This document shows, in pieces, positions 1 through 42,437 of a DNA stretch of 42,437 nucleotides (its first letter is position 1; each line of letters begins with the position of its first letter). The notes beneath the pieces were generated by a model. It did not search any database and was not told the origin of the DNA. It saw only the letters and a program-made list of their open reading frames with translations. The stretch is from Gloeomargarita sp. SKYB120 (GTDB lineage: Bacteria > Cyanobacteriota > Cyanobacteriia > Gloeomargaritales > Gloeomargaritaceae). The DNA lies in NCBI GenBank assembly GCA_025062155.1, contig JANXAM010000021.1, forward strand, positions 1-42,437. The letters are read 5' to 3'. Both the position numbers and the translations under genes were made by a program.

Positions 1-2033
<2,033 letters not shown>

Positions 2034-2784
2034 AGACTCACTGCGTCACTCCACAGTGATGTGGAGCAGCAAACCGACTAAAATCGGTAGAACCTTGTCG
2101 AGGTCACCGAACGCCTGGACAAGGCTATACCGAGGGTAAGTAGGATGCCCGTACCATGGCTAGTCCAGAGGTGTGGAGTTACATTGCGGGGTTTTTGGAT
2201 GGGGATGGGTGTATCAATGTCCAACTGGTGCGCCGTAAGGATTACCGGTTGGGCTACCAGATACGACCCAGTATCACCTTCTTCCAAAAACGGAAGCATC
2301 GGGCGTTCCTGGAATGGCTGCAATCGGTGTTAGGGGTGGGCCAGATTCGGGAACGCAAGGATGGGATGAGCGAGTATAGCGTGGTGGAAATTCGCGCAGT
2401 GGAGCAGGTGTTGCAGAAACTGCGCCCCTATATTCGCCTTAAGCAACCGCAGTGTGACTTGGTGCTGGAAATCGTGGCGGAGTTGAAGCACTCGGCCCGA
2501 TTGTCGCCTCAAGACTTTCTGCACTTGGCGCGCAAGGTAGACCGCTTTGAGGAGCTGAATGACTCGAAGCGGCGCTCGATTAAGTCCAGCCAGGTGGAGG
2601 AGTTTATGAGAGTACGGCACATCCTAATCCCGTAGAGACTGAGACCTAGGCTTGGTCAACCCCCAAGCGTAAGTCGAGAAGCCCTGCTGGTCAGGGTGTT
2701 CAAACGTCGGCTCCTGTGCTCGTTAGTTGGGTGAGAGCCAGGATGAAGATATAGTCCATGCCCGTAGTGATACGGGGGTTCATG
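2034..2784 (+). other. Group I intron in 23S rRNA (site L2593)
   Basis: A 751-nt insertion separates two blocks that are contiguous in normal 23S rRNA: GTTCAGAACGT (ending 2033) and CGTGAGACAGTTCGG (from 2785). The exon ends in T and the insert ends in G (2784), as group I splicing requires. A classic group I core element, AAGATATAGTCC, the 3' strand of P7 with the guanosine site, is at 2746-2757. It is followed by a short hairpin CCCGTA-GTGA-TACGGG (2761-2776) that fits P9. Near the 5' end CACTG/CAGTG (2039-2043 with 2054-2058) can form a P2-like stem. The insertion point is the same one used by the green algal chloroplast intron that encodes I-CreI. The intron is expected to self-splice; the exact pairings were not folded. 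Confidence 0.93.
2156..2635 (+). CDS. LAGLIDADG homing endonuclease, I-CreI type (intron-encoded)
   Basis: 159 aa, the size of I-CreI (163 aa), with a single LAGLIDADG motif IAGFLDGDG at residues 10-18, so it should act as a homodimer. By hand alignment to I-CreI the metal-binding aspartate D20 corresponds to D17, Q47 to Q44, and the K98 region KLKQKQ to RLKQPQ near residues 94-99. The C-terminal LNDSK block is also shared. The enzyme is expected to cut intronless 23S genes at the 2593 site and drive intron homing. The start is the ATG at 2156; a different-frame ATG lies 11 nt upstream. The frame is open throughout and all key residues are present, so it looks active. It is translated only from unspliced or excised intron RNA. 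Confidence 0.93.
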   Translation: MASPEVWSYIAGFLDGDGCINVQLVRRKDYRLGYQIRPSITFFQKRKHRAFLEWLQSVLGVGQIRERKDGMSEYSVVEIRAVEQVLQKLRPYIRLKQPQCDLVLEIVAELKHSARLSPQDFLHLARKVDRFEELNDSKRRSIKSSQVEEFMRVRHILIP

Positions 2785-3072
<288 letters not shown>

Positions 3073-3135
3073 CGTTGGTGGGTGACTATCTATCCCTATG
3101 CAGTTTTCAGGGTTTGGGTGTTCAGACAGACTCTT

Positions 3136-3253
3136 TCCTGGTGTCTATGGCGCGGTGGAACCACGCCGATCCATCCCGAACTCGGAGGTGAAACGCCGCA
3201 GCGGCGACGATAGTAGGTGGGCAACTGCCTGCGAAAATAGCACGATGCCAGGA
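3136..3253 (+). rRNA. rrf: 5S rRNA
   Basis: 118 nt, starting TCCTGGTGTCTATGGCG and ending GATGCCAGGA, so the two ends pair (TCCTGG with CCAGGA) as the terminal helix I of 5S rRNA. The internal block GGAACCACGCCGATCCATCC followed by CGAACTCGG is the standard 5S loop B/C region. It lies about 60 nt after the 23S 3' end and before a terminator, the normal end of a bacterial rrn operon. Confidence 0.97.
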
Positions 3254-3267
3254 AAAGCTTCCCCAAG

Positions 3268-3302
3268 ACCCTCTGGACCCTAGGTTCAGGGGGTTTTGTT
3301 TT
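3268..3302 (+). terminator. Rho-independent terminator of the rrn operon
   Basis: ACCCTCTG (3268-3275) can pair with CAGGGGGT around 3287-3294 with one G-T wobble across a loop of about 11 nt, followed by a T-rich tract (TTTTGTTTT). It lies 15 nt after the 5S rRNA. Confidence 0.75.
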
Positions 3303-3331
3303 GGCCGGATGCTTAGGGCAACCTGGGCCTC

Positions 3332-3360
3332 CTGTCAAGCACTGTTCCAGGCATGATAAT
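3332..3360 (+). promoter_or_regulatory. Candidate sigma70-type promoter for the 403-aa pentapeptide gene
   Basis: CTGTCA (3332-3337, four of six to TTGACA), a 17-nt spacer, then GATAAT (3355-3360, five of six to TATAAT). Transcription would start near 3367, about 20 nt before the ATG at 3388. Found by eye only. Confidence 0.4.
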
Positions 3361-3387
3361 GGACATGAGCGCTGAGCAGCTGCGGCA

Positions 3388-4599
3388 ATGCTGACCCCCT
3401 TAGAGTTGCAGGAGGCCTACAACGCCGGTAAACGCTCGTTCCCCCAGGTGCAACTGGCGGGGCAACTGTTGGAGGGGATGATCCTTAACGAAGCCTTTCT
3501 GGCGCGGGCGAATCTTCAGGGAGCCTACCTATGTTACAGCCAATTGCTTGGGGTGAATCTGGTGCAGGCCAATCTCCGCCATGCGGAACTGGTGCGGGTC
3601 AATCTCAAGCAGGCCAATCTGAGTGAAGCGGATTTGCGGGGGGCGAACCTGGTAGAGGCGAACCTGACGCGAGCAAGCTTGTTTCAAGCCCAGTTGGACG
3701 GCGCTAACCTAACTGAGGCGAATTTAACTGACAGTAACCTGCGTCAGGCGAGCTTAAACGGTGCAACGCTGCCTGGCAGTAACCTGCGCAAAGCGGACCT
3801 GCAAGGAGCATACCTAGCGCGGGTGCAGTTGGCCGGTGCTGATCTGGGAGAAGCCAACCTGGCGGGTGCTGTCCTGTCTCGCGGCGAACTAAACGGGGTG
3901 ATCTTGACCCAAGCGAATTTGCGGAGCGCTGACTTGACCGGCAGCAACCTCACCCGAGCTGACCTGTACCGGGCCGACTTGACGGGCGCCAACCTAATCC
4001 GAGCTGACCTGACCGGAGCGGAATTGGGACGTGTGTGCCTGCGGCAAGCCTGTTTGAGTGCAGCGGTGTTGAACCGGGCTACGCTCCAGGGAGCCGATTT
4101 ACAGGGGGGTGACGGCTGGACCGACTTGAGTTCGGCGGTGTTGACCGATTGCAATCTATCGGATGCCGACCTGCGGCGGGTGAATTTGACTCGGGCGAAT
4201 CTAAGCGGCGCCATTCTGACGGGAGCCGACCTGCGGGGTGCCCAACTGTGGGGAGCCAATCTAACCAACGCCGACTTGACGGGCGCCAACCTAGCCGGCA
4301 CGGACCTGCGTATGACCCTGCTCACGGATGCCAAGCTCCACCGCGCCGACTTGTCCGCGTGCAATCTCCAGGGGGTGGACCTTAGCCGGCGGGAACTGAC
4401 GCGGGTGAACCTGCACCGAGCCGACCTGCGGGGCGCTAACCTCAGCCGTGCGGTTCTCCACCAGGCGGACTTGATGGAAGCCCTGCTCGAGGGGGCCGAT
4501 TTTAGTGAAGCTGACCTGCGGGAGGCCCGCTTGACCGCAACGCTGGATGGGGCCAACTTCAAAGGGGCGCGTTTGCCCAATTTGCGGTCGGCGCCGTAG
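3388..4599 (+). CDS. Pentapeptide-repeat protein, 403 aa
   Basis: After a short N-terminal segment (residues 1-25, [12 protein letters not shown]-type cap common in cyanobacterial members) almost the whole protein consists of A(D/N)LXX pentapeptides, forming a right-handed quadrilateral beta-helix. The array is briefly interrupted around residues 238-246 (GGDGWTDLS). There is no signal peptide or membrane segment, so it is presumably cytosolic. Members of this family can be rigid scaffolds or DNA mimics, but nothing here points to a specific partner, and no function is assigned. The start at 3388 is the first ATG that opens this frame after a candidate promoter; no convincing ribosome binding site precedes it. 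The opposite strand is also open because of the repeat's codon pattern. Confidence 0.92.
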
Positions 4600-4652
4600 G
4601 TTTTCCCAATTACGTTAAGATAACTAGAGCAACCGTTGATGCGTTCAGGTCT

Positions 4653-4775
4653 ATGACGCCAAGTTTGCTTAATTTCTTCTACAGTCTGCTGGCCGGTCTG
4701 GTGGTGGTGGTGATTCCCGTGACGGCGGCGCTGCTGTTTGTCAGTCAGAAGGATAAAATCCGGCGGTCGTCCTGA
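4653..4775 (+). CDS. psbX: Photosystem II protein X (PsbX)
   Basis: A 40-aa single-pass thylakoid membrane protein. The N-terminal [13 protein letters not shown] and the C-terminal SQKDKIRR are the conserved ends of cyanobacterial PsbX, flanking one hydrophobic helix (about residues 10-30, rich in V, L and A). PsbX is a peripheral small subunit of photosystem II near cytochrome b559 that influences quinone turnover at QB. The gene is too short for most automatic callers. It lies 53 nt after a pentapeptide gene and 47 nt before ycf66, a neighbour commonly seen in cyanobacteria. Confidence 0.95.
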
Positions 4776-4810
4776 GTCGTCGCCGCTAGAATAGGGTCAA
4801 GGTTGGTAAC

Positions 4811-4816
4811 AAGGAG
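4811..4816 (+). promoter_or_regulatory. Ribosome binding site deciding the GTG start of ycf66
   Basis: AAGGAG lies 6 nt upstream of the GTG at 4823. It supports that non-ATG codon as the real start. Confidence 0.7.
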
Positions 4817-4822
4817 TCGCCT

Positions 4823-5437
4823 GTGGGTACTGGTTTTCCCGCCCCTGTCTTTTTGGGCATCGTTTTAATCGTGGGTGGCGTATTTTTGTTTTTCCTAGGG
4901 CGGCTACGGCCAGCGCTGCGTCGGGATTCGGACATTGTCTATGCCTTGATTGCTCTCATCAGCGGCCTGATCCTCATCATTGATTTCAACCTTTTGAACT
5001 TTGGGTTGATTTTCCAGCAGGTGTTGCTGATTGGCGCCTTGATTGCGTTGACCTGGGAAAATTTGGTTCTGCGCGCGAAGAGTCCCCTAGCCCGCTCGCG
5101 GGAGATACCGCCACGCCAACCCCGCGAACCCCACCGGGAACCGGCAACCTACCGACGGGAGGCTTATACCGAACCTGTCCGCTCCCGGCAACGACGCCGC
5201 GACGTGGTGATTGACTCGGTGGATGAATGGGAAGCGGAATTGCCCCAGTCTCCCCGAGCTTCGATTCAGGAAGAGACTGCGTCTCGCTACCGCCCCAGTG
5301 AATCGAGCGCCGAAGAGACAGCGATGGTGACACGGTCACGGCGTCCCCGGCCCCAGTATCCGCCTCGTCGTGCCCGTCCGGACGCCTCTGACCGCGAGTG
5401 GGATAATACGGGGAACTTTGATGACGACGACCTCTAG
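4823..5437 (+). CDS. ycf66: Ycf66 family protein
   Basis: 204 aa. The N-terminal third holds two to three hydrophobic helices (about residues 7-25, 38-56 and 60-76) matching the Ycf66 N-terminal domain conserved in cyanobacteria and some plastids. From residue 85 the protein is a long, charged, probably disordered tail rich in Arg, Pro and Glu that ends DDDDL. The function of Ycf66 is unknown; a membrane location is inferred from the helices. It starts at GTG 4823 with a good AAGGAG site, 47 nt after psbX, and a TAGAAT word (4787-4792) could be a -10 element. Its stop is only 4 nt from the stop of the convergent pentapeptide gene. Confidence 0.88.
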   Translation: MGTGFPAPVFLGIVLIVGGVFLFFLGRLRPALRRDSDIVYALIALISGLILIIDFNLLNFGLIFQQVLLIGALIALTWENLVLRAKSPLARSREIPPRQPREPHREPATYRREAYTEPVRSRQRRRDVVIDSVDEWEAELPQSPRASIQEETASRYRPSESSAEETAMVTRSRRPRPQYPPRRARPDASDREWDNTGNFDDDDL

Positions 5438-5441
5438 AGAT

Positions 5442-6584
5442 TCAACCGCCTAAGTACCGCCTGTCCATCATCACCCGTCCATCCGGCATCTGGGTACCCA
5501 CGAGCTTAGCCCCTGTAAGATTCGCCCGGTTGAGGTTGGCGTGGCGAAGGTTGGCTTCAGTCAAATCTGCATGCCACAGGTTAGCGCGGCTCAAATCCGC
5601 CCCCACTAAACTCGCCCGTTTCAGGTTTACGCGGCTGAGATTGGCATCGGTAAAGTTAGCCCCGTCAAAGGTGGCCCAGCTCAAATCCGCCCGGTTGAAG
5701 GTGCAACCTACAAACGAGCCCACCTTGGCATTAGCCCGCGTGAGGATCGCTCCAGTTAAGTTGGCCTCGTCAAACCGGGCCTGTTCCAAAACCGCCCGGC
5801 TCAAGTCGGCATTCGTGAGGTTGGCTCGCACCAGAATAGCCCGTTTTAAGTTGGTGCTGATCGGAACTGACGCACCCACCAAGTTGTTCACTGCCTGACC
5901 CCCTAACCGCATACAGCCAAAGTGGGCACCGGTCAAATCCGCTTCCGTCAGGTCGGCCTCGATGAGATTGGCGCCGGAGAAGTTGGCGTTTTGGAGAATA
6001 GCCCCCCGCATCTTGATGCGCCGCAGCACCGCCCGGCTCAAATCCGCATCTCGGAGAACAATTTCATCAAGGACGGCATCAATCAGCGACACCTGGATCA
6101 ACTTGACACCCGTAAAGTCCCGCACTCCCTTTTGGTAGCGCCGCAACAGTTCTTCAGCGTAGGTCTCCAGGGGAATATCCACCTCATCGCTGGTCAGGTG
6201 CAACGGGCTAGCGGGGATATACACGCCTTCCTTGATTTCGGCGTGGGGGCCAGGGAGAACAGGGGTTGACCGTTCCGCCGGAAGGGGGGTGGTGTCCAAA
6301 CCAAACACCTCCATCCAGTCGGGGAACGCCTCCCCCACCCGCAGCGCATAGACCTTCACCGTGCGAATGGTGGGCACCTCCAGCCGCAACAATCCTTGGC
6401 GAATCACCTGCAAGCAATGCCGCTGGTCAGGTGTGTCTCGGCTCGTGAGAACGACCTCGAGGCAGCCCTGCCGAAGTTTCGCTTGGGCAGTAATCCCCCG
6501 CGATGCCAGGGCTTGGGTCATGAGAACGGCAATGGCCTCTGGGTCTCCCTGGCGCGCCAGTTGTAAGAGATTCGGGACACTCAT
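5442..6584 (-). CDS. Pentapeptide-repeat protein with N-terminal cyanobacterial domain, 380 aa
   Basis: Residues 1-95 form a distinct domain beginning MSVPNLLQLARQGDPEAIAV, with a VKVYALRVGEAFPDW motif. I recognise it as a small module recurring at the N-terminus of diverse cyanobacterial proteins, with no known biochemical role. A linker (about 95-155) leads to pentapeptide repeats from about residue 155 to 370, broken near residues 230-245 by a segment containing GGQAVNNLVGASVP. No signal peptide is seen. The modular layout suggests the first domain brings the beta-helix to a partner or membrane site, but this is inference. It is convergent with ycf66, with 4 nt between the stops. Confidence 0.9.
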   Translation of the reverse strand: MSVPNLLQLARQGDPEAIAVLMTQALASRGITAQAKLRQGCLEVVLTSRDTPDQRHCLQVIRQGLLRLEVPTIRTVKVYALRVGEAFPDWMEVFGLDTTPLPAERSTPVLPGPHAEIKEGVYIPASPLHLTSDEVDIPLETYAEELLRRYQKGVRDFTGVKLIQVSLIDAVLDEIVLRDADLSRAVLRRIKMRGAILQNANFSGANLIEADLTEADLTGAHFGCMRLGGQAVNNLVGASVPISTNLKRAILVRANLTNADLSRAVLEQARFDEANLTGAILTRANAKVGSFVGCTFNRADLSWATFDGANFTDANLSRVNLKRASLVGADLSRANLWHADLTEANLRHANLNRANLTGAKLVGTQMPDGRVMMDRRYLGG

Positions 6585-6812
6585 GGAGTCAATGCTCCGG
6601 TGAAACGCCGGCTAGTCGGTGTAGCCCACAGGAATGTTTCACAAAAATGCAACCGCAAAAACCCCTAAAGCCGCCCCCCTTGCTGACATTTTACACAAAT
6701 TCGACCGCGAGAGAAGCCAGGAACCTCCCTCTAGTCCTAGGCGTCTTGGGCAATGTCCAGATAAATCCGCTATGGTTAACTCTAGTACCCACAGCCCCCG
6801 AAGGCTCGGCCC

Positions 6813-9800
6813 ATGCTGATCGGATTACTTCCCTTTGCCAAAACAGTGGCCCAGCGTGTGAAGCGGAAACACCAGCGTTGGTGGCTCGGGGGCGTGGTTG
6901 TTCTGGGAACGGCCGGTGGCTTGGGGTGGGGGGCCAATTACTTGGTTCGTGAACAGCTTGCTCCTTTGATTGCCCAGAAATTGACCCGGACTTTGAACCG
7001 GCCGGTGCGATTGGGGCAGCTGGAACGCTTCGGTTGGACAGGCGTGCGCTTCGGGGCTTCGGAAATTCCGGCGACGCCCACGGACCCCAACTATCTCAGA
7101 TTGCAAGCGATTGATGTGCGGTTTCAACCCTGGCAGTGGGTGCAACGACGCCGCTTGGATATACAGGTTCATCTGCGCCAACCAGAAGTGGTGTTACATC
7201 AGTCCGCAGACCGTCGCTGGCTGCGCCTGAGTGTCAATGTAGCGACGCAACCCCAGGCCGCTGATGTGCAAATTACGCAGGTAAGTTGGGAAGGCGGACG
7301 GGTTACCTTGGTGCCGTGGGCCAGCCGACGGGCGCAAACCTATGAACAGTTCCAGGCCCGTATCCGCTCTGATGCCAATCAATGGGCATTTCAAGGCCAG
7401 GCCATAACGCCAGGAGCCGGGCAGGTGCGATTCGCTGGGCACTGGCAGACCCACAACCAGACGTTAACCGCCCAAATCCAGACCCGCGATATACCGGCAA
7501 CACCGGTGCAGGAGCTAGTCGCCGGGTATGTATCGCTACCAGCGCGGGTGTCCCAGGGACGCATCAGCAGCGACCTGGCAGTTCAGTGGCAACCTGGTCA
7601 ACGTCCCCACGTCACCGGGCCAGTGCAGTTGCAGGGATGGGTGGTGCATTCGTCCCAATGGCCGACTGTCGCGCCGCAGTTAAATGCCCGCTTGCACCTC
7701 ACCCCTGAAGCAGTGCGCGTGACCCAAGGACAACTCCAGTGGGCGGGTGTGGCGGCGGCTGTGACCGGGACGGTGCATTTTCAACAGGGCTATGACCTAA
7801 CGGCCCAGGTACCGCCTGTGGCTTTAGAACGAATGGGTGCGCTGGTGGGCTGGTCAACGCCGGTGCGGGGACAGGTGATCTCTCGTTGGGTCGTGCGGGG
7901 CGCCCTTGCCCAACCCTACATCCGGGGACAGTTGACGACGGTTGGGGGACTCCGATTAGCCCAAACTCAGGTGGAGCAGGCGACAGCGGATATGGTCGTC
8001 ACTCCAGCCGGGCTAGATATTCCCCGGTTTCGGGTGCAACTTCCCGGCGCGCAATTCCAAGGCAGCGGGCGCATGGACCGGCAACAACGCCTAGCGTTCC
8101 AGTTCCAAGGACAAGCACAGGCGGAGCAACTCTGGACCGGGAAACCCTTGCCCGTGCGTATCGGTACGGTGACGCTCCAGGGCCGCCTTCAGGGAACGGT
8201 GCAACAACCCCAAGTGAACCTGGATTTTCGCGCTGCGCAAGCAACAGTACCACTGCGGGGCCGCATCCAGTGGCAAAAGGAACAACTGCAGTTGCAGGCA
8301 GCCGGAGAAGGGTTACACGCCCAGGGGACGCTCGACACCCGCACCGGTCGCGCTGACTTGCACGTGCAGGTCCAACAGTACGACCTGAAGCAGTTACCGT
8401 TGGCTTTGCCGCCGGAATTAGCGTTGCGGGGGGAAGTGGATTTTCAGGGGCGGTTGACGGGAACGCTGACGCAACCCCAGGTGCAGGGAGATGTGGTGCT
8501 GGCGGGGTTGCGGCTGAACCACTGGCAGTTCGAGCCGTACTTGCGGGGGCAGTTGATTCGGACGCCCACAGGCGAACTGCGGTTTGCTGTCCAGGGCGTT
8601 GCCGACCGGATTGCTGTGACTTGGCCGCCGGGCATGATTCCCCAGTCGTTGACCGTGCAGCGGGGGTCGGCGCTCATCCAGGGGCAGGGTCGCGACGGGC
8701 GCTTGGCGCTCAATTTCCGGGGGGTGCCGTTGACCCTGTTCAGCAATGGGTTGCTCCAGGGGTCTTTACAGGGTGCGGCGCTCTGGGACCACCGGCAACA
8801 GCGGGCCGTTGGCCAACTCCAGGTGGAGCAGGCCCGTTTGGGCAATCTGGTGGCAACGAAATTAGGGGGGCAGTTCCGGTGGCACCAAGGGGAATTGCAA
8901 CTGACTGACGGCGAATTGCACCAGTACCGCAGCCGGTATCGCTTCAGCGGCCAGGCGCAATTGCGACCCCACTGGCGATGGCAAGCCCAGGTCGAAGCGG
9001 TGGATGCGGTGGTGCAAGACTTGGCGCCTGCGCTGTTGACGGGCAAACCAACGGGGGCTGCCGATTTGACGGTGACGCCGGTGGGTCAACCCGGTGGACC
9101 GCTCGATGCTCAACTGGCGCTGTTCGAGCAGGTGCAACAGCAGGTACAGCAGTACATCGCTGAGCAGCAGCAGGCGTTGGGGCTGCCGGATGTCCGCGAA
9201 TTGCAAGGGCGCTGGCGGGGTCAGGCCACACTCACCGGCAATCACCGGGGGGAACTAACGGCGACGTTTGCCATTCAGGGTCGGGATTGGGTCTGGGGAC
9301 CGTACCGGGCCGAACGCTTGACGGTGCAAGGGCGTTACGAAGGCACCTTACAAAACGGCAAATGGACGCTGGAGCCGTTGCAACTGGTGCAGGGGGACGG
9401 CCAGCTTTTGTTTAGCGGCTCGGTGGGTGGAGCGCAGCAACGGGGGCAGCTTATCGTGACGCGCTTGCCGGTGACCTATTTCACCCGTCTATTGCCAATT
9501 CCGGGTGACCCAACGGGGTGGATCAGTGGCAGTGCCACGCTGGCGGGTAGTCTAGCCAACCCCCAAGCCAAAGGAGAAATCACGATCCAAGACGGCACCT
9601 GGTACGACACGCCGATTGAAACCGCCCGCACCAGTTTCAGCTATGGTCAGGGGCAATTGCGCTTTGGGTCGGAACTGCAACTCCGAGATACGGTAGCCGT
9701 GGAACCCGTGCGCGCCAGTGGCACGTTGCCGTGGGTGTGGCCAGGGAGTACCGTCAAACCCAGCAGCGACCAGATGGCCTTAAACGTACAAGTACGGGAC

Positions 9801-11192
9801 AGCGGGTTACGGCTGGTCAACAGTTTGACGCCCTGGGTGCAGTGGCTCGGCGGTGCTGGAGAAGTGCAGATGGACGTGACCGGGACGTGGCGGGAACCCC
9901 GTGTCCGCGGGCGGGCGCAATTCCAGGGGGCGCGGGTGGCAGTGAACGGCCTGGCTGAACCCGTGCAGGCTCTGACCGGGGAAATTCGCTTTTTGGGAGA
10001 CCGGCTAGCGGTCCAGGACCTGCAAGCGCAAGTAAATGGCGGCACGCTGACCCTCAACGGTGTTTTACCGATTAGTCAACCCTTGAGCGCCGATGACCCT
10101 GACCACCGTCGCCCCTTAACCCTCGCGTTACTGCCGGCCCGTATCCAGCAAAAAGATGTGTATGAAGGGCAGGCCAGCGCCACGTTGACCCTCACCGGCA
10201 CGGCGCAAAAACCGGTAGTGGGCGGGGTGATTGACCTGAGCCAGGGACGGTTGTTTATCTCAGACGCAGTCTTAGGGGGAGCAACCAAAGGCCAATCCCG
10301 GATGCCCAGTCACATCCCTGCTGAGTTTCGGAACTTGCAAATCCGGCTCGGGCAAAATCTGCAAGTTGTTCGCCAGCCGAATCTGGATGTCGTGGCGCAA
10401 GGCACCCTCACCCTGAATGGTCCCGTGACCCAGCCCCAGCCCCAGGGCACGTTGGCGCTGCCGCGGGGGGAAGTGAATTTGTTTCTCACGCGCTTCCGGC
10501 TCGACCGCACCCACCACAATCGCGTGGTGTTTGACCCCCGCTACGGCTTTGACCCCGAACTCGACCTGCGCTTGACCTCGACTGTGACCCAAGGGGCGAA
10601 CCAGTTAGACAACCTCGCGCTCCAGCGACGGGGACGTTTCCCCAACGAAGTGCCGATTGCGGTGGGGGAACGGGTGCAGGGCTTGGAGACAGTGCGGGTA
10701 CAGGCCAGCATTAATGGCCGGGTGAGCCGGTTGCCCCAGGGGTTGGAACTGACTAGCAGTCCCCGGCGCACTCAGGAGCAAATCATTGCCCTGCTGGGGG
10801 GGTTTTCGGGACGGTCTGGCAACGACGCCGCCCCGTTGTTCTTAACAGCGGTGGCTGGGCAAACCTTGCTCAACCAAATTTCCCGCGCCCATGAAACGGA
10901 TTTCGGCGGTATCTCTTGGCGCTTTTTCCCGACGGTGCTGCCTGTCCCCCCCGACCGCAGTCACAACCTGCAAGAATCGGCCCTAGCACTGGGGGGCGAA
11001 GTGCGGTTAGACATTCACCGGTTTTCTGCGTCCTTTTTGCAGATGTTCACCAGTGTGGGCAATGCGGTGAGCGACCCGAACCTGTTCCAGGCAACCTTGG
11101 CCTACCGCATCAACGACCAGTTGCGCATCCGGGGGTCCTTGTCGTCCGACCGGGATCACCGCTTGCTTATCGAGTACAGCAAGCAGTTTTAG
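6813..11192 (+). CDS. tamB: TamB / TIC236-type translocation and assembly module protein
   Basis: 1459 aa. A short cytoplasmic N-terminus precedes one membrane helix (about residues 26-45, WWLGGVVVLGTAGGLGWG), followed by a very long periplasmic region of repeating beta-strand segments rich in Q, G and V (AsmA/TamB-like beta-taco). The C-terminal part, roughly the last 400 residues, matches the TamB (DUF490) domain, including a GRLFISDAVLGG region and the closing DQLRIRGSLSSDRDHRLLIEY strand pattern. Family members bridge inner and outer membranes and help lipid transport or outer-membrane protein biogenesis; plastid TIC236 is the plant homologue. It is transcribed alone, downstream of a divergent pentapeptide gene. 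No frameshift is seen. Confidence 0.9.
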   Translation: MLIGLLPFAKTVAQRVKRKHQRWWLGGVVVLGTAGGLGWGANYLVREQLAPLIAQKLTRTLNRPVRLGQLERFGWTGVRFGASEIPATPTDPNYLRLQAIDVRFQPWQWVQRRRLDIQVHLRQPEVVLHQSADRRWLRLSVNVATQPQAADVQITQVSWEGGRVTLVPWASRRAQTYEQFQARIRSDANQWAFQGQAITPGAGQVRFAGHWQTHNQTLTAQIQTRDIPATPVQELVAGYVSLPARVSQGRISSDLAVQWQPGQRPHVTGPVQLQGWVVHSSQWPTVAPQLNARLHLTPEAVRVTQGQLQWAGVAAAVTGTVHFQQGYDLTAQVPPVALERMGALVGWSTPVRGQVISRWVVRGALAQPYIRGQLTTVGGLRLAQTQVEQATADMVVTPAGLDIPRFRVQLPGAQFQGSGRMDRQQRLAFQFQGQAQAEQLWTGKPLPVRIGTVTLQGRLQGTVQQPQVNLDFRAAQATVPLRGRIQWQKEQLQLQAAGEGLHAQGTLDTRTGRADLHVQVQQYDLKQLPLALPPELALRGEVDFQGRLTGTLTQPQVQGDVVLAGLRLNHWQFEPYLRGQLIRTPTGELRFAVQGVADRIAVTWPPGMIPQSLTVQRGSALIQGQGRDGRLALNFRGVPLTLFSNGLLQGSLQGAALWDHRQQRAVGQLQVEQARLGNLVATKLGGQFRWHQGELQLTDGELHQYRSRYRFSGQAQLRPHWRWQAQVEAVDAVVQDLAPALLTGKPTGAADLTVTPVGQPGGPLDAQLALFEQVQQQVQQYIAEQQQALGLPDVRELQGRWRGQATLTGNHRGELTATFAIQGRDWVWGPYRAERLTVQGRYEGTLQNGKWTLEPLQLVQGDGQLLFSGSVGGAQQRGQLIVTRLPVTYFTRLLPIPGDPTGWISGSATLAGSLANPQAKGEITIQDGTWYDTPIETARTSFSYGQGQLRFGSELQLRDTVAVEPVRASGTLPWVWPGSTVKPSSDQMALNVQVRDSGLRLVNSLTPWVQWLGGAGEVQMDVTGTWREPRVRGRAQFQGARVAVNGLAEPVQALTGEIRFLGDRLAVQDLQAQVNGGTLTLNGVLPISQPLSADDPDHRRPLTLALLPARIQQKDVYEGQASATLTLTGTAQKPVVGGVIDLSQGRLFISDAVLGGATKGQSRMPSHIPAEFRNLQIRLGQNLQVVRQPNLDVVAQGTLTLNGPVTQPQPQGTLALPRGEVNLFLTRFRLDRTHHNRVVFDPRYGFDPELDLRLTSTVTQGANQLDNLALQRRGRFPNEVPIAVGERVQGLETVRVQASINGRVSRLPQGLELTSSPRRTQEQIIALLGGFSGRSGNDAAPLFLTAVAGQTLLNQISRAHETDFGGISWRFFPTVLPVPPDRSHNLQESALALGGEVRLDIHRFSASFLQMFTSVGNAVSDPNLFQATLAYRINDQLRIRGSLSSDRDHRLLIEYSKQF

Positions 11193-11193
11193 C

Positions 11194-11199
11194 TATAGT
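11194..11199 (+). promoter_or_regulatory. Candidate -10 element for the ABC ATPase gene
   Basis: TATAGT (five of six to TATAAT) lies just after the tamB stop and would place transcription initiation about 22 nt before the ATG at 11228. No good -35 is visible at the right distance. Confidence 0.35.
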
Positions 11200-11227
11200 G
11201 GGAACGGACAGCGTTGCTGGGTGAACC

Positions 11228-12208
11228 ATGGCGCTGATTGATATTCACAACGTCCACAAAAGTTATGGTGCCGTGCAGGCGCTGCGGGGGGTCTCCTTCA
11301 CGGTGCCGGCGGGAGAAATTTTTGGACTGCTGGGGCCCAACGGAGCTGGCAAAACCACCTTGATTCGCTGCTTGTGTACCCTCAGCCGCCCCGACCAGGG
11401 GGAAATTTATGTCGCCGGCCTGTCGGTTGCCGAATATCCCCGACAAGTACGGCAAAAACTCGGTTACGTGGCCCAGGAACTGGCGCTGGACAAAGTGTTG
11501 ACCGGGCGGGAGCTACTGCAACTGCACGCCGATATCTACCATCTACCCCCATCGGTGGCCCGCCAACGCATTGCTGAAGTCACGGAGCTGCTGGGACTCC
11601 AGGACTGGCTGGACCGGCGCACGGGGGGCTATTCCGGCGGGATGAAAAAACGCCTGGACTTGGCGATGGCCCTGCTGCATCAACCGGAGGTCCTGGTGCT
11701 GGATGAACCGACAGTAGGCCTAGACATCGAAAGCCGTACGGTGGTCTGGGACTTCTTGCGCACAGTTCGCCGCCAGGGAACGACCGTGTTTCTCACTAGC
11801 CATTACCTGGAAGAAGTGGACGCCTTAGCGGACCGGGTGGCGATTCTCGACCAGGGGACGTTGATTGCCTGCGATACCCCAGCTGCGCTCAAAGCCGCGC
11901 TTGGCGGGGAACGGGTGACGCTTAGAGTGCGGGAATTCACCCCCAGGGACGAAGCCGAACAGGTGCGCGACGCCTTACAACAACTGGATTTTGTCCAGCG
12001 GGTGATCATCAATACCGCCCAGGGGAATTCGTTGAATCTGGTGATTCGCCCCATCCCCGACAGCTTGACCATCCTCCAGGACAAGGTGATGGCGCTGGGG
12101 TTGCCGGTTTTCAGTATCATGCAGTCTCAACCCAGCCTGGACGATGTGTACCTGGCGGCGACCGGTCGCACGCTTCAGGATGCGGAACTGGCGGCCCTAG
12201 GCGCTTAA
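11228..12208 (+). CDS. ABC transporter ATP-binding protein, DrrA (daunorubicin) type
   Basis: 326 aa. Walker A GPNGAGKT is at residues 36-43, the signature YSGGMKKR near 135-142, and Walker B VLVLDEP near 157-163, followed by the D-loop GLD and a switch histidine in TSHYLEEVD. The extra C-terminal domain of about 100 residues after the ATPase is typical of DrrA-like exporters. The protein would energise an ABC-2 type permease that exports a lipid, polysaccharide or drug. No permease gene is adjacent, so the partner is encoded elsewhere. Its stop codon interlocks with that of the convergent GNAT gene: both read from the palindrome TTAA at 12205-12208. Confidence 0.92.
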
Positions 12209-12744
12209 CTGGGATACCAGAACATCCCCTTGATGCCTTCAGGGTCGGCGTGGAACCCCAGCTCTTCGTAAAAAGACACCACGTGGGGGTCGGCAAACAA
12301 AGTGATATTGCTGATTTCTTGCTGGCGCAGCTCCCGGATCATTTGCCGCATCAGAGCCTTGCCCAATCCCTTGCCCTGAAATTCCGGGTGAATCACCACA
12401 TCCCAAATCGTGGCGTTAAAGGCATGGTCAGATGTAGCGCGGGCAAAGCCAATCAGGCGGCGTTGCGGTTGTTTCTCCAGCCACAGGGACCCCACCAGAA
12501 AACTGCACGCCAGGGCTTTGCGGACTTTGCGCAGGGGGCGTTTGGCCCAGCCCACCGCATCGCACAAAGCCTCCAAGGCATACACATCAATCTCGCGGGT
12601 GGTGCTGAAATAAATCGGCAGTCGCTCACCCTTGGGGGTCGTCCACTCCGTGATCAACACCTCGTGTTCGGCAACCCCCGCCGGCGCTTCGGTGCCAACC
12701 GTACCCGCAAACAAACCTTTCCAAAACACCCGCCCGTTCCTCAA
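12205..12744 (-). CDS. GNAT family N-acetyltransferase (plastid NSI/SNAT-like)
   Basis: About 179 aa. The acetyl-CoA binding motif A is clear ([18 protein letters not shown], about residues 115-132) and is followed by the SFYEELGF motif near the C-terminus. A conserved block, [20 protein letters not shown], resembles the plastid GNAT proteins (NSI / serotonin N-acetyltransferase group) and their cyanobacterial relatives. The substrate is therefore a protein lysine or an arylalkylamine, not resolvable here. The frame opens at a TTG (12744) that overlaps the surE stop as TTGA; an in-frame GTG at 12732 is an alternative. It is probably cotranscribed with surE. Confidence 0.85.
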
Positions 12745-13559
12745 TCCTTTAGCCAGTATAAACCGTCGGTCCAGCCCGGCCAGTCGGCTAACGTGGTCAA
12801 GCCCGCCGGATGCGTGAGATTGTACTGCAATGGCGTAATGCTAATTTTATTACTTTTGACAGTGGCGACATCCGTGGGCCAGTGGTGCATCGGGGTGTCG
12901 GCTGGGGGTTCCGGTTCCTCTTCAATGGCGGTGCCGGCCAACCAGTAGTAGGTGCGTCCCCGGGGGTCGGTGCGCTGGTCAAACTGGTCGCAGTAACGGC
13001 GCACACCTTGACGAGTAATGCAAATCCCAGCAATCTCCTGGGCGCTGACAGCGGGGATATTCACGTTGAGCAGGAGCGCCACCGGCAAGGGGTGTTGTTC
13101 CAGGTGATGGACCAAGGCGCGGGCGAAACGGCTGGCCACCCCAAATTCGGGTTGCGTGTAGCTGGCGAGACTGAACGCAACGCCAGGGATATTTTCGATC
13201 ACGCCTTCCATGGCCGCCGACACGGTGCCGGAGTAGAGAATGTCGGTGCCCAGATTTTGCCCTTGATTAATGCCAGCCACCACCAGGTCGGGGGGGTGGT
13301 CAAGCAGGCAACCCAGGGCCAATTTCACGCAGTCTGCCGGCGTGCCCGTGCAGGCCCAGGCGGTCACAGTGTCATGGAAAAAACCGGTGACGGGTTCCAC
13401 GCGAATCGGTTTGTGCATGGTCAGGCCGTGCCCGGTGGCGGAACGTTCGCGGTCCGGGGCGACCACCGTGACCTGATGACCCGCCTGCGCTAGGGTATTG
13501 GCTAAGGCCCGTAGGCCTGGGGCAAAAATGCCATCATCGTTGCTGACCAATAGACGCAT
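12741..13559 (-). CDS. surE: 5'/3'-nucleotidase SurE
   Basis: 272 aa, the usual family length. The N-terminus [15 protein letters not shown] carries the metal-binding aspartates D8 and D9. [13 protein letters not shown] and [20 protein letters not shown] are the other SurE signatures supplying the serine and asparagine ligands. SurE is a cytosolic divalent-metal phosphatase acting on nucleoside monophosphates and in some species on polyphosphate. It is the first gene of a two-gene unit with the GNAT gene, sharing bases at the junction. Its ATG lies only 5 nt from the first start codon of the divergent CAP-domain gene. Confidence 0.97.
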
Positions 13560-13564
13560 GGCCG

Positions 13565-14257
13565 GTGGAAATGGGACTGCGGCTCTACTGTATCAAAATT
13601 AGCGTCCTGGCCGTGCTCAGCGGTGGGGTCGCGGCAGCGCAACCAGTGCGTCCAGAAGCGAAATTAGCCCGCGCCATTTTGACCGAAGTAAACCAACTGC
13701 GCCGGGACCCCCCTGGTTATGCCGACCGTTTGGGTGTTTGGCGTGCCTATTACCGGGGCAAGCGCTGGCAACCGCCGGGTCAACCCGCCCAACGCACCCG
13801 TGAAGGTCTCCCGGGATTACTAGCCGCCCAAGCTTGGCTCCAACAAGTGCAACCGTTGCCCGTCCTGCGCCCGGTGACGGCATTGGCAAAGGCGGCAGTG
13901 GCGTTAGTCCCCCAGGACATAACGGCGCTCTCCCTTGCCGCACAGTTGCAGCGCTATGGGCAATGGGAAGGTCTGGCCAGCGCCTGTCGCAGCCAAGGAT
14001 TCACGGACGCCCGCGTGATTGTCGCCCATTGGCTGATAGACGACGGCCAGCCCCAGCGCCCCAACCGCAGCAATCTGCTCAATCCGTTGTTTCGGGTGGC
14101 GGGTGTTGCCTGTGCGCCGCGTCCCCGGATGACCTGTGTGTTGACGCTGGCCGGTGGGTATCACGCCAAACCAGCCATGTCAAAATCACCACCGCCCCGA
14201 GCATTGTCCCCAGCACCACGGTCACAGGCACCCACACCGGCGGCGTCGTCAAGGTAA
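13565..14257 (+). CDS. Exported CAP-domain (SCP/PR-1-like) protein, degenerate
   Basis: 230 aa from GTG 13565; ATG 13571 is an equally good start. A signal peptide is evident (hydrophobic core [14 protein letters not shown], predicted cut after AAA). The mature part follows the CAP fold: [12 protein letters not shown] at the start, LQRYGQWEG and then [19 protein letters not shown] and [12 protein letters not shown] at the end. Cyanobacterial relatives usually carry a histidine in a GHR-N motif next to LIDDG; here the region reads QRPNRSN, so the classical CAP histidine/glutamate site seems lost. After residue 200 the tail ([13 protein letters not shown]) is low-complexity and overlaps the minus-strand membrane-protein gene. 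Function unknown. Confidence 0.75.
13587..13595 (-). promoter_or_regulatory. Candidate extended -10 for surE
   Basis: On the minus strand this reads TGATACAGT: an extended -10 TG, then TACAGT (four of six to TATAAT). It would start transcription about 20 nt before the surE ATG. It lies inside the first codons of the divergent CAP gene. No clear -35. Confidence 0.3.
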
Positions 14258-14354
14258 CAGAGCGGCCTAGAAGTTTAATCCCGACACTGAGCGCCCCCGC
14301 CAGAACCAGCACCTTTGCCAGCCAGGCCAGGTCTTGGCGCAGGGGGTTCTCCAT
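14079..14354 (-). CDS. Small two-helix membrane protein
   Basis: 91 aa from ATG 14354. Two hydrophobic segments (about residues 8-26, LAWLAKVLVLAGALSVGIKL, and 36-58, [19 protein letters not shown]) flank a short loop. The pattern resembles a conserved small cyanobacterial membrane protein of unknown function. The gene begins 7 nt after the SLOG/DprA-like gene, so the two are probably cotranslated. The last 25 or so residues are polar, low-complexity and antisense to the end of the CAP gene, a 179-nt overlap. The length and codon pattern of the first 60 residues support a real gene; the tail is doubtful. Confidence 0.65.
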   Translation of the reverse strand: MENPLRQDLAWLAKVLVLAGALSVGIKLLGRSVTLTTPPVWVPVTVVLGTMLGAVVILTWLVWRDTHRPASTHRSSGDAAHRQHPPPETTD

Positions 14355-14361
14355 GCGTGCG

Positions 14362-14871
14362 TCAATCGAAATAAAACAGGGTGACAATCTTGCGCTGTTC
14401 TTCCGCCTCCCGGCAGGTCATCATCAGGGTGTGGCTGTCGTGAAATGCAAAACACACCAACTGCTGGCAACGGGAAACAATTTCACTATTGCACAAGGTA
14501 CTGGCTTCGGCCAGCGAGAGATGGTCATTTTCGGGCTTTTCCACCAGGTGAATCACCTGCTTGAGTTGCTCCTGCGATTCGGGCGGCTGTTTGCTCAAGC
14601 TCTGGGGCAGGATGACAGTGAGCAAATTGGGGTCGGCGCGCATGGCCCCGCGAATCACCGCCGCATTCACCCCGGTGGCGCCCGATGTCAGGATACGATT
14701 GCCCGCCAGCACCAGCGCGTAGGCCAATAACTCAATCAAGTACTGGTGAGTAATGGGCACATGGCGGGAACCGAGCAGCGCAATCCGTTTAGGACCCGTT
14801 TGCTGGATAGCGGCAAGTTCAGCGAGAAATTCGTCTATCTTGGGTGGGTCAAACGTCGCAGGCAAGGCCAA
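14362..14871 (-). CDS. SLOG-superfamily protein (DprA-like / DNA recombination-mediator A-like)
   Basis: 169 aa. The Rossmann-like pattern IALLGSRHVPITHQ, then AGNRILTSGATGVNAAVIRGA, matches the nucleotide-binding SLOG fold shared by DprA and LOG proteins. Cyanobacterial versions of this length are usually labelled DNA recombination-mediator protein A, though they are much smaller than true DprA and a role in recombination is not established. The only start in frame is TTG at 14871, preceded by a stop 8 codons upstream. A TATAGT word on the minus strand (14895-14900) could provide its own promoter. It lies 35 nt downstream of valS and 7 nt upstream of the small membrane protein. Confidence 0.8.
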   Translation of the reverse strand: MALPATFDPPKIDEFLAELAAIQQTGPKRIALLGSRHVPITHQYLIELLAYALVLAGNRILTSGATGVNAAVIRGAMRADPNLLTVILPQSLSKQPPESQEQLKQVIHLVEKPENDHLSLAEASTLCNSEIVSRCQQLVCFAFHDSHTLMMTCREAEEQRKIVTLFYFD

Positions 14872-14894
14872 GTTCCCGATGGATGCCGTACTCT

Positions 14895-14900
14895 ACTATA
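14895..14900 (-). promoter_or_regulatory. Candidate -10 element for the SLOG gene
   Basis: Minus-strand TATAGT (five of six to TATAAT) lies between the valS stop and the TTG start, giving a predicted start of transcription about 17 nt before the TTG. No convincing -35. Confidence 0.35.
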
Positions 14901-14906
14901 CCCTAG

Positions 14907-17621
14907 CTAGGCAATCTGTTGCAGTCGCGCCTGGAGCAACTCCATCTGCTGCTGGAGTTCCGCCAACTGGGCCTGATGGGTTTGCACCACCTCGGGAGCG
15001 GCCTTAGCGATAAAATTTGGGTTTGCCAAGCGAGCCGCCAACCCCGTTGCCTGGGCCTGGATTTTCTGCAAATCTCGCTCAATCTTGGCCCGCAGCAGCC
15101 CCACATCCACCAGTCCCGCCAACGGCAACAGCACCTGCACCGTGCCGCTGATGCCCACCAGGGTTTGCCGTTGCGACGTGAACTCGCGACCCCAGGTGAG
15201 CGGTTGCACCTTGGCCAAGTCGCAGATGTAGGGTTGACTGGCTTCGATAATCGCCTCTTCGTGGGCCGACTGGGTTTGCAGCAGCACCGGCACCTTCACA
15301 CCCGGTTTGATCTCAGCAATCGCCCGCAGGTGGCGAATGGTGCGAATAATTTGCATCACCAGGGCGAAATCGGCCTCTAGCTGGGGGTCCATGTACGCGG
15401 CGTCCGCTTGGGGATAGGGTTGCCGGGCTAAACTCGCGCCTGCTTCTGGTTGCACCAGGCTGTGCCAGATGGCCTCGGTGATATGGGGCATAAAGGGATG
15501 TAACAGTTTGGTGATGTCCGCCAGCAGGTGTGCCAAAATCCCCTGGGCCACTGGGCGGGTGGGATGGTGCTCCGCTTGCAGGCGGGGTTTCACCAGCTCG
15601 ATGTACCAGTCGCAAAAGTCCCCCCAGATGTACTCATACAGGGTCTTGGCCGCCTCCCCTAGCTGAAATTCCTGCAACTGGCGGTTAACCTGGGCCATCG
15701 TGTGGTGATGGCGCGAGAGAATCCACCGGTCTCCCAGTTCGGCATCGGCGGCGTTGAGCGGGAGTTGCGCCGGCGTCTGTCCCTCCAGGTACATCAACAC
15801 AAACCGCGCCGCGTTCCAGATTTTGTTGGCAAAGTTGCGCGCCGCTTCCACCGTGGGGGATTCGTCCGTCTTGCGGTTGTAGTCCAGGCGAATGTCTTGA
15901 CCCGCCCCCACCACCTCTTTCACCAGGGCAAAGCGCAGGGCGTCTACTCCATACTTGTCAATCAGCAGCAGGGGGTCAATGCCGTTGCCTGCCGATTTGG
16001 ACATTTTTTTGTTGTTTTCATCCCGCACCAGCCCGTGGATATAGACCGTCTGGAAGGGAATCTTGCCGGTGAAATAGCGCCCCAGCATGGTCATGCGGGC
16101 CACCCAGAAAAAGATAATGTCAAAGCCCGTGACCAGCACCGTTGTGGGGTAATAGCGGCGGTAGTCGGGGGTCTCGTCCGGCCAGCCCAAGGTGGAAAAC
16201 GGCCACAACCCCGACGAAAACCAGGTGTCCAGCACATCCGGGTCTTGCTCTAGGACCACATCAGGGCCAAATTGCTCCCGCGCCAGGCGATAGGCTTCTG
16301 CTTCGGTTTCCGCGACAACAAACGGCGTCTCATCGGTTATCACTCCACCCGTCTGTGCCACTACGTACCAAGCGGGAATCCGGTGGCCCCACCACAACTG
16401 CCGCGAGATGCACCAGTCGTTGAGTTTCACCAGCCAGTCCCGGTACACCTTGCCCCAGCGCTCGGGCACAAAGCGGGGAGAATGATGTTGGTCAAACTCC
16501 TGGAGCGCCAGCTCGGCCAGCGGCCCCATCTTCACAAACCATTGGGTCGAAAGCAGGGGTTCAATTGGCACTTTACCCCGGTCGCTGTAGGGTACCGCGT
16601 GGCGGTAGGGTTCGACTTTCACTAAATAGCCCTGCGCCTCTAACGCCGCCACGACGTTTTTGCGCGCCACAAACCGGTCTTGACCGGCAAACGCCCCCGC
16701 GTTTTCATTCAGCGTGCCGTCGGGATTCAGGATGTTGATCATCGGCAACTGGTGGCGGCGGCCCATGGCAAAGTCGTTGGGGTCGTGGGCGGGGGTGACT
16801 TTGACGCAGCCTGTGCCAAATTCCGGGTCCACGCTGGCGTCGGCGATGATGGGAATCAACCGGTTCACCAGGGGCAAGCGCACCTGTTGGCCAATCAACG
16901 CCCGGTAACGGGGGTCGTCTGGATGTACCGCCACCGCCGTATCCCCCAGCATGGTCTCGGGACGGGTAGTGGCCACTTCGACATCGCCAGTGCCTTCCGC
17001 CAGCGGGTAACGGATATGCCACAGATGCCCGTCCACCTCTTGCATTTCCACTTCCAAATCCGAGACCGCCGATTGGGTAGCCGGACACCAGTTCACCAGG
17101 TATTTCCCGCGATAAATCAAACCCGCCCGGTACAGTTGCACAAACGCATGCAAGACCGCCCGCGATAGGCCCGCATCCATTGTAAACCGCTCCCGCGTCC
17201 AGTCCACCGACAACCCCAGGCGACGGATTTGCTCGACAATCATCCGCCCCGACGTTTCTTTCCATTGCCAGGCCCGTTTCAGGTAGGCGTCCCGTCCCAA
17301 CTGGTGCCGTGTGGTTCCTTCAGCCTGTAATTCTTTATCCAGCAAGGTACTGACGGCGATGCTGGCGTGGTCTGTCCCTGGTAACCACAGGGTGTTGTAC
17401 CCCCGCATCCGGTGATAACGCACCAGCACGTCAATCAGGGCATGTTCAAAGGCATGACCCATGTGCAGGCTACCGGTGACATTCGGGGGTGGGATGACAA
17501 TGCAGTAGGGTTCCCCCGGCGCATCCGGGTCAGCCACAAACACCTGGTGCGTTTCCCAATAGGCTTGCCAGTGGGGTTCCGTCGTATGGGGTTGGTACTG
17601 GGGGGGTAAACGCTCGGTCAT
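14907..17621 (-). CDS. valS: Valyl-tRNA synthetase
   Basis: 904 aa class Ia synthetase that charges tRNA-Val. The HIGH-type motif reads [12 protein letters not shown] (residues 45-56) and the KMSKS loop is at 539-543. Between them lies the CP1 editing domain, which removes mischarged threonine ([17 protein letters not shown]). A C-terminal anticodon-binding helical domain and a final coiled-coil arm (about residues 840-904, [14 protein letters not shown] to the end) complete the bacterial ValS layout. Length is normal and there are no interruptions. It is the first gene of a minus-strand run with the SLOG and membrane-protein genes. Confidence 0.98.
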
Positions 17622-17730
17622 GGTGGGGCAATGGCAATCGGCTGCGTACTGCTTAGTGTATCGTAAGAACCTTCCCGGCTAACGCCACGTCTTTGGGCTT
17701 AAATGGGAAGTGAGTTGGGAACGTGGTGAA

Positions 17731-18459
17731 ATGCAACGCACCATCACAGTTTTAGCCTTGCTTTTAGCAGGGGGAACGGGAGCGGTCCTAGCCCAAACCC
17801 GCAAACCCAACCCCGACCACATCCCTAAATTGCGCCAAGGAGAATGCCTGCGCTGTGAATTGGCCAGCACCGACTGGCAGGGGGCGCATCTGGCGGGGGT
17901 CAAAGCCACTGGCAGCGTGTTCCAACAGGCCAATTTCACGGGGGCGAACTTAAGCGGGGCGGACCTGCGCCAGTGCAATTTGATCCTGAGCAATTTCAGT
18001 CAAGCCAACCTCAGCGGGGCACTGCTCGATGAAGCCTTCCTGGTAACGGCCAAGCTGGTACAGGCCGATTTGACAGGGGCGCGCCTGCGCAAGACCGATT
18101 TGCGGGATGCGGATTTGAGCGGGGCCAATTTGCACAAAGCCGATTTGCAAGGGGCGCTGCTGGTCAAAGCCCAGTTGTACCAGGCCAATTTATCCGACAG
18201 CGACGCCAAATTTGCCGCCCTATCCCTGGCGAATTTGAACGAAGCGAATCTCAGCGGCGCGGATTTACAGGGGGCGAATTTACGAGATGCGAATTTGACG
18301 GGGGCCAATCTGAGTCGCGCCAACCTGGCTGGTGCCAATCTCACCGGGGCCAATCTCAGTGGGGCAAATCTATACGGCGCGCAACTGCAAGGAGCTTTGT
18401 TAACGAGCGTGACTTGGCGGGGGACGCTGATGCCCGATGGTTCCGTGCGGGGACGTTAG
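17731..18459 (+). CDS. Exported pentapeptide-repeat protein, 242 aa
   Basis: The N-terminus from ATG 17731 (MQRTITVLALLLAGGTGAVLAQ) is a signal peptide with a likely cut after VLA. A short segment with CLRC (two cysteines close together) follows, then about 35 pentapeptides of the A(N/D)LSG type to the end, so the beta-helix would sit in the periplasm or thylakoid lumen. A GTG at 17710 gives a 249-aa alternative, but it would place charged residues ahead of the signal sequence. Lumenal pentapeptide proteins are common in cyanobacteria and plant plastids; their function is unknown. The gene ends just before a duplicated two-component module. Confidence 0.88.
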   Translation: MQRTITVLALLLAGGTGAVLAQTRKPNPDHIPKLRQGECLRCELASTDWQGAHLAGVKATGSVFQQANFTGANLSGADLRQCNLILSNFSQANLSGALLDEAFLVTAKLVQADLTGARLRKTDLRDADLSGANLHKADLQGALLVKAQLYQANLSDSDAKFAALSLANLNEANLSGADLQGANLRDANLTGANLSRANLAGANLTGANLSGANLYGAQLQGALLTSVTWRGTLMPDGSVRGR

Positions 18460-18462
18460 AAT
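18457..18462 (+). promoter_or_regulatory. Candidate -10 element, first duplicate
   Basis: TAGAAT (five of six to TATAAT), 30 nt before the ATG at 18493. The same word at the same distance precedes the full-length kinase gene. No good -35 visible. Confidence 0.4.
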
Positions 18463-18492
18463 GGATGTATAGAGCATCCCCGGTCCAGCCGC

Positions 18493-18885
18493 ATGGAATC
18501 GGTTTTGGTCATTAGCGGCGACCCGCAGTTGGTGCAGACCCTAGGGGAGTATCTCACCGAGCTTCAACAGACATGGGCCTGGTTGACGCCGGATCAAGTT
18601 TCTCCCTACAGGCATCCCCCAGCGACAGCCGTCTGTGTTGACGTTAAGGACGCAGACGCCCTGGCGTTGGTTCGCAAAGTGGCGCATCTCTGGCCGCAGG
18701 TGTCCCGAGTGATCCTGGGGCCGCGGGATACGTGGTTGGCGCTTGCCATGCTGTACCAGGGCGCGTGTGCTTACCTGCCTCGCACTGGTTTCAACCTAGC
18801 GCAGGTACAGGCAGCCCTCCGGCGGGGGTCGCAATGTCATTGCCTGAGCCAGGCCAGCCCGTGCACCTGTACAGCGCGTGGATGA
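18493..18885 (+). CDS. Stand-alone pseudo-receiver, truncated paralogue of the next gene's N-terminus
   Basis: 130 aa. Residues 1-111 (MESVLVISGDPQLVQTLGEY at the start, VILGPRDT and QGACAYLP later) match residues 1-111 of the downstream hybrid kinase. The domain has a receiver-like alpha/beta pattern but lacks the paired acidic residues of a true receiver after strand 1, so phosphorylation is unlikely. The last 19 residues (SQCHCLSQASPCTCTARG) do not match the kinase and look like read-through after a deletion. It may be a decaying gene fragment or a free pseudo-receiver competing with the kinase domain. Confidence 0.6.
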   Translation: MESVLVISGDPQLVQTLGEYLTELQQTWAWLTPDQVSPYRHPPATAVCVDVKDADALALVRKVAHLWPQVSRVILGPRDTWLALAMLYQGACAYLPRTGFNLAQVQAALRRGSQCHCLSQASPCTCTARG

Positions 18886-18911
18886 ATCGCCGCTGGGTTT
18901 GATGCAGGGGC

Positions 18912-18917
18912 TAGAAT
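18912..18917 (+). promoter_or_regulatory. Candidate -10 element for the hybrid kinase
   Basis: TAGAAT, 30 nt before the ATG at 18948; it is retained in both copies of the local duplication, which favours function. Confidence 0.4.
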
Positions 18918-18947
18918 GGGCTTACGAAACGTCCCTGACCTGGCGGC

Positions 18948-21900
18948 ATGGCATCGGTTTTGGTTATCAGCGCTGACTCCCAGTTGGCGCAGACGTTGGG
19001 GGAGTGTCTCACCCAGTTGCAACAGGCCTGGGAGTGGCTGACGCCGGACCAGGTCTCTGCGGATAGGTATCCCGGTGCTATCGCCGCTTGGGTGGACATA
19101 GAAGACGGGCGCAAAGTGAACCTGGTGCAGCAAGTCGCCCAGATATGGCCGCAATTATCCCGCTTGATCCTCGGCCCGCGCGATACGGCCTTGGCAGCAG
19201 TGATGTTACACCAGGGCGCCTGCGCGTATGTGCCCCGCGACCGTCTCACGCTGGCTCAGGTGCAGGCGGCGCTCCAGCGGGTGGAACAACCCTACGACGA
19301 AGTTACCCAAGAACGCCTGCGGCAGTTGCAACGCCTAGGGCAAACCCGTTATCAGGACGCCGCCACCATGATTCAAGCCCACCTGCAAACCGGTTGTTGG
19401 ATGCTGGCATTACCGGTGGGCCTGTGGACGGAAGGGGAAATGGTTCAGGCGGTGGCGGGAGATTGCCCGATTCCCGTGGGTGCGATTGTCGCCGGAAGCG
19501 AGTATTGGCAACGACAGGGCATCCATCTGGCGATTTCTCTCCCTGTCCAAGTGCCGCAGCGGGGGGTGGGTTATCTTCGCTTTGGGTCCCTGGAGCCAGC
19601 GCCACCTTTGTCCATTGAGCAACAGAACTTGGCACAGTTGGTCGCCCAATCCCTGGAGCGGGGGTTGACGCAACTAGCCCTAGAGCACCGCCAGCAACAA
19701 ACCACTCAGGCCCTAGCTGCCAGTGAAGCCCGCAATCGTCGCCTGGTGCAAAACCTACAGGTAGGCGTGTTGGTGCTTGGCCCCCAGTTGGACGTGCGCC
19801 TCATCAACCCAATGGCCATGCGCCTGCTGGGATTGAGTGGCCGCGAGTTGCTGGCGTCGAATCGCCTCAACCTCGATTGGAACGCCATCGGCGAAGACGG
19901 GGAGTTTTACACCCTGGATACCCACCCCATTGCCCAGGCGCTGTTGCACAAAAAATCAGTAGATAACGCCGTGATGGGGCTGTACCGGGCCGATTCCCAG
20001 GAGCGGGTGTGGTTGATGCTCAGCGTGGCGGTGGAACTGGACGCCCAGGGGCAGGTACAGGAATTGGTCTGCACCTTGAGCGACATCACCGCTAACAAGC
20101 AAATGGCCGAAGCCAGCCGCTTGAACCAGGAGCGCTACGTGCTGGCCATGAACGGCGCCAACGACGGGCTGTGGGACTGGGATTTGGAGAACAATACCAT
20201 TTACGTCTCCCCCCGCTGGCATGAGATTTTGGGACTCCCAGCCGAGGCGGCGGTTTGGGACCCAGAGCAGTGGTTTGAACGCATTCACCCTGAGGACTAC
20301 GACCGGGTGCGGCAAGCTCTCACCGAGCATCTCCAGGGACGACGGGACCACTTTGAGAGCGAGTACCGGATGCGCCACGAATCCGGGCAATACCGTTGGA
20401 TGCTCAGTCGAGGGTTGGCGATCCGGGACAGCGACGGGCAGGCCTACCGTATGGCCGGTTCCCAAAGCGACATTACCGAGCGCAAGCGGGCGGAAATGGC
20501 CTTGCAACAGCAACTCCAGCGCTCGCTGCTGCTGCGCAAAATTACGGAAGAGATTCGCCGCAGTTTGGATGCCCAGCAGATTTTCCAAGCGACGGTGCAG
20601 CAAGTGGGGCCGGTGTTTCAGGCCAGCCGCTGCCTGCTATTGACCTACGAGCGGGAACCCCAACCTCGGTTGCCCCTGGTGGCAGAGTACGTAGCACCCG
20701 GTGTCTCTCCCTGTGGGATTGTGGCCATTCCTGTACTCGACAATCCCCATGCCCAAGCGGTTTTAGCCACGGACCGGGCCGTCGCTTCCCCCGATGTTAC
20801 CCAAGACCCCCTGCTACAGCCGCAGCAAGCCCTGTGTCGACAGCTTGGGATCCGCTCCATGCTGGTGGTGCGCACCTCCTACCAGGGGGAAGCCAACGGC
20901 GTGATTGGCCTGCACCAGTGCGACCGGACGCGGGTGTGGACGCCCGAGGAAATCAGTTTGTTAGAGGACGTGGCCAACCAGGTGGGGATTGCTCTTGCGC
21001 AAGCGCGGTTGCTGGCCCAGGAGCGAGAACAGCGAGCGCAGTTGGCAGAACAAAATCGCATCCTGGAGGAGACTCGTCGCGCCGCGGAAGCCGCCAGCCG
21101 GGCCAAGTCGGAATTTTTAGCCAACATCAGCCACGAAATCCGCACCCCCATGAACGGCATTCTGGGGATGACGGAACTGTTGCTGGAAACGCCCCTAACC
21201 CGCGAGCAACGGGACTACCTGACCACCATCCAAACCAGCGCCAAGATTCTCCTCAATCAGATCAACGAGCTGCTGGACTTGGGCAAGTTGGAAGCCGGCA
21301 AGATGGAGCTGGTGTGCGAAGATTTCAACCTGCGCCAGTGCCTGGAGTCGGTTTTGGACTTACAGGCGCCCTTAGCCCTGGAAAAGGGATTGCATTTAAC
21401 GCTGCTGTTGCCACCGGATGTGCCGGTACACCTGCGGGGCGATAGTACCCGGTTGCGGCAAATTCTGGTGAATTTGGTGGGTAATGCCATTAAGTTCACA
21501 GAAAGGGGGAGCGTGACGATTCAGGTGGACCCGGTTCGGATTGAGGAGGCTACTGCCACGTTACACTTTAGCGTTACGGACACTGGCATCGGCATTCCGG
21601 CAGACAAGCTAGACACGTTGTTTGAACGATTTGTCCAGGTGGATGCGTCTCCTGCGCGACGCCAGGGCGGGAGTGGTTTGGGGTTGACCATCTGCAAGCA
21701 ACTAGTGGAATTAATGGGCGGGCGAATTGGCGTGGATAGCCTTTTAGGAAAGGGTTCCTGCTTCTGGTTTGACCTGACCTTTCCCCGCCAATCCCAACCG
21801 CCGCCATCTCCGACCTACCCCTGGCAAGGGCATCGCCTGCTGGTGGTGGACGCCCACAGTCCCAGTCGCCGCAGCCTGTTCTACCTGGGGGTGGGGCTAG

Positions 21901-22961
21901 GGCTTCAGGTAACCCTGTGCGAGGACGTGACCCAGGCGTTGGCGGCGCTCCAAACCCAATCCTATCAGGGGGTGCTGGTGGCGCAGGTCGATTGGGCCGC
22001 TGAACTGGCCCGTGTCTTGCCGCCCGAGGTGGCCCTGGTGCTATTGACCACCTCCAGCCAAAGCAGTCCTAGGTTGTCTCCCCCCCTGGATCAGCGGCTA
22101 CACGGCTTTTTACCCAAACCGGTGAGCCAAGAGCGCTTGGTCAACCTCCTGCAGGACCTGTGGCAAACGCCATCTCCCAATGTCCATCGTCCCCCTGTTC
22201 CATCTGCATTGCCGCCTTTGCGCATCTTGCTAGCCGAAGATAATGCCGTTAACCAGAAGGTGGCCCTGGGGCAGTTGCGCCAGTTGGGGTACCAAGCCGA
22301 TGTGGCCGTCAATGGGATTGAGGTGCTGCGCCTGCTGGAGCACCAGACTTACGACTTGATCTTGATGGACTGCCAAATGCCGGACATGGATGGGTACGAA
22401 ACCTCGCGCCGGATTCGCCAGTTGCCGATTCCTCAGCCCGTGATCATAGCCCTGACTGCCCACGCCATGAAGGACGACCGGGACAAGTGCCTGGCGGTGG
22501 GGATGGACGACTATCTCAGTAAACCCATTGACCGGGAACAGCTCGGGGAGACCTTGCGCCGCTGGGGAGAGCGTATCATGACAAGAAGAACACTCAACGA
22601 ATCTCCCGCCATGACAGCTGACGCCCAGCCCTTGCTCAACACAGACCATCTACAAGCCACCTTCGGCGATGACCCGGAATTCATCCAGGAATTGTTGCGG
22701 CTGTACGTGCAGGATGTCCGGGCGCGCTTGGCGGCGCTGCAACAAGCGGTTGAGCCGCTGCAGTGGGAACGCATTCGCCACGAGGCCCATCAACTCAAGG
22801 GGGCCAGCGCCAATGTGGGAGCAACGACCATCCAAAACCTGGCCCGCACGTTAGAGGAAGTAGCAACAACCCAGCAAGAACCGGCGCGGGCGCAGGAACT
22901 CATCCAGACCTTGGGCCAGCAGCTTGCGCAACTGGAGCGGGAAGTCGGGGTGGCCGTATGA
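18948..22961 (+). CDS. Hybrid sensor histidine kinase (pseudo-REC, PAS, PAS, GAF, HK, REC, REC, HPt)
   Basis: 1337 aa, no membrane helices, so a cytosolic phosphorelay. In order: a pseudo-receiver (1-115), a degenerate GAF-like segment (about 120-235), PAS (about 260-385), PAS with PAC (about 395-520; [14 protein letters not shown], then [12 protein letters not shown]), and GAF (about 530-700). HisKA follows with phosphorylatable H729 in [10 protein letters not shown], then HATPase with [16 protein letters not shown] and GGSGLGLTI. Next are a degenerate receiver ([10 protein letters not shown]), a true receiver with D1141 ([13 protein letters not shown]) and an HPt domain with H1281 (HEAHQLKGA). 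All relay residues H-D-H are present. The signal is unknown. Its stop overlaps the next gene's ATG as ATGA. Confidence 0.95.
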
Positions 22962-23605
22962 CCCTGCGGGAGCTACAGGAGCGCTACCAGCGGGGCGAGC
23001 GCAATTTCGACGGAACTGACTGGAGCCGGTGGGACTTGAGCCGGATGGTGCTCGAGGGCGTCAGTCTCAGCCGGGCCAATTTGTTTCGCACGGATTTGTT
23101 ACTTGCTCAGTTGACCGGCGCCAATTTGAGCTATGCCGTTGCTTGCCGGGTCAACCTCAGCGGCGCCAACTTGACCAAGGCGGTGCTGCGGGCCGCCGAT
23201 TTGTACATGGCCAATTTGAACGGGGCAAAGCTCGACGGCGCTAACCTGAGCAAAGCCTATTTGCGGGGAGCGGATTTGACGCGGGCGGGATTGAGCGGCG
23301 CCGATTTGAGCTATGCCAATCTCATCGAGGCTAATTTGTATGGCGCCAATTTAAGCGGGGCGAATTTGCGGGGTGCGTTTTTAATCGTGGCGAATTTGCG
23401 GGGCGCGATTCTGACTGGGGCCAACCTAAGGGAAGCGAATTTGAGCGGGGCCAATCTCACCGGCGTGAACCTCCAGGATGCCGACCTCACGGATGCTATC
23501 TTGCCGGTGCAGGACAAAGCCGCCCATCGCCAGCGCGCCCAGCGGACCATGCCCCCCCAAACTGGCAGCGGTTTGGTTGAAGAAATTTTTGGTTCCTCGT
23601 CTTAG
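22958..23605 (+). CDS. Pentapeptide-repeat protein, coupled to the histidine kinase
   Basis: 215 aa. An N-terminal cap ([17 protein letters not shown]) is followed by pentapeptides from about residue 20 to 180 and a short polar tail. The start is fixed at 22958 because ATGA joins it to the kinase stop, implying translational coupling and equal production. The cap is similar in style to that of the 403-aa protein at 3388. A functional link with the kinase, for example as a scaffold or output partner, is inference from this coupling; no such role is established. Confidence 0.9.
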   Translation: MTLRELQERYQRGERNFDGTDWSRWDLSRMVLEGVSLSRANLFRTDLLLAQLTGANLSYAVACRVNLSGANLTKAVLRAADLYMANLNGAKLDGANLSKAYLRGADLTRAGLSGADLSYANLIEANLYGANLSGANLRGAFLIVANLRGAILTGANLREANLSGANLTGVNLQDADLTDAILPVQDKAAHRQRAQRTMPPQTGSGLVEEIFGSSS

Positions 23606-23650
23606 GGGAATGTTCTTCGTTACATTAGACATAAAGTTGGGGTCAACGCC

Positions 23651-23899
23651 ATGTGTATTTGTGTCAATTGCGCCTACGTGGACCAGTGCATCACCTACCA
23701 CGAGGTGGAACGCCAGCATCAACAACCCCATTTGACGGACACACCTACCTTTGCGCCGGTCTCCCCTACGATTAATGTCAACATTCGCTCCCGGGGCGAG
23801 GTGATTGAAATGGAGTGGGACGTGGTGGGCTGCGAGTCATTTGCGCTGGATAAAGGCCGCTGGAGTCGCCTACGACCCGGTGAACCTGTCCCCACATGA
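23651..23899 (+). CDS. ycf34: Ycf34 family protein
   Basis: 82 aa, the usual length. It starts MCICVNCAYVDQCITYH, with the cysteines C2, C4, C7 and C13 conserved in Ycf34, and contains ERQHQQPHLT and the closing CESFALDKGRW. Ycf34 of cyanobacteria has been reported to bind an iron-sulfur cluster and to affect photosynthetic electron flow; the cysteine pattern fits that. The stop overlaps the start of tsaB (ATGA at 23896-23899). Confidence 0.93.
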   Translation: MCICVNCAYVDQCITYHEVERQHQQPHLTDTPTFAPVSPTINVNIRSRGEVIEMEWDVVGCESFALDKGRWSRLRPGEPVPT

Positions 23900-24486
23900 G
23901 GTTGGCCCTGGGGCTGCACACCGCCGGGAGTGTTATCGGGATAGCCGTTGGCTCGTGGGAAACCCAGACCTGGCAGGAGCGCTATATCACCGGCGGCGAT
24001 GCCCTGCAGCAGTTCCACATGGAGCTGGCAGTGCTGATGCAGCCCTACGATTGGTCAGCAGTGGACTGGATTGCCGTGACGCGGGGACCAGGTTCTTTCA
24101 CAACTGTGCGCCTGGGACTGGTGACAGCGCGGACGCTTGCCCAGGAGCTCAACGTTCCCCTGTTTGCTCTTTCGACGCTGGGGGTGGCCAGCTTTCTGAC
24201 GCTAGAACCGGTGGCTGTCTCTTGGCCGGCAGGTATGGATTTAGTTTATGGGGGCATTTATCACCGGGGCATCGCGCTGCAACCGGACCAGGTGTACAAC
24301 CGCTCTGATTGGCAACGCCTGCTCCAACAGTGGCCGCCACCCCTGCAGGTGATGGAGGACGTGCATACGCAAGCGCCAGTGCGGGCCTTGCTGACCTGGG
24401 CAACGGAGTTGTGGCGGCAGGGACAACGGCCCCATTGGTCCCAAGCCTTGCCTTTCTACGGACGTTCGCCCGTGGAGAAAGCCTGA
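23896..24486 (+). CDS. tsaB: tRNA threonylcarbamoyladenosine biosynthesis protein TsaB
   Basis: 196 aa. An ASKHA-fold pattern is seen: LALGLHTAGSVIGIAVG at the N-terminus, then IAVTRGPGSFTTVRLGL, the TsaB signature where most relatives have GPGSFTGVRIG, and ALSTLGVASF. TsaB partners TsaD and TsaE to make t6A37 in tRNAs that read ANN codons. The usual N-terminal aspartate (typically LAIDTS) reads GLHTAG here, consistent with TsaB being a non-catalytic scaffold. Length is slightly short. It is coupled by overlap to ycf34 upstream and narM downstream (TGATG). Confidence 0.88.
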   Translation: MRLALGLHTAGSVIGIAVGSWETQTWQERYITGGDALQQFHMELAVLMQPYDWSAVDWIAVTRGPGSFTTVRLGLVTARTLAQELNVPLFALSTLGVASFLTLEPVAVSWPAGMDLVYGGIYHRGIALQPDQVYNRSDWQRLLQQWPPPLQVMEDVHTQAPVRALLTWATELWRQGQRPHWSQALPFYGRSPVEKA

Positions 24487-24968
24487 TGCTATTTCAATTC
24501 GAGCAGGACTTTGTGGACACCTTGCGCTGCATCCCGATGGTCGTGCGCTACAAGCTGGATGTCTGCGGCGTGAAACTGAAACTCCAACACTGGCACCGGT
24601 TCACATACGCCCAGCGGCTCTGGCTTGTCCAGGCACCTTGTGATACAGCCCCAGAGAAGGCTCGTTACCGGGAGCAATTGCGGGCTTGGGTGACGGAGTT
24701 AACAGGAGCGCCACCGGCTGACCTGCCTGTTCCCGACCCCTTGCCTTGGGAAAGCGACGGGATTCCGACTGCTATCCTGCGGCAATTGCAAACAGTCGGG
24801 CAAGCCCCTTTCGATGAGGAGCAATGGCGTCGTCTGTCGCCCCTGCAACGTTTTGCCTTGCTGAAACTGAGCCAGCCAGGGCACGAAAATCGCAACTTTC
24901 TCCCCGCCCTGCGCGAATTCGGTCTGAGCCAGGAAAACTGTATTCACGAACACGATGCGCCCCCGTGA
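24486..24968 (+). CDS. narM: Nitrate reductase associated protein NarM
   Basis: 160 aa. MLFQFEQDFVDTLRCIPMVV, then DVCGVKLKLQHWHRF, LTPLQRFAL-like SPLQRFALLKLS and GHENRNFLPALREFGL are the conserved stretches of this cyanobacterial family. NarM is needed for nitrate reductase (NarB) activity in Synechococcus without being a subunit, probably in maturation. The true start is ATG 24486, overlapping the tsaB stop by one base; the frame extends open further upstream, but only as a shadow of tsaB. Its presence 52 nt before an NtcB-like gene and some 12 kb before narB ties it to the nitrate cluster. Confidence 0.92.
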   Translation: MLFQFEQDFVDTLRCIPMVVRYKLDVCGVKLKLQHWHRFTYAQRLWLVQAPCDTAPEKARYREQLRAWVTELTGAPPADLPVPDPLPWESDGIPTAILRQLQTVGQAPFDEEQWRRLSPLQRFALLKLSQPGHENRNFLPALREFGLSQENCIHEHDAPP

Positions 24969-25020
24969 CCTTCGGTTATGGTGAGATTCCGGTTCAGGGG
25001 ACAGTCATTTTTGCCAGAGC

Positions 25021-25932
25021 ATGCGTCTGGAGCAGTTGCAGTCGTTTTTAGCGGTGGTCGAAACTGGGAGTTTTCAAGCCGCCGCCAGCCGGTGTGGCCT
25101 GAGTCAACCGACGATTAGTCGCCAGATTCAAGCACTGGAAGCGGATTTGGGGTTGCCGCTGCTGCACCGGACAGGCCCCGTCAAACCCACCGTCGCCGGT
25201 CAGGTGTTGCTCCCCCATGCCCAAAAAATCTGGCGGGAATGGCAGACCGTCATGACCGAATTGCAGGCGCTCCAGCGGGGTGAACAGGCGGAGGTGTGTG
25301 TGGCGGCCATCCATTCGGTTTGTAGCCATCTGTTGCCCCAGTTACTGCCCCGTTTCCATCAGCAATTTCCTTGCACGCAACTGCGGGTGACGGCGCTGGG
25401 GAGCGACCGGGCATTGAAGGTGCTCAAAGATGGGCTGGTGGATGTGGCCATCGTCATGGCGGAGCGTCATCTGCTCAAGGAACCCGAGTGGTGGGTGCAG
25501 TCGCTGTACCGGGAACCTGTGCAGATTCTCATGGCCAGTGACCATCCCCTGGCGGCGCGCTCGCACTTGACCTGGGCGGAATTGGCACCATACCCCCACG
25601 TGGTGTTCAAGGACGGCTATGGGATGCGGCGCTTGGTGACCCAGGAATTTGCCCGGCGGGGATTGACCTGGCAGGCGGCAATTGAATTGAATACACCAGA
25701 AGCCTTTTTGTCGGTGATTCGCCACAGCCGGATGCTGGCCGTCTTGCCCCAATCGGCGCTACAGTCGGCAAAGGATGACCCAGCCTTAGCGGTGCGCCCA
25801 TTTGCGCCTGGGGAACAGCCTCCCCTGCGGGAAGTGATTGCCATCACCACCCAAGACCGGCAAACGATACCCCCTATTGCCCATCTCATGGCCTTGTTGG
25901 CCCAGGCGACGCATGAGCCGTGTGTTTCGTGA
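25021..25932 (+). CDS. ntcB: LysR-family regulator, probable nitrite-responsive activator NtcB
   Basis: 303 aa. The winged helix-turn-helix occupies residues 1-60 (LQSFLAVVETGSFQAAASRC then GLSQPTISRQIQALE), followed by the two-lobed periplasmic-binding-like effector domain (about 90-295). In cyanobacteria NtcB boosts nitrate-assimilation genes when nitrite is present. The assignment rests on location beside narM, moe/moa and nirA, and on a TGCA-N5-TGCA site upstream of nirA that fits the reported NtcB motif. The sequence alone would only support a LysR call. The 3' end overlaps the TrpD-like gene by 20 nt. Confidence 0.75.
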   Translation: MRLEQLQSFLAVVETGSFQAAASRCGLSQPTISRQIQALEADLGLPLLHRTGPVKPTVAGQVLLPHAQKIWREWQTVMTELQALQRGEQAEVCVAAIHSVCSHLLPQLLPRFHQQFPCTQLRVTALGSDRALKVLKDGLVDVAIVMAERHLLKEPEWWVQSLYREPVQILMASDHPLAARSHLTWAELAPYPHVVFKDGYGMRRLVTQEFARRGLTWQAAIELNTPEAFLSVIRHSRMLAVLPQSALQSAKDDPALAVRPFAPGEQPPLREVIAITTQDRQTIPPIAHLMALLAQATHEPCVS

Positions 25933-26959
25933 ATTGCTCAAAAAAATTGGCAGCGGTGAGCACACCCACCAGGACTTGAGCCGGGATGAGGCCTGCTTGG
26001 CGCTCAAACTCATGCTCACCCAAGAGGCCACCCCAGCCCAGATTGGAGCGTTTTTGATTGCCCATCGCATCAAGCGCCCTACGCCCGCAGAATTGGCCGG
26101 GATGCTGGATGCTTACGATGAATTGGGTCCTAAGCTGGCGCCAATTGACAGTCTTTATCCCGTGGTGGTGCTGAGTCAACCCTACGATGGCCGCGACCGC
26201 ACCGTTCCCCTGAGTCCCGTGACGGCGCTGGTGCTGAGTAGCGTGGGAATACCGGTATTGCAGCACGGGGGCGAGCGCATGCCCACCAAAGAGGGCACAC
26301 CCCTGGTGGATGTATGGGACGGCTTGGGGATCAACTGGCGCGTGCTATCGCTTGCGGGAGTGCAGCAGCTGTTGCAGCAAGGGAGGCTGGGGTTTGTGTA
26401 TGTGCCTAGGCATTTCCCGTTGGCCTATGGGCTGGTGCCCTACCGGGAACAGATTGGCAAGCGTCCGCCCATCGCCACGCTGGAGCTGGTTTGGTGTCCC
26501 TACGCCGGAGTGGTGCAGCTGGTGGCCGGTTACGTCCATCCCCCCACCGAAACCATCATGGCGGCGGCATTGCAGATGCGGGGACTGGCGCACTTTGTCA
26601 CTGTCAAGGGGTTGGAAGGGAGTTGCGACCTGCCCCGCGACCGGACGCCGATTGTGACGGTCTATCACCAGCAAACGCCGGAGCGCCTGCGCCTTAATCC
26701 CGCCCACTACGGCCTGTACGGCGGCAACCCCCGCTGGGTGGACCTGGAAAGCGCCATCAAGGCCATGCAGCAGGTACTCCAGGGAGAAGCCAACGAACTG
26801 CACGCCAGCGTGGTGTGGAACAGCGGTTTTTACCTGTGGCAGACGGGATACGCCCCCGACCTGGAAAGTGGCCTGACCCACGCGCAGGAACTGCTCCGCA
26901 GTGGCCGGGTGTACCACCATCTCCAAAAGCTCCAGCAGTTGGCAGCATCCCTATGTTGA
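25913..26959 (+). CDS. Anthranilate phosphoribosyltransferase-family protein (TrpD-like)
   Basis: 348 aa. The N-terminal helical domain (DEACLALKLMLTQEATPAQI then GAFLIAHRIKR) and the block VGIPVLQHGGERMPTKEG, corresponding to the TrpD GVxVAKHGNR region, define the family. The glycine-rich GTGGD phosphoribosyl-pyrophosphate loop is replaced by YDGRDRT, and the usual NIST motif reads LSPVT, so anthranilate is probably not the substrate. Cyanobacteria carry this paralogue besides true TrpD. Its biochemical role is unknown to me. The start at 25913 lies inside the regulator's last codons, and the end overlaps moeA by 7 nt, so it is cotranslated with both. Confidence 0.82.
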   Translation: MSRVFRELLKKIGSGEHTHQDLSRDEACLALKLMLTQEATPAQIGAFLIAHRIKRPTPAELAGMLDAYDELGPKLAPIDSLYPVVVLSQPYDGRDRTVPLSPVTALVLSSVGIPVLQHGGERMPTKEGTPLVDVWDGLGINWRVLSLAGVQQLLQQGRLGFVYVPRHFPLAYGLVPYREQIGKRPPIATLELVWCPYAGVVQLVAGYVHPPTETIMAAALQMRGLAHFVTVKGLEGSCDLPRDRTPIVTVYHQQTPERLRLNPAHYGLYGGNPRWVDLESAIKAMQQVLQGEANELHASVVWNSGFYLWQTGYAPDLESGLTHAQELLRSGRVYHHLQKLQQLAASLC

Positions 26960-28125
26960 CGGTGGAGCAGGCCACAGCTCGTATCTGGGAGCATCTGCCC
27001 GATTGGGGGAGCACCACCCTGGCGCTCGATACGGGGGTAACGGGCACACTGGCGAGTCCCGTGGTAACCGACCGCCCCTACCCACCCCTGGACCGGGTAA
27101 TGATGGACGGCATTGCCCTGGTGTGGTCGCGCTATCAAGGGGGGCAGCGGGTTTTTCCCATTACTGGTACGGCAATCGCAGGACATCCCCCTGTCGTACT
27201 TGCAGACCCCCAAGCGTGCATCGAAGTCATGACCGGTGCGCCGTTGCCCCAGGGATGCGACCTGGTGATTCCCTACGAGTACCTGGACATCAACGGGTCA
27301 GTGGCTACCATTGTTCGTCCCCAGGACTGGCCGCCCTATGCCCATGTGGACCGGCAAGGGAGTAGCGCGCCCGCCCAGCAGGAAGTGCTCGCGCCGGGAC
27401 ACCGGTTAAAGCCGCCCGACTGGGGCATTCTGGCGTCCCTGGGCTACACGCGCGTCAATGTCCAGCGTTTCCCCCGCACCCTGATCATCAGCACCGGCGA
27501 TGAGCTGGTCGCCCCTGACGTTTCTCCCCAGCCCTATCAACTGCGCCAGTCCAATCCCTACGCCTTGCGAGCGGCCCTGCGGCAACACGGTTATCCAGAT
27601 GTGGACGTGCTGGTGCTTCCCGACGATGAAAATAAGCTGCGGGCGGTCTATGAGCAAGCCAGCCAGGACTATGACCAACTCATCTACACCGGCGGCATCT
27701 CCCAGGGGAAGCGCGACCTGTTGCCGAAGTTGTGGCGGGAGATGGGTGTGACCTGTTACGTCCAGGGGGTGCGCCAGCGGCCAGGCAAACCCCTGTGGTT
27801 TGGGGTGGACCACCAGCGACAAACCGTGGTTTTTGGGTTGCCAGGAAATCCCGTCGCCAGCCTGGTATGTCTCTATCGGTACGTCCTGCAGTTGACGCCC
27901 CGCTACGGCAAGCTCACCGAACCTGTAGTGTTTACACCGCCACTGACGTACTTTCTGCCGGTGCGGGTTCATTACAGTCCCCAGGCCGACATTTGGGTGA
28001 CGCCCCAGCCGGTGAAAAACTCCGGGGATTTTTTGGGCCTGGCTGGTACAGATGGCTTCATCGAGTTGCCCGCTGAGCGGAGTGAATTTGGCGTGGGTGA
28101 GTGTTTTCCGTTGTATGGTTGGTAA
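26953..28125 (+). CDS. moeA: Molybdopterin molybdenumtransferase MoeA
   Basis: 390 aa, the normal length. It inserts molybdate into adenylylated molybdopterin, the last step of Mo cofactor synthesis. Visible motifs are PPLDRVMMDGIAL (the SxMDGYA-type active segment), EVMTGAPLPQGCD, STGDELV, YTGGISQGKRD and FGLPGNPVASLV in the MPT-binding domain. The start at ATG 26953 overlaps the previous gene by 7 nt. The stop abuts moaA directly with no spacer. Confidence 0.95.
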   Translation: MLTVEQATARIWEHLPDWGSTTLALDTGVTGTLASPVVTDRPYPPLDRVMMDGIALVWSRYQGGQRVFPITGTAIAGHPPVVLADPQACIEVMTGAPLPQGCDLVIPYEYLDINGSVATIVRPQDWPPYAHVDRQGSSAPAQQEVLAPGHRLKPPDWGILASLGYTRVNVQRFPRTLIISTGDELVAPDVSPQPYQLRQSNPYALRAALRQHGYPDVDVLVLPDDENKLRAVYEQASQDYDQLIYTGGISQGKRDLLPKLWREMGVTCYVQGVRQRPGKPLWFGVDHQRQTVVFGLPGNPVASLVCLYRYVLQLTPRYGKLTEPVVFTPPLTYFLPVRVHYSPQADIWVTPQPVKNSGDFLGLAGTDGFIELPAERSEFGVGECFPLYGW

Positions 28126-29082
28126 ATGATGGGGCCAATCAACCAACCACTCATTGACCCCCAAGGGCGGGTCATTCGCAAACTGCGGCTATCCCTGACC
28201 GACCGGTGCAACTTGCGCTGTCGTTACTGCATGCCCCCTGACGCCGAATTTCTCAGTTCCGACCGCTATTTACAGCCCAATGAGTATCGAGACATCGTTG
28301 CTGAGTTGGCTGAACTCGGTATCCAGCAAGTGCGACTAACGGGTGGCGAACCCCTACTGCGCCGGGAATTTCCAGAGATCGTGACAGCGCTGGCAACGAT
28401 TCCCACAATTGAACTCAGCCTAACGACCAATGGATTGCTTTTAGAACCCCATTTATCGCTGCTGAAAAATGCCGGCATTCACAAGCTCAATATCAGTCTT
28501 GACAGCTTGCAAGCTGCAACATTTCATCGCATCACCTACGGCCATGCCCTAGAGCGCGTCCTACAGGCCATTGCGCAAGCAGTGCAACAGGGTTTTCAGG
28601 TCAAGCTCAATATGGTGGTGATGCGGGGCTGGAATGACCATGAGCTGGTTGACATGGTGGCCTATGGCAAACAATTGGGTGTGGAAGTGCGGTTTCTAGA
28701 ACTTATGCGAGTAGGCTATGCGTGTCAGTTACCCCAAAATGCCTTCATCAGCGCCCAGGAAATGCTGGCCCGTTTACAAGAGCACTATCAATTAACGCCC
28801 ATCCCCAGTCCCCGGGATAGCACCGCTTTTCGGTTTAGAACGTCTTGTGGCGCTACGATTGGGTTTATCGCATCCGAATCGCAACCTTTTTGTGGGCATT
28901 GTTCGCGCTGGCGCTTGTCTGCCGATGGGATATTGCGGGCCTGTTTATTTCGGGAAGAAGGGATTGCGTTGCGGGGGATGAACGCACAGCAGCGCCAGCA
29001 GGCTTACCAGCAGCTTCTGGGGATGAAACCAGCGGTGCGGGGCCAAACGGTTAGCCATGCCATGTATCAAATAGGGGGGTAA
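28126..29082 (+). CDS. moaA: GTP 3',8-cyclase MoaA (radical SAM)
   Basis: 318 aa. It makes cyclic pyranopterin precursor from GTP together with MoaC. The SAM cluster motif CNLRCRYC (CxxxCxxC) lies in LSLTDRCNLRCRYCMPP near the N-terminus; VRLTGGEPLLRREF binds SAM. The second cluster motif near the C-terminus reads CGHC, then RACLF, as in MoaA, and the chain ends in the essential GG. ATG 28126 follows the moeA stop immediately, and a second ATG (28129) may also serve. It is two nucleotides before moaC-mobA. By eye, this gene and the next use more A/T-ending codons than moeA. Confidence 0.97.
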   Translation: MMGPINQPLIDPQGRVIRKLRLSLTDRCNLRCRYCMPPDAEFLSSDRYLQPNEYRDIVAELAELGIQQVRLTGGEPLLRREFPEIVTALATIPTIELSLTTNGLLLEPHLSLLKNAGIHKLNISLDSLQAATFHRITYGHALERVLQAIAQAVQQGFQVKLNMVVMRGWNDHELVDMVAYGKQLGVEVRFLELMRVGYACQLPQNAFISAQEMLARLQEHYQLTPIPSPRDSTAFRFRTSCGATIGFIASESQPFCGHCSRWRLSADGILRACLFREEGIALRGMNAQQRQQAYQQLLGMKPAVRGQTVSHAMYQIGG

Positions 29083-29084
29083 AA

Positions 29085-30137
29085 ATGTTTTCGCATTTAC
29101 ACGCGCGTCAGCAGCCGCAGATGGTGGATGTGAGTGGCAAACCAATCACGGAGCGCCGCGCTGTGGCTCAAGCGATTGTGAAACTGCCAGCCCCCTTTCT
29201 GGCCTATGTCCAAAACAGTGACCTTCTATTAGCGAAAGGCCCCGTTTTACAAACAGCCATCATTGCCGGGACAATGGCGGTGAAAAAAACAGCCGACATG
29301 ATTCCCTTTTGTCATCCCTTGCCCATTGCCAGTTGCCGTTTTGAGACCGACATTTGCACCCAGGCGCAGGGCGTTGAAATTCGTTTGCGCTGTGAAGTGA
29401 AAACCACCAGTCAAACCGGTGTAGAAATGGAAAGTTTACACGGGGTAAGCATAGCGGCCTTAACCGTCTATGACATGTGCAAATCGGTGAGCCAGGAAAT
29501 TGTGATTCAAGAACTTAAATTACTGGCTAAAAGTGGTGGCAAGCAAACCCTGGGACAATATCCCCTGTATGGATTGGTGCTCACCGGCGGCAAGAGTCAA
29601 CGCATGGGCCAGGACAAAGCACTGCTGAGTTATCACGGCAAGCCCCACGCTCAATATCTCTACGAATTGCTGCAAACCTGTTGTGAGCGGGTCTTTTTAT
29701 CCGCGCGACCAGGGCAATGGCACGGCACCCCCTTGGCGGAACTTCCCACCCTGACGGATGCCCTGCCAAGCGACGGTCCCATGAGTGGTTTACTGACCGC
29801 GTTTCGAACGTATCCCCGGGTGAATTGGCTGGTGGTCGCCTGTGATTTGCCCTATCTAAACCGGGACAATTTGGCGCCCCTGATTGCCCATTACCGCGAA
29901 GATGTGGTAGCTACTTGCTATCGCCATCCCCAGGCCCATTTTCCCGAAGCGTTGTGCGCGATTTACACACCCCAGGCCCTAGCGGTTTTTGAGCAGGCGT
30001 ATCACCAGGGAGAACGTTGTCCGGTGCGTATTCTGTCCCGATCCCCCTGCCACCTGCTTGACCCACCCGATGCTCAAACCACCACCAACATCAATACACC
30101 CGAAGAATACGCCCATGTCTGCGCTCAAACCCGTTAA
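29085..30137 (+). CDS. MoaC-MobA fusion: cyclic pyranopterin monophosphate synthase / molybdenum cofactor guanylyltransferase
   Basis: 350 aa with two complete enzymes. Residues 1 to about 155 are MoaC (MVDVSGKPITERRAVA, KKTADMIPFCHPLPI, GVEMESLHGVSIAALTVYD). From about residue 163 the chain is MobA, with the GTP-binding start GLVLTGGKSQRMGQDKALL, then PSDGPMSGLL and ACDLPYL. MoaC forms cPMP; MobA attaches GMP to Mo-molybdopterin to give the bis-MGD cofactor that NarB-type reductases require. The linker is very short (about SGGKQTLGQYP). The gene is 2 nt after moaA and overlaps moaD by 23 nt. Fusing an early and the final pathway step is unusual. Confidence 0.95.
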   Translation: MFSHLHARQQPQMVDVSGKPITERRAVAQAIVKLPAPFLAYVQNSDLLLAKGPVLQTAIIAGTMAVKKTADMIPFCHPLPIASCRFETDICTQAQGVEIRLRCEVKTTSQTGVEMESLHGVSIAALTVYDMCKSVSQEIVIQELKLLAKSGGKQTLGQYPLYGLVLTGGKSQRMGQDKALLSYHGKPHAQYLYELLQTCCERVFLSARPGQWHGTPLAELPTLTDALPSDGPMSGLLTAFRTYPRVNWLVVACDLPYLNRDNLAPLIAHYREDVVATCYRHPQAHFPEALCAIYTPQALAVFEQAYHQGERCPVRILSRSPCHLLDPPDAQTTTNINTPEEYAHVCAQTR

Positions 30138-30366
30138 ATTGACCTATTTTGCTGTCCTAGCCGAGCAGGCGGGTCTTGCTGAGGAAGTGCGCTGGACAAC
30201 CGCAACCAATGCCAGCCAACTCTACCAGGAACTCCAAGCAACCTACGGTTTTACCCTGCCCCTTTCGCATGTCAAAGTAGCTATCAATGACGAACTGGTA
30301 GCGCTCGAACAACCCCTGCAAGCCCATGACCACGTTGTGTTTATTCCGCCGGTTGCTGGTGGGTAG
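30115..30366 (+). CDS. moaD: Molybdopterin synthase small subunit MoaD
   Basis: 83 aa ubiquitin-like sulfur carrier ending in PPVAGG; the C-terminal glycine pair is thiocarboxylated and donates sulfur to cPMP with MoaE. The N-terminal VKLTYFAVLAEQAG and central VKVAINDELVALEQPL fit the family. The start at ATG 30115 overlaps the upstream fusion gene by 23 nt. The last 26 nt overlap the convergent moaE gene, so the codons of the essential GG tail also encode the last residues of MoaE on the other strand. Confidence 0.93.
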   Translation: MSALKPVKLTYFAVLAEQAGLAEEVRWTTATNASQLYQELQATYGFTLPLSHVKVAINDELVALEQPLQAHDHVVFIPPVAGG

Positions 30367-30796
30367 TGAGACTGCAACAATTCACCCAAATAGCTGAACC
30401 ATCGGCGTAGTGTTCCTTTTTCCAAATCGGCAAACGGCGCTTGATTTCGTCAATGATGTACATGGCCCCTTGAAATGCTGCGCGCCGGTGCGCCGCCGTT
30501 GCTCCTACCCACACCGCTACATCGCCCACCTGCAGGGAACCGTAACGATGACAGGCGACCGCGCCACACAGGGCAAAATTCGCAAGCGCTTCTTGCAAAA
30601 TCCGTTCCCCTTCTTTGATGGCCAATTCGGGGTAAACCTGGTACGTCAGCGCCGTGACCACCTTCCCGCTGTGGTGATTGCGCACCCACCCAGCAAACGT
30701 CACACAAGCTCCAGCCGCCGGATTGACCAGTAACGATGTCAACTGCTCCGGGTCAATGGGCTGCTCCGTCAGACTAAACCAGCAGCGTTGTTCCAT
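30341..30796 (-). CDS. moaE: Molybdopterin synthase catalytic subunit MoaE
   Basis: 151 aa. Characteristic blocks are GACVTFAGWVRNHHSGK, then LTYQVYPELA, HRYGSLQVGDVAVWVGA, AHRRAAFQGAMYIIDEIK, and the active-site lysine region PIWKKEHYADGSAIWV. It forms the heterotetramer with MoaD that makes molybdopterin. It is encoded convergently to moaD rather than after it, with the 3' ends overlapping by 26 nt. Its promoter must lie in the 152-nt region shared with nirA (30797-30948), so it may share nitrogen control with nirA. Confidence 0.95.
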   Translation of the reverse strand: MEQRCWFSLTEQPIDPEQLTSLLVNPAAGACVTFAGWVRNHHSGKVVTALTYQVYPELAIKEGERILQEALANFALCGAVACHRYGSLQVGDVAVWVGATAAHRRAAFQGAMYIIDEIKRRLPIWKKEHYADGSAIWVNCCSLTTHQQPAE

Positions 30797-30847
30797 GACT
30801 TCATCCTAATGCACCGGTCAGGTTATGCAGTTTTGTTATTTGCATGA

Positions 30848-30860
30848 TGCATTTTTTGCA
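30848..30860 (+). promoter_or_regulatory. Probable NtcB-binding inverted repeat TGCA-N5-TGCA
   Basis: TGCATTTTTTGCA is a perfect TGCA-N5-TGCA inverted repeat, 16 nt upstream of the NtcA box of nirA. This is the form recalled for NtcB sites in cyanobacterial nirA promoters, and it is a typical LysR-type site. Further TGCA words occur at 30810, 30826 and 30841. Confidence 0.6.
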
Positions 30861-30876
30861 TAGCGTATGACAAAAA

Positions 30877-30890
30877 GTAGCAGTGTTTAC
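30877..30890 (+). promoter_or_regulatory. NtcA-binding site GTA-N8-TAC
   Basis: GTAGCAGTGTTTAC matches the NtcA consensus GTAN8TAC exactly. It sits where the -35 element would be, 22 nt before the -10-like GACAAT, the standard class II NtcA-activated arrangement. Confidence 0.85.
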
Positions 30891-30912
30891 AAATCGCCCT
30901 ATTGATTCTTTT

Positions 30913-30918
30913 GACAAT
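30913..30918 (+). promoter_or_regulatory. -10 element of the NtcA-dependent nirA promoter
   Basis: GACAAT (four of six to TATAAT) lies 22 nt after the NtcA box, as expected. Transcription from about 30925 would begin before ATG 30949 but after the GTG at 30883, which rules out the longer reading of nirA. Confidence 0.6.
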
Positions 30919-30948
30919 GGATTGCCAACTTCTGAGCGACGGCGGACC

Positions 30949-32505
30949 ATGAGCAACAAATTTGAAGCCATCAAGCGCGAAAAAGACGGTCTCAAGGTCA
31001 AGGAGGAAATTGCAGCATTTGCCCGGATGGGTTGGGAGCAAATTCCGAAAGATGACCTGGAGGTGCGGCTGAAGTGGTTGGGGGTGTTTTTTCGACCGGT
31101 GACGCCAGGGCGATTTATGCTGCGGTTGCGCCTGCCCAACGGCATTGCTACCAGTGCACAACTGCGTACCTTGGCCCACATCATTAACCGTTATGGCGAT
31201 GAAGGAAGCGCCGATATTACAACGCGACAAAACCTGCAATTGCGGGGGATTGTGATTGAAGATTTACCAGCCATTCTCGAGGCGTTAGAAAACTGTGGCT
31301 TGACATCCGTGCAATCAGGGATGGATAACATTCGCAATTTGACTGGTTCGCCCACGGCTGGTATCGATGCCAGTGAATTAATTGATACCCGTCCCCTGCT
31401 GTATGCCTTACAAGCCCTATTTACCAATCATGGTCAAGGCAATCCGGAATTTACGAATCTCCCCCGTAAATTCAATATCGCCATCGAAGGCACCAGGGAT
31501 AATTCGGTGCATGCAGAAATTAACGACCTGGCTTTTGTGCCAGCGGAACGGGAAGGGGTTTTGGGATTCAACGTGCTGGTGGGGGGATTTTTCTCGGCCA
31601 AGCGCTGTGACGCTGCCATTCCCCTGAACGCCTGGGTGCCGCCGGACGCAGCAGTGATTGAACTCTCGCGCGCGGTGGTGGAAATTTTCCGGGACCACGG
31701 GTTACGCGACAACCGCCAAAAAGCTCGCTTGCGCTGGTTGATTGACGCCTGGGGCATTGAGCGGTTTCGGGAAGCGGTGCAGGCCAAACTGTCATTTCCT
31801 TTATTAACCGCAGCGCCTACCGACTTGATTGACTGGGACAAGCGGGACCACATTGGCGTTTATCCCCAAAAACAAGCGGGGTTCTATTACGTGGGACTGC
31901 ACGTGCCGGTGGGTCGCTTGCAAGCGAGTGACTTGTTTGAGCTCGCCCGTTTAGCCGAAGTTTATGGTCAAGGGGAGGTGCGGTTTACGGTGGAGCAAAA
32001 TGCACTGATTCCCCACATTCCCGAGAGCAAGCTGGCGGCTTTTTTAGAGGAGCCGTTGTTGCAGAAGTTTTCTATCAATCCAGCTCCCCTGCAGCGGGCG
32101 GTGGTGTCCTGTACAGGCGCGCAATTTTGCAGCTTCGCCGTTATCGAGACCAAGCAACGGGCGATAGCGCTGGCAAAACTGCTGGATGCTCAACTGGAGT
32201 TGCCCCGCCCAGTGCGCATTCACTGGACCGGTTGCCCTAACTCCTGTGGTCAACCGCAGGTGGCGGACATTGGTTTGCTGGGCACCAAGGCCAGAAAGGA
32301 CGGCCAGATGGTGGATGCCGTGGACTTGTACCTAGGGGGCAAGGTGGGCAAGGACGCGCGCTTGGGCACCTGTGTGCGCAAGGGCATCCCCTGCGATGAG
32401 TTGCCAGAGGTGCTCACGGAGTTGCTGGTTACCCAGTTTGGCGCGCGCCCCCGTTCACCGACAGCGATGCCGCCATCACCCCAAATTTTGATGACCCATT
32501 CCTAG
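30949..32505 (+). CDS. nirA: Ferredoxin-nitrite reductase
   Basis: 518 aa. It reduces nitrite to ammonium with six electrons from ferredoxin. The siroheme/[4Fe-4S] cysteines are CTGAQFC (C-x5-C) and CPNSC (C-x3-C) within TGCPNSCGQPQVADIGLLG. The two ferrodoxin-like repeats (for example ITTRQNLQLRG and FTVEQNALIPHIPES) are present. The start is ATG 30949; an in-frame GTG at 30883 would overlap the NtcA box and precede the predicted transcription start. A short extra C-terminal tail (SPTAMPPSPQILMTHS) follows the conserved core. First gene of the nirA-nrtABCD-narB operon, 12 nt before nrtA. Confidence 0.97.
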   Translation: MSNKFEAIKREKDGLKVKEEIAAFARMGWEQIPKDDLEVRLKWLGVFFRPVTPGRFMLRLRLPNGIATSAQLRTLAHIINRYGDEGSADITTRQNLQLRGIVIEDLPAILEALENCGLTSVQSGMDNIRNLTGSPTAGIDASELIDTRPLLYALQALFTNHGQGNPEFTNLPRKFNIAIEGTRDNSVHAEINDLAFVPAEREGVLGFNVLVGGFFSAKRCDAAIPLNAWVPPDAAVIELSRAVVEIFRDHGLRDNRQKARLRWLIDAWGIERFREAVQAKLSFPLLTAAPTDLIDWDKRDHIGVYPQKQAGFYYVGLHVPVGRLQASDLFELARLAEVYGQGEVRFTVEQNALIPHIPESKLAAFLEEPLLQKFSINPAPLQRAVVSCTGAQFCSFAVIETKQRAIALAKLLDAQLELPRPVRIHWTGCPNSCGQPQVADIGLLGTKARKDGQMVDAVDLYLGGKVGKDARLGTCVRKGIPCDELPEVLTELLVTQFGARPRSPTAMPPSPQILMTHS

Positions 32506-32511
32506 AAGGAG
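32506..32511 (+). promoter_or_regulatory. Strong ribosome binding site of nrtA
   Basis: AAGGAG directly after the nirA stop, 6 nt before ATG 32518. It is among the best Shine-Dalgarno sequences in the window, in keeping with the high amount of binding protein needed. Confidence 0.75.
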
Positions 32512-32517
32512 ACTCCC

Positions 32518-33840
32518 ATGATGCACAAACTTTCTCGCCGACAATTTCTCATCACTTCGGGCCTGACAGCCGCCACAACGGTACTGGTGCATGGGTGTGG
32601 CAACCCCACGACTTCTGGGGGTAATAACCCGCAACCCGGGCCGGTTGCTTCCACGGAAACGCCAGAAGTGACAACAGCCAAGCTGGGGTTTATTGCCCTG
32701 ACGGATGCGGCCCCCGTCATCATCGCCAAGGAAAAAGGCTTTTTCGCCAAGTACGGGATGCCGGATGTGCAGGTGGTGAAACAAGCGTCCTGGGGCGTCA
32801 CCCGCGATAATTTGGTGCTGGGTTCCGAAGGCGGCGGCATTGACGGGGCGCACATTCTGACACCCATGCCCTATCTCATCAGCGCTGGGGTGGTCACCGG
32901 CGGTAAAAAAGTCCCTATTTACATCCTGGCGCGGTTGAACCTGAACGGTCAGGGGATTGGCATCGCCAATGCCTACCGGGATTTGCGGGTGGGGATTGAC
33001 GCCAAACCCCTGAAGGCGGCCTTTGCCAAGAAACGCGCCCAGGGCCAGGAGGTGAAAGTGGCGGTGACCTTTCCAGGCGGCACCCATGATATGTGGATGC
33101 GCTACTGGTTAGCGGCTGCTGGTATTGACCCCACCAAAGAAGTTTCGGTGATTGTGGTGCCCCCGCCCCAGATGGTGGCCAATGTCAAGACGGGCACGAT
33201 GGAGGCGTTTTGCGTGGGCGAACCCTGGCCGTTGCAGGCGGTGAATCAAAAAGTCGCTTACAACGCTGCCACCACGGGGGAATTGTGGAAAAACCACCCC
33301 GAAAAAAGCCTGGCGATGCGCGCCGATTGGGTGGATAAGCATCCCAAAGCGGCCAAAGCCCTGTTGATGGCGGTGATGGAGGCCCAACAGTGGTGCGACC
33401 AGGACGAAAACAAGGAAGAAATGTGCCGTATCTTGGCGAAGCGCGACTGGCTCAAAGCCCCCTACGAGGACATCATTGACCGTTCCTTGGGCAAGTTTGA
33501 CCTGGGCAACGGCCGCACGTTTGCAAGTAAAGACCTGATGATGAAATACTGGCGCGATTTTGCGTCCTATCCGTTCCCGAGCCACGAGTTGTGGTTTTTG
33601 ACGGAAAACATCCGGTGGGGCTATTTCCCTGCGGATACAGATACCAAGGCGCTTATCAAGGCGGTCAACCGGGAAGACCTGTGGCGAGAAGCAGCGAAAG
33701 CACTTGGGGTGCCGAACGACCAAATCCCCCCATCCACATCACGCGGGGTGGAAACCTTTTTCGATGGGGTGGCGTTTGACCCCGACAATCCCAAGGGTTA
33801 TCTCCAGGCGTTGAAAATCAAAGCCATTAAGGAGGCGTAG
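32518..33840 (+). CDS. nrtA: Nitrate/nitrite ABC transporter substrate-binding lipoprotein NrtA
   Basis: 440 aa. The N-terminus combines a twin-arginine motif (SRRQFLI) with a lipobox (LVHGC, cysteine about residue 27), so it is probably exported folded by Tat and anchored to the plasma membrane by lipid. A Ser/Pro/Gly linker follows, then the NrtA/CmpA-type binding fold (KLGFIALTDAAPVIIAKEKG, then VTFPGGTHDMWMRYWLAAAG, VPPPQMVANVKTG, FCVGEPWP). These motifs recur in the C-terminal half of NrtC. It captures nitrate and nitrite for NrtBCD. CmpA, the bicarbonate paralogue, is excluded by the operon context. Confidence 0.96.
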   Translation: MMHKLSRRQFLITSGLTAATTVLVHGCGNPTTSGGNNPQPGPVASTETPEVTTAKLGFIALTDAAPVIIAKEKGFFAKYGMPDVQVVKQASWGVTRDNLVLGSEGGGIDGAHILTPMPYLISAGVVTGGKKVPIYILARLNLNGQGIGIANAYRDLRVGIDAKPLKAAFAKKRAQGQEVKVAVTFPGGTHDMWMRYWLAAAGIDPTKEVSVIVVPPPQMVANVKTGTMEAFCVGEPWPLQAVNQKVAYNAATTGELWKNHPEKSLAMRADWVDKHPKAAKALLMAVMEAQQWCDQDENKEEMCRILAKRDWLKAPYEDIIDRSLGKFDLGNGRTFASKDLMMKYWRDFASYPFPSHELWFLTENIRWGYFPADTDTKALIKAVNREDLWREAAKALGVPNDQIPPSTSRGVETFFDGVAFDPDNPKGYLQALKIKAIKEA

Positions 33841-33844
33841 GACG

Positions 33845-34669
33845 ATGGCGAGTCGGATGCTAGTGCAGCAACGGCGTGCCCCGGTGTGGATGCAACATCC
33901 CTTGGTGCGCAAGGTGGGCTTGGGATTCGTGGGCGTGCTGCTTTTTCTCCTGGTCTGGCAACTGCTGGTGCTCCTGGGACTGCTGAAGTTACCGGCGCCC
34001 ACGCAGGTGTTTGCCGATACGCGCGAACTGATTTTGCACCCTTTCTATCGCGGTACGGGCAACGATGCTGGCATTGGCTGGCAAATCCTGTTTAGCTTGC
34101 GGCGGGTGGCGCTGGGGTTTTCGTTCGCGGCCATCGTGGGGGTCGCCATTGGCATGGTGATTGGGGCCAGTCCCCTGCTCTACGACGCTTTTGACCCAAT
34201 TTTGCAGGTGTTGCGCCCGGTGCCCCCCTTGGCCTGGTTGCCGATTTCCCTGGCGGCGTTCAAGGACAATGAACCGGCGGCGGTGTTCGTGATTTTCATC
34301 ACGGCGGTCTGGCCCATCATCATCAACACGGTGGTGGGGGTGCAACAAATTCCCAGGGACTACCGCAATGTCGCCCGCGTCTTGCGCTTATCGAAGTGGG
34401 ATTACTTCTGGCATGTGATGGTGCCGGCAACCGTGCCCTATGTGTTTACGGGGTTGCGGATTGGCATCGGGCTGTCGTGGCTGGCGATTGTGGCGGCGGA
34501 AATGTTGATTGGTGGGGTGGGCATCGGCTTTTTCATCTGGGATGCCTGGAATAGCTCGCTGATTAGTGAAATCGTGATTGCCCTGTTCTACGTCGGTCTG
34601 GTGGGGCTGGTGCTAGACCGCTGTGTGGCCTATCTGGGCAAGTTCATCACCAAGGGAAGCGAGGTCTAG
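33845..34669 (+). CDS. nrtB: Nitrate ABC transporter permease NrtB
   Basis: 274 aa integral membrane subunit with about six helices; the first is LGFVGVLLFLLVWQLLVLLGL near residues 28-48. The permease/ATPase coupling segment is present around KWDYFWHVMVPATVPYVFTG. It forms the membrane channel as a dimer. It begins 4 nt after nrtA, behind a good AAGGAGG, and ends 4 nt before nrtC. Confidence 0.95.
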   Translation: MASRMLVQQRRAPVWMQHPLVRKVGLGFVGVLLFLLVWQLLVLLGLLKLPAPTQVFADTRELILHPFYRGTGNDAGIGWQILFSLRRVALGFSFAAIVGVAIGMVIGASPLLYDAFDPILQVLRPVPPLAWLPISLAAFKDNEPAAVFVIFITAVWPIIINTVVGVQQIPRDYRNVARVLRLSKWDYFWHVMVPATVPYVFTGLRIGIGLSWLAIVAAEMLIGGVGIGFFIWDAWNSSLISEIVIALFYVGLVGLVLDRCVAYLGKFITKGSEV

Positions 34670-34673
34670 GGAT

Positions 34674-36656
34674 ATGGCCAAGCCGCTGATTGAAATTGAC
34701 CACGTGGACATGGTGTTTACGTTGCCGGATGGCCAGCGTTACCCCGCGCTCAAGGACATTCACTTGGAAATTCACGAGGGGGAATTCGTGGCACTGCTGG
34801 GACACTCCGGTTGCGGCAAATCCACGCTGCTCAATATGGTGGCGGGTTTTCTGCGGCCCACTGCCGGCGGGGTGGTGCTGAGAGGTCGCCAGGTGACGGA
34901 ACCAGGACCCGACCGGATGGTGGTGTTTCAAAACTACTCGCTGCTGCCCTGGAAAACGGTTTACGACAACGTGGCGCTGGCGGTCCGTGCAGTGTTTCCC
35001 CGGTTGAGCAAAGCAGCGCAACACCAGCGCATCCAAACGGCCCTGGAGCAGGTACATCTGTGGGGCGCTCAGCACAAGTACCCGGCCCAACTTTCGGGGG
35101 GGATGCAACAACGGGTAGCGATTGCGCGGGCGCTTGCCATCACGCCCCAGGTGCTGTTGCTGGATGAGCCGTTTGGCGCATTGGACGCTCTGACGCGGGG
35201 GAGCTTGCAGGAGGAACTGATGGCGGTGTGTCAAACCGTGGGCATGACCTGTTTGATGGTGACCCACGATGTGGACGAAGCGCTGCTGCTGGCGGACCGG
35301 GTGGTGCTGTTGACCAATGGCCCCAACGCCCGCATTGGCCAGATACTGAAGGTGCCGTTTCCCCGCCCCCGCAGCCGGCATGAGGTGGTGCATCACCCCA
35401 GTTACTACACGTTGCGGCAACAGGTGGTGGACTTTTTGCAGCAACAACGCCGGCGTCGGGCGGTAGCGGTGCGTTCTGCGGCTGGGACGGGAACGCGGAA
35501 GGTAGCGGTGGGATTTTTGCCCTTGACGGACTGCGCGCCCCTGGTGGTGGCCCAAGCGGAGGGCATCTTCGCCGAGTACGGTCTGGAGGTAGACCTGTGC
35601 CAGGAAAACAGTTGGGCGGATTTGGCCGAGGGGGTGCTGTCGGGACGGTTGCAGGCGGCGCAGATGTTGGCCCCGTTGCCCTTGGCGCTGGCCGTTGGCT
35701 GTCAAGACCAACCCCCGCAACCGGCGCTCAAGGTTCCCCTGGTGCTCAGCCGCAATGGCAATGGCATCACGGTCAGTCGCGCGCTGTATGAACAAGGGGT
35801 GACGGATGTGGCCGCCTGCAAGGACTACATCGCCCGCACAGGTGAGCGCCTGGTGTTGGGGGTGGTGCATCCGGCGTCCATGCATAACCTATGGTTGCGG
35901 TATGCCCTGGCCAGTGCAGGGATGGACCCGGACCAGGATGTGGAACTGGTGGTAGCGCCGCCAGCGCAGATGGTCTATTACCTGGAGGCGGGGCATCTGC
36001 ATGGGTTTTGCGTGGGGCAACCCTGGAACACCTACGCCGAACGCCGGGGCCTAGGCAAGTGCATCAGCACCAGTCTGGATTGGTGGGCCGGTCACCCGGA
36101 AAAAGTCCTGGCTGTCCATCGCGGCTGGGCCAATGCCCACCCCGATTTGGAAGTGGCCCTGGTGAAAGCCCTGATGCGGGCGGGTGAACGTTGCGACATT
36201 CCCAAACAACGCCCGGCCATTGCCGAGCTGCTCAGTCGCCCGGAGTACTTGCATCTGGAACCTGACCTGATTCGTCCGGGCTTTGCCGAACCCCTGGCGA
36301 CCGAATCCCACTATCCCCGGCTGCACCAGTTTGCGGTTGGCCAGGCCAGTAGCCCCTTGCCCGCCGAAGGGGTTTGGATGTTGACCCAGTTGGCCCGCTG
36401 GGGATTGACGCCGCTGCCCCAAAACTGGTGGGAGGTGGTGCATACCGTCTATGCACTCGACGTGTTTATCCAAGCGGCGCAAGCGTTGGGCCGTCCCGAT
36501 ACGATTCCGGAGCGGCGGCAATTTGCCCTGGCCGATGGGGTGCTGTTCGATGCCGATAACCCCTTGGCCTACCTGGAGCAGTTCCCCATCCGCCGCGCCA
36601 TTGACTATCGCACGGTTTGTCTAGTTGAACGGGAGGAATCTCCATGCGTACCCTAG
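34674..36656 (+). CDS. nrtC: Nitrate ABC transporter ATPase with NrtA-like regulatory domain, NrtC
   Basis: 660 aa, the family length. Residues 1-260 are the ATPase: Walker [10 protein letters not shown], signature [15 protein letters not shown], Walker [13 protein letters not shown]. After a short Arg-rich linker (about 258-275) residues 280-660 repeat the NrtA binding fold ([61 protein letters not shown]). In Synechococcus this domain mediates ammonium-triggered inhibition of uptake. The start is ATG 34674, not upstream codons inside nrtB. The 3' end overlaps nrtD by 13 nt. Confidence 0.96.
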
Positions 36657-37441
36657 TTGCGCCCACCACGGCAACCCATCTCCGTCTGGAAAACGTCACC
36701 AAAGCCTACGGCAAGCACACGGTCTTGACCAACGTTGACCTGGAGATTAAAACCGGGGAGTTTGTCTGTGTAGTGGGCCATTCCGGCTGCGGCAAGACCA
36801 CCCTGCTCAACCTAGTGGCCGGATTTACCCAGCCCAGTAGCGGGTGTGTGCGTTTGAACGACCGCCCCATTACGCAACCTGGCCCTGACCGCATGGTGGT
36901 GTTTCAGAACTATTCCCTGTTGCCCTGGCTGACGGCCTACCAAAACGTTGACCTGGCGGTGAAAGCTGTTTTTCCCCAGCTCTCCCCTGGCCAGCGGCGG
37001 CGCATGGTCTATGAGCACCTGGAGCTGGTGGGACTGCAGGACGCAGCGCACAAGTATCCGGCGCAACTGTCCGGGGGCATGAAACAGCGGGTGGCGATTG
37101 CGCGGGCGCTAGCCGTCCGTCCCGAAGTGTTGCTGCTGGATGAACCCTTTGGGGCGCTGGATGCCATCACCAAAGAGGAATTGCAAGACCAACTGTTGCA
37201 CATCTGGCGTCGCCATCAGGCCACCGTGCTGATGATTACCCACGACATTGATGAAGCTTTATACCTGAGCGACCGGCTGGTGCTGATGACCAATGGGCCG
37301 GCGGCCACCATCGGCGAAATCCTGGAGATTCCTTTTACCCGTCCCCGCCATCGCCAGCGCCTGCAAAACGACCCCCACTATTACCGCCTGCGCAACCACA
37401 TCCTGGAATTTCTCTACGAGCGCTTTGCGCACCATGAGTGA
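36644..37441 (+). CDS. nrtD: Nitrate ABC transporter ATPase NrtD
   Basis: 265 aa, ATPase only: Walker [10 protein letters not shown], signature [15 protein letters not shown], Walker [13 protein letters not shown], and the switch histidine in [15 protein letters not shown]. It pairs with NrtC to drive NrtB. The start at 36644 follows GGGAGGAAT and overlaps nrtC by 13 nt; the end overlaps narB by 8 nt. The N-terminal region 1-230 is strongly similar to NrtC's ATPase, showing duplication of the subunit. Confidence 0.96.
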
Positions 37442-39629
37442 CGCCGTCACCAAAACCCTGTGTCCCTACTGCGGCGTGGGGTGCGGGTTAGAGGTCGTCG
37501 CAGGCGCTAAAGTCCGAGGCGACCGGGCGCATCCATCGTCGCTCGGGATGGTCTGCGTCAAGGGGGCAACGGTGTTGGAGGCGTTGGACAAAGACCGGCT
37601 GCTCTATCCCCTGTACCGGGCGTCTCTAGACCAGCCGTTTGCCCGCATCTCCTGGGACGCAGCCCTGGACTTGATCGTCGAGCGCATCCGCCAGGTGCTG
37701 CACACCACAGGACCCGACGGTATTTGTCTTTACGGTTCAGGGCAATGGCAAACCGAGGACTACTACGTGGCCCAAAAACTGGTCAAGGGCTGCCTGGGTA
37801 CCAACAACTTCGACACCAACTCGCGGCTATGCATGTCCAGCGCTGTTGCGGCTTACACGGCTAGTTTTGGGAGCGATGGGCCGCCCTGTTGCTATGCCGA
37901 TTTGGAACACACAGATTGCGCGTTCTTAATTGGCACCAACACCGCAGAATGCCATCCTATCGTGTTTAATCGCCTGCGCCAGCATCACAAAAAACATTCC
38001 CACGTGAAATTGGTCGTGGTGGATCCCCGCCGCACCGCAACCGCTGCCGTTGCCGATTTGCACTTGGCGATTCGTCCAGGAAGTGATATCTACCTGCTGC
38101 ACGGCATCGCCCACCTGCTCATTGCGTGGGATGTGATAGACCACCGCTTCATTGCCCAGCACACGACGGGGTTTGCGTCGTACCAGCAAATCGTCAAGAA
38201 GTATCACCCCCAGCTGGTGGCGGACGCCTGCGGGATTGACCCAGCCGCGCTCGTGCAAGCAGCCCAGTGGTGGGCGGAATCCCAAGCGGTGTTGTCCCTG
38301 TGGTCCATGGGCATCAACCAGTCGCGGGAGGGAACCGCCAAGGCCCAGAGTTTAATCAACCTGCATCTTTTAACGGGACAAATTGGCAAACCAGGAGCGG
38401 GGCCGTTTTCCCTGACCGGGCAACCCAATGCCATGGGCGGGCGGGAGACGGGGGGACTGGCCCATCTGTTGCCGGGGTATCGGTGGGTGACCAACCCTGA
38501 CCATCGCCGGGAGGTAGAAACTCACTGGCAATTGCCGCCGGGGTCGATATCCCCCCAGCCTGGTCGCACTGCTTGGCAAATCATCGAAGGACTCGAAACC
38601 GGTGCCGTCCAGATGCTCTGGATTGCCGCCACCAATCCTGCTGTGAGCTTACCGCATCTTGAGCGCGTGAAAGCAGCGCTGGCCCGCTCGCCGTTTACGG
38701 TTTACCAGGACTGTTATTTCCCCACCGAAACTAGCGCCTATGCCCATTTGCTGTTGCCCTGCGCCCAGTGGGGGGAAAAGACAGGGACCATGACCAACTC
38801 CGAACGGCGAGTGACCCTGTGTCAGGCCTTTCGCGCACCGCCAGGAGAGGCCAAAGCCGACTGGGAAATCTTTGCCGAAGTGGGTCGTCGCTTGGGTTTT
38901 GCCCAGCAATTTGCCTTTCACACGAGCGCCGAGGTGTTTGCTGAATTTGCCGCGCTCACCCAGGGCCGTCCCTGTGACCTTTCGGGGATGAGTCACGAGC
39001 GGTTGGCGCGTTTGGGTCCCCTGCAATGGCCCTGTCCAGCGGGTTGCACCGATGCAGCAGTGCGTCAGGACAAACGCCTTTACACCGACCATCGCTTTTT
39101 AACCCCTGATGGCCGCGCCCATTTTGGCCTGGCCGATGCGCTGGGGGTTGCTGAAGTTCCCGATGACGAATACCCCCTGGTGCTGACCACTGGGCGGCTC
39201 TACGGGCATTGGCACACCCAAACCCGCACGGGACGCATTCCCAAGATTCAGCAAATGCATCCCCAGCCTTTCGTGGAAATTCACCCCAGCGACGCCGAGC
39301 GATGGGGCATTACCGATGGCGCTCTCATCACCGTGACGTCTCGCCGGGGTACCGTGCAGTTACCCGCCAAAGTCACCCCCGACATTGCACCGGGCACCCT
39401 GTTTACACCCATGCACTGGGGCGCGCTCTGGCATCCATCCGCTGCAGCCAACGCCTTGACCCATCCTGTTGCCTGTCCCACGTCCCAGCAACCGGAACTC
39501 AAAGCCTGCGCCGTGCGGATTGCCGCAGCCACTCCCCCACCAGCAGCCAAAACGCCAGAACGCCCCCCGTCAGACCCAGCACCGGCCACAGGCCCCACAC
39601 GTGAAGCAAGACAGGAGCCGCCGCTGTGA
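37434..39629 (+). CDS. narB: Ferredoxin-nitrate reductase NarB
   Basis: 731 aa molybdoenzyme that reduces nitrate to nitrite with ferredoxin. The N-terminal [4Fe-4S] cysteines are in CPYCGVGC, with the fourth in GMVCVKG. The Mo-coordinating cysteine lies in [13 protein letters not shown]. Bis-MGD binding stretches include [22 protein letters not shown] and [18 protein letters not shown]. The family core ends near [13 protein letters not shown]; the last 33 residues are Pro/Ala-rich and overlap the 3' end of the minus-strand symporter gene by 131 nt. The start at ATG 37434 overlaps nrtD by 8 nt; the frame is open further upstream only as a shadow. Confidence 0.97.
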
Positions 39630-40884
39630 ACAAGCCACCCCCCACAACCGGTTCAAACAGCAGTTGCTTGTAGGCAAAACTTTCCAGCGCGCCTGAACGC
39701 AGGTCGGGGTCCACCATGCGCAACAACAAAATCCCTGTCGCTGTCACCCCCATGGATTGCCCCATGTCAACAAGGCCCCTTTCAAACCAGTGGTCTGGGA
39801 AAATGCGGGGGGCGTAGTACAAGAAAAGCAGGACATTCCAGAGAATTCCAGCGGCACTCAGCAACAGAAATGGGCCGATATTGGTTCCGATAGCAACCAG
39901 GGAAATGGACGCCAGGGCTGCCACAATCAAGGCATCCAACGCCGACCCGGCAATCCGTTGCACCAAAGGCCGGATAATCAAGCAGTCCAAGCCCAGCCAT
40001 TCCATTCCTATCTGCACCAGCATCCCACCAATGAGGGCCATCGGGAAGAGGGGGACATAGGCCATCACTTTGAAACCGCTGGCGCCCCACGTGCGATTTT
40101 CCAGCCCAATGAGTCCCTGGAGCAATAGCCAGCCAATAACAATCGCTAGGCCAACAAACCCTAGGTTCAGCGATAGGGGGTCAATCAGCAGATTGCTCAT
40201 CAATCTGGCTCGCTTTTGCTTGACCGCTGGTGTCTCGTGGTCAGGGAACAGTTCCACCAGTATCTCTGGGTCCTGCACCTGGGTGGTGAAGTGTTGGATG
40301 TAGCCTTGGCGTCGTCCCCAAGCGGCGAGAGCCGTACCCGCGATAATTCCCGACACAATCCCCACGGTTGCTAAAGCCAACGCCAAATCTGGCCCATCGG
40401 TAAATCCCAATTTTCGCAACGTTTCCGCCATCCCCGCCGCCGTGCCATGTCCCCCTTCAAAAGTCATTTCAATCAGCGTTGCACACAGCGGGTGCGCGTT
40501 GAACACGGGTATCAGTAGCAATCCTGTTAGCAGAATGCCCACCACATACTGGCCCCAGGCGAGGGCTTGACCGAACACCACCTGCGGCGCCGCTTTTCGC
40601 CAGATGACTGCCGGTGTGGGAATCGTCTCCCCGAGAAACAGAGCGGCAAACACGATATTGATAAACAGGCCAGGAATTTGCCGCCAGACTTCGCGAATCG
40701 CCGGCGCTACCACTCCCAACTGAACCAGAACAAGGGCAAGCACCCCCGCCACGATGGATTCGGGCAAGTAGAGCTTCTGCAACCACTGCAGGCGATGCTT
40801 GAGGTAGCGACCCGCCAGCAGCAGCAGGGCAATCCCCACAAACCCGAAGAAGACGTCCCTAAGCGTCAACTCCGCCCCACTCAC
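39499..40884 (-). CDS. gltS: GltS-family sodium/glutamate symporter
   Basis: 461 aa membrane protein with about ten to twelve hydrophobic helices. The duplicated GltS signatures are visible: [19 protein letters not shown] after IEMTF in the first half, and [20 protein letters not shown] in the second. IPVF and [14 protein letters not shown] near the N-terminus also fit. It would take up glutamate or a related acid with sodium. The start is GTG 40884 with no obvious Shine-Dalgarno, 15 nt after the upstream CRISPR-type gene on the same strand, so the two may be cotranscribed. The C-terminus overlaps narB by 131 nt tail to tail. Confidence 0.9.
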
Positions 40885-40899
40885 CGTTCAGAGATATGG

Positions 40900-42429
40900 C
40901 TAAGCCGGACAATGGTCAAAGATCAACACCCGCCCTGTTACCGGTGAATCGTAGCACAATCGCCGCGCGACCCCATGTAACCCATGAGCAATTGCCAAAT
41001 ACATCCAAATCGGCGCTTGACCCGTCAGGATAACGTCCTTGCCTTGGCCGGCTAACTCCTTCGCTCGAGCAATGTAGTCCGGTAACGCTTCTAGCTTTGC
41101 GGTGCCTTCGTAGAGAGTCCCCAGGTCAATGACAACCTGGTCAGTCCCAAGTTTTTCTAAGGACGTGCCTTCCAAGAGTGCTTGCAACCACTCAGGAATC
41201 TGTTGCGCTCTTTTGCTAATAGTCTTCGCATCGCTGCGGTCTTTTCTCATTCCGCCATGGGCGACATCATTGCGCAATTCCCTAAGTGCGTTCCACACTT
41301 TGGCTATTTGGCATGCATAGGGCTTTGTTCGCAGCCAAAGTGGTACATCGGCTTCTTTACTTTTGTCTTTCTTACACCATAGCTCTACGGAAGCTCCTAA
41401 TGCTTTTTCCATGTTCTCACGTTCGTCAGAGTTCAGCCAATTGCCCTCCTCCTGAACTAGAAACATCCAACTTACAACCCACTCTCGCGCTAGGGTAATT
41501 GCCTGTACCACCAAGCCTTTTTGCAAGCAGTAATTGATGAGCGCCAGTTGGCAGCGCAATTGCTGTTTACTTAAGTCCTTCGGTCTTTCATAGGCTAGGG
41601 GTTGAATCTCCTGTTGCACTTGTTCAACGATCACAGCAAATGGTTTAGCCCATCGTTGAAACTCTTGTTGGGCATTTTGCAATTCGGGCAACAATTGCTG
41701 AGCAATTTCCATAACATCTAATGGTCGCACCAGATAGAGCGCTTGCGTCCATTGGCTCAATCTATTGGCAACCCGTTGCAAGTGGTAAGGGCGTTCATCT
41801 CCTTGGGGTTGTTTCCAGAGTTGCCGATGAGTTTGTTCCATACGCTCAGCCAATACTCGCGCATCGCCCCGCTTAAGCAGTGCCTCTGCCCCTCCTAGCC
41901 AATCCAACAGATCAAGAATAGATGTCAAGTCAAACACTGGCGCTTGGTCTTGCGGTTCAGGGGGGTCTCGAAACGGTTGCCGCGCCTCATAAGCTCCGTA
42001 AAGAATGCGTTCGACACAAACATCCTTTGTCCGTCGTAGGTAGGCCGCCACCGCTAGCGCCAGCATCGGTAACGACCGAAACGCGTGGGTTACATCTAGC
42101 AGCAGTTTTTCTTGCAATTGAATACTCTCAGTAATCTGGTCAAAAATAGTCCACAAATCATCTGGGAATTTACCGTCAGGAATGTGGATTAATTCAAGGG
42201 TTTTGCCTTGCTGACTCAAGGTCTTTTGAAATGCTTCGTAATTTGGTTTGCCCCTGCCTTCTAACACTTCTTGGGTTGCTGCTAGTAGGATACGTTGCGG
42301 CTGGAAAAACTCACAAGCAGCAATAGGAAACAAATGGGTTTGACACTGTTTTTCCTGTGTCCCGTCCCACCAGCAGTAGGTAACAGTTCTGTTACTACCC
42401 GTGCCAAGAAAAGTCAGTAAGGTAGTCAT
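40900..42429 (-). CDS. CRISPR ancillary protein: Csx2/TM1812-type CARF, HEPN, and C-terminal Csx3/Crn3-like domain
   Basis: 509 aa. Residues 1 to about 175 match the TM1812/Csx2 family sensor domain: LLTFLGTGSNRTVTY at the N-terminus, HLFPIAACEFFQPQRILLAATQE, and LLLDVTHAFRSLPMLAL at 110-125. A helical middle (about 180-425) contains the HEPN ribonuclease motif R-x4-H as R386-NDVA-H391. Residues 428-509 resemble Csx3 (Crn3): DLGTLYEGTA, VILTGQAPIWMYLAIAHGL, then CYDSP. H485 and D494 align with the AfCsx3 catalytic H60 and D69. Such a protein would sense cyclic oligoadenylate, cut RNA, and destroy the messenger itself. The gene is AT-richer by eye than its neighbours. Only 8 nt upstream are in the window. 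Confidence 0.82.
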   Translation of the reverse strand: MTTLLTFLGTGSNRTVTYCWWDGTQEKQCQTHLFPIAACEFFQPQRILLAATQEVLEGRGKPNYEAFQKTLSQQGKTLELIHIPDGKFPDDLWTIFDQITESIQLQEKLLLDVTHAFRSLPMLALAVAAYLRRTKDVCVERILYGAYEARQPFRDPPEPQDQAPVFDLTSILDLLDWLGGAEALLKRGDARVLAERMEQTHRQLWKQPQGDERPYHLQRVANRLSQWTQALYLVRPLDVMEIAQQLLPELQNAQQEFQRWAKPFAVIVEQVQQEIQPLAYERPKDLSKQQLRCQLALINYCLQKGLVVQAITLAREWVVSWMFLVQEEGNWLNSDERENMEKALGASVELWCKKDKSKEADVPLWLRTKPYACQIAKVWNALRELRNDVAHGGMRKDRSDAKTISKRAQQIPEWLQALLEGTSLEKLGTDQVVIDLGTLYEGTAKLEALPDYIARAKELAGQGKDVILTGQAPIWMYLAIAHGLHGVARRLCYDSPVTGRVLIFDHCPA

Positions 42430-42437
42430 GGTTTCCA

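Follow-up and report, generated by a model that had tools for sequence, protein, structure and literature searches.

The terminal gene of a contig of Gloeomargarita sp. SKYB120 encodes a single chain in which a CARF sensor, a HEPN ribonuclease domain and a domain with the Csx3 fold follow each other. As judged from sequence comparison, its new element is the third part, a member of a phage-shared Csx3-like clade that appears to keep one catalytic face, while the architecture itself is already named. A self-limiting effector still seems the likeliest function. The first-pass annotation had claimed a CARF-HEPN-Csx3 order in one chain, and this was borne out by an intact frame of 509 amino acids, by matches to TIGR02221 and Pfam Cas_csx3, and by structural similarity to AfCsx3. 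The residues that it had singled out, R386, H391, H485, and D494, are located where it placed them.

The fusion gene and its surroundings

The gene is encoded on the minus strand of the window (the whole stretch of DNA analyzed, 42,437 nucleotides) at positions 40900..42429. Read from 42429 to 40900, it forms a single open frame with an ATG start and without internal stop, which is also covered by the PADLOC profile PDLC01844. It is the last gene of contig C21, its ATG lying 8 bases from the contig end, in an assembly of 2.48 Mb and 91 contigs. No overlap joining this end to any other contig was found, and no match to Cmr6.

The G+C content is 49.1% in the fusion gene and 58.9% in the window, and at third codon positions 48% are opposed to 67% in the two neighboring genes. 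These lower values suggest that the gene was acquired from elsewhere. Its 3-mer usage resembles that of Cmr contig C59, a likeness to which no evidential weight is given because 15 of 225 control pieces were equally close. A scan against Rfam gave no match. Further inside the window (33845-39629), reading by eye reveals nitrate-transporter-like ABC genes and a nitrate-reductase-like gene, which fits a cyanobacterial chromosome.

Sensor and ribonuclease domains

The N-terminal part (residues ~1-200; 41830..42429, minus strand) is a CARF domain of the Csx2/TM1812 type. It scores 100.2 bits with TIGR02221 (E 1.5e-28), above the cut-off of 76.25, and matches the structures 8y75, 8y7g, and 8y6z at residues 75-183. 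The DxTHG motif model TIGR02549 matches residues 110-134 (E 1.8e-10) and contains the CARF motif D112-x-T114-H115 (42085..42096, minus strand). The HEPN domain (residues ~285-420; 41170..41577, minus strand) is indicated by alignment and by the PADLOC CARF_HEPN profiles PDLC01824 and PDLC01032; its catalytic motif R386-x4-H391 (RNDVAH) lies at 41257..41274 on the same strand. When the fusion was aligned with 18 CARF-HEPN homologs, D112, T114, H115, R386, N387, A390, and H391 were invariant in all 19 sequences.

Cyanobacterial Csx1 proteins are 25-35% identical to this CARF-HEPN part, and the closest relative found, a Csx1 encoded on a plasmid of Thermomicrobium roseum, is 41% identical. The same plasmid had given a match of 36% at "full coverage" and was considered as a second fusion, but its translation stops after the HEPN domain and lacks Csx3, which makes it a plain Csx1. 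No CARF-HEPN relatives were identified among the viral contigs. By each feature examined, the protein is thus assigned to the Csx1/TM1812-type CARF-HEPN proteins and predicted to be a ribonuclease. Outside the Csx3 domain the full-length AlphaFold model, for which alignment rows came from some loci only, is poor (mean pLDDT 51.7).

A Csx3 fold with half of the catalytic residues

The C-terminal domain (residues 430-509; 40903..41142, minus strand) matches Pfam Cas_csx3 at residues 464-508, where its 31.5 bits exceed the gathering score of 21, and its last 84 residues are modeled by AlphaFold (AF2) with a pLDDT of 91.7. A comparison of the C-terminal region with AfCsx3, as the first-pass annotation had suggested, revealed the Csx3 fold: all top five VIA-align matches are AfCsx3 (Z 8.3-8.7, the best being 8.7, rmsd 2.1 Å over 76-77 residues), followed by a SAVED-CHAT protein at 6.6. 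The viral structure library gave no significant match to the domain, and no DUF1874 was detected by the Pfam scan of the protein. The outcome for TIGR02221 and TIGR02579 is divided. While the sensor model scores above its cut-off, the Crn3/Csx3 equivalog TIGR02579 of NCBIfam yields 24.6 and 28.4 bits and stays below 55.4.

A cA4 molecule bound by AfCsx3 lies between two adjacent dimers, one of which contributes the D69 face and the other the H60 face. The mutants H60A and D69A are each dead, activity returns when both are mixed, and R71A and H80A are strongly reduced (PMC7371418). Contacts to cA4 are made by I22, S44, G45, R46, I49, and R71 (PMC7371418). The histidine face is Mn-dependent, and in Csx3/Crn3 cA4 is cleaved by a head-to-tail tetramer. 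Alignment of the fusion with AF_1864 assigns H482 and H485 (40975..40986, minus strand) to H57 and H60, and H506 to H80. These three histidines are kept in nine of nine members of the clade described below. On the other hand, T469, Q471, and V497 take the places of S44, R46, and R71, and arginine is found at the R46 and R71 positions in none of the nine members.

The counterpart of D69 hinges on a one-residue gap, as phmmer assigns it to D494 (40948..40950, minus strand) and MAFFT to the invariant S495. With the former placement the clade reads D (in the fusion), R, Q, R, E, S, T, R, and L, and under either one a conserved aspartate at this position appears to be absent from the clade. Since the position is variable, D494 is not evidence of a conserved catalytic aspartate. 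Of the catalytic pair H485/D494 postulated before, the histidine side is therefore clade-invariant, whereas the D69 side, along with R71 and R46, is not conserved. Invariants of the clade's own include K445, W475, S495-P496, and D505, and the backbone lining the cA4 pocket (G45-x-x-P-I/V-W) is retained. D505, next to H506 (40912..40917 for the pair, minus strand), could provide an extra acidic group on the histidine face. Because the cut-off of TIGR02579 is missed and R46 and R71 are lost, the domain is best labeled Csx3-like and not Crn3, as its model and alignment indicate the Csx3 fold with half of the catalytic set.

Other Csx3 variants were noticed as well. Tandem or paired Csx3 proteins of cyanobacteria (L103:9648-11024, L102:9312-10587, and L058:1348-2688) have one copy without the histidine face that keeps parts of the D69 face; this copy mirrors the clade of the fusion. 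A widespread standalone Csx3-like family of ~101-aa ORFs (L091-L101, L105) displays the pattern LKINGPxSIPVAFVLAHKLAH...DPK and weak Cas_csx3 scores.

A short Csx3-like clade shared with phages

The proteins most closely related to residues 425-509 are small and stand alone, with 49-65% identity. Together with the fusion domain, three bacterial and five viral-contig standalone members form a clade of nine sequences, separated from canonical and other Csx3 proteins with a support of 100/100 in the tree. The bacterial members stem from one small phylum (L004/L107 in genome G417, L108 in G420, and L109 in G419), and the viral ones are located at L115:5359-5598, L116:7986-8249, L117:7995-8237, L118:2006-2263, and L123:8001-8243. 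Three of these contigs look genuinely phage because terminase and portal genes are present in both L116 and L123, and a gene for a RecE-like recombination exonuclease in L115; the viral status of L117 and L118 is given by the IMG/VR classification alone. No convincing family match was obtained for eight clade members in a PHROG scan, and no clade relatives were found in 50,697 phage records. In contig L115, the stretch 1809-4467 also contains genes for type IV-like Cas11, Cas7, and Cas5 along with a CysH/PAPS-reductase-like gene, just upstream of the Csx3-like gene.

Each of the three bacterial standalone genes is found immediately downstream of a CARF effector gene, and two of them overlap the effector frame by 4 bases. 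In L109 the clade gene follows a CARF-PD-D/ExK nuclease gene with such an overlap, and in L004 it follows a gene similar to that nuclease. In L110/L108 (L110:2705-3882) it is overlapped by 4 bases by a gene for a membrane CARF-type protein, an effector/module pairing parallel to the fusion. From its ORFs, the wider L109 locus (L111) reveals RAMP-like and cas1/cas2-like genes and a repeat array. The position just downstream of CARF effectors implies an association of the clade with the sensor.

The phage-borne members are candidates for type III anti-CRISPRs and point to a possible new family of these. The module, we infer, was taken from a pool common to phages and CRISPR loci before it was fused.

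Distribution and prior naming of the architecture

The PADLOC profile PDLC01844, named CARF2--CARF_HEPN_CSX3, covers residues 3-507 of the fusion in one stretch (profile positions 2-463 of 464, E 2.5e-160), and the standalone members of the clade likewise align with its Csx3 part (385-464). The CARF-HEPN-Csx3 architecture is thus catalogued already, not CHARACTERISED. The name presumably goes back to the CARF classification by Makarova et al. (2020). An independent profile that spans the fusion shows that the domain order was seen by others before and does not result from a local assembly error. The first-pass annotation, which knew of no described example, would have been refuted by an already named and characterized family; this applies in part, to the naming, as the literature searched names or studies no characterized CARF-HEPN-Csx3 protein.

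At E<=1e-60, PDLC01844 matches in 26 of 386 cyanobacterial genomes, and its Csx3 part is reached solely in Gloeomargarita sp. SKYB120, which is also the only one of the 386 to match a profile of the Csx3 clade. A second CARF-HEPN-Csx3 fusion was found neither in these genomes or the nine genomes of the G417 phylum nor among plasmids, phage records, or viral contigs. Long cyanobacterial ORFs with weak Csx3 matches in G163, G176, and G251 are tandem Csx3-AAA-like proteins and not CARF fusions. Within the genome, plasmid, phage, and viral sets searched, the fusion is rare.

Other type III CRISPR genes of the genome

Two type III-B-like Cas10/Cmr2 genes, both with GGDD, are located on short contigs (L134 on C59 and L135 on C55), and C55 harbors a CRISPR array with 11 copies of a 36-base repeat. 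An ancillary island on contig C5 comprises Csx3-AAA, CARF-RelE, a WYL regulator, and a csx1 with an in-frame TAG. The Csx3-AAA protein carries equivalents of S44, R46, H57, H60, D69, R71, and H80. The csx1 gene (L054/L055; C5:51844-53061) is 33% identical and has its TAG in the CARF part (KHW*HLQ); barring a sequencing error, this other csx1 of the genome looks broken. In view of the Cas10 genes and the C5 island, a cA4 producer and further cA4-handling proteins are plausibly present, on contigs other than that of the fusion gene.

Proposed function and alternatives

We hold with moderate confidence that the protein is an RNase which limits itself by means of a ring-nuclease-like module, and that this module works with one of the two catalytic faces of Csx3. 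As expected from the respective families, Cas10 would make cA4, the CARF dimer would bind it, and the HEPN domain would then cut RNA. The Csx3-like module would cleave cA4 via the histidine face of H482, H485, and H506. The opposite face would be replaced by some other cA4-holding surface, either a new one of its own, its own CARF dimer, or another protein. Removal of cA4 by the module would render the RNase self-timed, like Csx1-Crn2. The sensing half of this scheme draws on well-conserved motifs and family membership, and the eraser half is presumed, given that a set of residues essential in AfCsx3 is missing.

Several observations speak for the self-limiting reading: the invariant equivalents of H57, H60, and H80 in the whole clade, the invariant CARF and HEPN motifs, the Csx3 fold within an intact full-length fusion, standalone relatives adjoining CARF effectors, Cas10/Cmr2 genes with GGDD in the genome, and the in-frame stop in its other TM1812-type gene. 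Precedents are given by Csx1-Crn2 (PMC7293037) and the split active site of Csx3 (PMC7371418). Against it stand the effects of D69A and R71A in AfCsx3, as the clade lacks R71, R46, and a conserved D69, so that it is not established that the activator is erased in the way known from Csx3. The low TIGR02579 scores (24.6-28.4 bits, cut-off 55.4), the poor full-length model outside the Csx3 domain, and the location at a contig end count against it as well.

The loss of the catalytic R71 and of a conserved D69, with the backbone of the cA4 pocket still in place, is what a module that binds cA4 without cleaving it would also display. Such a module, the main rival of the self-limiting reading, could be a sponge or, by oligomerization, alter the sensitivity of the RNase, in which case the copies in phages would serve as sponges for cA4. 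We consider it somewhat unlikely, given that none of the nine members has lost any of the three histidines that serve catalysis in AfCsx3, and a sponge would be less pressed to keep them. The complementation of AfCsx3 halves in mixture (PMC7371418) brings up another option, namely that the module is a half-enzyme. The Csx3-AAA protein encoded with a full residue set on contig C5 would hold cA4 on its D69 face, and the module would add the H60 face. This is improbable, because Csx3-AAA sits on another contig and is complete by itself, and the clade also occurs in phages and in the G417 phylum, where a canonical Csx3 partner is not in evidence.

A domain that acts on RNA by trimming 3' ends, adding to the RNase activity, would recall the first description of AfCsx3 as a Mn-dependent RNA deadenylase working via H60 (cited in PMC7371418 and PMC7293037); we regard it as highly improbable, since AfCsx3 binds cA4 ~100 times tighter than RNA (PMC7371418). 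As to an assembly or frameshift artefact, the gene does lie at a contig end, but the domains meet ~1.2 kb inside the contig, in a single frame that stays open, and a profile built independently covers the same fusion, which makes this explanation scarcely credible. Returning to the self-limiting reading, a bolder version of it sees the clade as a one-faced Csx3. Its histidine face would close over cA4 held by a CARF dimer, such that sensor and eraser have one cA4 in common; phages would strip the cA4 of host effectors with the lone face, and the host would have fused it to an effector of its own as a built-in timer. We think this quite unlikely.

Comparison with known systems

Ring nucleases help to set the outcome of a type III CRISPR response, recovery or dormancy. 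PDLC01844 has a three-domain order identical to that of the fusion; it is a sequence profile only, and neither function, residue analysis, nor phage relatives were found attached to it. AfCsx3/Crn3 (PDB 6yud, 6vjg, 3wzi) shares the fold and the H57/H60/H80 face. In contrast, the fusion lacks R46, R71, and the stretch after H80, the D69 position varies within its clade, and it is joined to CARF-HEPN. As the clade drops residues thought to be essential to Csx3 chemistry and keeps the histidine face, it tests the Csx3 mechanism. Csx3-AAA (Csx3'), common in cyanobacteria, likewise carries a Csx3 domain within a longer protein, but there Csx3 is N-terminal, has the canonical residues, and is partnered by an ATPase/kinase.

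AcrIII-1 and AcrIII-2 (PMC12751052, PMC12409355) resemble the viral clade members in being small phage proteins related to a CRISPR ring nuclease, although the families differ. The surveys PMC12409355 and PMC12751052 list phage Crn2, Csx16, Csx20, and viral SAVED and no Csx3, and phage Crn3/Csx3 is not listed in the survey of 28,114 genomes (PMC12409355). The 2025 ring-nuclease survey applied an upper limit of 250 aa, by which fusions like CARF-HEPN-Csx3 would be hidden.

The closest parallel is the self-limiting fusion Csx1-Crn2 of Marinitoga piezophila (PMC7293037; structure 8y7g), in which a Csx1-type CARF-HEPN RNase ends in a ring-nuclease domain and whose module has phage relatives (AcrIII-1). 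If the phage copies of the clade are anti-CRISPRs, the fusion parallels it in this respect, too. The ring nuclease of Csx1-Crn2 is, however, DUF1874/Crn2, of an unrelated fold, whereas the fusion reported here has the Csx3 fold. With a natural RNase-Csx3 fusion, "fuse to defuse" would have a second and independent example besides Csx1-Crn2.
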